Below, in pieces: positions 1 to 40,928 of a DNA stretch of 40,928 nt. Source of the stretch: Acidobacteriota bacterium. Lineage in GTDB: Bacteria > Acidobacteriota > Terriglobia > Acidiferrales > 2-02-FULL-67-57. The notes beneath the pieces were generated by a model. That model was given only the letters and a program-made list of their open reading frames with translations. It had not been told where the DNA came from and did no database searches. Positions within the stretch are counted from its first letter, which is position 1; the number at the start of each line of letters is the position of its first letter. The translations under genes and the position numbers were made by a program. The stretch is taken from contig JACZYA010000011.1 in the NCBI GenBank assembly GCA_022571295.1, forward strand, positions 1 to 40,928. Direction: 5' to 3'.

Positions 1-184
1 CGGAGAGCCGCAGCGGACTGCACAGGCGATCTTGGGACATAGGGACAGCAGGACTACGGACAAGTACATCCACTCCGTTCCTGAATCAGAGCGGAGGGCG
101 ATGGACAAGGTTGCGGAGTTGTTGTTCCCAAGTGTTCCCAACTTCGGGAAACGGGAAAACGGGAGTAAGCATCTACCCAATTAG
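1..184 (+). CDS. Tyrosine recombinase/integrase, C-terminal fragment (cut by window edge)
   Basis: Reading from base 2 there is an open frame of 60 codons to a TAG at 182-184 with no start, so the gene begins left of the window. The visible part carries an LGHRD motif (His at codon 13) followed by TTDKYIH. This is the usual end of a tyrosine recombinase catalytic domain: the LGH histidine, then the nucleophilic tyrosine about nine residues later (Tyr codon 65-67). Such enzymes cut and rejoin DNA during integration or excision of mobile elements. The tail after the tyrosine is about 38 residues and rich in charged residues. The arginines of the active site lie outside the window, so activity cannot be judged. 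It suggests that a mobile element or its remnant lies to the left. Confidence 0.8.
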   Translation, partial: GEPQRTAQAILGHRDSRTTDKYIHSVPESERRAMDKVAELLFPSVPNFGKRENGSKHLPN

Positions 185-250
185 TATGAACAGGTTACGG
201 CAAACCCGGCACCCCGCCGATAGGCTGAGAAAGTTATCCCCCAGATTAGA

Positions 251-278
251 GTGGGGCAGACAGTCTTGCCTGCCCCAC
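251..278. repeat. Perfect 9-bp inverted repeat (GTGGGGCAG / CTGCCCCAC)
   Basis: GTGGGGCAG at 251-259 faces CTGCCCCAC at 270-278 around a 10-base loop. It sits in the 184-base gap between the recombinase end and the S9 peptidase stop. The core GGCAGACA resembles the palindrome at 39963-39982, so it may belong to a dispersed palindromic repeat family. It could also end transcripts of the S9 gene, although no clear T-run follows. The rest of 185-368 shows no gene. Confidence 0.6.
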
Positions 279-299
279 TGGAATCAGCTTGGAAGAGGT

Positions 300-316
300 G
301 CCTGCCTACGGCAGGC
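300..316. repeat. Short hairpin GCCTGCC-TAC-GGCAGGC with trailing GCAGGCAGGC
   Basis: Perfect 7-bp stem with a 3-base loop, followed directly by two more GCAGGC units. The same GCCTGCC/GGCAGGC arms recur at 35031-35064 next to tRNA-Ser. It lies just past the S9 gene stop and is either a dispersed repeat or a transcript-end hairpin. Confidence 0.5.
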
Positions 317-368
317 AGGCGCAGGCAGGCTCAGCACCCGCATGCACTCTTCTTGGAGTTTCTTTAGC

Positions 369-3092
369 TTACTCGTCCTCGTTCTTTATTGCCTCGCCAC
401 GAACAACGCGCAAGCCGCGATAGGCCTCACCGGCTTCCACCCGACGGTTCTTGGGATCAGCCGGCTGGTCGGCGCTGCCGCCCATCAGCATCCCGCTCCC
501 ATCCGCGCCAATGCACCACTCGGCCACGTTGCCGCCTAGGTCGAAGACCAGTTCTTCTGTGCCGCGTCCCTTGAATTGCCCCGCCGCGCGCAGCAGCGGC
601 GCATCACCTTCTAGTTTGGCAATCTTCTTCGCCAGCTGTTCGGCGTCGTCTGGGTTGGGCGCGTAGCCCGCCCAATGGTCGAGTGTGTTCTCGTTGCCGC
701 GGGTTGATTCGTAGATGGCTCTGACCTCGCCCTCGTTCGGGATGCGGTAGGTTTCGCCCGTGAGTTGTGAGAGCCATGCCGCGTAAGCCTGTGCTTGCTC
801 GAAGCTGATGCCATTGGCCGGGAAGTTCTCCGTGCCGGCATCGAAGCGATACTTGCGGTCAAAGGCGGCGTACTGCGCGCGCGTCACTTCAAAGCGCCCA
901 ATGAGGGCGTCCTTGTGCTCCACCACTTCTGGCACCAGCTTCTTTCTTACCTGTACGCCGTAGTTGTTTCCGATTTTCTGAATGCGCGCGCTCTTCAGAG
1001 CAACGTCGAGCGGCGAGCCTTCTTTGAACGCCTCGTTTGGCTCTTTGTAAGTTCCGAACAGGTAGCGGTCGAACCACGCCAGGTCTTCCTCCAGCTTACG
1101 CTTCTGGTGCTGGTACTTGCGCAGCCCGTGCGGCTCGCCCGGGAAGACCAGGAACTTCACCGGCGTCTCGGTCGCCTGCTGCATCACGCGGAAGTGCGAC
1201 CAGCTCTGACTGGGCGGCACATTCACATCCTCCGTCCCGGTGTAGATGATGGTGGGCGTGGTGACGTCCTTCAGCCGGAAGTAGGGCGACTTCTTGATGT
1301 AGAACTCCGGATTTTCGTAGGGCGCCATGCCGAAGTAGTAGTTGTCGAACGAGGCGCCGAATATGACGTTGCCCCAGTCGCTGATCCACTCCACGTCGCC
1401 CGCGCCCGCCGAGGCCACCTTGTAGCGCCGGCTGCGCGTAATCAGCTCCGTGGTCAGGATGGCGCCGTTTGACCAACCCATCGTGCCGAGCTTGTCCGGG
1501 TCCACCAGCCCGCGCTCGATCAGGTAGTCCACACCGTTTTCAATATCCACCCGCTCCAGGTCGTAGTAGTTGCCGCAGCAAATGGATTCCACCCACTCCA
1601 GTCCGTAGTTGCCGCTGCCGTGGTAGTTGACCTTCAGGACAAACGCGCCCCGCTGCGCCAGCAGAATCTTCGGCGTGCTGTAGCTTTGGCTCCAAGCGTC
1701 CAGGTCCGTGCCCGACGGTCCGCCGTGGATGGAAAGCATCAGCGGATACTTCTTGCCTTCTTCGTAGTTCAGCGGGTAGTGGAGGACGCCCTCGACTTTG
1801 TCGTCGCGCGCACCCTTCCAGTGCACGATCTCGGTCCGGTAGAGAGGCTTGCCTTTGAAGTTTGGGTTCAGGCCGGTCAACTGCTCCGCGTTCTCAATGG
1901 TCGTGCCGTTGAGCTGCGCCCGGTACCACTGCGTCGGCTGGCTGGCGGTCGAGTGGTTGTACACCAGCGTCCGCCCGTCCTTCCCCAGCGCCCAGCTGAA
2001 GATGTTTTTTTCGTGCTCGCCCGTGACCACAGCCATCGTCCAAGATCCGCCATTCTTGGTGTAGCGCGCCGGTCGGAAGCGCACCCCGTCGGCCATCAGC
2101 GCCAGGAAGCCGTCCTCGGTGGTGCGCACGCTGCCGCCGAAGCCGCCCAGTCCGTTCTCCCATTGGAGGTTCACCTGCTGCATTTCCCCGCTCGCCAGGT
2201 CGTAGTAGTAGAGAAGCTCGATGCTGGCGGTGAAGTAGTGCGGGTCGCTGGAGTACTCGGACGTGAAGTAGAAGCCGTTCGAGTCTTTGGCCCATTCTAA
2301 TCCTCTCACCAGCAGGCGCCGGTCGGCGGCAATCTGTTTCATCTCGCCGCTTTCGAGGTTGGTCAGGAAAACCACCGGCGGAACCTTGTGGTCAAACACA
2401 AAGTGGAGGCTGCGCTCGTGCCGCGTCACCGCCCATTGGCCGTCGGGCGAGACCGCCAAGCCTTGAATCCAGTCGTCGTTTTCGGTCACTCGCGTGACCT
2501 TCTTGTTCTTTACCTTTAGCAGGAAGATGCGCACCGGCGGTTCGTGCTGCTCGTCATCTATTACCCTGGAGGTATCTTTCTCTTTCTTGAGGTTGCGCTC
2601 GTACAGCGTCGCGTCTTCCTGTGCGATGAAGACAATGGTGTCCTTGTCTTTCCACTCGAAGCCCCGGATGCCGCGTTCAAACTCGGTCAGGTACCAGGGC
2701 TCGCCGCCCTGGGGGTTGATGAGCCAGAGCTGCGTCCTCGATGCGCCTTCCTTCTTCTTCGGCAGCGGCCGCGAACTGAGGAAGGCAATCAACCGCCCGT
2801 CGGGCGACCAGCGCGGACTGCGGTAGGTGTCGGTCCCGCGCGTCAGTTGGATTTCCTCTTTCTCGGTCAAGCTGCTCAGGAACAGGTTGGAGATCCGCCC
2901 GCCCTTGTCTTTGTCCATCCGCGTCTTCACCCACACCGCCCACTGGCCGTCGGGTGAAACCCGGAATTGGCCTGCGCTTTCAGCCAACAGCACGTCCTCC
3001 ACCGTCCACTCGCTTTTCTTCTCCGCCGCCAGGCTCCAGGTGAAGCACACCAGGGCAAGAGCTACCACGCCAATCTTCCACGCACGATTCAT
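369..3092 (-). CDS. Secreted S9 (prolyl oligopeptidase family) peptidase with C-terminal FGE/SUMF1-like domain
   Basis: 907 residues. Residues 1-23 form a signal peptide (charged start, hydrophobic core, then LAAEKK), so the protein is exported. Residues about 30-410 hold WD40/PD40-type repeats (several VSPDGQW and WSPDGR motifs), forming the propeller that gates S9 enzymes. The alpha/beta hydrolase domain follows (about 420-685) with GWSNG (Ser541), Asp622 in GTEDVNVP and His655 in GEPHG, a complete catalytic triad. Residues about 715-900 look like a formylglycine-generating-enzyme/sulfatase-modifying fold (EVTRAQYAAF, PANGISFEQAQAYAAW, DLGGNVAEW, GLRVVRG). The ATG start has AGGAG just upstream. 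It is likely co-transcribed with the DoxX gene 44 bases upstream. The fusion is unusual. The added domain has one cysteine (WC), so formylglycine-generating activity is doubtful and a binding role is more likely. Confidence 0.88.
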   Translation of the reverse strand: MNRAWKIGVVALALVCFTWSLAAEKKSEWTVEDVLLAESAGQFRVSPDGQWAVWVKTRMDKDKGGRISNLFLSSLTEKEEIQLTRGTDTYRSPRWSPDGRLIAFLSSRPLPKKKEGASRTQLWLINPQGGEPWYLTEFERGIRGFEWKDKDTIVFIAQEDATLYERNLKKEKDTSRVIDDEQHEPPVRIFLLKVKNKKVTRVTENDDWIQGLAVSPDGQWAVTRHERSLHFVFDHKVPPVVFLTNLESGEMKQIAADRRLLVRGLEWAKDSNGFYFTSEYSSDPHYFTASIELLYYYDLASGEMQQVNLQWENGLGGFGGSVRTTEDGFLALMADGVRFRPARYTKNGGSWTMAVVTGEHEKNIFSWALGKDGRTLVYNHSTASQPTQWYRAQLNGTTIENAEQLTGLNPNFKGKPLYRTEIVHWKGARDDKVEGVLHYPLNYEEGKKYPLMLSIHGGPSGTDLDAWSQSYSTPKILLAQRGAFVLKVNYHGSGNYGLEWVESICCGNYYDLERVDIENGVDYLIERGLVDPDKLGTMGWSNGAILTTELITRSRRYKVASAGAGDVEWISDWGNVIFGASFDNYYFGMAPYENPEFYIKKSPYFRLKDVTTPTIIYTGTEDVNVPPSQSWSHFRVMQQATETPVKFLVFPGEPHGLRKYQHQKRKLEEDLAWFDRYLFGTYKEPNEAFKEGSPLDVALKSARIQKIGNNYGVQVRKKLVPEVVEHKDALIGRFEVTRAQYAAFDRKYRFDAGTENFPANGISFEQAQAYAAWLSQLTGETYRIPNEGEVRAIYESTRGNENTLDHWAGYAPNPDDAEQLAKKIAKLEGDAPLLRAAGQFKGRGTEELVFDLGGNVAEWCIGADGSGMLMGGSADQPADPKNRRVEAGEAYRGLRVVRGEAIKNEDE

Positions 3093-3136
3093 GATCGTCT
3101 CCTTTTCTCTTTATCCCGTGGTCACGGGATTCATCT

Positions 3137-3559
3137 TCAAGCTTTGTCTCTGAACAGCAAGCGGTCCAGCGAGAAGGTGCCCGCTCCTGTCGTCAACAAC
3201 AAGAATGCAACCACTGCCAGCAGCAGCGGGTATTCGTCTCGACTGCTGCCCAGGAAGCCCAGCACGCCCCGCTCAGCCGCTTTCCAGTGCACTTGCAGGA
3301 AGGCAATGAACATCTCTCCGGAAATGAAAAAAGCCGCGAAGCGGGTGAACAACCCCAAGATTAGGAGCAGCCCGCCGAAAGTTTCCACCGCGCCGACGAC
3401 ATAGACGGTCCAGGCCGGGAACCCCATCTGCGGAAAGCGCTCCAAGAAAGGCGCGCTGTTCAGCAGCTTTGGATAGCCGTGGGTAATCATCGCCGCGCCC
3501 ATCACAGCCCGGACCAGCAACAACCCCACAGGTTTCAGGCTCGTGAGTTTTGCCAGCAC
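3137..3559 (-). CDS. DoxX family membrane protein
   Basis: 140 residues from a GTG at 3559. An in-frame GTG at 3574 also exists, but AGGAGG lies just before 3559, inside the longer frame, which favours the shorter form. The protein has about four hydrophobic segments and the family signature LLLVRAVMGAAMITHGYPKL near the N-terminus, with VGAVETFGGLLLILG following. DoxX/SURF4-like proteins are small inner-membrane proteins; some are linked to thiol or quinone redox chemistry, but the role of most is unknown. The gene sits 42 bases after the lysine dehydrogenase-like gene and 44 before the S9 peptidase on the same strand, so a three-gene transcript is likely. No specific substrate can be assigned. 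Confidence 0.82.
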   Translation of the reverse strand: MLAKLTSLKPVGLLLVRAVMGAAMITHGYPKLLNSAPFLERFPQMGFPAWTVYVVGAVETFGGLLLILGLFTRFAAFFISGEMFIAFLQVHWKAAERGVLGFLGSSRDEYPLLLAVVAFLLLTTGAGTFSLDRLLFRDKA

Positions 3560-3601
3560 AGTTCCTCCTTTCACTCCGTTATCTTACTGCCGTCTGTTTT
3601 C

Positions 3602-4759
3602 TCAGGTCTGTGACCAGCGTCGCCGCACCCGCACACCGCGCCGGCGCAGTTCCCGCAGGAATTCCTCTGCCGGTACGGCCTGTTCCAGCGTGTGGACGCC
3701 CGGTGGAATTTCGCCCCGCGCCAGAAGCTGCACCGCAATCGAGGTCGGGAAAGCAGTGGTTCGCATCATGGCGGTCAGGCCGCTCCGCCGGTCGTAGGTA
3801 TCGCGCATTTCATAGATCAGCTGGCGGCGCCCGCGCGGGGTTTGCCCCTCCAGCACAGCTCGCACCAGCACGATGTCCGGTTCGTTGGATCCCAGCGACT
3901 GCTCCAACAACCGCACCAGCACCTGCCGCGGACTTACGCTTCCCCCGCCCACCCGGACAGTCTCTGAGGAGAACAAGCCGAGCGCGCGTAGCACGCGGAT
4001 TTTCTCGCAGTGCCCCCGGTACCGTATGGTTTTCTCGTGCAGCTCCCGGACCTGCCGAAACGTGCGCGGCAGCGTGGAGCTTCCGCCCGAGGTGTAGAAA
4101 GCCTCCAGCGGCGGCAAGCCTCGGAAGCGAATGGCCTCAAGCCCTGTCAGCGGCTCCACCTGCCGCCGTCGTCCGCCGGTGATGATTTCCACCGGCGCGG
4201 CGTACTCGTTGATTAGTCCTTCCGGCGAAAAATAAAGAGCATAGTCCAGGGGCGGTCGCGGCCGCTGCGGCAGGCCGCCCACGCAGATGTGAATCCGTTC
4301 CAGGCGAGTAAAAGCCATCGCTCCGTGCGCCACCAGCACTGAGCTCAACCCCGGCGCCAACCCGCAGTCGGGCAGCAGAGCGACCCCTCGGCGGCGCGCC
4401 ACTTGGTGCAATTGTTGCTGGGCGTCGCGCACTTCGTGGCTGCCTCCCAAGTCGCAGAACGGAACACCGGCGCGGATGGCGGCGCGCGCCAGAGCCAGGT
4501 TCTGCCGGTAGGGCAGGGCACTCGTCACGGCGTCGTAGCGCCCCAGAAGCCGGGCCACAGCTTTTCCATTGGTAGAGTCTAGATGGTGCACGGCTAGGCG
4601 GCGCGCGCTGCTGTGCCGGGCGACGCGCGCCAGCGCTCCCCGGTTCTTGTCGGCCACGCCCACCTGCGCCACACCCCGGCTGCGCAGCAAGTCGTACACG
4701 ATAGCGGCGCCGATGCGGCCCGCCCCCAAGACCAGAATGCGTGTACCCCTCTTTTGCAT
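3602..4759 (-). CDS. Saccharopine dehydrogenase family protein, L-lysine 6-dehydrogenase-like
   Basis: 385 residues from the ATG at 4759. The N-terminus is a Rossmann nucleotide-binding fold (ILVLGAGRIGAAIVYDLL). It is followed by features I recall from L-lysine 6-dehydrogenases: FCDLGGSHEV, LLPDCGLAPGLSS, VGGLPQRPRPPLDYAL, FYTSGGSSTL and KTIRYRGHCEK. These enzymes oxidise the epsilon-amino group of lysine with NAD(P), giving aminoadipate semialdehyde, which cyclises to piperideine-6-carboxylate. The frame stays open much further upstream, but that part is antisense to pfkA; the GxGxxG fold directly after the ATG settles the start. It is divergent from pfkA across 72 bases. The substrate could be another diamine or amino acid. 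Confidence 0.8.
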   Translation of the reverse strand: MQKRGTRILVLGAGRIGAAIVYDLLRSRGVAQVGVADKNRGALARVARHSSARRLAVHHLDSTNGKAVARLLGRYDAVTSALPYRQNLALARAAIRAGVPFCDLGGSHEVRDAQQQLHQVARRRGVALLPDCGLAPGLSSVLVAHGAMAFTRLERIHICVGGLPQRPRPPLDYALYFSPEGLINEYAAPVEIITGGRRRQVEPLTGLEAIRFRGLPPLEAFYTSGGSSTLPRTFRQVRELHEKTIRYRGHCEKIRVLRALGLFSSETVRVGGGSVSPRQVLVRLLEQSLGSNEPDIVLVRAVLEGQTPRGRRQLIYEMRDTYDRRSGLTAMMRTTAFPTSIAVQLLARGEIPPGVHTLEQAVPAEEFLRELRRRGVRVRRRWSQT

Positions 4760-4831
4760 GGCGATGCTGAGTTTATAGTAGAATTCATTGGCAGCGAAAG
4801 TCCCACCAGTGCTCGTGTGTGAGGAAAAGTG
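4760..4831. promoter_or_regulatory. Divergent promoter region between lysine dehydrogenase-like gene and pfkA
   Basis: This 72-base gap must serve both divergent genes. It has an AT-rich core at 4771-4789, including TATAGT (4774-4779) on the + strand and TATAAA on the - strand (4772-4777). No good -35 box pairs with either. GAGG at 4821-4824 is the pfkA ribosome binding site. The promoter assignment is inferred from position. Confidence 0.35.
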
Positions 4832-5914
4832 ATGGCAGCAGAAATCCAGCGCATTGGAGTTTGCACCGGCGGCGGTGACTGTCCGGGCTTGAACGCCGTC
4901 ATTCGCGGTGTGGTCAAGACCGCCCTGCTTCGCTACCACTGGCAGGTGACTGGCATCCAGGACGGCTTCGACGGCCTCATCTGGCCGGAAAAATCCCAGG
5001 AGCTTGGTCACGACCACGTCCGCGGCATCCTGACGCGCGGCGGCACCATCCTGGGTACTACCAATCGCGGCAACCCCTTCGCCTACGAGCTGGTCGAAAA
5101 CGGCCACAAAGTGGTGAAGGATTTCTCCCAGCGCTGTCTGGAGAACGCAAAGAAAATCGGGCTGGACGCGCTGGTGGTGATCGGCGGCGACGGCACGCTC
5201 AACATCGCCAATGAGTTCTACCGGCTCGGCCTGCCGGTGGTGGGTGTCCCGAAAACAATCGACAACGACCTCTCCGTCACCGAGATCACTTTTGGGTTCA
5301 CGACTGCGCTCCAGACCGCCACCGAAGCCATTGACAAAATTCAGACCACCGCCGAGAGCCATCATCGCGTGATGATCGTGGAGGTGATGGGGCGGGACGC
5401 CGGCTGGATTGCGCTCGAAGCCGGGCTGGCGGGCGACGCCGACATCATCCTGATTCCCGAAATTCCTTTCACGGTGGAGAAAGTTTGCGAGAAGATCGAG
5501 GAGCGCGAGCGCTTGGGCCGCAAGTTCAGCATCGTGGTCGTGGCCGAAGGGGCCAAGTTCCCACCCCGGGACGCTGAGGGCAAGCCCATTCCTCCGGCTG
5601 AGCCCGGTCAGGTAGGAAACACCCTGGCGTTTTCCATCCGCCAACACACTCAGAAAGACGTGCGCGTGACTGTTCTGGGGCATCTCCAGCGAGGCGGTAC
5701 GCCCTTGGCTTTTGATCGCTTGCTCAGCTTGCGCTTCGGCGTCGCGGCCGTGGACCTCATCGCCAAGGGAGAATTTGGCCGCATGGTCTGTCTCCGCTGC
5801 GACAAGATTCAAACCACCACCCTGGCGGAAGCGGTGGGTGTGTACAAGACAGTGAACCCCGACAACGACTTGCTGCGCACCGCCCGCTCCCTGGGCATTA
5901 CTTTCGGTGACTGA
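4832..5914 (+). CDS. pfkA: 6-phosphofructokinase (ATP or PPi donor unresolved)
   Basis: 360 residues from ATG 4832; a GTG immediately before it at 4829 is also possible. The protein starts with the family motif TGGGDCPGLNAVIRG (residues 12-26), then IGGDGT (117-122) and PKTIDND (140-146), and MGRDAGWIAL and GHLQRGGTP further on. It phosphorylates fructose 6-phosphate at C1 in glycolysis, in the cytoplasm. In E. coli-type ATP enzymes the two donor-site positions are Gly and Gly; in classical PPi enzymes they are Asp and Lys. Here they are Gly121 and Lys141, the mixed pattern reported for actinobacterial group III enzymes, some of which use ATP. The donor is therefore uncertain. The gene is followed after 36 bases by the cyclodeaminase-like gene and is probably co-transcribed with it. 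Confidence 0.93.
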   Translation: MAAEIQRIGVCTGGGDCPGLNAVIRGVVKTALLRYHWQVTGIQDGFDGLIWPEKSQELGHDHVRGILTRGGTILGTTNRGNPFAYELVENGHKVVKDFSQRCLENAKKIGLDALVVIGGDGTLNIANEFYRLGLPVVGVPKTIDNDLSVTEITFGFTTALQTATEAIDKIQTTAESHHRVMIVEVMGRDAGWIALEAGLAGDADIILIPEIPFTVEKVCEKIEERERLGRKFSIVVVAEGAKFPPRDAEGKPIPPAEPGQVGNTLAFSIRQHTQKDVRVTVLGHLQRGGTPLAFDRLLSLRFGVAAVDLIAKGEFGRMVCLRCDKIQTTTLAEAVGVYKTVNPDNDLLRTARSLGITFGD

Positions 5915-5950
5915 GCCGCCTGCTGTCCTTGGTTGTTTCCGAGGTGTTCG

Positions 5951-6931
5951 GTGGACGTTTTGTACCTGACCGAAGCCGAAGTCGAGCGCCTGTTGACGAT
6001 GGAGATGGCATTGGAGGCGCTCGAAGCTGCTTTCCGCGCCGCTGCCGCCGGCAAAGCCGCCAATCATCCGCGCCGCCGCCTGCGTTCCGCCGAGGGCGTC
6101 CTGCTGCTCTACATGGCAGCCTTGGATGAAAGCTCTGGTTACTTCGGGCTCAAGATTTATACCGCTGGGCCCACCGGAGTTCGTTTTCTAGTCCTGCTCT
6201 ATGACAACCGTACCGGCGAACTGGTCGCCCTGCTGGAGGCTGATTTTCTCGGCCGCATGCGCACCGGCGCGGCCAGCGGGCTGGCTACCAAGCATCTGGC
6301 GCGGCCGGACGCCGCCCGCGTCGGCATTCTCGGCACCGGCCATCAGGCGCCCACGCAGTTGCAGGCCATCGCTCAGGTGCGGCGGCTTGCATCCGTCCGT
6401 GCCTACAGCCCCACGCTTGAGCGCCGGCGCGCTTTCGCTGACCGGATGAGCCGAGAGCTGGATCTGGCAGTCGAGGCCGTGGATTCGGCTGAGGCGGCGG
6501 TTCGTGACGCTGACATTGTCGTTGCGATCACCAGTGCGCGCGAGCCGGTCCTGCAGGGAGCGTGGCTGGCACCCGGGGCTCACGTCAACGCGGCGGGAGC
6601 CAACTTTGCCCGCAAGCGCGAGTTGGATGATGCCGTCATCGCGCGTGCCGACCGCATCGTGGTCGATTCGCGTGAGCAGGCTAAGTTGGAGGCCGGCGAC
6701 TTAATCGCCCCCTTCCAGTCGCACCCGGAACGCTGGCAGGACGTGCGCGAGCTGAGCCAGCTTGTCTCGGGTGACGTGCCCGGACGAACCAGCGAGGAAG
6801 AGATTACGCTTTTCAAGTCGCTCGGTGTGGCGCTGGAGGATGTTGCCACCGCCGCACGCGTGGTCGCGCGTGCCCGTCGCGAGGGTGTGGGGCGGACGAA
6901 CGCAATGTGGGCGTCCGGTTTGGTTCCTTAG
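5951..6931 (+). CDS. Ornithine cyclodeaminase/mu-crystallin family protein
   Basis: 326 residues from the GTG at 5951, preferred because GAGG at 5941-5944 stands six bases before it; an in-frame TTG at 5933 would add six residues. Family features are the N-terminal helix LTEAEVERLLTMEMALEALE, GRMRTGAASGLATKHLARPDA, the Rossmann motif VGILGTGHQA, and GAHVNAAGAN. Members use NAD(P)H for ornithine cyclodeamination, alanine dehydrogenation, or reduction of cyclic ketimines such as piperideine-2-carboxylate. The active-site residues visible here do not choose among these. The nearby lysine 6-dehydrogenase-like gene makes an imine-reductase role attractive but unproven. Its stop overlaps that of the convergent TPR gene by four bases. 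Confidence 0.85.
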   Translation: MDVLYLTEAEVERLLTMEMALEALEAAFRAAAAGKAANHPRRRLRSAEGVLLLYMAALDESSGYFGLKIYTAGPTGVRFLVLLYDNRTGELVALLEADFLGRMRTGAASGLATKHLARPDAARVGILGTGHQAPTQLQAIAQVRRLASVRAYSPTLERRRAFADRMSRELDLAVEAVDSAEAAVRDADIVVAITSAREPVLQGAWLAPGAHVNAAGANFARKRELDDAVIARADRIVVDSREQAKLEAGDLIAPFQSHPERWQDVRELSQLVSGDVPGRTSEEEITLFKSLGVALEDVATAARVVARARREGVGRTNAMWASGLVP

Positions 6932-8133
6932 CGGCTCAAGGCACGCAGTCGCTGTTGGGCCAGCCGCCGCGGCTCTTCATATGGCATGGCCGCCACCCGC
7001 TCGAATTCCGCGCGCGCCCGCTCCGGCTGCTTCTGCGCAATGTAGATTTCTCCCCGGCGCAGCGCCGAGAACGCCTTCACCAAGCCGTCACCTTCTTCCC
7101 GCTCGCCCACGTGGAAAAACGCGCTCAGCGCCCGGTCGAGTTCTCCTACTTGCAAATGCATGATTCCGATCTGGTAGTACAACCGCTCGCGTGGCACTTT
7201 TGAGTAGCCGGGGACTCCGGCTTCGACCTGCTCGACCACTTGCGTGTACACTTCCAGCGCGGCGGCCCGATTGCCTTCGCGTTCGTAGGTGCGTCCTACT
7301 TCCAGCCGCAGGAGGAGATTACGCGGATAATACTGGCTGAGGGTCTCGTACAATTGCCGCGCATAGGCATACTTCTTCTCACGGTTATAGACTACCCCCA
7401 AGAAGATGGCGGCGCCGCTGCTCACCTGCTGGCCGTTGGCGATCGCGTCCTGCAGCAGTGCGATGCCGCGGCTCTTGTTCCCTCGATGGCCGATCAAAAA
7501 AACAAGGAACTTGATCCCGCCCGGAAGGCTGCCCACCACATACTGGTACAAGCCGGGCACCAGCTTGGCGTCGTGGTAGTTCGGGTCTAGCTTCAATACT
7601 TGTCGGTGAAGCTGGTTGGCTTTGCTGGCCGCGCGCAGCGCATCCAGGTACTTCTTCTCCAGGGTGAATTTGTAGTTGGCTTCGATGCTGTAGGCGACCC
7701 CCTGTGCGTACAGGGCTTCGGTGTCGTAGCGGTTTTCTTGCAGGCGTTGCTGGCAGAGCTGTTTGACCGTGGCAACGCGCTGGCGGATCAACGCCATTCG
7801 TTCCGGGTCCGGTTTCGGCTTCTGAGCCTTCAGGAAGGCGTTGCTGGCCGCGTACAGGTTCCCCTCCAGTCGTCTCGTCCGGTAAAGCTCCTGGAACAGG
7901 AAGACATTCGTCAAATAGTTGTGGAACAGAACGTTGTCGGGGTCTCCTTCCAGCGCTTTCTGCAGGTCGGCGATCGCTTCGTCGTATTCCAGGTTGTAGA
8001 AGTGGTCCAGGCCGGCGTGCGCATACACCCAAGGGTCCACGCCGTCGGCCCGCGCCGCCACTCCACCCAGCGCCAGCCCCAGGCTGAGCGCTGCCGCAAG
8101 GGTCCATCGTTTCCATTGGTTGTCGATTCTCAC
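6928..8133 (-). CDS. Exported tetratricopeptide-repeat protein of unknown function
   Basis: 401 residues from a GTG at 8133; no clear ribosome binding site precedes it, so the exact start is uncertain. Residues about 10-30 form a signal peptide ending in ARADG. The mature part is almost entirely helical repeats of TPR type: YNLEYDEAIADLQKALEGDP near residue 45, a stretch at 220-290 with NREKKYAYARQLYETLSQYYP and EGNRAAALEVYTQVV, and a last repeat with AQKQPERARAEFERVAAMP. TPRs bind other proteins, so this is probably a periplasmic scaffold. A GG-rich VVGSLPGGIKFLVFLIGHRG segment in the middle may be membrane-associated. It lies 125 bases after the zf-HC2 gene and may belong to the sigma factor regulon. 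Confidence 0.75.
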   Translation of the reverse strand: MRIDNQWKRWTLAAALSLGLALGGVAARADGVDPWVYAHAGLDHFYNLEYDEAIADLQKALEGDPDNVLFHNYLTNVFLFQELYRTRRLEGNLYAASNAFLKAQKPKPDPERMALIRQRVATVKQLCQQRLQENRYDTEALYAQGVAYSIEANYKFTLEKKYLDALRAASKANQLHRQVLKLDPNYHDAKLVPGLYQYVVGSLPGGIKFLVFLIGHRGNKSRGIALLQDAIANGQQVSSGAAIFLGVVYNREKKYAYARQLYETLSQYYPRNLLLRLEVGRTYEREGNRAAALEVYTQVVEQVEAGVPGYSKVPRERLYYQIGIMHLQVGELDRALSAFFHVGEREEGDGLVKAFSALRRGEIYIAQKQPERARAEFERVAAMPYEEPRRLAQQRLRALSR

Positions 8134-8258
8134 GGCCGGTCTGCGGTGCCTCGTTCGATTTTATCGCGACGCTGGGTTCCTCTGGGCATCGGGGTCGTCT
8201 TGAGTAGAGATGCGGGTTTCAGCCCTTGGGGTGGATGGCGGGAAGGGCTGGGGGCGGC

Positions 8259-8498
8259 TCAGGACGGCTGTCGGCCCAATTTGTTGGCCAGTGCCTGTTG
8301 CAAGCGTTGATGTACACCCTCTGGCAAGGGCAGCGGTTCGGCGTCGCAGTATATCTCGATGGTTTTCCTGGTGGTGTCCACTACCAGGCGACAGTTCTTG
8401 CACTTCTGGATGTGCTGCTCCAGCTCCTTCAGCAAGTCAGGTGCCAGCTCTCCATCCAGAAAATCTGACAACTCGCGAACTACGCCTTTGCAGTTCAA
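8259..8498 (-). CDS. Small zf-HC2 protein, candidate cytoplasmic zinc anti-sigma factor
   Basis: 79 residues from a TTG at 8498. GTGAGG, overlapping the stop region of the sigma gene, sits about eight bases before it, so translation is probably coupled. The sequence has the zinc anti-sigma motif H29-x3-C33-x2-C36 after an amphipathic helix (LSDFLDGEL), with an extra Cys at position 3. No transmembrane segment is present, unlike many anti-sigma factors, so it should act in the cytoplasm, perhaps through redox or zinc release. The partner is expected to be the ECF sigma factor encoded ten bases upstream; this is inferred from gene order and the family. Confidence 0.78.
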   Translation of the reverse strand: MNCKGVVRELSDFLDGELAPDLLKELEQHIQKCKNCRLVVDTTRKTIEIYCDAEPLPLPEGVHQRLQQALANKLGRQPS

Positions 8499-8508
8499 GA
8501 TGCTGACC

Positions 8509-9093
8509 TCACTTGAAGTACTTATTCAATCGCTGCCGCAACTTCAGCCGCGCTCGCAACAAGCGCGACTTCACCGCCGGCACGGAGAGTCCCAAGGCTT
8601 CGGCCGTTTCTTCAGTAGAAAGCTGTTCCACGTCTCGGAGCGTGAACACGGTCCGGAACGCGGGTTCCAGGGTTTGGGTGGCTTCGGCCAGAATCTCCTG
8701 CCATTCCGTCTTGGCATAGTGCTGCTCGGGATTGTCGCCCCAGTCCACAATCTCCCGCGGCAGCAGACCGTCGTCTTCCGTCTCAAGCTTTTCGTCCAGG
8801 GACACCTGCCGGTCCGAGCGCCGCTTGCGCAACTTCATCAGCGATTCGTTCACGGCTATCCGCACCAGCCAAGTGTAGAAGCGCGAGTTCCCCTGGAAGC
8901 GCCCTAGGTTGGTATAGGCTTTGAGAAACGATTCCTGCAGCACGTCTTCGGCGTCTTCTTTGTTGCTGGTGATGTTCAGCGCCAAACGGAAGATGTTCCG
9001 TTCATACTGGTTCACTAAAACAGTGAAGGCTTCGGCGTTGCCTTCCTTCGCTTCGGCCACCAGCGTGGCTTCGTTTTCGAGATGGACGGGCAT
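8509..9093 (-). CDS. ECF-type RNA polymerase sigma factor
   Basis: 194 residues. Region 2 covers about residues 22-95 (FTVLVNQYERNIFRLALNIT, NKEDAEDVLQESFLKAY, FYTWLVRIAVNESL) and region 4 about 130-190 (LEPAFRTVFTLRDVEQLSTEETAEALGLSVPAVKSRLLRARLKLRQRL), joined by an acidic linker. There is no region 1 or 3, as expected for the ECF class. It directs core polymerase to a stress or envelope regulon that cannot be named from this sequence. The zf-HC2 gene follows at once and probably holds it inactive. The ATG at 9093 is preceded by one base and then a 9-bp stem, with no good Shine-Dalgarno sequence, which suggests translational control. Confidence 0.92.
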   Translation of the reverse strand: MPVHLENEATLVAEAKEGNAEAFTVLVNQYERNIFRLALNITSNKEDAEDVLQESFLKAYTNLGRFQGNSRFYTWLVRIAVNESLMKLRKRRSDRQVSLDEKLETEDDGLLPREIVDWGDNPEQHYAKTEWQEILAEATQTLEPAFRTVFTLRDVEQLSTEETAEALGLSVPAVKSRLLRARLKLRQRLNKYFK

Positions 9094-9094
9094 C

Positions 9095-9135
9095 GCAGCG
9101 TCAGCCGGAAATCGCTCTCTCGGGTGTGACGCTGC
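9095..9135 (-). promoter_or_regulatory. Inverted repeat at the sigma factor start codon (possible translation-control hairpin or operator)
   Basis: On the - strand GCAGCGTCA (9135-9127) and TGACGCTGC (9103-9095) form a perfect 9-bp stem with a 23-base loop. The 3' arm ends one base before the ATG at 9093, so a folded transcript would cover the ribosome binding region. It could instead be a DNA operator. Both readings are inferences. Confidence 0.5.
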
Positions 9136-9245
9136 CTATTTTGCCTCACCGCTCCCGAACCCGCAAGAGCCCGCTGCTCACCACACAGTATGGATGATTG
9201 GCAGCAGGGAAGAGTCGCAACAAAATGCGGGCGTTAACCGAAGGG

Positions 9246-9284
9246 TTGACATCCTCCGGCGGTTGGGATAGAACGAACGTTCGA
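9246..9284 (+). promoter_or_regulatory. Promoter and candidate operator of the TetR gene/aromatic cluster
   Basis: TTGACA at 9246-9251 is followed after 17 bases by TAGAAC at 9269-9274, a good -35 and a fair -10. The perfect palindrome CGAACGTTCG (9274-9283) begins at the last base of the -10 and covers the expected start of transcription. A repressor bound there would block the promoter, which fits autoregulation by the TetR protein encoded at 9331. Confidence 0.6.
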
Positions 9285-9330
9285 TAGCCTGGGGCGCAAA
9301 CGCCCCGGGGGAGCTGACTCAAGCCCAACC

Positions 9331-9993
9331 ATGACCGCCACACTGCAACGCCGTCCCGCTGCCGGAAACAAGTTGGACCACATCTTAAGTTGTGCCACGC
9401 GCATCTTTTGCGAAAAGGGATACGAAGGGGCCAGCATTCGTGACCTCTCCCGCCGCAGCGGGGTTTCCCTGGCCGGGCTCTACTACTATTTTGAAAGCAA
9501 GGAAGAGCTGCTGTATCTGATTCAGAAGCATTGTTTCACCACCCTGCTCGCGCGGCTGGAAGAGGAGCTGGGCTCGGCTCCCCGCGACCCGGAAGCCAGG
9601 TTGCGCCTGCTGATCCGCAATCATCTCGGCTATTTTCTCCAGAACCCGGAAGCCATGAAAGTGCTTGCCCACGAGGCCGACAGTCTCACCCCGCCCTACG
9701 CCCGCCAGGTGGCCGACATCAAGCGCAGCTATTACCGCATCTGCCGGAGTATCCTCGATGACCTCAAGCGCCAGCGCAAGCTGCGGCGACTGAACACCCG
9801 CTTGGCGGTCATGAGCCTGTATGGGATGATGAACTGGATATATACTTGGTACAAACCCAGGTTGGATCCCGACGCCGATGCCTTGGCAGACCACATGAGT
9901 GATCTGTTCTTGGGAGGGATTCTGGCTGGGGCGAGCGGCTCGGCGCGCTGGCCGCGCTCGCGCAACGGGCGCAGGCGCGCCCTCGCGGCATGA
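9331..9993 (+). CDS. TetR/AcrR family transcriptional regulator
   Basis: 220 residues. The N-terminal helix-turn-helix domain is clear: ILSCATRIFCEKGYEGASIRDLSRRSGVSLAGLYYYFESKEELL (about residues 17-60). The C-terminal ligand domain is less conserved, as is usual, and ends with an arginine-rich tail. TetR repressors leave DNA when a small ligand binds. As first gene before an acyl-CoA and aromatic metabolism cluster, its ligand is probably an acyl-CoA or aryl-CoA intermediate (inference). A palindrome overlapping the promoter -10 upstream is the probable binding site. The next gene starts 21 bases after its stop with a strong GGAGG, so the regulator is likely the first gene of the transcript. 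Confidence 0.9.
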   Translation: MTATLQRRPAAGNKLDHILSCATRIFCEKGYEGASIRDLSRRSGVSLAGLYYYFESKEELLYLIQKHCFTTLLARLEEELGSAPRDPEARLRLLIRNHLGYFLQNPEAMKVLAHEADSLTPPYARQVADIKRSYYRICRSILDDLKRQRKLRRLNTRLAVMSLYGMMNWIYTWYKPRLDPDADALADHMSDLFLGGILAGASGSARWPRSRNGRRRALAA

Positions 9994-10014
9994 GATCATC
10001 TTGGAGGTACTACC

Positions 10015-10824
10015 ATGGCAACACAAACGGCTGTCACTGAAAAAGAACTGATCCACTTGCGGGTCGAGAACGGCATCGCTGTTATCGAGATGGATGACCC
10101 TCCGGCCAATACCTATACCCACGCCATGATGCGCCAGCTCGACGACGCCATCCTGCAGGCCCGCATGGACGACGATGCTCACGTCATTATCCTGCGCGGC
10201 GCGGGCGAGAAGTTTTTCTCCGCCGGCGCTGAAATCAAGATGTTGTCGGAAGCGGATCCCGGCTGGAAATACTGCTTCTGTTTACACGCCAACGAAACCC
10301 TGTGTCGGCTGGAGCAGACCCCCAAGTTGGTGCTCGCCGCCCTGAATGGGCACACCGTGGGCGGCGGGTTGGAGATTGCCCTGGCGTGCGACATCCGCCT
10401 GGCCCGCAAGGACGGCGGCAAAATCGGCCTGCCGGAAGTCAACCTGGGCGTGCTCCCCGGCACCGGTGGCACCCAGCGGATAGCGCGCTTGTTGGGCAAG
10501 TCGCGCGCGATTGAACTGATGGCCACTGGTCGCACCTTCAGTTTTGAAGAGGCGATGGAGATCGGTCTGGTCAACCAGATTTTCGATCGCGACACCTTCT
10601 GGGACGACGTGCTCAGCTACGCCAAGCAGTTTGTGCCGCCGGCCAAGGCCAGCCGCGCCGTGGGCCGCATCAAGCGAGCGGTGCAGACCGGCACCGAAGT
10701 CGGGTTTGCGGAAGGGTTGGCGCTGGAGCGTGAGTTGCAGCAGTTGCTCTTCCAGAGTGAAGATGCCAAGGAAGGGTTGCACGCCTACGTTGAAAAGCGC
10801 CAGCCTAAGTTCCGCGGCCGCTAG
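10015..10824 (+). CDS. Enoyl-CoA hydratase/isomerase (crotonase family)
   Basis: 269 residues; GGAGG lies eight bases before the ATG. Crotonase fold with the oxyanion-hole segment FFSAGAEIKML, GGGLEIALACDIRLA and LPEVNLGVLPGTGGTQR. Both catalytic glutamates of hydratases are therefore kept (in GGGLE and in LPE). It should add water to an enoyl-CoA, in the cytoplasm, as the second step of a beta-oxidation-like sequence. It is the first enzyme gene after TetR. A second hydratase with the same motifs is encoded at 20063, so the two probably act on different intermediates. Confidence 0.87.
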   Translation: MATQTAVTEKELIHLRVENGIAVIEMDDPPANTYTHAMMRQLDDAILQARMDDDAHVIILRGAGEKFFSAGAEIKMLSEADPGWKYCFCLHANETLCRLEQTPKLVLAALNGHTVGGGLEIALACDIRLARKDGGKIGLPEVNLGVLPGTGGTQRIARLLGKSRAIELMATGRTFSFEEAMEIGLVNQIFDRDTFWDDVLSYAKQFVPPAKASRAVGRIKRAVQTGTEVGFAEGLALERELQQLLFQSEDAKEGLHAYVEKRQPKFRGR

Positions 10825-10937
10825 GTCTGACGCAGAAGCTTACTTTTGGAAGCAGTGCCCGTTGATCGGGTGACACACCCGGTGACATCCTACGTGGTTT
10901 GCTTACGGCGGGGAGTACAGAGAAAAGGGGAAACGCA

Positions 10938-12410
10938 ATGGCTACAACTCCGCAGGTCGAGGTTCATCCCGGCAAATTGTTGATTGGCAGCAAGTGGGTG
11001 GACGCCTCTACCGGCGCGACCTTCCCCACCGTCAACCCGGCTTCAGGCGAGACCATCACTCACCTGGCAGAAGCCGGCCCGGCCGACGTTGAGGCGGCTG
11101 TCCGCGCCGCCCGCGCCGCCTTTGAAGAAGGCCCCTGGTCGCAGATGAGTGCGTCTGACCGCGGCAAGCTCCTGTACAAAATCGGCGACTTGATCGAAAA
11201 GCACATTGACGAGTTCGCCTATCTGGAGACCATCGACAACGGCAAGCCCATCTTCGAGTCGCGCTACGTGGACATGCCCATGATCGCCGACGTGTTCCGC
11301 TACTACGCCGGCTGGGCCACCAAAATCCACGGCGAGACCATCCCGGTCAGCGGCCCCTTCTTCAATTACACCCTGCGCGAGCCCATCGGCGTGGTGGCCG
11401 CGATCGTCCCCTGGAATTTCCCGCTTCTGCTGGCCTCCTGGAAGATTGCTCCGGCGCTGGCCGCCGGCAACACCGTCATCTACAAGCCGGCGCAACTCAC
11501 GTCTCTGACTGCCCTGAAGTTCGGTGAAATCTGTCAAGAAGCAGGCGTGCCCGAGGGCGTGGTCAACATCCTTACCGGCAAGGGCAGCGTGGTGGGCATG
11601 GGGCTGGTGCAACATCCCGGCGTGGACAAGATTTCGCTGACCGGTTCCACCGAAACCGGCAAGACGGTCATGCGCGCCGGCGCTGACACGCTCAAGAAAA
11701 TCACCCTGGAGTTGGGGGGCAAGTCTCCCAACATCGTGCTCGACGATGCCGACCTCGACGCGGCCGTCAAAGGCGCCTACAACGGAATTTTTTACGGCAA
11801 GGGCGAAGTCTGCGCTGCCGGCTCGCGCTTGTTTGTGGCCAAGAAGCTCCACGACCCCTTCATGGAAAAGCTGATTGCCCGCACCAAAAAACTCCAGCCC
11901 GCCGACCCACTCCACCCCAAGACGCGCTTGGGAGCCATTGTCTCCGAAGGGCAGATGAAAACGGTGATGGACTACATCGAGATCGGCAAGAAGGAAGGAG
12001 CGCAACTCGTCGCCGGCGGCGAGCGCGCCTCAGTCGGCAACGGCAAGGGCAACTTCGTGCTTCCCACCATCTTCGACGGCGTGCGCAACGACATGCGCCT
12101 AGCACAGGAAGAAATCTTCGGCCCGGTCCTGGCCACCATCGAGTTCACTGACTTGGATGAAGTCATCCGCGAGGCCAACAAGAATCCCTACGGCTTGGCG
12201 GCAGCGGTGTGGACGCGCGACATTCGCAAAGCGCACTACGTTGCCCACCGGCTCAAGGCGGGCACGGTTTGGATCAACGCCTACAACGTGTACGACCCCG
12301 CCGCTCCTTTCGGCGGTTACAAGGCCAGCGGCTTCGGACGCGAGCTGGGCATGTACGCGCTCGATCACTACACCCAGATCAAAGACGTCTGGGTCAACCT
12401 GAAGGAATAG
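10938..12410 (+). CDS. NAD(P)-dependent aldehyde dehydrogenase
   Basis: 490 residues from the ATG at 10938, which has AGGGGAAA before it; an upstream in-frame TTG at 10899 lacks such a site. The family motifs are complete: VPWNFPLLLASWKIAPALAAGN, FTGSTETGK-type loop (SLTGSTETGK), the general-base glutamate in LELGGKSPNIV, the nucleophilic cysteine in GEVCAAGSRLF, and EEIFGPVLA. It resembles class 1/2 and hydroxymuconic-semialdehyde dehydrogenases. In this setting it may oxidise a ring-cleavage semialdehyde, a role played by BoxD in the benzoyl-CoA epoxide pathway, though it is not clearly a BoxD. It is followed by the BoxB-like gene after 63 bases. Confidence 0.9.
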   Translation: MATTPQVEVHPGKLLIGSKWVDASTGATFPTVNPASGETITHLAEAGPADVEAAVRAARAAFEEGPWSQMSASDRGKLLYKIGDLIEKHIDEFAYLETIDNGKPIFESRYVDMPMIADVFRYYAGWATKIHGETIPVSGPFFNYTLREPIGVVAAIVPWNFPLLLASWKIAPALAAGNTVIYKPAQLTSLTALKFGEICQEAGVPEGVVNILTGKGSVVGMGLVQHPGVDKISLTGSTETGKTVMRAGADTLKKITLELGGKSPNIVLDDADLDAAVKGAYNGIFYGKGEVCAAGSRLFVAKKLHDPFMEKLIARTKKLQPADPLHPKTRLGAIVSEGQMKTVMDYIEIGKKEGAQLVAGGERASVGNGKGNFVLPTIFDGVRNDMRLAQEEIFGPVLATIEFTDLDEVIREANKNPYGLAAAVWTRDIRKAHYVAHRLKAGTVWINAYNVYDPAAPFGGYKASGFGRELGMYALDHYTQIKDVWVNLKE

Positions 12411-12473
12411 TCGGACGCAAGGATTTACTGCACCAATTGGATACTTTAGCAATTCGAGAGACGAGGTAACCCG

Positions 12474-13592
12474 ATGGCGCGCATCTCGACCTTTGATGAT
12501 TGGATAGACCTGTTCCGCGAGTGGCAGAAGGATATCGGCGTTGACCTCCCCGAGGTCACCCAGTACCAGTTCGAGGCCAAGTACGGTCAGTTGAAAACCA
12601 CTGAGATCGAATTCGGCGACTTCCGGAGCGAACGCAAATGGGAAAAGGTGCTCGACATCCCCGACCAGCGCATTCGCGATGGCCTGCAGAACTTGATCAT
12701 TTATCAAGGCGACACCGAGTTTGCCTCGGTCGAGCAGCAGCGCTTCCTTTTCGAGACCGCCCCCAGCCACTACGACCGCCAGTCGCTCGCCCGCGTAATG
12801 ACGGAAGAAATGCGCCACGGCTGGCAGATGTGCCACCTACTCATCAACCACTTCGGCCACTCCGGCCGGCTGGAAGCCCTCAAGCAGCTCGAGCGCCGCG
12901 CCTTCGAAAACAAGCGCCTGCTCACCGCCTTCAACGACCCGGTGCAGAACTGGCTTGATTTCTTCACCTACACCGACTTTGTGGACCGCGACGGCAAGTT
13001 CCAGCTCACCATGCTCAGCTACTCCGGCTTTGCCCCGCTGGCCAGCTCCATGATTCCCATGCTGAAGGAAGAATCCTTCCACCTCGGCACCGGCCAGGAT
13101 GGCCTGCGGCGCATACTGAAGGCAGGTAAGATTCCGGTTGCCATCGTCCAGAAATACATCAATAAGTGGATTCGTGCAGCTTACGACCTCTTCGGGGTGG
13201 ACAACTCCTCCTCGGCGCACTGGATGTACGTGTGGGGGTTGAAGGGTCGCTTCGACGAGCACAGCAACCCCAACGAGGCCGACAAAGAGCATCTGAACGA
13301 GCACAGCCGCAACCTCTACAAACAAGAGTGCGAGCAACTGGTGGCGCAGTTGAACAAGCTCATTCCGGACGACCAAACCAAACTGTTCGTCCCTGACCTG
13401 AAGTTCGACCGCCGCATCGGCGACTTCGCGCACCAGCCCTACAGCATCACCGGCGAGCGCCTCAACCCTGAGGACTACAAGAAGCACTGCCAGGAAGTGC
13501 TCCCGAACGAAAACGATATGGCTCAACTCGCCACAATCTTCAAAGAAGGCGGTTGGGTGGCGGAGAAGAAAGCCACGACCCAGGCTCGATGA
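12474..13592 (+). CDS. BoxB-like diiron oxygenase (short benzoyl-CoA 2,3-epoxidase homologue)
   Basis: 372 residues, preceded by GAGG. The sequence follows the BoxB/PaaA diiron family. Compared with BoxB as I recall it, the blocks QGDTE-ASVEQQR-L-TAPS-YD (78-101), EEMRHGWQM (111-119), FF-YTDFVDRDGKFQL (163-178), KEESFHLG (198-205) and DLFGVDNSS (238-246) line up. Probable iron ligands Glu82, Glu112, His115, Glu200 and His203 are present, with Asp173 a likely sixth. BoxB inserts one oxygen atom into benzoyl-CoA using electrons from BoxA. This protein is about 100 residues shorter than BoxB, and no BoxA gene is in the window, so substrate and reductase are unknown. Its stop overlaps the next start (ATGA), indicating coupling with the Dch-like hydratase. 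Confidence 0.75.
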   Translation: MARISTFDDWIDLFREWQKDIGVDLPEVTQYQFEAKYGQLKTTEIEFGDFRSERKWEKVLDIPDQRIRDGLQNLIIYQGDTEFASVEQQRFLFETAPSHYDRQSLARVMTEEMRHGWQMCHLLINHFGHSGRLEALKQLERRAFENKRLLTAFNDPVQNWLDFFTYTDFVDRDGKFQLTMLSYSGFAPLASSMIPMLKEESFHLGTGQDGLRRILKAGKIPVAIVQKYINKWIRAAYDLFGVDNSSSAHWMYVWGLKGRFDEHSNPNEADKEHLNEHSRNLYKQECEQLVAQLNKLIPDDQTKLFVPDLKFDRRIGDFAHQPYSITGERLNPEDYKKHCQEVLPNENDMAQLATIFKEGGWVAEKKATTQAR

Positions 13593-14359
13593 CCGAAGCA
13601 GGCCACATTCAAGTCAGCCGCGACGGCCCGGTGGCGCGAATCGTCTTCAATCGCCCGCCCCTGAACATCCTGCACATTCCGGCCATACAGGAGTTGAATG
13701 CGGCGCTCGACGCCCTGCCCGCTCCGCCCCACCTGCGCTTCCTGGTTTTCACCGGCAGCGAGCGCACTTTCTCCACCGGCGTGGACGTGCGCGACCACAC
13801 CCCCGACCGCGTGGCGGAAATGCTGGGCAGCTTCCATCGCGTCTTTCGCAAGCTCTGGAACGCTGATTGGATTACCATCGCGGCCGTGCGCGGCCACTGC
13901 TTGGGCGGCGGAATGGAACTCGCCACCTTCTGCGACTTTGTGGTGGCTACCCATACCGCCCGCTTTGGCCAACCCGAAATCAAGCTCGGCTGCTTTCCGC
14001 CGGTGGCGGCTGTGCTCCTGCCGGTGTTGCTGGGTCCGCGCCGCGCGCTCGATCTGATTCTCACCGGGCGCACAGTGACAGCTACGGAAGCGCGGGAGTT
14101 GGGACTGGTGAATCGCGTCGTAGGAGAGGATGAATTGGACGGCGCCGTACAGGAGCTGCTGGACTCGCTCATTCCGCTCAGCCCTGCCGTCCTGGCCTTG
14201 ACCCGGCGGGCGGTGCTGCGTGCCTCCGGACTCGACTTCGAGCGCGCGCTTGAGGAGATGGAAAAGATTTATCTCGACAAGTTGATGAAAACCGAGGACG
14301 CCGCCGAAGGCATTCGCGCCTTCATTGAGCGCCGGCGTCCCGTGTGGACCGGGCGCTAG
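13589..14359 (+). CDS. Crotonase family protein, cyclohexa-1,5-dienecarbonyl-CoA hydratase (Dch)-like
   Basis: 256 residues; the ATG at 13589 overlaps the stop of the BoxB-like gene. A longer frame begins at 13553, but the ATGA overlap makes 13589 the better choice. It keeps both crotonase glutamates (GGGMELA and GQPEIKLG). The usual GAGGTQ loop is replaced by CFPPVAAVLLP, and NRPPLNIL and TGVDVRDHTPDRV are present, features that I associate with proteins annotated as dienoyl-CoA hydratases of the anaerobic benzoyl-CoA pathway. That enzyme hydrates the diene made by benzoyl-CoA reductase, but no such reductase is seen here. It may instead act on a product of the BoxB-like enzyme. Annotation as a general enoyl-CoA hydratase remains possible. 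Confidence 0.75.
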   Translation: MTEAGHIQVSRDGPVARIVFNRPPLNILHIPAIQELNAALDALPAPPHLRFLVFTGSERTFSTGVDVRDHTPDRVAEMLGSFHRVFRKLWNADWITIAAVRGHCLGGGMELATFCDFVVATHTARFGQPEIKLGCFPPVAAVLLPVLLGPRRALDLILTGRTVTATEARELGLVNRVVGEDELDGAVQELLDSLIPLSPAVLALTRRAVLRASGLDFERALEEMEKIYLDKLMKTEDAAEGIRAFIERRRPVWTGR

Positions 14360-14497
14360 CGTAGGGAATGGTGTCAGTCCTGAATACAAGCAGGCAATTG
14401 TGCCCAGGTTGCGTTTGTTTCTGAGGCTCGCCCGAAGGGGTTGCCGGCTGCGACGACGTAGCATTGAAAGAGTTGCTCTAATCTACCGCGAGAACCT

Positions 14498-15001
14498 ATG
14501 AACAAAGAGAGCATTCAACTGCACGTCAACGGTGTGCGCCATGAGATTGAAATCCCGCCCAGCAAGACATTGCTCGAAGCTCTGCGGGAGGACTTGCGGC
14601 TGACCGGAACCAAATGCGGCTGCGACGACTCTAGTTGCGGCTGTTGCACCGTACTGGTGGACGGCGTGCCCATGCTCTCCTGCGTGATGCTGGCGGCTTC
14701 CTACCCGGACGCATCCATCACGACCATTGAAGGCGTAGCTCAGGGCGAGCAGCTCGACCCGCTCCAGGAAGGCTTCTGCGTCGAAGGCGGAGCCCAGTGC
14801 GGTTTCTGTACGCCGGGGATTATTCTGACCGCCAAAGCGCTGCTCGACCGAAATCCGAAACCGACCCGGGAAGAAATTGCGCAAGCCATTTCCGGCAACC
14901 TTTGCCGTTGCACTGGCTACACCCAGATTTATGCTTCGATTGAGTACGCGATTAAGAAATTGCGGACGACGCCGGTAGCGGCCGCGAGCGGGGGGCGATA
15001 G
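14498..15001 (+). CDS. hcrC: 4-hydroxybenzoyl-CoA reductase, small [2Fe-2S] subunit
   Basis: 167 residues, close to the length known for HcrC. Two [2Fe-2S] sites of the xanthine oxidase family are complete: Cys42, Cys47, Cys50 and Cys62 in the plant-type ferredoxin domain, and Cys101, Cys104, Cys136 and Cys138 (CGFCTPG and CRCTGY) in the helical domain. It carries electrons between the FAD/Fe-S subunit and the molybdenum subunit. The following gene starts two bases after the stop. The 138-base gap upstream is the largest in this part of the cluster and might hold a second promoter, but no convincing boxes are visible. The identity as HcrC rests mainly on the neighbouring HcrB-type subunit. 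Confidence 0.85.
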   Translation: MNKESIQLHVNGVRHEIEIPPSKTLLEALREDLRLTGTKCGCDDSSCGCCTVLVDGVPMLSCVMLAASYPDASITTIEGVAQGEQLDPLQEGFCVEGGAQCGFCTPGIILTAKALLDRNPKPTREEIAQAISGNLCRCTGYTQIYASIEYAIKKLRTTPVAAASGGR

Positions 15002-15003
15002 GG

Positions 15004-17319
15004 ATGGCGCAGTTCTCTGTTGTCGGCCAGCGCCTGCCGATGGTGGACGCGCGGGAAAAGGTCACCGGCGCCGGCGTCTATACCGACGACTTGGTGCTGC
15101 CCGGCATGCTGGTGGGCCGGATTCTGCACAGCCCGCATCCGCATGCGCGCATCCACTCCATTGATGCCACCAAGGCCGCGGCCTTGCCCGGCATTGTCGC
15201 AGTCATCACCGGCAAAGATTTTCCCAACCGGTACGGCATCCTGCCCATCGGCCACGACGAAACTGCGCTTGCTGTTGAGAAGGCGCGCTACGTGGGCGAT
15301 AACGTGGCCGCGGTCGCCGCCGTCTCCGACCAAGCCGCGGTGCAGGCCTTGGATTTGATCGAAGTGGACTACGAACTCCTGCCGGCCTTCTTCGACCCCA
15401 ACGAGACCATGAAGGCGGAGTCGAACTGGATTCACGACGACAAGCCCCACAACATCGAGAAGGAATACCACCACCACTTTGGCAACGTGGAAGAAGGTTT
15501 TGCTCAGGCGGACGCCATCCGCGAAGATCATTTCTTCTGCCCGGGCGTGACCCACGTGGCCATGGAGCCGCACTCGACCCTGGCTCACGTTGAGGACAAC
15601 GGGCGCCTGATAGTCTGGTCCTCCACTCAGGTGCCCTACTACCTGCAGCGGACGCTGTCGAATGTGCTCGGGTTGCCGATGGATCGGGTTCGCGTCATCA
15701 AGCCCCTGGTGGGCGGTGGTTTTGGGGGCAAGAGCGAGGTGATTCCGCTCGAGGTCATCGCCGCTTGCCTCGCCCGCGCCGCGGGGCGGCCCGTGAAGAT
15801 TACCTACACCCGGGACGAGGTCTTTTACGCTCACCGCGGCCGGCCTGTGCAGGTGATTGATTTGAAGATGGGCGTGCGGCGCGACGGCAAGATCACCGCT
15901 GTCGAGGCGCGCATCGTTCAGGACGGCGGCGCTTACTGCGGCTACGGGCCGGTGACGCTGCTCTATTCCGGCGCGTTGTTGGGCGCGATGTACGACATCC
16001 GGAATATGAAGTTTGACGGCTACCGCGTTCTCACCAATCGGCCCGCTTGCGGAGCCATGCGCGGGCACGGCACCGTCAACACGCGCTTTGCTTTTGAATC
16101 GCAGCTCGACATGCTGGCGCACGCGGTGGGGATCGACCCCGTCGAGATCCGCGAAGTCAATCTGCTCAAGCCGCCTTGCATCACCGTCAACCAATTACGG
16201 GTGACCAGCTACGGCTACCCCGAGTGCCTCCGGCAGGTGAAAGCGAAATCCGGTTGGAAGGAGAAGAAAGGCAAGCTGCCTTTCGGTAAAGGGGTCGGGG
16301 TTGCCGGCAGCCACTACGTTTCCGGCGCCGCCAATGCCATCGTTCGGTCGGGCACGCCGCATACCACCATTGACATCAAGGCGAACCCCGACGGGACTGT
16401 AACCATCTTCACCGGCGCCTCCGAAATCGGGCAGGGCTCCGACACCATGCAGGTTCAATTAGTGGCCGAGGAGTTGTGCCTGCATCCGCGGCGGGTCAAA
16501 CTTGTAGCTGCTGATACCGATCGAACCCCGGTTGACCTCGGCAGCTATTCCAGCCGCGTCACTTTTATGGCGGGCAACGCCTGCCTGCAGGCTGCGCGCA
16601 ACCTGAAGAGTACAATTTTCTCCGTGGTAGCGCGCCGCTGGAATGTTTCGCCCGACCAGCTTGAGATGAGAGACGAGCGCGTTGTTCTGTGCGATGACAG
16701 TGGTTGGTCGATGAGTTTTGAAGAAGCAGCCAAGTGCGCAATCGACCACTTGGGCGAGGTCGTGGCCACCGGCAGCTACAGCCCTCCCCAGGAAGCACAG
16801 GGCGGAAAGTTCAGAGGTGCTGGCGTGGGCCCGTCGCCTGCCTACAGCTACAGTGCGCAGGTGGCCGAGGTCACGGTTGATACCGAAACCGGCCAGGTGA
16901 CCGTGGATCGCATCACGGTCGCGCACGATTGCGGGCGCGCCCTTAATCTCATGGCCGTCGAAGGGCAGGTGCAAGGTTCGGTCTGGATGGGATTGGGTCA
17001 GGCGGTGCAGGAAGAAATGATCTGGAGCCAGGGGTTGTTGATGAACCCGTCCATGCTGGAATACAAATCGGCCTCGACCCTGGAGTCTCCGGAGATTGAC
17101 ACCATCATCGTGGAGAGCGTAGACCCGGAAGGCCCGCTGGGAGCCAAAGAGGCCGGCGAGGGTTCGCTGGCGGCGATCATTCCAGCCGTGGCCAACGCCA
17201 TCTACGATGCCGTCGGCGTGCGTTTGACCTCTACGCCTTTCACGCCCGAGAAGATTCTGAAAGCTTTGCGCGAGCAACAAAAGAAAGTAGCCCAACGCAA
17301 CGGCGGGAGCGAACGATGA
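15004..17319 (+). CDS. hcrA: 4-hydroxybenzoyl-CoA reductase, molybdenum subunit
   Basis: 771 residues, nearly the length of known HcrA. It has the N-terminal hammerhead domain (VTGAGVYTDDLVLPGMLVG), the molybdopterin-binding segments VGGGFGGKSE, ACGAMRGHG and GASEIGQGSDTMQ, and the C-terminal GAKEAGEGS with the active-site glutamate (Glu719). In the known enzyme this subunit removes the para-hydroxyl of 4-hydroxybenzoyl-CoA reductively, giving benzoyl-CoA. The family also includes xanthine, aldehyde and CO dehydrogenases. The subunit order small-large-medium and the cluster-bearing medium subunit favour the reductase. The gene ends in a four-base ATGA overlap with hcrB. The exact substrate cannot be read from the motifs. 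Confidence 0.85.
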   Translation: MAQFSVVGQRLPMVDAREKVTGAGVYTDDLVLPGMLVGRILHSPHPHARIHSIDATKAAALPGIVAVITGKDFPNRYGILPIGHDETALAVEKARYVGDNVAAVAAVSDQAAVQALDLIEVDYELLPAFFDPNETMKAESNWIHDDKPHNIEKEYHHHFGNVEEGFAQADAIREDHFFCPGVTHVAMEPHSTLAHVEDNGRLIVWSSTQVPYYLQRTLSNVLGLPMDRVRVIKPLVGGGFGGKSEVIPLEVIAACLARAAGRPVKITYTRDEVFYAHRGRPVQVIDLKMGVRRDGKITAVEARIVQDGGAYCGYGPVTLLYSGALLGAMYDIRNMKFDGYRVLTNRPACGAMRGHGTVNTRFAFESQLDMLAHAVGIDPVEIREVNLLKPPCITVNQLRVTSYGYPECLRQVKAKSGWKEKKGKLPFGKGVGVAGSHYVSGAANAIVRSGTPHTTIDIKANPDGTVTIFTGASEIGQGSDTMQVQLVAEELCLHPRRVKLVAADTDRTPVDLGSYSSRVTFMAGNACLQAARNLKSTIFSVVARRWNVSPDQLEMRDERVVLCDDSGWSMSFEEAAKCAIDHLGEVVATGSYSPPQEAQGGKFRGAGVGPSPAYSYSAQVAEVTVDTETGQVTVDRITVAHDCGRALNLMAVEGQVQGSVWMGLGQAVQEEMIWSQGLLMNPSMLEYKSASTLESPEIDTIIVESVDPEGPLGAKEAGEGSLAAIIPAVANAIYDAVGVRLTSTPFTPEKILKALREQQKKVAQRNGGSER

Positions 17320-18311
17320 GCATGCCGTCCTTCGCTCTGGTGCGTCCGCGCGCGGTGGATGAGGCTCTGGAGCACTTGGCCCGGCACGGCGCGGAGGCCA
17401 TGCTGGTTGCCGGCGGCACCGACGTGGTGCCCAACCTGCGCGCGGGATTGTTTTCCCCACGCGTGGTAGTGGACCTCAAGGGCCTCGGCGATCTGAGCGG
17501 AATCACTTTCGACCGAGAGCGCGGCCTGGAAATCGGGGCGCTCGCCACTCTTACCGCCGTGGCCGAATCGCAGCTTGTCCGGCAGCACTACCCGGTGCTG
17601 GCGCAAGCCGCCGGCACCGTCGCCAGTCCCGTGCTGCGCAACATGGGAACTCTGGGCGGTAACCTCTGCCTGGAGACGCGCTGCCGCTGGTACAATCAGT
17701 CTTACTTTTGGCGGCAGTCCTGCGGTTTTTGCCTGAAAAAGGACGGAACCGTTTGCCACGTCGCGCCGGGCGGGAAGCGTTGCTGGGCGGTCTGGTCGGG
17801 CGACACTGCCGGCGCTCTGCTCGCGCTCGACGCCGAGATTGAAATTGCCGGGCCCGCCGGTCGGCGCCGTCTGTCCTTGACGGACTTCTACAAGAACGAC
17901 GGCGTGGATCGCATCCATCTGGGACGGGGCGAAATTCTGACCCGCATCTTGGTTCCCGCAACCATGGCTGGTTACCGCGGCACCTACCACAAGCTGCGCA
18001 TTCGTAATTCCATTGATTACCCGTTGGCGGGTGTGGCGCTGGTGGTGAAAGTGGAGGATGGTGTGTGCCGCGATGCTCGCTTGGGTTTGGTGGCGGTCAA
18101 TCCAGCGCCGGTGTTGGTCCGCGAAGTAGAATCGTTGCTCGTCGGCCAGCGTTTCACGCCCGAGCTGACGGAGGCGGTTGTGCAGGCTGTTGTTCGCACC
18201 GGCAAGCCGCTCACAACCAGCATGTCAACGCCGGAGTATCGTAGGGAGATGCTCCGGGTTTTCAGCCGCCGGGCGTTGCGGGAACTCTGGCGCGAGAACG
18301 GCTCACACTGA
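17316..18311 (+). CDS. hcrB: 4-hydroxybenzoyl-CoA reductase, FAD/[4Fe-4S] subunit
   Basis: 331 residues. The FAD-binding motif VAGGTDVVPNLR (31-42) and VLRNMGTLGGNLCL (106-119) mark it as the medium subunit of a xanthine oxidase-type enzyme. Between them and the rest of the domain lies a cysteine-rich loop with Cys123, Cys139, Cys147 and Cys156. This is the spacing I recall for the extra [4Fe-4S] cluster of Thauera HcrB (122, 138, 146, 155). Ordinary family members lack this loop. The extra cluster lets electrons flow inward from a low-potential donor such as ferredoxin, as a reductase needs. Two further cysteines (118, 136) lie in the loop. This is the strongest evidence that the complex is a 4-hydroxybenzoyl-CoA reductase. 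Confidence 0.9.
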   Translation: MSMPSFALVRPRAVDEALEHLARHGAEAMLVAGGTDVVPNLRAGLFSPRVVVDLKGLGDLSGITFDRERGLEIGALATLTAVAESQLVRQHYPVLAQAAGTVASPVLRNMGTLGGNLCLETRCRWYNQSYFWRQSCGFCLKKDGTVCHVAPGGKRCWAVWSGDTAGALLALDAEIEIAGPAGRRRLSLTDFYKNDGVDRIHLGRGEILTRILVPATMAGYRGTYHKLRIRNSIDYPLAGVALVVKVEDGVCRDARLGLVAVNPAPVLVREVESLLVGQRFTPELTEAVVQAVVRTGKPLTTSMSTPEYRREMLRVFSRRALRELWRENGSH

Positions 18312-18329
18312 ATCGGAGAACTCCTGGCC

Positions 18330-19181
18330 TTGTTCAAGGTAATCGATATCCATGTGCACATGCAGCCGCTGGCGCAGATGAAGCCGGAGTGCCGGGAGTT
18401 GATCCGCAAGACACAGCCCAATTTTGATTTCATTCTGGAACTGGTGAACGACGCTGGCAAGTTTGTTGCGCTGCTCGACCGGGAGGGCATCGAGCGCGCC
18501 GGCATCATCAACTACGTCGCCCCGGTGGTGATGGGCTTCACCGAAGAAGTCAACGATTGGGCGGCTCGCTACACCCACGGCTTCCGCGACCGCCTGTTGC
18601 CTTTCGGTTCGCTCGACCCCACGACGGTCAAGGATGCCGCCGCTTCGATGGACCGCATCATCAACGATCTCAAGCTGCCGGCGCTGAAGCTGCATCCGCC
18701 CCACCAGCTTTTCTATCCCAACCAGTACCAGGACGGATTGAAATCGCTGGAGGTCATTTACCGCAAAGCGGAGGAAGCCCGCCTGCCCGTCATGATCCAC
18801 ACCGGAACTTCCATTTTCCACAACGCTCGCAGCAAGTACGGCGATCCAATGGGCCTTGATGATGTGGCGGTGGATTTTCCTAACCTTCCCATCATCATCG
18901 CCCACGGCGGGCGTCCGTTGTGGATGAAGGAATCCGTGTTTCTCACCCGGCGGCACCGAAACGTGTACCTGGAAATTTCCAGCATTCCGCCGCAGAATCT
19001 ACTGAACTATTTCCCCGACCTCGAACGCCTCGCCGACAAGGTGTTGTGGGGCTCGGATTGGCCGGGGCCGATGGTGCCGGGCATGAAGGCGAACGTGGAG
19101 CGTTTCCTGCCGCTGCCGCTGAGCGATGCCGCCAAGCAGCGCATCCTCTACGACAACGCGGCTCGCCTGTTTCGCCTCTAG
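18330..19181 (+). CDS. Amidohydrolase family 2 (ACMSD-like) metal-dependent hydrolase or decarboxylase
   Basis: 283 residues from a TTG at 18330 with GGAGA ten bases upstream. It has the metal-binding HVHM motif at the N-terminus (IDIHVHM), LKLHPPHQLF, PVMIHTGTS, IIAHGG and the C-terminal WGSDWPGP, so the HxH, second and third histidine and final aspartate ligands of PF04909 proteins are all kept. Members decarboxylate or hydrolyse aromatic and ring-derived acids. Its place between hcrB and the hydroxyacyl-CoA dehydrogenase suggests work on a ring or ring-opened intermediate, but no substrate can be named. The next gene's AGGAG overlaps its stop codon, showing translational coupling. Confidence 0.8.
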   Translation: MFKVIDIHVHMQPLAQMKPECRELIRKTQPNFDFILELVNDAGKFVALLDREGIERAGIINYVAPVVMGFTEEVNDWAARYTHGFRDRLLPFGSLDPTTVKDAAASMDRIINDLKLPALKLHPPHQLFYPNQYQDGLKSLEVIYRKAEEARLPVMIHTGTSIFHNARSKYGDPMGLDDVAVDFPNLPIIIAHGGRPLWMKESVFLTRRHRNVYLEISSIPPQNLLNYFPDLERLADKVLWGSDWPGPMVPGMKANVERFLPLPLSDAAKQRILYDNAARLFRL

Positions 19182-19191
19182 GAGCGCGCCG

Positions 19192-20043
19192 GTGGATGTG
19201 CAGAGCATAGCTGTGGTCGGGGCCGGGACCATGGGGCGGGGCATCGCCTACGCCGCAGTAGCTGGTGGCTTTCGCACCTTGCTGACAGACGTGAGCGAGG
19301 AAATTCTCGCCCAGGCCCAGACTTACATCCGCGAGTCCCTCCAGGGAGCGAAGCAGCGCGGCAAGTGGGACGGTGATCCCGACCAGGCGGTGGCAGCACT
19401 GACGCTCACCCCGCGATTGGAGGAAGCCGCTGCAGCCGATCTAGTGATCGAGGCCGTGCCGGAAGACATCCGGCTGAAAGTCGAAACCTTTGGCAAACTG
19501 GATCGGGTGGCGCGCCCGGACTGCATTTTCGCCAGCAATACTTCTTCGCTGAGCATCTCGGAGATCAGCGCTGCCACCATGCGCGGGCCGCGCTTTCTGG
19601 GGATGCATTTCTTCAATCCCGTACCCAAGATGAAGTTGGTTGAGTTGGTCTATACTGCCGAGACCGCCGAGGAGACCCTGGCGGCGGCGGAAGCAGTAGC
19701 GCGCAAGATGGGAAAGCAGACGGTGCGAGTGAAGGAGTCGCCCGGATTCGCCACTAGCCGCATCAATGCGCTGATCGGCAACGAAGCCTTCCGCATGCTG
19801 GAGGAAGGCATCGCCACCGCGGAGGATATCGACAAAGCCGTGAAGCTGGGTCTGAACCATCCCATGGGCCCGTTTGAGATGGCGGATTTGGTGGGACTGG
19901 ACGTGCGTCTGGGCGTGCTCGAGTACCTGCACCGCACGCTGGGCGAGCGCTTCAAGCCTACCCGTACCCACATCGAGCACGTTCAAGCCGGGCGACTGGG
20001 GCGCAAGGTGGGCCGCGGCATCTACGACTACAAGAAAAAGTAA
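19192..20043 (+). CDS. 3-hydroxyacyl-CoA dehydrogenase
   Basis: 283 residues from the GTG at 19192; AGGAG at 19180-19184 stands seven bases before it. A longer frame from 19126 would overlap the amidohydrolase and adds no domain. The Rossmann motif VVGAGTMGRGIAYAA is followed by NTSSLSISEIS and GMHFFNPVPKMKLVELV (catalytic histidine), and a C-terminal dimerisation domain with NHPMGPFEMADLVGLD. It oxidises a 3-hydroxyacyl-CoA to the 3-oxo form with NAD+, as in PaaH or Hbd. Length and motifs are those of the single-domain family. With the hydratases on either side it supplies a beta-oxidation module; no thiolase is encoded in the window. Confidence 0.92.
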   Translation: MDVQSIAVVGAGTMGRGIAYAAVAGGFRTLLTDVSEEILAQAQTYIRESLQGAKQRGKWDGDPDQAVAALTLTPRLEEAAAADLVIEAVPEDIRLKVETFGKLDRVARPDCIFASNTSSLSISEISAATMRGPRFLGMHFFNPVPKMKLVELVYTAETAEETLAAAEAVARKMGKQTVRVKESPGFATSRINALIGNEAFRMLEEGIATAEDIDKAVKLGLNHPMGPFEMADLVGLDVRLGVLEYLHRTLGERFKPTRTHIEHVQAGRLGRKVGRGIYDYKKK

Positions 20044-20062
20044 TTTCCAGGAGAGCGGCAGA

Positions 20063-20842
20063 ATGGGTGATTACCAGACGATTCTGTTGGAGGTCAGCGG
20101 CGGCATCGCCACGCTGACCGTCAACCGTCCCGAAGTGCGCAACGCCTTGGGGAAGCAGACAGTGGAGGAAATCCACGCTGCCCTAGTGGAGCTCGCCGGG
20201 CGGGACGATGCGGGCGTGCTGATTCTGACCGGCGCAGGGGACAAGGCTTTTGTCTCCGGGGCCGATATCCGAGAGATTCGCCAACGAGGGAAGCGCGATG
20301 CGTTGGAGGCCATCAACCAGCGGCTGTTCACGGCGATCGAGAATTTCGCCAAGCCGGTGATCGCTGCCATCAACGGCTACGCTCTGGGCGGCGGGTTTGA
20401 ATTGGCGTTGGCTTGCGACATTCGAATCGCGGCGGAAGAGGCTGTGTTCGGATTTCCGGAGACCGGCCTGGGGATCATCCCGGCTGCGGGCGGGACGCAG
20501 CGCCTGCCACGCATGGTCGGGTGGGGCAAGGCCAAGGAATTGATTCTTACCGGGGAACAGATTGATGCGCACGAGGCGGAGCGGCTGCGTTTGGTAAGCA
20601 AAGTGGTGCCGCGCGCGGAGCTGCTGCCGACGGCGCGGGCCTACGCCGAAAAGATTCTTTCGCGTGGTCCGCTGGCGGTTCAGCTGGCCAAAGCGGCGTT
20701 GAACGTTGCCGCGCGGACGGGTCTTGAGGCCGGGCTCGAGTTTGAGCGGCTGGCGCAAACTATTTTGTTTGAATCGAAAGACAAGCTCGAAGGCACCACC
20801 GCCTTCTTGGAGAAACGCAAGCCGAAATTTCGGGGTGAGTAG
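20063..20842 (+). CDS. Enoyl-CoA hydratase (crotonase family)
   Basis: 259 residues; the ATG at 20063 has AGGAG upstream at a good distance. A longer frame starts inside the preceding gene and is not credible. Motifs: FVSGADIREI for the oxyanion hole, GGGFELALACDIRIA and FPETGLGIIPAAGGTQRLPRM, with both catalytic glutamates present. It is the more typical short-chain hydratase of the three crotonases in the cluster. It probably hydrates the enoyl-CoA that the dehydrogenase encoded just before it then oxidises. It ends two bases before the macro-domain gene. Confidence 0.9.
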   Translation: MGDYQTILLEVSGGIATLTVNRPEVRNALGKQTVEEIHAALVELAGRDDAGVLILTGAGDKAFVSGADIREIRQRGKRDALEAINQRLFTAIENFAKPVIAAINGYALGGGFELALACDIRIAAEEAVFGFPETGLGIIPAAGGTQRLPRMVGWGKAKELILTGEQIDAHEAERLRLVSKVVPRAELLPTARAYAEKILSRGPLAVQLAKAALNVAARTGLEAGLEFERLAQTILFESKDKLEGTTAFLEKRKPKFRGE

Positions 20843-20844
20843 TT

Positions 20845-21378
20845 GTGCCCGGCTGGGAAGACAAGATTGTGTTGGAGCAGGGGGACCTGACCGAGGCAGC
20901 CGTGGACGCCATCGTGAACGCAGCCAACAATGACCTACAACTTGGCGGAGGGGTGGCCGGAGCGATTCGCCGCAAGGGAGGTCCGCAGATTCAAGAGGAG
21001 TGCAACCGCATCGGGTCCATCGCCGTCGGTGAAGCAGCTGTGACGACGGGCGGAAATCTGAAAGCAAAGTATGTAATTCATGCCGCCAGCATGTGGTTAG
21101 GAGGACAGACGACGGCGGAGTCGCTGCGAGCTTCGACGCGCAACTCGCTGGCGCGGGCAGCGGAGAAGGGAATTGGGACCATAGCTTTTCCGGCGGTCGG
21201 AACCGGCATCGCCGGTTTTCCTCTGCGAGACTGCGCTGCCATTATGCTGGACGAGGCCGTGCAGCACTTGCAGGGGAAGACGTCGCTGCGGCAGGTGCGC
21301 TTCGTGTTGTACGACCGGGCGGCGCTGCAGGCGTTCCGGGAAGTCTGGGCCGAGAAGCAAAAGAAAGGACTGGAATGA
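20845..21378 (+). CDS. Macro-domain protein (ADP-ribose or O-acetyl-ADP-ribose processing)
   Basis: 177 residues from a GTG at 20845, two bases after the hydratase stop. Macro-domain features are complete: the binding Asp-Leu in QGDLTEAAVDAIVNAANNDL, GGGVAGAIRRKGG, and AFPAVGTGIAGFPLRDCA. Such proteins bind ADP-ribose and many remove it from proteins or from O-acetyl-ADP-ribose. The gene follows the catabolic cluster without a gap and its stop overlaps the arsC start (ATGA), so it is transcribed with both. Whether it serves the aromatic pathway is unclear. Confidence 0.9.
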   Translation: MPGWEDKIVLEQGDLTEAAVDAIVNAANNDLQLGGGVAGAIRRKGGPQIQEECNRIGSIAVGEAAVTTGGNLKAKYVIHAASMWLGGQTTAESLRASTRNSLARAAEKGIGTIAFPAVGTGIAGFPLRDCAAIMLDEAVQHLQGKTSLRQVRFVLYDRAALQAFREVWAEKQKKGLE

Positions 21379-21821
21379 GTTCCAAGCGGGTGCTCTTTGT
21401 CTGCACAGGCAATGCGGCGCGTAGCCAGATGGCCGAGGGCTGGGCGCGAGCGATGGCTCCGGCGGGAGTGGAGGTGTACAGCGCCGGCACGCATCCGGCG
21501 GGGGTGAGCCCGTTGGCGGTGGAAGTGATGGAGGAGCGGGACGTGGACATCAGCCAGCATCGCTCCAAGTTGCTGACCGAGGTGCCGGTCGAGATAGATT
21601 GGGTGATCACGCTGTGCGCTCAGGCGGACGCTGAATGTCCAACGCTTGGCGCACGGGTTGAGCGGTTGGCCTGGCACCTGCCGGACCCGGCCAGAGGCGG
21701 GCGCAATGAGGAAGAGGCGCGCCGAGGTTTTCGCGAGACGCGGGATGAAATCGAGCAACGCGTGCGGAATTTCTTTGCGCGGCCGGAGTTCTCCGCCGCT
21801 AGAGAAAGTGGAGCACAATGA
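21375..21821 (+). CDS. arsC: Arsenate reductase, thioredoxin-coupled ArsC type (low-molecular-weight phosphatase fold)
   Basis: 148 residues from the ATG at 21375, which overlaps the macro-domain gene stop. The P-loop CTGNAARSQ starts at Cys10, and Cys81 and Cys88 reproduce the spacing of the Cys10-Cys82-Cys89 relay of the S. aureus enzyme. The general acid lies in DPARG. ArsC reduces arsenate to arsenite through an intramolecular disulfide that thioredoxin then reduces. No arsenite pump or ArsR gene is in the window. An activity as protein-tyrosine phosphatase is possible, but the cysteine triad favours arsenate reduction. The stop overlaps the next start (ATGA). Confidence 0.82.
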   Translation: MSSKRVLFVCTGNAARSQMAEGWARAMAPAGVEVYSAGTHPAGVSPLAVEVMEERDVDISQHRSKLLTEVPVEIDWVITLCAQADAECPTLGARVERLAWHLPDPARGGRNEEEARRGFRETRDEIEQRVRNFFARPEFSAARESGAQ

Positions 21822-22090
21822 GCGAACGCTTGGAGAAAGTGCGGCGGGAACTGGAACAGTATGACCACCCGTTGGTGGAATTTTCCGCGCACGCGGCGGA
21901 GAAAGGGGTTGAGCTCCAGATTTGCTTGAAGCACTCTGTTCCCGGTGTTGAGACCTATGCCGTGAATTTGCACCCGCGGGAAATCGACAGCCCGCAGTTC
22001 ACCTGGAACTTCCAGCGACAGCTCTACGATTGCCTGCACGACTACCTGATCGAAATGTTCACGCGCAATCCACAGATGAAAGCCTACTGA
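21818..22090 (+). CDS. Small protein of unknown function
   Basis: 90 residues, ATG overlapping the arsC stop. It is soluble and mostly charged, with no signal peptide, membrane segment or known motif. It has a helical N-terminus (RLEKVRRELEQYDHPLVEF) followed by a probable beta-rich middle (VELQICLKHSVPGVETYAVNLHP) and a C-terminal amphipathic helix ending in MFTRNPQMKAY. The overlap with arsC and the nine-base gap to the methyltransferase gene indicate coordinated translation. I do not recognise a family. It is probably a real gene given the overlaps. Confidence 0.6.
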   Translation: MSERLEKVRRELEQYDHPLVEFSAHAAEKGVELQICLKHSVPGVETYAVNLHPREIDSPQFTWNFQRQLYDCLHDYLIEMFTRNPQMKAY

Positions 22091-22098
22091 ACGCCGCC

Positions 22099-23232
22099 AT
22101 GGCGTCGCCTGCTACGTCCCACACACCTCTGACGGATATTTTGTTGGAGCGGATCGAATGCGAGGGTCCGCTGACCTTTTCCGCGTTCATGGAAATGTGC
22201 CTCTACCATCCCGAACACGGATACTACACCGCCCATATCGCGGAAAGCCGGAAGCGCGACTACTTCACCAGCCCGGACGTGGGGCCGCTGTTCGGACGGT
22301 TGCTGGGCGGGCAACTGCGGGAGTTGTGGGAACTACTCGGCCGGCCCGCGCGGTTTGACTTGGTGGAGTGCGGGGCCGGACGCGGACGGCTGGCGGGTGA
22401 CATCCTGGGGTGGGCCGCCGAGCACGCGCCCACATTCCTGACGGCCTTACGGGTTACGCTAGTGGAAACCAGCGGGCCGCTTCGGCAGCAGGCGGTGAAG
22501 GACTTGCAGGTGTATGGGGAGCAGGTGCGATGCGTCGCTGACCTTCCGCAAGAACAAATCATCGGTTGCGTGCTTTCAAACGAACTGGTGGACGCCTTGC
22601 CTGTGCATCGTGTGGTACAGCGCGCAGAGGGATTGCGGGAAATCTACGTCGCCGCTCGGGATGGGGCGCTGCGGGAAGTGGAGGGCGAGTTGTCCACGCC
22701 GGTATTGAGCCACTACCTGGAACGATACGGCGTGCCGTTGGGGGTGGATCAGCTGGCCGAAGTCAATTTGCGAGCATTGACGTGGCTGGCGCAAGTTGCG
22801 CGCGCTCTCGACCGTGGCTTTGTGGTGACGATTGACTACGGATACCCGGCACGGGAACTTTACGGCGCGGGGCATCCGCGGGGCACGCTGCTCACTTTTT
22901 CTGGCCACCGCGCCCAGGAAGAGTGGCTGGCGCGGCCGGGGGAACAGGACTTGACGGCCCACGTGAACTTCACCGCTCTGGAAAAGCACGGGCGGGAATT
23001 GGGCTTGGAAATACTTGGCTTCACCACCCAGACGCAGTTCCTGCTGGCGCTCGTCCAAGCCAGCGGGTTGGCGGGCGAGATTGAAAGCATGACCTCGGAG
23101 GTGAAGAAGCTGAAGCTTCGCCAGCAGCTCAAGCAACTGATTCATCCGGAGGGGATGGGAGAAGCGTTCAAAGTGTTGGTGCAGGCCAGGGGAGTGGGAC
23201 AGGTACGCTTGTCGGGGTTGCGTCCGCTCTAG
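22099..23232 (+). CDS. MidA/NDUFAF7-type SAM-dependent methyltransferase
   Basis: 377 residues from the ATG at 22099; a longer frame overlaps the small gene upstream. Features of the family (COG1565) are LTFSAFMEMCLYHPEHGYY, RDYFTSPDVGPLFGRLL, the SAM-binding VECGAGRGRLAGDIL, SNELVDALPVHRV and TIDYGYPARELY. In mitochondria the relative NDUFAF7 methylates an arginine of complex I subunit NDUFS2; the role in bacteria is not settled. The last four bases overlap the convergent M1-like gene end, so the two stops meet. It ends the + strand run that began at TetR. Confidence 0.88.
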   Translation: MASPATSHTPLTDILLERIECEGPLTFSAFMEMCLYHPEHGYYTAHIAESRKRDYFTSPDVGPLFGRLLGGQLRELWELLGRPARFDLVECGAGRGRLAGDILGWAAEHAPTFLTALRVTLVETSGPLRQQAVKDLQVYGEQVRCVADLPQEQIIGCVLSNELVDALPVHRVVQRAEGLREIYVAARDGALREVEGELSTPVLSHYLERYGVPLGVDQLAEVNLRALTWLAQVARALDRGFVVTIDYGYPARELYGAGHPRGTLLTFSGHRAQEEWLARPGEQDLTAHVNFTALEKHGRELGLEILGFTTQTQFLLALVQASGLAGEIESMTSEVKKLKLRQQLKQLIHPEGMGEAFKVLVQARGVGQVRLSGLRPL

Positions 23233-25262
23233 CGGTCCCCGCTTTGGTCGATGGACTTGATGGTGCGCCGCTGTCGGCGGTAGGGTTCGCGCAGGTATTT
23301 CTCCGCTTCGGTCTGCGCGCCTTGAGTGTCGTCGCCGCTTTCAATCGCTCGCCGGTACTCGTTGATGGCTCGCTCGCGCTGGCCGGTTATGTCGAAAATC
23401 TTTCCCAGAGAGATACGGCTCCACACCATCGTCCACTTGGGTTCCTGATCTCCGTTGACGGCTTCGCGGAAAGCATTGGCGGCGGATTGGTAATTGCGCT
23501 GCTCGAAGAAAATTTCTCCCAGGCGGTAGTGCGCCAATGAGCTGTTGCGCTTGACCTCCAGTGCGCTCTGGTATTCACGGATAGCTTCGAAGTACTGGTT
23601 TCGCTCGAACAGGCTTTCGCCGCGGGCAATGGAAACGCGCAGGCGCAAGTCGGGCGTGTACTTCAGCACGTGGAACTCAGGATCAATTTGGATGCTCTGC
23701 GGTTTGCCGAAGGTTTCGATGGCGAAATCGGAGGAGAGGCCGGCGACTTGCACGGTGTTGGTGACCGGCGGCCCTTCGGTTTCGATGCGGACTTGCACCG
23801 GCATGCGGAAAATCTCCAGCTCATGTTTGATCGTGCCGGAGACGCGGAAACCTTTCTGGGTGCGGTAAGTGACGTATTCAAGCTCGAACTGGGGCACGCC
23901 GGTCGAGCGTAGCCACTGGCCGAAGAAGTAGTCGAGCGGCTCTCCGCTGACTTCCTCGGCCAATTCTTCAAACTCATCCACCGAGGCGGCGCGACCTGCG
24001 AAACGCTTCGCATAGGTCTGGAGCAGACGATCGAAATCTTTGTCGCCGATCACCTGCCGGAGCATGTGGAAGACCATGGCTCCCTTGTCCCGCACCACGG
24101 AGTTGAACTCCGGGGAGAAGGCAGCCAGCCGGTCGGCGTTGGCGATGGGGGAAGCGCTTTCGTCCACCAGAGCAGCGATGGTCAGGTCTTCCATGGTTTG
24201 GCGAAAAGCGTCCTTGCCGGCGCTGTGTTCAACATAGAGCGCTTCGGAGTAGCGGGCCAAGCCATACGCCAGCCAGACGTCAGCCGCGTGGGCGGGCAGC
24301 ACACGAGCGGCCCACCACTGCTGCGCTACTGTGCGCGCCAGCAGACGGAAATTGATGTTGTTACTCCAGTGGCGCACGGGCAGCAGGAGAAGTCCCGGGG
24401 CCGCGTAGGCTTCCCAACTGTCGTCGGGGACTTCGAGGATGGCCAGTCCCGGTGGCTCCAGCGCGCCAAACTTGTCGGAGAAGTAGGTGTAGATGTCAGC
24501 CAAGCGCTCGGCGTTGGTGGAGGCGTAGGAGGTGGGGACGGTGCGGAGGTAGAAAGTGAGGGGGGCGCCGATGGTCTCCGGCGCCTTTTCAAAACGTCCC
24601 ACCACCAGCGTGCCGGCGCGGATCGGTGCGCCCGATCGGATCAGGAAGCGCGATTTTCCGAGCGGCGCTGCACCGGCGGCTTCGGCTGGGCCGCTGGAGA
24701 GAACGGTCTCTCCTTCGGGTACCGTGACTGTCAGTTTCATCTCGAAGCGGTGCCACGGATTGACGGACTGCGGGAACCACCGCGATTCGGGCAGAAGATA
24801 GGACGCCCCGGGAGCGATGCGAGCCAGGACAGGCCCGCGTTCGGAGCGGAGAGCCGGGTCGAAAACGCCCGCGTAGTCAACCTGCACAGCGAGGGTTTGG
24901 TCGGCTGCCAGCGGCTCCCGCAAGTCCACTTGAAAGGCATCTGTTTGAGAGGGCTGTTCGAAGCGGAGGCTTTTGCCGTCCGGTCCTCGGACTGCCTGCA
25001 CCTTGAGGTTCCGGTTCAGGTAAAAAGTCAGTACAGCCAGCGGCTGGTTCGCCGCCACTTGAAGATGGGCTCGCACGCGGAGCCGGTGCACATCGGGTTC
25101 CAACTCAACCACCAGCTCATAGCTGGTCACGCGAAAAGGAGCGGGCGCTGGCTGTGCGGCAAGCCCGACCGGCGCAAGGATCAGCAGGGCCAGAGGAAGG
25201 ATGAGAGAGAAGCCAGACCGGCAGGCGGCGAAGAGGTGGCTGAATGGTCTCACGTTGTGCAT
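23229..25262 (-). CDS. M1-aminopeptidase-like protein without zinc site, with C-terminal TPRs
   Basis: 677 residues from ATG 25262. A GTG at 25253 is an alternative with better spacing from GAGG. Residues 1-36 are a signal peptide. Residues about 40-450 follow the M1 fold (beta N-domain, YLLPESRWFPQSVNPW, then the helical catalytic part), but the HExxH site reads RTVAQ (310-314, before QWW). The third ligand site, normally WLNEG, reads WLAYG (330-334), and the GAMEN-type loop is absent. All three zinc ligands are therefore missing and the protein should not be a metallopeptidase. Residues about 545-650 form three TPR-like repeats. It lies six bases after lpxB and is probably co-transcribed. 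A binding or scaffold role in the envelope is inferred. Confidence 0.75.
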   Translation of the reverse strand: MHNVRPFSHLFAACRSGFSLILPLALLILAPVGLAAQPAPAPFRVTSYELVVELEPDVHRLRVRAHLQVAANQPLAVLTFYLNRNLKVQAVRGPDGKSLRFEQPSQTDAFQVDLREPLAADQTLAVQVDYAGVFDPALRSERGPVLARIAPGASYLLPESRWFPQSVNPWHRFEMKLTVTVPEGETVLSSGPAEAAGAAPLGKSRFLIRSGAPIRAGTLVVGRFEKAPETIGAPLTFYLRTVPTSYASTNAERLADIYTYFSDKFGALEPPGLAILEVPDDSWEAYAAPGLLLLPVRHWSNNINFRLLARTVAQQWWAARVLPAHAADVWLAYGLARYSEALYVEHSAGKDAFRQTMEDLTIAALVDESASPIANADRLAAFSPEFNSVVRDKGAMVFHMLRQVIGDKDFDRLLQTYAKRFAGRAASVDEFEELAEEVSGEPLDYFFGQWLRSTGVPQFELEYVTYRTQKGFRVSGTIKHELEIFRMPVQVRIETEGPPVTNTVQVAGLSSDFAIETFGKPQSIQIDPEFHVLKYTPDLRLRVSIARGESLFERNQYFEAIREYQSALEVKRNSSLAHYRLGEIFFEQRNYQSAANAFREAVNGDQEPKWTMVWSRISLGKIFDITGQRERAINEYRRAIESGDDTQGAQTEAEKYLREPYRRQRRTIKSIDQSGDR

Positions 25263-25268
25263 CCTCGC

Positions 25269-26441
25269 TTAGGGTTCTACTGTTGCGGGCGTTTGCATCA
25301 GGTTCGTCACCAGTCGGCTGACGCGCTCGATGGCGCCCGGGGGGCCCAAGCGTTGCTTCACTCGCCCCAATTCAGTTTGGATGCGCCGACGGGCGTTGGG
25401 GTCGTTCAGCAGGCGGCTGATTTCTGCGAAAACGCGCTCCGGGGTGAAATCGTTTTGGATCAATTCCGGCACCAGCCGCTGGCCGGCAATCAAGTTGACC
25501 ATGCTGTAGTGTGGCGTGCGAATCAGCACTTTTCCTACCCACCAACTGGGGCTGGCAACGCGATAGACAACTACCATCGGAATTTCCAGCAGCAGAGCCT
25601 CCACCGTGGCCGTGCCGCTGGAAATGGCAGCAACGTCGCTGTGGGCCAAGACATTATACGAAGTGTCGCGGACGACTGTCAGGGAAAGATTGCGGGCCGG
25701 CTCAAGGAGGCGCGCGAGCAGGGCAGGGTCAACGGTGCTGGCCTGGACGAGGCAGAACTGTACGGGTTGCTGCTGCTCCAGCCGCTGGGCGGCTTCCAGC
25801 AGCGGGGGCAGGTGGCGGGTAAGCTCCTGGTTGCGGCTGCCGGGCAGGAGCGCCACGGTGGGGCGATGGGGATCGAGTTGGTAGCGGTGATAAAACTCCT
25901 CGCGGCTGAGGGAAGGGCGGGCGGAATCCACCAGTGGATGGCCGACGTAATCGGCGTCCACACCGGCCCGGCGCAAGAAATCTTCTTCGAAGGGAAAGAT
26001 GCAAATGACCTTGCGGGTGTATCGGCGGAGCAGTTTCACCCGGTGCCGGCGCCAGGCCCACACCTGGGGAGGAATGAAGTAAATGACCGGGATGCCGCGG
26101 CGGTGGAGATGGCGGGCCACATGCAAGTTCAGGCCGGGCGAGTCAATGAGCACGGCGAAGCGAGGCCGGCGGCGATCAATCTCTGCCAGCAGATGCCGGA
26201 AGACGGGATAGAGACGAAAGTAGTGGCGGATGACTTCAAAGATGCCCAAGACGCTGAACTCACGGGCGTGAGCGACCAACTCCACCCCGGCCTCGGCCAT
26301 GGCATCGCCTCCGATGCCGAACCATTGCACCGGAAAGTGGCGGGGCAGGCTGGCGGCCAGCGCAGCGCCGTAGTGATCGCCGGAGGCTTCAGTGGCGACG
26401 ATCAAAGCCAGGGCGGGATCGCTCACGGGTGCGCTCGTCAA
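25269..26441 (-). CDS. lpxB: Lipid-A-disaccharide synthase
   Basis: 390 residues. Characteristic segments are ATEASGDHYGAALA, GIGGDAMAEAGVELV, FSVLGIFEVIRHYF, IDSPGLNLHVARHL, YFIPPQVWAWRR, YVGHPLVD, LLPGSRNQE, SSGTATVEALL and MVVVYRV. The enzyme (GT19) joins UDP-diacylglucosamine and lipid X into the lipid A disaccharide at the inner face of the membrane, so this organism makes lipid A. It is not beside lpxA/lpxD or fabZ here. Instead it overlaps the end of the ABC exporter gene (ATGA) and is followed by the M1-like gene. Confidence 0.95.
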   Translation of the reverse strand: MTSAPVSDPALALIVATEASGDHYGAALAASLPRHFPVQWFGIGGDAMAEAGVELVAHAREFSVLGIFEVIRHYFRLYPVFRHLLAEIDRRRPRFAVLIDSPGLNLHVARHLHRRGIPVIYFIPPQVWAWRRHRVKLLRRYTRKVICIFPFEEDFLRRAGVDADYVGHPLVDSARPSLSREEFYHRYQLDPHRPTVALLPGSRNQELTRHLPPLLEAAQRLEQQQPVQFCLVQASTVDPALLARLLEPARNLSLTVVRDTSYNVLAHSDVAAISSGTATVEALLLEIPMVVVYRVASPSWWVGKVLIRTPHYSMVNLIAGQRLVPELIQNDFTPERVFAEISRLLNDPNARRRIQTELGRVKQRLGPPGAIERVSRLVTNLMQTPATVEP

Positions 26442-28291
26442 TCGTCGTCGGCGACCACGCTCACTTCCTGGTCGCGGTACTGGAGTTGATAGAGCTTGTA
26501 GTAGATGCCGCGCTGAGCGAGCAGCTCCTGATGGGTGCCTTGCTCGCGCAACTTGCCCTTGTGAAAGACTAGGATGCGATCGGCACGCTGCACGGTGGAG
26601 AGGCGGTGGGCGATGACAATCGAGGTGCGGTGCTCGATCAGGCGCTCCAGGGCTGAGCGGATGAGGTGCTCGGTGTGGGTGTCCACGCTGGAAGTGGCTT
26701 CGTCCAAGATGAGGAAGCGCGGATCGTGGGCCAGGGCGCGGGCGAAGGAGAGCAACTGTTTCTGCCCGACCGAGAGGGTGGCGCCGCGCTCGCGCACTTC
26801 GTGGCCGAGCCCATCCGGCAGGGACTGGACGAAGTCGCTGAGGTTGACGGTTTCCAGCGCCCCCAGGACAGCCTCCTCGCCGATGCCGTCGGTGCCCAGG
26901 CGGATGTTGCTGGCGATGGTGCCGGAAAAGAGAAAGGGATCTTGCAGCACGATGCCGAACTGGCGGCGCAGCTCTGTCAAGTCCAGTTCGCGGATGTCCA
27001 CGCCGTCGAGCAGGATTTGCCCCTTTTGGATGTCGTAGAAACGAAGGAGTAAATTGGTGAGGGTGGTTTTGCCGGCGCCGGTGTGGCCGACGATGGCAGT
27101 CATGCCGCCGGGGTCAATGACAAATGAAACGTCACGCAAAACCCAGTCTTCGTCGTTGTACGCAAACCAAACGTTGCGGAACTCCACCCGTCCCGCCTCG
27201 GTCGGGAGCGACCGAGGTTGTGGGGAAGAAGTAATCGAGACAGGCTCGTCCAGCAGCTTGAAGATGCGTTCGGCGCTGGCCATGGCTGATTGCAGCACGG
27301 TGTACTTCTCGCTCAAGTCTTGAATGGGTTGGAACATACGCCGCGACCAGAACAGGAACGCCACCAGAGTGCCGAGCTGGGCCGTGCCGCCCAGCACCTG
27401 GCTGCCGCCGTAGGCGACAATCACCGCAATGGCCAGCACCGAAAGAACTTCAACCGCAGGGTAAAAGAGCGCATGGCCGAAGATGGCGTCGCGCCAGGCC
27501 CGCAGGTTCGCGCGGTTGATTTCCTCGAACTGCTCGGCCGCGCGCCGCTCGCGGTTGAACAGTTGAACCACCGACATCCCGCTCAAGTGCTCGTTGAGGA
27601 AGGAATTGATGCGTGCCAGCGCGACGCGGGTGCGGCGGAAACAGTCGCGGACATAGTTACGAAAGAAGATGCTGACGGCGCCGATCAAGGGCAGGACGGC
27701 GAGCATGAGTAGGCCCAGTTGCCAGTCGATCAGGAGCAAAGCCGTGACGATACCGACCAAGACCAAAATATCTCCGAAGACGGCCACCACGCCAACGGTG
27801 AACATTTCGTTCAGCGCATCCACATCGTTAGTGACGCGGGTGACCAAGCGTCCGACGGGATTGCGGTCGAAAAAAGCGACTTGCAGGCGTTGCAGGTGGC
27901 TGAAAATTTGCATGCGCAGGTCGTACATCACCCGTTGCCCGGTCATCAGCATGGTGTAGGCCTGGCCGTAGGCGGCCACGAACCCCACCACCAGAAGCAG
28001 GCCGAAGACAAGGGCGAGCTGCTGCAGGCCGGTCGAGGGGTCAGCCGCGAGGTATTGTGTGAGCCAGGTAAGCTTGCCGTCGGCATCGGGAGTGGGCTGA
28101 ATGTAATAGTCAATCGCTATTTTGTAGAACAGCGGCACGATTACGTGCACAGCAGAGTGAAAAATCAGCAAGACCACCGCCAGCGCGACCTGCGGGCGGT
28201 AGGGACGCAGATAGGTGGCGAGGCGAGCGAGCAGGCGCCGGTCGTAGATTTTGCCGATGGCCGATTCTTCGTGGTGGTCGTGCTCGCTCAT
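26438..28291 (-). CDS. ABC exporter half-transporter, canonical Walker B partner
   Basis: 617 residues with six membrane helices (about 33-325) and a nucleotide-binding domain. Walker A is GHTGAGKT (402-409), Walker B ends in LILDE with Glu531 present, the switch histidine is in IAHRLS (His562), and the signature is LSVGQ (506-510) rather than LSGGQ. A histidine-rich start (SEHDHHEES) is notable. It overlaps the stop of the partner gene upstream (ATGA), so the two form a heterodimer. In such pairs one ATP site is degenerate; the altered signature here and the altered Walker B of the partner fall in the same site. Possible substrates include lipids, given lpxB next door, or drugs. Confidence 0.9.
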   Translation of the reverse strand: MSEHDHHEESAIGKIYDRRLLARLATYLRPYRPQVALAVVLLIFHSAVHVIVPLFYKIAIDYYIQPTPDADGKLTWLTQYLAADPSTGLQQLALVFGLLLVVGFVAAYGQAYTMLMTGQRVMYDLRMQIFSHLQRLQVAFFDRNPVGRLVTRVTNDVDALNEMFTVGVVAVFGDILVLVGIVTALLLIDWQLGLLMLAVLPLIGAVSIFFRNYVRDCFRRTRVALARINSFLNEHLSGMSVVQLFNRERRAAEQFEEINRANLRAWRDAIFGHALFYPAVEVLSVLAIAVIVAYGGSQVLGGTAQLGTLVAFLFWSRRMFQPIQDLSEKYTVLQSAMASAERIFKLLDEPVSITSSPQPRSLPTEAGRVEFRNVWFAYNDEDWVLRDVSFVIDPGGMTAIVGHTGAGKTTLTNLLLRFYDIQKGQILLDGVDIRELDLTELRRQFGIVLQDPFLFSGTIASNIRLGTDGIGEEAVLGALETVNLSDFVQSLPDGLGHEVRERGATLSVGQKQLLSFARALAHDPRFLILDEATSSVDTHTEHLIRSALERLIEHRTSIVIAHRLSTVQRADRILVFHKGKLREQGTHQELLAQRGIYYKLYQLQYRDQEVSVVADDD

Positions 28292-30078
28292 GTGCGCTCG
28301 AGTTCCTCTTCCAGCAACTGTTTTTGGTAGAGGTCGTAGTAGTAGCCGCCGCGGGCCAGCAGTTCCTCGTGGGTGCCGCGCTCGACGATGCTGCCGTCTT
28401 GCAGCACCACGATCTGGTCCGCGTGCCGCACAGTGGAGACGCGGTGGGAGATGATGATGGAGGTCCGCTCACGCATCACGGTGGTAAGCCGGCGAAGGAT
28501 TTTTTCTTCGGTGTGGGTGTCTACGCTGGAGAGGGCGTCGTCAAGCACGAGGATGCGCGGATTGCGCAGGACGGCGCGGGCGATGGCCGTGCGCTGCTTC
28601 TGGCCGCCGGACAAAGTGATGCCGCGCTCGCCCACCCGGGTGGCGTACTTGCGGGGAAAGCCTTCGATGTCGCCGGCCAGGTCGGCGATCTCAGCGGCTT
28701 CTTCCACTTCCTGGTCGGTGGCTTGGGGGGTGCCGAGGGCGATATTCTCCCGCAGGGTTTCGCTGAAAAGGAAGGTTTCCTGGGGAACGTAGCCGATGGA
28801 GCGGCGCAAGGTTGCCAGACGGTGCTGCTCGGTCGGACGGCCGTCCACTAGCACCGTGCCTTCGGGGGCGTCATAGAGCCGCCCGATGAGCTGGATGAGC
28901 GTGCTCTTGCCCGACCCGGTGGGGCCGACAATGGCCAAGGTTGTGCCGATCGGGATGTGCAGGTTGATATCCCGAAGCACCGGCACGCCGTTGTAGCTGA
29001 AGTTCAGATGGCGGAACTCGATTTCGCCCCGGATTTCGGTGGGGGCATCGGGAGCGGGGCGGTCCACCACGTCCGGCTGCGCGGCAAGCAGTTGATTCAG
29101 GCGCTTCAGGGACGCCGTGCCGCGCTCGAAGATATTGACCACCCAGCCGAGCGCGATCATCGGCCAAGTGAGGAGAAACATATACTGCATGAAGGCCACG
29201 AAATCGCCCAGCGAAATGGGCCGGCCCAACACCGGCTGGCCCAACACCGCCAGTCCTCCCAACCAGAGCACTGCCAAGAAAGACACGGTCACCAGAGTTT
29301 CGATAGCGGGAAAGAACATGCCTTGAATTCGAATCAGGCGCCGGTTGGCCTCGATGTATTCCTGATTCAGGCGGCCGAAGCTGCGGAGCTCAGCTTTTTC
29401 CTGCGTAAAGGCGCGCAGCAAGCGCACGCCGGCGATGTTCTCCTGGATGCGGGCGGTGAGGTCGGACATCTTGGCCTGGATGCGCTCAAAACGCTCGTGG
29501 ATCAGGCGGCCGAAGCGCTTCACCACCAGAGAAACCAGTGGGACCGGCAGGAGCAGCATAAGAGTGAGACCCCAGTCGAGATAAAGCATGGCGGCTATGG
29601 CCAGGGGGAAAACGGCCAGGGAGTTGGCCGTGTACATGGCGGCGGGGCCGACCATCATGCGGACGGCGTTCATGTCGTTGGTGGAGCGCGACATCAAATC
29701 GCCCACGCGCCAGGTGGAGTAGAAACGCGCCGACTGCATCTCCAGGCGCTGGAACAGGTCGTTGCGGAGGTCGAATTCGATGTCGCGGGAGATGCTGATC
29801 AGAATCCAGCGTTGCAAGTACAGGAAGACTCCTTTGATCAACGCGATGATCACCAGGGCGGCTGCGAAAAGAAGCAGTTGAGCGGTCGTGGTTCCGCTGG
29901 TCAGGCTGTCGATGGCGCGGCCCAGGACCAGAGGGAAAGTCATCCAGATGACGTTGCCGGTCACCAGGCAGGCCATGCCGATCAGAATCCCGCGCCGGTA
30001 GCGGCGCAGATAAGGGAAGAGCGGGCGGAGCTGTTCCCGGAGAGGTGTAGAGGGGGAAGTAGCTTGGTGTTGGTCCAT
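28288..30078 (-). CDS. ABC exporter half-transporter, degenerate Walker B partner
   Basis: 596 residues from the ATG at 30078; an in-frame TTG at 30102 is also possible and neither has a clear ribosome binding site. Six membrane helices (about 30-325) precede the ATPase domain. Walker A is GPTGSGKS (385-392), the signature is the standard LSGGQ (489-493), but the Walker B reads LVLDD with Asp514 where the catalytic Glu should be. The switch histidine (ISHRVS) is kept. This is the pattern of the degenerate half of TM287/288-type heterodimeric exporters. It starts 97 bases after the unknown gene on the same strand. Confidence 0.9.
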   Translation of the reverse strand: MDQHQATSPSTPLREQLRPLFPYLRRYRRGILIGMACLVTGNVIWMTFPLVLGRAIDSLTSGTTTAQLLLFAAALVIIALIKGVFLYLQRWILISISRDIEFDLRNDLFQRLEMQSARFYSTWRVGDLMSRSTNDMNAVRMMVGPAAMYTANSLAVFPLAIAAMLYLDWGLTLMLLLPVPLVSLVVKRFGRLIHERFERIQAKMSDLTARIQENIAGVRLLRAFTQEKAELRSFGRLNQEYIEANRRLIRIQGMFFPAIETLVTVSFLAVLWLGGLAVLGQPVLGRPISLGDFVAFMQYMFLLTWPMIALGWVVNIFERGTASLKRLNQLLAAQPDVVDRPAPDAPTEIRGEIEFRHLNFSYNGVPVLRDINLHIPIGTTLAIVGPTGSGKSTLIQLIGRLYDAPEGTVLVDGRPTEQHRLATLRRSIGYVPQETFLFSETLRENIALGTPQATDQEVEEAAEIADLAGDIEGFPRKYATRVGERGITLSGGQKQRTAIARAVLRNPRILVLDDALSSVDTHTEEKILRRLTTVMRERTSIIISHRVSTVRHADQIVVLQDGSIVERGTHEELLARGGYYYDLYQKQLLEEELERT

Positions 30079-30175
30079 TTCGGGTCGAGTCGGTGCCCGC
30101 AAGGGGCAAAAAACTATTATACGGGCGAGGTTGCCGTTTGGCTACGGGCGCGGCCCCAGAGAGAAGGCAGCGTCG

Positions 30176-30847
30176 TCAGGAGGCGGTCAGGATTTGTTCC
30201 GTGCGGCGGGCGAAGTCGGGTTCGCCTTCTGACCACAGGCGTCGTTCTTTAGTCGGAAGACTCTTTTCTATTTGTTGGAGGTAGGAGTAGAGGCGGCGGA
30301 TGTTCTCGCAGGTGTGGCGCCGGTAGGCTTCCAGGGCTTGCGGTTCCTGCAAGGCGAAGATGAACTCGTGCTCGGCGCGATTGGTGAAATTTTCCGGGCG
30401 AACCTCAGTTCCGCTGAGGACGTCGGCGTGGCCGGTGTAGAGATGTTCAAAGCCGAGGTTGAGGAGCACGTGGCCGGTTTCGCGGTAGCGGCCCTGGTCG
30501 AACTGTTCGCCCTGCAAGAGCAGCTCGACGCGGGAAGGCGTTTGATTCCATTCCAGGGAGGGGCCGGCGACCGTGTGCGTGTGCCAGAGGTCCCAGTGGA
30601 CGGTGACTTCGTAGGAAGTGTCCTGGTGGAGGAACTGCTCAGCCAACTCACGCACGGCGGAGGGTGTGGCGAGCAGGTCCCGCTCCAGGGTAGGTTGCTG
30701 GGTGGCGTCGAGGCTGCGGATGAGCAGCCGGAAGTCGCGCCGGGCGGTGGAGAGCGGGAAGATAGTCAGCAGCGCTTCCAGATGGTGCGTTCCTTTCTGG
30801 ATGGTGAAGTCGTCGAACCAAAGGCTGAGAAAGGCGAAGTTAGCCAT
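30176..30847 (-). CDS. Conserved-looking protein of unknown function
   Basis: 223 residues from ATG 30847. No signal peptide, membrane helix or recognised motif. The N-terminal half has alternating hydrophobic residues (FAFLSLWFDDFTIQKGTHHL and STARRDFRLLIRSLD), suggesting beta strands. The C-terminal half is helical with many charged residues (RRHTCENIRRLYSYLQQIEK). Trp-rich segments such as VHWDLWHTHT stand out. It lies 36 bases after recR and may be read from that transcript, but a TATAAT hexamer just before the ATG also allows a separate, nearly leaderless message. I cannot assign a function. Confidence 0.7.
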   Translation of the reverse strand: MANFAFLSLWFDDFTIQKGTHHLEALLTIFPLSTARRDFRLLIRSLDATQQPTLERDLLATPSAVRELAEQFLHQDTSYEVTVHWDLWHTHTVAGPSLEWNQTPSRVELLLQGEQFDQGRYRETGHVLLNLGFEHLYTGHADVLSGTEVRPENFTNRAEHEFIFALQEPQALEAYRRHTCENIRRLYSYLQQIEKSLPTKERRLWSEGEPDFARRTEQILTAS

Positions 30848-30854
30848 GGCGTCG

Positions 30855-30860
30855 ATTATA
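30855..30860 (-). promoter_or_regulatory. Perfect -10 hexamer (TATAAT) just upstream of the unknown gene
   Basis: TATAAT on the - strand ends eight bases before the ATG at 30847, so transcription would start at or next to the start codon. No Shine-Dalgarno sequence and no good -35 box were seen. It could be chance, but a perfect hexamer in GC-rich DNA between recR and this gene is suggestive. Confidence 0.4.
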
Positions 30861-30883
30861 GACAGAGAAAGCGGGATCGGTGA

Positions 30884-31483
30884 TCAGAGTTCGCGCCGGC
30901 CTTCCAGAGCGCGGGTCATGGTGATTTGGTCGGCGTATTCGAGCTCACTGCCGGCCGGCAGCCCCATGCCCAGCCGGGTGATACGAATCCCCAGCGGCTT
31001 GATCAGCTTGGAGAGGTAGAGGGCGGTGGCCTCGCCCTCGGCGTTGGGGTTGGTGGCGACGATGATCTCCTCCACCGAATCGCCCTTGAGGCGTTCGAGC
31101 AGGCTTTTGATGTTGAGCTGGTCCGGCCCCATGCCTTGCAGGGGCGAAAGCACGCCGCCCAGCACGTGGTACAAACCCTGGTAGCTGCGCGTGCGCTCGA
31201 CGTTCAGAATGTCTTGCGCCGACTCGACCACGCAAATCTGTTTGTGGTTTCGGGTGGAGGAGGAGCAGAAGCCGCACGGGTCTTGTTCGGTGATGTTGTG
31301 GCAGATGGAGCAGGTGCGGAGGTTCTGCTTGGCATCGAGGATGGCCTGCGCCAAGCGCTCGGCCTCGGCGGTCGGCTGGCGCAGCAGGTGGAAAGCAAGG
31401 CGCTGGGCGGTCTTGCGACCGATGCCGGGCAGGCGCTGCAATTCCTCAACCAAGCGGGCGATGGGTGGGGCGAGTTCTTTCAT
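30884..31483 (-). CDS. recR: Recombination mediator RecR
   Basis: 199 residues, the normal length. The N-terminal helix-hairpin-helix (LQRLPGIGRKTAQRLAFHLL) is followed by a four-cysteine zinc finger (CSICHNITEQDPCGFC) and a TOPRIM domain (ICVVESAQDILNVE, then IIVATNPNAEGEATALYL) and the C-terminal GLPAGSELEYADQITMTRALEGR. It acts with RecF/RecO to load RecA on gapped DNA. It follows ybaB by 11 bases in the standard dnaX-ybaB-recR order. Confidence 0.97.
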   Translation of the reverse strand: MKELAPPIARLVEELQRLPGIGRKTAQRLAFHLLRQPTAEAERLAQAILDAKQNLRTCSICHNITEQDPCGFCSSSTRNHKQICVVESAQDILNVERTRSYQGLYHVLGGVLSPLQGMGPDQLNIKSLLERLKGDSVEEIIVATNPNAEGEATALYLSKLIKPLGIRITRLGMGLPAGSELEYADQITMTRALEGRREL

Positions 31484-31494
31484 GGGCGAGAGGC

Positions 31495-31806
31495 CTAGAA
31501 CAGACCGGGAATCTTAGGCAGGTTGAGCCCTCCGGTAAGGTCGCTGAGTTGTTGCTTCAGTTCTTCGTCCACGCGGCGGTGAGCTTCATTGACCGCCGCC
31601 AGGACGAGGTCTTGCAGCATCTCCCGGTCTGCCTCGGTCAGCGCTTCCGGGTCAATCCGAACCGTAGTCAGATGTTTGTGGCCGTTCATGGTGACCGTGA
31701 CCATGCCGCCGCCGGCGGAGGCTTCCACGCTGATTTGCTCCAGGCGTTGCTGGAGCTGTTCCTGCATCTGCTTAACTTGGCCGAGCATTTGTTGGAAGTT
31801 GGGCAT
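31495..31806 (-). CDS. ybaB: YbaB/EbfC family nucleoid-associated protein
   Basis: 103 residues. Typical sequence: a helical start with QQMLGQVKQMQEQLQQRLE, then VEASAGGGMVTVTMNGHKHLTTVRIDPEAL and DREMLQDLVLAAVNEAHRRV. It forms dimers that bind DNA. It starts two bases after the dnaX stop, in the usual operon with recR. Confidence 0.96.
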   Translation of the reverse strand: MPNFQQMLGQVKQMQEQLQQRLEQISVEASAGGGMVTVTMNGHKHLTTVRIDPEALTEADREMLQDLVLAAVNEAHRRVDEELKQQLSDLTGGLNLPKIPGLF

Positions 31807-31808
31807 GG

Positions 31809-33452
31809 TCAGACCTTCTCGCTTCCGCGGCGCGTGGGAACGCGCGGTAATTCGGCGGCGGTGCGCAAATGCCCGCCGAAGCGCTTGAGCAACTCCTGCA
31901 CCTCCGGGAGTTTGTCTCCGACGGCGGCGGGGGCGCGGTCCGTTGTGCCGACCTTAGCATAGACCCGGACGGAGCGCCCCAATACCTCCGAGATAATTTT
32001 CTCCAGTTGATCTTTTTGCTGCTTGTCCAGCATCTCGGGCAAAGAGCGGTTTTCCGGGGTGAACCAGAGCTGCAAGGTATCGTCCCGGCTTTCCCAGCGG
32101 TCAACGCTGTCCACGAAGGTGCCCAGAAGTTTGGAGCGGTCGTAGACCGCCGTTTTGATGGTGTTGACCGTGGACGACTCGATTCCGTCCACTTTCGGCG
32201 CTGCCGGCTTAGGAATTCGCGCGGGTGCAGCCTCGCTGCGGAGACGGGGGGCGGATGGGGCTGCTTGCGGGCGTCCGGCGGTGGGAGTGCGAACCGGGGT
32301 TGCTGACGCGGGTGGGGCCGGGTTGCCGGCCAGTCCGGCCAGTGCCTCTTCCAGCGGCACCAATCGCTGGGCCTGGACCATCTTGAGCAGGCCGAGTTCG
32401 AGATGCAGACGCGGCTGCGACGCTTGGTGCAGTTCGCGATGGGTATAAAGCAGCGTGTTGAAGAGGCGCAGCAGGTCTTCTTCGCTGAACTCCCGAGCGG
32501 CGGCTGCCAGTTTTTCCCGCTCCTCTCCGGTCGCTTCCGCCAGCTCAGCGGCGCTGCCGCCGATGCGGACTACCAGGAGGTTGCGGATGTGGCGCAGGGC
32601 CTCCCGGCAAAAGTGCTGCAAGTTGTGGCCGTCGCATACCAGCGCGTCCACCAGACTGAGGATTTTTTCGGAGGATTGCTCGCGGATGGCGTCAACCAAT
32701 GTTTCCAGCACGTCACGGCTGACCACACCCAACAACTCGCGCACCGCGTTGGCTGAGACCTGTGTACCGCAGTAAGCGAGCGCCTGGTCCAGAATCGAGA
32801 GCGAGTCGCGCAGGCTGCCTTCGGCGGCGCGGGCCATCACCGCCAGGGCTTCCTTTTCGACTTCGGCCTTTTCCGTTTTGGCGACGCGAGCGAGCACGTC
32901 GAGGATTTCCTGGAAGCCGATGCTGCGGAAGTGGAAGCTCTGGCAGCGGGAGTGAATGGTGGAGGGAATCTTGTGGGGTTCAGTGGTGGCCAGGATGAAA
33001 AGCACCCGCGCGGGCGGTTCTTCCAGAGTCTTCAACAAGGCGTTGAAGGCCTCGTTGGTGAGCATGTGGGCTTCGTCAATGATGAAGACCTTGAAGCGGT
33101 CGCGCGCCGGCAGGTAGCGGACGTTTTCGCGCAGCTCGCGGATTTCATCGATGCCGCGATTGGAGGCGGCGTCGATTTCGATCACGTCCACCGCGGTGGT
33201 GGCGGTAATCTCTGTGCAGGCGGGGCACTGGCCACAAGGCTTGGTGGTGGGCCCCTGCTGGCAGTTCAGCGCTTTGGCCAGAATGCGGGCGGTGGTGGTC
33301 TTGCCGACGCCGCGCGTGCCGGAAAAGATGTAGGCGTGCGCGACCTGGTCTTTTTCGATGGCGTTTGTCAGCGTGCGGACGATAGGTTCCTGGCCGATGA
33401 CCTCTTCGAAGGTTTGGGGGCGATACTTGCGAGCGATGGCTTGGTAGGTCAT
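31809..33452 (-). CDS. dnaX: DNA polymerase III subunit tau/gamma
   Basis: 547 residues from the ATG at 33452 (TYQAIARKYRPQTFEEVIGQ follows). The frame stays open to 33605, but that stretch is the SRP RNA gene, so the longer start is rejected. Walker A GTRGVGKTTTA, the zinc-binding CxxCxxC set (CGQCPAC with an earlier Cys), Walker B FIIDEAHML and sensor ATTEPHKIP are present. The middle of the C-terminal part is Pro/Ala-rich. This is the clamp-loader ATPase that links polymerase cores. A programmed frameshift producing a short gamma form is not evident. Confidence 0.97.
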   Translation of the reverse strand: MTYQAIARKYRPQTFEEVIGQEPIVRTLTNAIEKDQVAHAYIFSGTRGVGKTTTARILAKALNCQQGPTTKPCGQCPACTEITATTAVDVIEIDAASNRGIDEIRELRENVRYLPARDRFKVFIIDEAHMLTNEAFNALLKTLEEPPARVLFILATTEPHKIPSTIHSRCQSFHFRSIGFQEILDVLARVAKTEKAEVEKEALAVMARAAEGSLRDSLSILDQALAYCGTQVSANAVRELLGVVSRDVLETLVDAIREQSSEKILSLVDALVCDGHNLQHFCREALRHIRNLLVVRIGGSAAELAEATGEEREKLAAAAREFSEEDLLRLFNTLLYTHRELHQASQPRLHLELGLLKMVQAQRLVPLEEALAGLAGNPAPPASATPVRTPTAGRPQAAPSAPRLRSEAAPARIPKPAAPKVDGIESSTVNTIKTAVYDRSKLLGTFVDSVDRWESRDDTLQLWFTPENRSLPEMLDKQQKDQLEKIISEVLGRSVRVYAKVGTTDRAPAAVGDKLPEVQELLKRFGGHLRTAAELPRVPTRRGSEKV

Positions 33453-33483
33453 TCGGTTTGGTTGGCCCCCGCGTCCTAAGAAG

Positions 33484-33595
33484 GGACCAGACCCCGGGTC
33501 CTCTGCGGCACACGGAAATGACCCGCTACCGTTGCTTCCTTCCGGACCTGGCGGAGTTCGCGGGGTTTCGTTGCACAGAGCCCGAAGTCTGATCC
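33484..33595 (-). ncRNA. ffs: Signal recognition particle RNA (bacterial small type, 4.5S)
   Basis: On the - strand the conserved tip CAGGTCCGGAAGGAAGCA is present. The flanks pair into one long hairpin: GGATCAGACTTCGGGCTCTG at the 5' end against the complementary 3' end CAGAGGACCCGGGGTCTGGT (CC follows), with a two-base bulge and some G-U pairs. The pairing defines ends at about 33595 and 33484, 112 nt, near the E. coli length. It binds Ffh and directs membrane proteins to the translocon. It lies 31 bases before dnaX, an order seen in many bacteria. Confidence 0.93.
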
Positions 33596-33603
33596 GAAGC
33601 GGC

Positions 33604-33632
33604 ATGTTAGCACGCGGTCAATGGGGCCGCAA
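33604..33632 (-). promoter_or_regulatory. Candidate promoter of SRP RNA-dnaX
   Basis: TTGCGG (33632-33627) and TAACAT (33609-33604) on the - strand are 17 bases apart. The implied transcription start near 33596 agrees with the SRP RNA 5' end deduced from pairing. The boxes match the consensus only moderately. Confidence 0.4.
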
Positions 33633-33686
33633 CCAGCGGCGGTGCCAGCCGAGCAGCTGCGCAGTGAACCGGCGAAAAGCGGGTGC

Positions 33687-33698
33687 CCCCGTACGGGG
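33687..33698. repeat. Perfect 12-bp palindrome CCCCGTACGGGG followed by ATAAACTCC
   Basis: This self-complementary sequence lies in the gap between the SRP RNA promoter and the beta-propeller gene. The bases just after it, GGGATAAACTCC, recur exactly at 36818-36829 inside the degenerate tRNA-Gly copies, suggesting one dispersed repeat family. Confidence 0.5.
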
Positions 33699-33729
33699 AT
33701 AAACTCCGCACCTCTTCCAAACTGACATT

Positions 33730-33764
33730 CTGCCTCCAGCTATGTGGAGGCAGGAACGCGTTCC
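33730..33764 (-). terminator. Stem-loop and palindrome after the beta-propeller gene
   Basis: CTGCCTCCA (33730-33738) pairs with TGGAGGCAG (33745-33753) around six bases. The palindrome GGAACGCGTTCC (33753-33764) abuts it and shares one base. Both lie just downstream of the propeller gene stop at 33783. No clear U-run follows, so intrinsic termination is uncertain. Confidence 0.45.
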
Positions 33765-33782
33765 GCACAGTTTGAGTGCAAG

Positions 33783-34778
33783 CTACTGCGCCCAGGCCAT
33801 GCCGTCGGGTTCGGTGCCGGTGGTGAAGGTGCGGAGCACTTTGCGCACGGGCACATCAATCACCGTCAGTTGATTGGAGTTGGTGTTGGCGACGATGGCG
33901 CGCCGCCCGTCCGGCGTCATCAGGATTCCGACGGGGACGACGCCGACATCTACCTTCCCCAGCAGTTGCCGGGTGGCGGCGTCGAAGACGCTGACGCTGT
34001 TGCTGCGGGCGTTGGAAACCCAGACCTGCTTGCCGTCGAGGGTGAACTTGACTCGGATGGGCATCCGGCCGCCGCTTTCGAAGGTGGCCAGCACGCGGTC
34101 GCTGGCGACGTCAATGACCGAGACGGTGTTGGTTGCGCGGTTGGACACCCAAACCTCGCGCCCGTCGGGCGAGATGTCGATGCCTTCCGCCCCGGCGCCG
34201 GTGGGGATGCTCTTGACTTTGTCGGTGGCGCGCTCGATGACAGTGACGCTGCCGGAGCCAATGTTGGTGACGTAGAGCTTGCGCTCGTCCGGTGTAGGCA
34301 CGACCATGTGGCTGACCTGCTGATTGGTTTTCCAGGCTTTGAGAATCTTGCCGCTGGCGGTGTCGAGTTCCAGCACCGACTGCTGGGCTTCGCACGTCAC
34401 CCACAGGCGCGAGCCGTCGCGGCTGACCCAGATGCCATGGGGCCGACTGTAGGAGGGGAGGGTGAAAGTGGTTTTGACCGTGCGTTGCTTGAGGTCAAGG
34501 ACGGTAATGGTGCTGCCTTGCCGCGATTGCTGCTGACCTTGACGGAAGATGGCGAACGAGCCGTAGTCGGCCACGTAGACATAGCGGCCGTCGGGCGAGG
34601 CGGCGGCTTCGTGAGGGCCCTTGCCGGTGGGCAATTTGGCAAGCACCTCGTAGGTGGCAGGGTCCACCAGGGCAGCTTCGTGATCGGATTTGTTGAGAAC
34701 CACCAGCACGTCGGCGGTTGCCGCCACAGGCAGCGCCAGCGCCAGAGTGCCGGCCAGCAGCCAAGAGCAAAGTTTCAT
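33783..34778 (-). CDS. Exported YVTN/YncE-type beta-propeller protein
   Basis: 331 residues from the ATG at 34778, preceded by AGGAGAG; a longer frame to 34847 lacks a site and would hide the signal peptide. Residues 1-22 form a signal peptide (LLAGTLALALPVAATAD). The rest is a series of blades with recurring phrases: SPDGRYVYVAD, SRDGSRLWVTCE, TPDERKLYVTNIGSGSVTVIE, SPDGREVWVSNRATNTVSVID, TLDGKQVWVSNARSNSVSVFD and TPDGRRAIVANTNSNQLTVID. About seven blades would close the propeller. Such periplasmic proteins bind partners or ligands; enzymatic activity is not indicated. It stands alone between repeats and tRNA-Ser, with the tRNA divergent. Confidence 0.88.
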   Translation of the reverse strand: MKLCSWLLAGTLALALPVAATADVLVVLNKSDHEAALVDPATYEVLAKLPTGKGPHEAAASPDGRYVYVADYGSFAIFRQGQQQSRQGSTITVLDLKQRTVKTTFTLPSYSRPHGIWVSRDGSRLWVTCEAQQSVLELDTASGKILKAWKTNQQVSHMVVPTPDERKLYVTNIGSGSVTVIERATDKVKSIPTGAGAEGIDISPDGREVWVSNRATNTVSVIDVASDRVLATFESGGRMPIRVKFTLDGKQVWVSNARSNSVSVFDAATRQLLGKVDVGVVPVGILMTPDGRRAIVANTNSNQLTVIDVPVRKVLRTFTTGTEPDGMAWAQ

Positions 34779-34925
34779 TTGGTCTCTCTCCTGAACTTCA
34801 GTGTGGGTGCGGTCCCCCCGCGCCCGCTCTGCAAGCATTGGACGCAAAATGTGCGGGACAGGTTACCCGGGTTCCCTTGCAATCTTGCACCAAAACAGGA
34901 CTCTCTGCTATGGTGATTTTTAGCC

Positions 34926-35012
34926 GGAGCGGTGCAGGAGCGGTTGAACTGGCGGCACTGGAAATGCCGTGTACCCGAAAGGGTACCGTGGGTTCGAATC
35001 CCACCCGCTCCG
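34926..35012 (+). tRNA. tRNA-Ser(GGA)
   Basis: 87 bases. Acceptor GGAGCGG pairs with CCGCTCC (35005-35011). The anticodon stem CGGCA/TGCCG encloses CTGGAAA with anticodon GGA at 34960-34962. A long variable arm (TACCC-GAAA-GGGTA) is typical of serine tRNA, and the T arm is GTGGG-TTCGAAT-CCCAC. The 3' CCA is not encoded: CCG follows the discriminator G. It reads UCC/UCU codons. A weak TTGCAC-18-TATGGT pair upstream (34885-34914) may be the promoter. Confidence 0.95.
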
Positions 35013-35015
35013 CCG

Positions 35016-35092
35016 TCCTACGCCCTGCGGGCCTGCCTGCGCTGCAAGGCGGCTGACGGCAGGCCATCCTACGCTGTACAGGCGGCTGATGG
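35016..35092. repeat. Imperfect direct repeat after tRNA-Ser
   Basis: TCCTACGC...AGGCGGCTGACGG (35016-35059) recurs as TCCTACGC...AGGCGGCTGATGG (35067-35092), with the middle of the second copy shortened. The first copy contains the arms GCCTGCC (35031-35037) and GGCAGGC (35058-35064), the same as in the hairpin at 300-316. It is non-coding repeat material. Confidence 0.55.
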
Positions 35093-35177
35093 TGGGCTAG
35101 TTTGCACTGCCGGGGCGGCGGGTAGCAGGCCGCTTGCGCGGCACGAGCTTTGGAAGGTAGGCCACTCCTAAGTTGCT

Positions 35178-35207
35178 CCCCTTCTTTGCGTTTTCCGAAG
35201 GAAGGGG
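35178..35207 (-). terminator. Terminator-like hairpin at the end of the small Cys-rich gene
   Basis: CCCCTTC (35178-35184) pairs with GAAGGGG (35201-35207), which touches the stop codon of the gene at 35208. The loop is T-rich on one strand. It could stop transcripts from both this gene and tRNA-Ser. Confidence 0.5.
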
Positions 35208-35540
35208 CTAGCGTGTCTCTTCCTGTTTCTCATTCCTTTCGGCGCGTTCGCGCAGGTCAGCCAGCAGCAGCATAGCGTTCAGCAGCTTTCCTCGGAGCAG
35301 TTGATCTTGCGGCGGGTTCTGAGTGCCAATGACGGCTATCTTGGCGGCCGTTAGCACAACGAACTGCACGATGGCCGCCTCCAACTCTTTGGTGGTTTCC
35401 TGGTTGCTCAACTGCCGGGCAAAGGCGTGGGTGCGGTCATGAATGTCGGCCAGGTAGTGTTCCAGGCAAAGTCGCTGTTCGTATAGGACGGGTGGGGGGA
35501 AAGTGGTGCAGCTGCCGACTTTACACTTCGTCGTTGTCAT
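35208..35540 (-). CDS. Small Cys-rich protein of unknown function
   Basis: 110 residues from the ATG at 35540; the frame extends to 35735, but that part overlaps the divergent regulator gene and is low in sense. No strong ribosome binding site is seen. The N-terminus TTTKCKVGSC with CLEHY 13 residues later gives Cys6, Cys10, Cys23 and His26, a possible zinc-binding knot. The rest is helical with hydrophobic stretches (AAIVQFVVLTAAKIAVIG and LLNAMLLLADLRERAE). No membrane segment is certain. I recognise no family. It is divergent from the GGDEF gene across 163 bases, which hold no other gene. Confidence 0.6.
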   Translation of the reverse strand: MTTTKCKVGSCTTFPPPVLYEQRLCLEHYLADIHDRTHAFARQLSNQETTKELEAAIVQFVVLTAAKIAVIGTQNPPQDQLLRGKLLNAMLLLADLRERAERNEKQEETR

Positions 35541-35703
35541 TCTCGGAGTTAGGTGGCCCCCTACAGCACAGCCGCTGAAACCGCTGGAGTGTAGGCGGGA
35601 ATTGCAAAGCAAGTCAAAAGAATTTCGTCGGGGTTGCGGTGCGCGGTCGGCGGGTTCGTGGTAGATTACTGGCCGCATCTCTCGGAGCAGACACAGGCCA
35701 ATC

Positions 35704-36645
35704 ATGGCTGAGACGCAGGGCATGAGCGCGGCCATCCTGGTTATTGACGACGACGCACTCCTCGTCCAGTTGTTGGAGAAAGCCTTCGCCCGGTTCGGCT
35801 ATCAAGTGACGGCCGTGGATGACCCGTTGCGCGGGCTGCAACTGCTGGACCAGCGGTCGTTCGACTTAGTCATCACCGACATCAAAATGCCCCGCCTGAG
35901 CGGCATCAAGGTGCTGGAGATGGTCAAGGCACTGGACGAATCCATCGAGGTCATCATCCTGACCGGCGCCGAGGAAGGACTGCTGGAAAATGCCATCGCT
36001 GCCTTGCGCTTGGGGGCCAGCGACTTTCTGTTGAAACCCCTGCACAACCTGGATGAGCTGATGGCGGCGGTGGAGCGCTCGTTGGAAAAGCGAAAGCTGG
36101 CGGTCACGGTGCGCCAGTTGGCCAAGAGCGTGGACCACCTGCGCAATACCGACCGGCTGACGAATGTCTGCACGCGGCGTTATTTCTTTGAGCGCGCGAG
36201 CGTCGAGTTGCTGCGTTCCCGGCGCTATCGGAAGCCCATTTCTTGCCTGTTGGTGGATATTGACCACCTGGGGCAGATTAACAACACCTACGGCCCACCC
36301 TGCGGCGACCAGGTCCTGGCGCACGTGGCCCGCCTGCTGGTGGAGAGCACCCGCACGACCGACATTGTGGGCCGCTACGGCGGCGAGGAGTTTGTGGTTG
36401 CCCTGGCCGAGACCAAGACCGAGCAGGCGCAGGTGGCGGCGGAGAAGGTACGCAAGGCCGTGGAAACTTCCGACTTCAGTTTCGGCGGGCGCTCGATTCC
36501 GTTGACGGTCAGCATTGGGGTGGCGGGGGCGGAGGAGCTTGCGGCCATCAGCGACCTGATCGCGCAGGCCGCACAGGCGCTGGAAGAAGCAAAGCGGGCC
36601 GGGCGGAACTGCATTCGGATCGGCGAAGCCAAGGTGAGCGGTTGA
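35704..36645 (+). CDS. Response regulator with GGDEF domain (diguanylate cyclase)
   Basis: 313 residues. The receiver domain (about 10-125) has acidic residues IDDD, phospho-acceptor Asp59 in VITDIKMP, Thr87 and Lys111. The GGDEF domain (about 148-310) starts with DRLT, has the metal-binding VDIDH (Asp185/Asp187), the active-site GGEEF (226-230) and a product-inhibition site RTTD (217-220), five residues before it. It should make cyclic di-GMP when phosphorylated, with feedback control. In the usual GHxxGD segment the His is replaced (YGPPCGDQ). A second start at codon 7 is possible. No histidine kinase gene is adjacent, so it is an orphan. The tRNA-Gly promoter overlaps its end. Confidence 0.92.
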   Translation: MAETQGMSAAILVIDDDALLVQLLEKAFARFGYQVTAVDDPLRGLQLLDQRSFDLVITDIKMPRLSGIKVLEMVKALDESIEVIILTGAEEGLLENAIAALRLGASDFLLKPLHNLDELMAAVERSLEKRKLAVTVRQLAKSVDHLRNTDRLTNVCTRRYFFERASVELLRSRRYRKPISCLLVDIDHLGQINNTYGPPCGDQVLAHVARLLVESTRTTDIVGRYGGEEFVVALAETKTEQAQVAAEKVRKAVETSDFSFGGRSIPLTVSIGVAGAEELAAISDLIAQAAQALEEAKRAGRNCIRIGEAKVSG

Positions 36646-36671
36646 CGCTCCTGCGCGGCTGTGCGTAGAAT
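36642..36671 (+). promoter_or_regulatory. Promoter of tRNA-Gly
   Basis: TTGACG (36642-36647) is followed after 18 bases by TAGAAT (36666-36671); the tRNA begins at 36685. The -35 box overlaps the TGA stop codon of the GGDEF gene. Both hexamers match the sigma-70 consensus at five of six positions. Confidence 0.65.
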
Positions 36672-36684
36672 AAATTGCTTCGGA

Positions 36685-36760
36685 GCGAGCGTAGCTCAGC
36701 TGGTAGAGCACAACCTTGCCAAGGTTGGGGTCGTGGGTTCAAATCCCATCGCTCGCTCCA
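36685..36760 (+). tRNA. tRNA-Gly(GCC)
   Basis: 76 bases including an encoded CCA. Acceptor GCGAGCG pairs with CGCTCGC. The D arm is GCTC-AGCTGGTAGA-GC. The anticodon stem CAACC/GGTTG holds TTGCCAA, with anticodon GCC, and the T arm is GTGGG-TTCAAAT-CCCAT. Degenerate copies of its 3' half follow downstream. Unlike tRNA-Ser in this window, the CCA is in the DNA. Confidence 0.97.
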
Positions 36761-37086
36761 TTACCTTCTGACAGGAACCGCTAAGGTTGGGGTGGTGGGT
36801 TTCCCTCGGCTTCGCTCGGGATAAACTCCTCCCATCGCTCGCTCCATTTCTTTTTTCCTCTCTTCACCTGTTCGCACGCGATACTGCGGTTGGGTTTCCT
36901 TCGGCTTTGCTCCCCTCGTTCACACTCGGGACAAGCCGGGCAGGCGGGACAAGCTCAGGACAGGCAAACCCTATCGCTCCATTTTCTTTCCTAGCCACTT
37001 CTTCACGGTTGGGTTCCTCTAGCACCGCTGCACAAAAGGTGCGCTGGGTCGCGGCACAGTAGGGTACGGCGGCGCGTGACGCTAGG
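36761..37086. repeat. Degenerate copies of the tRNA-Gly 3' half with inserted sequence
   Basis: This gene-free stretch of 326 bases contains decayed copies of the tRNA end. At 36783-36802 the anticodon/T-arm segment AAGGTTGGGGTGGTGGGTTT reappears. After about 27 inserted bases (with GGGATAAACTCC) the 3' end TCCCATCGCTCGCTCCATT returns exactly at 36830-36848. A third copy starts with GGTTGGGTTT at 36888 and resumes with AAACCCTATCGCTCCATTTT at 36966, the insert now about 68 bases. A fourth start, GGTTGGGTTCC, is at 37007. Inserts sit where the T loop was. T-rich DNA follows each copy. No gene is seen here. Confidence 0.7.
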
Positions 37087-39693
37087 TCACGGTCGGGATG
37101 GCAAGTCTGCTTCCTTCAGGCCGGGCAGGTAGAGAGAGTTGAACAGGAGCTTGAAGGTGCGGAGGGGCTGGGCGCGGTGCTGGGCGCGGAAGCCGATGAG
37201 GACGACGCGGCCCTGGCCGACTTTGAGTTCCACCACGGCAGCGCGCTTTTCAAGCAGCTCGGCGCCTTTGAGGTAGCCGCTGATGAGAATCTGGTCGCCG
37301 TGTTCGGGGTAAGTGGCGACGACGCGGCGGTCGAAGCGCGCGTCGGGCACGCGCGTCTGGAAGGCGGGCGAGCTGGCGAAGTAGGCGGCTTCGATCTTGC
37401 GCATGCCGTAAGCGATGGGATGGGTGTTGTCCACCTGGAGGCGAAGCATGGAGCCGGGACAACTGAAGGCATCTCTGTCGACGTCGGCGAGCACGTTGGT
37501 GACGGGGAGCTTGAAGAGTTCGATGAAATAGTCGGCGGAGGAGTCGAGGGCGACGACGGTGCCGCCTTGCTCGACCCACTCTTTGATGTGCGTTGCGCCC
37601 TCCTGGCCAAGGCCGCCTGCGTATTCAGCCGGCAGGGGGGCGAAGAAGCGACCCGCGGGCCCGCTGGGCATGCCGTCTTTGATGACGGAGTTGCTGACGT
37701 CGGGGAAGAGCAGAACGTCAATCTGCTCTTTGAAGGAGCCATCTTTGATTTTCTCGTTGCTCAGGTTGGTATAGGGGAATTCGTAGCGCTCCAGCAGCCA
37801 GCGCGTCCAGCCCTCGTCCATGCTGGCGATCCAGGGCTTGTAGAGGCCGACGCGGGTGGAAGTGACCCGATGGGCTTTACCGGAGGGGGCGGCGCCCAGA
37901 GCGCGAATGGGGACGTGAACCTCGGAGGCGAGGGCGGTGAGCTCGCGGTGATCCATCTGGTCGGCGGGCAGGTAGATGTCGCCGATCTTTCCTCCCATCG
38001 GGGCTTGCTGGAGCCAGTAGAGCGTTTTGCCCGCTTTCAGGAGCCGGTTGATGGCGGTGAAGGCGGAGTCGGCGCTGTGGGGAATCAAGTAGCCACCGCG
38101 GCCGGCGGGAACGTTTCCGCCCGGCCAGTCCGGCGCGTCAATGCGGCGGAGGCGGTCTCTGATGGGAGTATCCACCTCGATGGTTTTGACCCCCATGGAA
38201 ATGGGCAGCGACCAGGAAGCGACGTCGTAGGGCGGGATGATGGGCCCGCCGGTGTAGGGGATGACCTCGGGATAGCGCTGGCGGCGCAGCATTTCCAGAA
38301 TGAAGGGGCGATAAGGCTGCGCGGTGAGGATGACGTAGGTGCCGGGGCGGTAGCGGGTGTTTCCGACCGCGAGGCCGGCCTCGGCCCGGTGGACGCGGAC
38401 GCCGTGGCGCAGGAGGAGGTCAACCAGCCGCGCAGCAGCCACGGGGTCGTGCTGGTCGGGCGGGATCAGGAAGGCGTAAGGCGCTTCGGCGGCGCCGCGC
38501 TCGATGCCCTGCCGGTTGAGCCGGTAGAAATTGGTCAGCAGCTCTTCGCGGTAGCGGGATGAACTCTCCAGCAAACTGCGGGTGGCGATCAGCTCGTAGT
38601 CAATGATGTCGCGTAGCCGCCACCAGCCGCCCGGCCAGGGGGAAGGGAAGTTGGAGCGGCGGACGTATTCGGGAAAGCCCTTCCGGCCGCCTTGCAGCTC
38701 CCCGGGCTCGATGTAGATGGGCGTGGCGATGCGGGCGCTGGCGACTTCGGTGAGCAGGCCGACGACGTTTTTCCACCAAGCGGTGTTGCGGGTGCCGCCG
38801 GGCCAGTAGCTGTCGTAGATCATGTCGTGGCCGACGCCGGTCTTGCCGGCTTCCTCCAGGCGCATTGACATGTTGGTGCCGAGCAGGTCGGCCAGGCGGA
38901 AGATCATGGAATCCACTTTGAGGTTGAGCGGATCGGTCTGCGGCGGGACGAACATGCGCGGGCCGGTGCTGCCCATCTGGTGCTCGTCAAGGAACACTTG
39001 CGGGAACCACTGGTGGTAGAGGACGTCGTTCACCACTTGGGTTTCCTGCTGGGTGAGCATGTAGAAGTCGCGGTTGTTGTCGTGGCCGACGTAGTGGTGG
39101 TAGAGCCAGGGCATGCGGCCGCCCTCGAATTCCGTGTCGAGGTATTGGTTGTACCAGTCAATCACCAGTACCTGGCCGTCGGGGTTGATGGAGGGGATGA
39201 TGACCATGATGACGTCGTCGAGCCAGGCGAGCATTTTAGGGTCGGTGGTGGTGGCGACGTCGTAGGCGAACTCCATCGCCATCTGGGTGGAGCCGACTTC
39301 GGTAGAGTGAATGGTGCAGGTGACCAGGACGATAGTTTTGCCGGCGGCGATGAGTCGCTGGGCTTCTTCTTCGGTCAGGTCGTCCGGGTTGGCCAGGCGG
39401 CGGGCGATGTCGCGGTAATGGTCCAAGCGCTGCTGGTTGGCCTCGGAGGTCAGGATGACCAGCAGCATGTCATTGCCGAGCGTGGACTTGCCGGCCAACT
39501 GCACGGTGACGCGCTCGGAGGTGGCACCGAGAGCGCGGAAGTATTCCACCACTTTGGGGTAGGGAGCCAGGTAGCGGTCTTCACCTACCTTGTGGCCGAG
39601 GAAACTTTCGGGCGAGAGAATTTCCTGCGCTGGGACGGAGAGAGCCAAGAGCAGAGCCAACGCAACGCCGGGAAGAATGAGTTGAGTCCTCAC
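37087..39693 (-). CDS. Secreted M14 family zinc carboxypeptidase
   Basis: 868 residues from a GTG at 39693 with GGGAGG seven bases upstream. Residues 1-22 are a signal peptide. The M14 zinc motif is HSTE (His129, Glu132), preceded by IVLVTCT and followed by INPDGQ; the HHYVGHDNNRDFY segment and DEHQ probably supply further active-site residues including the third zinc ligand. The long C-terminal part (from about residue 400) is typical of large bacterial M14 proteins and may hold a glutamine amidotransferase-like fold. It would trim peptides or peptidoglycan in the periplasm or outside. A good promoter lies upstream. It is transcribed alone. Confidence 0.88.
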   Translation of the reverse strand: MRTQLILPGVALALLLALSVPAQEILSPESFLGHKVGEDRYLAPYPKVVEYFRALGATSERVTVQLAGKSTLGNDMLLVILTSEANQQRLDHYRDIARRLANPDDLTEEEAQRLIAAGKTIVLVTCTIHSTEVGSTQMAMEFAYDVATTTDPKMLAWLDDVIMVIIPSINPDGQVLVIDWYNQYLDTEFEGGRMPWLYHHYVGHDNNRDFYMLTQQETQVVNDVLYHQWFPQVFLDEHQMGSTGPRMFVPPQTDPLNLKVDSMIFRLADLLGTNMSMRLEEAGKTGVGHDMIYDSYWPGGTRNTAWWKNVVGLLTEVASARIATPIYIEPGELQGGRKGFPEYVRRSNFPSPWPGGWWRLRDIIDYELIATRSLLESSSRYREELLTNFYRLNRQGIERGAAEAPYAFLIPPDQHDPVAAARLVDLLLRHGVRVHRAEAGLAVGNTRYRPGTYVILTAQPYRPFILEMLRRQRYPEVIPYTGGPIIPPYDVASWSLPISMGVKTIEVDTPIRDRLRRIDAPDWPGGNVPAGRGGYLIPHSADSAFTAINRLLKAGKTLYWLQQAPMGGKIGDIYLPADQMDHRELTALASEVHVPIRALGAAPSGKAHRVTSTRVGLYKPWIASMDEGWTRWLLERYEFPYTNLSNEKIKDGSFKEQIDVLLFPDVSNSVIKDGMPSGPAGRFFAPLPAEYAGGLGQEGATHIKEWVEQGGTVVALDSSADYFIELFKLPVTNVLADVDRDAFSCPGSMLRLQVDNTHPIAYGMRKIEAAYFASSPAFQTRVPDARFDRRVVATYPEHGDQILISGYLKGAELLEKRAAVVELKVGQGRVVLIGFRAQHRAQPLRTFKLLFNSLYLPGLKEADLPSRP

Positions 39694-39752
39694 AAGCGCG
39701 CCTCCCTATCAGGAACTACTGAGTTGCAGAATGCGGAGATGCTAAAAGGCGT

Positions 39753-39781
39753 TTTATAGCGGAGGCCGGAGTCGCCGTCAA
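39753..39781 (-). promoter_or_regulatory. Sigma-70 type promoter of the M14 gene
   Basis: On the - strand TTGACG (39781-39776), 17 bases, TATAAA (39758-39753). This gives a leader of about 55 bases before the GTG. Both hexamers match the consensus at five of six positions with ideal spacing. Confidence 0.7.
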
Positions 39782-39962
39782 CTGCAAAGCGCGCCGTTCT
39801 GGGATTAGCAGCGCGGCGCTTGACCTCACGAGCGTCTAATCTGATTTTTCTCCCTCCTGGTGGCGTAGCTATTCCTGTCTGCGGGTTTCGTTGTTCCTGC
39901 TCGCTGTGTCCTCTGCGGTTCAACTCCTTCAGTAGCTTTTTTGTTTTATGGAGAGCTGTTTC

Positions 39963-39982
39963 GGCAGACAGGAATGTCTGCC
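39963..39982. repeat. Perfect 8-bp hairpin GGCAGACA-GGAA-TGTCTGCC at the end of the glcF-like gene
   Basis: It directly adjoins the stop codon at 39983 of the - strand gene, so it could end its transcript. Its arms resemble the repeat at 251-278. The rest of the gap 39782-39962 shows no gene. Confidence 0.55.
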
Positions 39983-40928
39983 CTACTGTTGCTTACCGTA
40001 GGCGCGGTCGAGGAGTTCGACCACGTGGAGGACTTGTTGGCCGGTGCCGAACTGCTCGACGCCGGCGCGCAGTTGCAGGATGCAGCCGGGGTTGGCGGTG
40101 ACGATAACGTCGGCGCTGGTGGCGCGGGCATGTTCCATTTTTTCGGCTAAGAGCTCACCGGCAATCTCAGGGTGCAGCAGGTTGTAAATGCCAGCGCTGC
40201 CGCAGCAGTGGTCGGCCAGTTTCATTTCTACCAATTCAATTCCTGGAATGGCGCGCAGCAGCTCGCGCGGAGCGTGGCGGACCTTTTGCCCGTGCAGCAG
40301 GTGGCAGGAGTCTTGGCAGGTGACGCGCAGGCGGACTTCTTTTTCGGGCGGGCGCAGGCCGAGGGCGGCGAGGAATTCGGTCACATCACGCATCTTGTCC
40401 TGGAACTGTTCCGCTCTTTGCTTTGCTTTTTCATCATCGGGGAAAAGTTGATCGTATTCTTTTAGGGTAGAGCCGCAGCCGGCGGTGTTGGTGACGATGG
40501 CGTCGAAATCATCGGTTGCAAAGGCGTCGAGGTTCTGCCGGGCCAGCCGCCGGGCCACGTCGCGCACGCCAGCGTGGACGTGGAGCGCTCCGCAGCAAAC
40601 CTGGCCGGTGGGGACGATGACGTCGCAGCCGTTTTTTTGCAGCACGCGGATGGTGGTCTGGTTCAACTGCGTAAAGGCCACCTGCTGCATGCAGCCGGCG
40701 AAGAAGGCCACGCGGGCGCGGCGCTCACCTTCGGCGGGAAAGACCCGGCCAAGCTGGGAGAAAAAGAAGCGGTCGTCGATGCGGGGCAGGAACTTTTCCG
40801 CGGCGCCCAGCTTGCCCAGCCAGCGCAGGAGGCCGGAGCGGCGCACGAGCGTTTGCGCGCCGGAGCGCTGGTAGAAGCGCAGCAGGCGGGCAACCAAGGC
40901 GAGGCGGCGCGGGTAGGGCAGCAGGTGG
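39983..40928 (-). CDS. GlcF-like (Fe-S)-binding protein, C-terminal part (cut by window edge)
   Basis: The frame is open to the right edge (315 residues seen, beginning LLPYPRRLAL), so the N-terminal ferredoxin-like part with its [4Fe-4S] motifs lies outside. A TTG at 40897 is internal. Two cysteine-rich CCG domains are visible: one with FFAGCMQQV and VCCGALHVHAG, the other with CQDSCHLL and DHCCGSAGIYNLL, then ANPGC. This pattern fits the iron-sulfur subunit of glycolate oxidase (GlcF) and related lactate or heterodisulfide-reductase-like subunits, which pass electrons from a flavoprotein. GlcD/GlcE genes would be expected to the right. A palindrome touches its stop codon. Confidence 0.85.
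   Translation of the reverse strand, partial: HLLPYPRRLALVARLLRFYQRSGAQTLVRRSGLLRWLGKLGAAEKFLPRIDDRFFFSQLGRVFPAEGERRARVAFFAGCMQQVAFTQLNQTTIRVLQKNGCDVIVPTGQVCCGALHVHAGVRDVARRLARQNLDAFATDDFDAIVTNTAGCGSTLKEYDQLFPDDEKAKQRAEQFQDKMRDVTEFLAALGLRPPEKEVRLRVTCQDSCHLLHGQKVRHAPRELLRAIPGIELVEMKLADHCCGSAGIYNLLHPEIAGELLAEKMEHARATSADVIVTANPGCILQLRAGVEQFGTGQQVLHVVELLDRAYGKQQ

Follow-up and report, generated by a model that had tools for sequence, protein, structure and literature searches.

The window (the whole 40,928-nucleotide stretch of DNA analysed here) is contig C176 of a 3.24 Mb acidobacterial genome (designated G000). It contains an intact tRNA-Gly gene followed by displaced copies of the same gene, with the features at the locus being as follows:

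35704..36645, + strand: response-regulator GGDEF gene directly 5′ of tRNA-Gly, outside the element and used as a synteny anchor (Pfam GGDEF, 2.2e-39; flank alignment to the related genomes G003 and G004)
36685..36760, + strand: intact tRNA-Gly(GCC), the host gene of the array (ARAGORN; Rfam RF00005, 70.7 bits)
36776..36801, + strand: copy 2, 5′ part up to T55, comprising anticodon arm, variable region and 5′ strand of the T stem, AACCGCTAAGGTTGGGGTGGTGGGTT (full-tRNA alignment; direct repeat D3, 91%)
36802..36825, + strand: copy 2 insert, 24 nt, of the hairpin family, between T55 and C56, TCCCTCGGCTTCGCTCGGGATAAA (sequence; like inserts at tRNA-Leu(CAA) and others)
36826..36848, + strand: copy 2, 3′ part, comprising the remainder of the T loop, 3′ strand of the T stem, 3′ strand of the acceptor stem, CCA and TT (direct repeat D2; alignment)
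36886..36896, + strand: copy 3, 5′ part, decayed, GCGGTTGGGTT (direct repeat D4, which spans its insert boundary, 91% to copy 2)
36897..36964, + strand: copy 3 insert, 68 nt, a compound of the hairpin family of the copy 2 insert (82-83% matches at contigs C13 and C282 of the same genome; sequence)
36965..36983, + strand: copy 3, 3′ part, with a 4-nt deletion, CAAACCCTATCGCTCCATT (alignment p = 0.02; TCGCTCCATT counts)

An earlier note on this DNA had placed an intact tRNA-Gly at the head of the array and had seen its 3′ end recurring exactly. Both observations stand: the exact repeat TCCCATCGCTCGCTCCATT is real, and a 22-nt repeat (GCCAAGGTTGGGGTCGTGGGTT, 91%) was also confirmed in the array. 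In copy 2 (36776-36848), tRNA-Gly is clearly recognisable from the anticodon stem (AACC..GCTAAGGTT), where the copy begins, to the CCA, with alignment of the full tRNA against 36762-36860 scoring 60.4 (shuffle p = 0.0005, the floor of the test); in its T loop, CTCC replaces CAAA after the insert. Copy 3 (36886-36983) is decayed and is supported more weakly than copy 2 (alignment p = 0.02), by an insert boundary at which 22 nt match copy 2 at 91% and by TCGCTCCATT, which has three exact occurrences in the window, all of them in the array, where 0.10 would be expected. The T-loop inserts that the note described hold for copies 2 and 3. A fourth copy is unsupported: the candidate at ~37006-37017 extends over ~12 nt only (p = 0.03 with a different alignment) and was rejected. 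The first insert is 24 nt in length rather than about 27, whilst the second has the reported 68 nt. The inserts do become longer along the array, but this growth consists of two data points only, both of them members of one dispersed hairpin family.

No match to the GIY-YIG domain (PF01541) was found in C176 or in its array, and a 91 aa ORF overlapping the copies (36787-37062) was taken as a chance frame rather than a real gene. On the minus strand, 37087-39693 encodes a protein of 868 aa that has an M14 zinc carboxypeptidase domain (6.2e-16) and ends where the array does. Between 33500 and 37300, tRNA and SRP RNA are the only described RNA families above the Rfam cut-off, the bacterial small SRP RNA lying at 33500-33587 on the minus strand (65.5 bits), ~110 nt from the word GGGATAAACTCC described below.

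The array insert belongs to a dispersed family of hairpin repeats, with at least 54 matches to CCYTCGRCTNCGCTCRGG across the G000 genome, most of them away from tRNA genes, versus none for a reversed control. This membership explains why the array shares the word GGGATAAACTCC with a second place in the window: it is found at 36818-36829 and at 33696-33707 (0.02 expected), two bases from where the note had put it (33694-33705).

Searching G000 with the array, as the note had suggested, located a like insert at the identical point of the T loop in a 3′ copy of tRNA-Leu(CAA) and in a second, partial tRNA-Leu locus, and a survey of the tRNA genes of this genome identified similar copies at Leu-TAG, Ser-GCT, Glu-CTC, Glu-TTC and Pro-CGG. 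T-loop-interrupted copies are present at seven tRNAs in total, with no control hits. When the last 16 nt of each tRNA were used as a probe, nine downstream same-strand copies were found at 8 of 39 tRNAs, whereas the upstream and the two antisense controls gave none. One of the nine, at tRNA-Phe, is a different kind of element: here (L046, on contig C11) the tRNA 3′-half copy lies 1.26 kb downstream and bounds another small island in which, by eye, a small ORF resembles an antitoxin and another ORF a GNAT acetyltransferase, and no integrase is obvious. Antisense phage-type integrase-like genes were also seen by eye downstream of tRNA-Asp, Thr-CGT, Gly-CCC, Cys and Leu-TAA (L029, L032, L039, L054 and L090, respectively), suggesting that classical islands use the tRNAs of G000 as well.

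Across four genomes of the acidobacterial family, 30 downstream same-strand copies were found at 28 of 117 tRNAs versus two upstream or antisense control hits, with the upstream control covering about half the length that was searched downstream. In the cleanest copies (Asn and Ser-GCT of G003, Leu-CAA of G000) an insert of 23-24 nt splits TT|C and the rest of the T arm is kept. The T55/C56 point is common to unrelated tRNAs (Leu, Asn, Ser, Cys, Arg, Glu) and is therefore a preferred site. The note's suggestion of expansion by insertion at one point is thus right as regards the point, but there is no single growing insert.

At Leu-TAG and Ser-GCT of G000, the intact tRNA is separated from the interrupted copy by a small GIY-YIG gene. 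The window's own tRNA-Gly has syntenic counterparts, identified by alignment of the upstream GGDEF flank over >500 nt: in G003 a single GIY-YIG unit follows the tRNA, and in G004 there are two in tandem. The proteins encoded by the units belong to the GIY-YIG superfamily (54-73 bits against the PF01541 curated cut-off of 22.6) and have the invariant Tyr, Tyr, Arg and Glu positions. A complete unit reads intact tRNA, small GIY-YIG gene, then a second copy of that tRNA, either its 3′ part or almost the entire gene, in which a hairpin splits or replaces the T loop or the anticodon arm, so that a regenerated tRNA gene and a displaced tRNA fragment are both present. The T loop is split in type A units. 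In type B units (Ala, Ile, Val, Pro, Asn) the anticodon arm is replaced by the hairpin TCCCG..CGGGA and the T arm is intact; in several of these, by inspection, the GIY-YIG frame runs into the beginning of the interrupted tRNA copy, which supplies its end. One Ile copy (L188) has hairpins of both types. There are also mirror units, with the interrupted copy upstream of the GIY-YIG gene and the intact tRNA downstream, the hairpin being in the D-loop region at Ser-TGA of G000 (contig C140) and replacing the T arm of a nearly whole tRNA at Ala-CGC of G003. Inverted hairpin sequences flank the GIY-YIG gene in the Gly and Ser units (CCCTGAGCGAG..TCGAAGGG before, CCCTTCGAC..CTCAGGG after). Read base by base, the units contain GIY-YIG or short spacers only, with no integrase gene between the tRNA pieces.

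Not every unit is complete. At tRNA-Gly of G003 there is no clear second tRNA copy past the GIY-YIG gene (p = 0.06), and short units lacking the GIY-YIG gene are found at Leu-CAG (G002), Cys (G003, G005) and Lys (G004). At tRNA-Ser(GGA) of G003, the GIY-YIG gene of a second unit is reduced to its first few codons, showing a route by which such GIY-less units can form. The tRNA-Ser(GGA) of the window itself (34926-35014) ends in GCC followed by GTCC and so has no encoded CCA; its orthologues in G003 and G001 have the CCA and have GIY-YIG units attached. A further unit, at Arg-ACG, is carried on a 6,096-base contig of G004.

Linkage to tRNA genes extends well beyond this family. In 21 genomes, with GIY-YIG genes located by Pfam coordinates, 32 of 54 small GIY-YIG genes are near a tRNA, with which they always share the strand, 31 of them at no more than 160 nt from it; by our own estimate, from 42 tRNAs in 3.24 Mb, ~0.3% would be expected by chance. 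None of the seven uvrC genes that served as control in the same survey is beside a tRNA, and a separate GIY-YIG lineage with the motif LYTGVTNNL is never tRNA-linked. Scanning 84,980 species genomes from all bacteria for one nuclease clade, with a four-protein alignment (a 12-protein alignment was too diverse), identified 44 loci in about a dozen phyla, including Acidobacteriota, Verrucomicrobiota, Bacteroidota, Fidelibacterota (Marinimicrobia), Patescibacteria lineages, Armatimonadota, Lentisphaerota and Myxococcota. Thirty of the 44 are within 250 nt of a tRNA, all 30 on the same strand. A second, interrupted copy of the intact tRNA lies across the GIY-YIG gene at 44 of 61 loci (shuffle p < 0.01), at least six loci being counted in both sets. 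Most of the genomes compared are MAGs. Phage carriage was rejected, just two relatives being found among 2.9 million viral contigs, as was a known defence system, PADLOC giving no match.

Within one genus, tRNAs that carry a unit in one genome have empty orthologues in another. Val-GAC is the cleanest case, with Pro-CGG, Asn and Ser-CGA behaving in the same way but with boundaries blurred by divergence. Such occupied and empty sites in relatives, together with the frequency of the shared word, are at odds with the chance similarity that the earlier note had set against its own reading. Pairwise dN/dS is 0.06-0.22 where dS is unsaturated, and 0.13 between the tandem units of G004; taken with the patchy occupancy, this indicates that purifying selection acts on the protein even though units appear and disappear. 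There is a tendency for related nucleases to have the same tRNA isotype: a tree of 84 of them, which has few columns and many open forks, shows 22 changes of isotype, versus a mean of 35.4 and a minimum of 29 after shuffling. As regards homing, tRNA linkage and partial isotype fidelity are what was observed, the tRNA gene being a putative cutting target.

What are these units? We think it probable that they represent an integrase-less, tRNA-targeted GIY-YIG element of the homing type and that the copies in the window are what is left of such elements, piled up at a single tRNA gene after loss of the GIY-YIG gene. With no GIY-YIG gene in the window, the array is linked to the element through its anatomy and through what relatives carry. 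The note's stack of integration scars survives in the tandem displaced tRNA ends, the occupied and empty sites of relatives and the decay that rises with distance, but not as a classical integrase island, since related occupied units hold just the small nuclease gene and inverted hairpin repeats. In tyrosine-integrase islands (Islander) a regenerated tRNA and a displaced fragment mark the ends, and crossover occurs at anticodon-loop and T-loop subsites of tRNA genes (PMC4383910). The present units resemble them in all these respects but have no integrase, measure hundreds of bases rather than tens of kilobases and have a hairpin inside the displaced copy. Scars of tyrosine-integrase islands or satellites since deleted, with the hairpins being secondary, would account for the displaced ends (their classical mark) and for the use of identical subsites (PMC4383910), but simple att scars would have no loop hairpins and the occupied units, at ~100-400 nt, contain GIY-YIG alone or nothing; this explanation is already disfavoured and we consider it very improbable.

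The hairpins themselves raise another possibility. REP/BIME repeats are dispersed palindromes, found singly and as inverted pairs, that RAYT transposases are presumed to mobilise. The dispersed palindromic repeats of G000 (54 copies versus 0 for the reversed pattern) are similar, but the units have a GIY-YIG nuclease instead of a Y1 transposase and use tRNA arms as sites. If the tRNA 3′ half had been tandemly duplicated by replication error (slippage) and REP-like hairpins, moved by some enzyme, had then entered functionless T loops, the GIY-YIG gene would be incidental, as the nuclease-free array of the window and the many family members away from tRNAs might suggest. Random insertion does not, however, predict a single point (T55|C56) across many tRNAs, nor does it predict same-strand GIY-YIG linkage or an interrupted tRNA copy across the gene at most loci, and we judge it unlikely. 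An RNA-level system, in which the nuclease acts on the tRNA or its precursor and the hairpin-bearing copy is a decoy or regulator from the same transcript, seems to us very improbable too: same strand and short spacing would permit cotranscription, and tRNA-like arms are kept in the interrupted copy, but copies decay freely and often occur without GIY-YIG, patchy presence within a genus better suits a mobile element, and PADLOC found nothing matching.

The tRNA-targeted element that we favour has other relatives among known systems. Like free-standing GIY-YIG homing endonuclease genes, it is a selfish-looking gene beside a presumed target, with lineage-wise target fidelity; it differs in having no intron or intein, in having a regenerated tRNA gene as putative target and in its hairpin-marked second copy. 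The Ssn family comprises GIY-YIG site-specific single-strand nucleases of Neisseria and others with repeated targets. These too are small single-domain proteins with repeated hairpin-like sequences near the gene, and may be the closest biochemical relatives of the unit nucleases, although to our knowledge no tRNA linkage has been reported for them. The solved sequences closest to the clade found at tRNA-Gly in relatives are the UPF0213 proteins BH0048 (1zg2) and EF2693 (1ywl) (E 1.3e-22); both are hypothetical proteins for which we know of no tRNA context. Open-licence papers on GIY-YIG proteins and tRNA genes yielded no account of the linkage (weak evidence of novelty), and neither a 2006 paper on the GIY-YIG superfamily nor a 2023 paper on tRNA fragments mentions it.

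As for mechanism, we infer that the putative nuclease cuts the tRNA gene, perhaps on a single strand only, at the T loop or anticodon loop, and that host recombination between tRNA sequences would then copy the unit into the site. The incoming unit would supply its own tRNA end, allowing the tRNA gene to survive. Repeated entry into the regenerated tRNA would displace older copies downstream, where they would lose the nuclease gene and decay, a sequence of events that matches the order of copies in the window. The hairpin may mark the site of the nuclease or prevent the displaced copy from being cut again. Intact tRNA and copy are usually identical, so that insertion and later tandem duplication with conversion are indistinguishable.

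More broadly, we lean somewhat towards the existence of a bacterial class of integrase-less elements, spanning about a dozen phyla, in which one small GIY-YIG nuclease parasitises tRNA genes. Such elements would carry or capture a tRNA end that keeps the gene alive and mark the displaced copy with a hairpin in the T loop, anticodon arm or D loop; lineages would be specialised by isotype, and GIY-less derivatives, such as the window array, would be mobilised in trans. The element looks to be widespread, tiny, apparently undescribed and of a kind that leaves the tRNA working. If this is true, many bacteria have in their tRNA genes a minute selfish element that works without an integrase, which would account for many unexplained tRNA fragments and for small GIY-YIG genes annotated without a role. 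It would also offer a testable system in which a nuclease and host recombination alone build a mobile element, as well as candidate site-specific nucleases against conserved tRNA arms.
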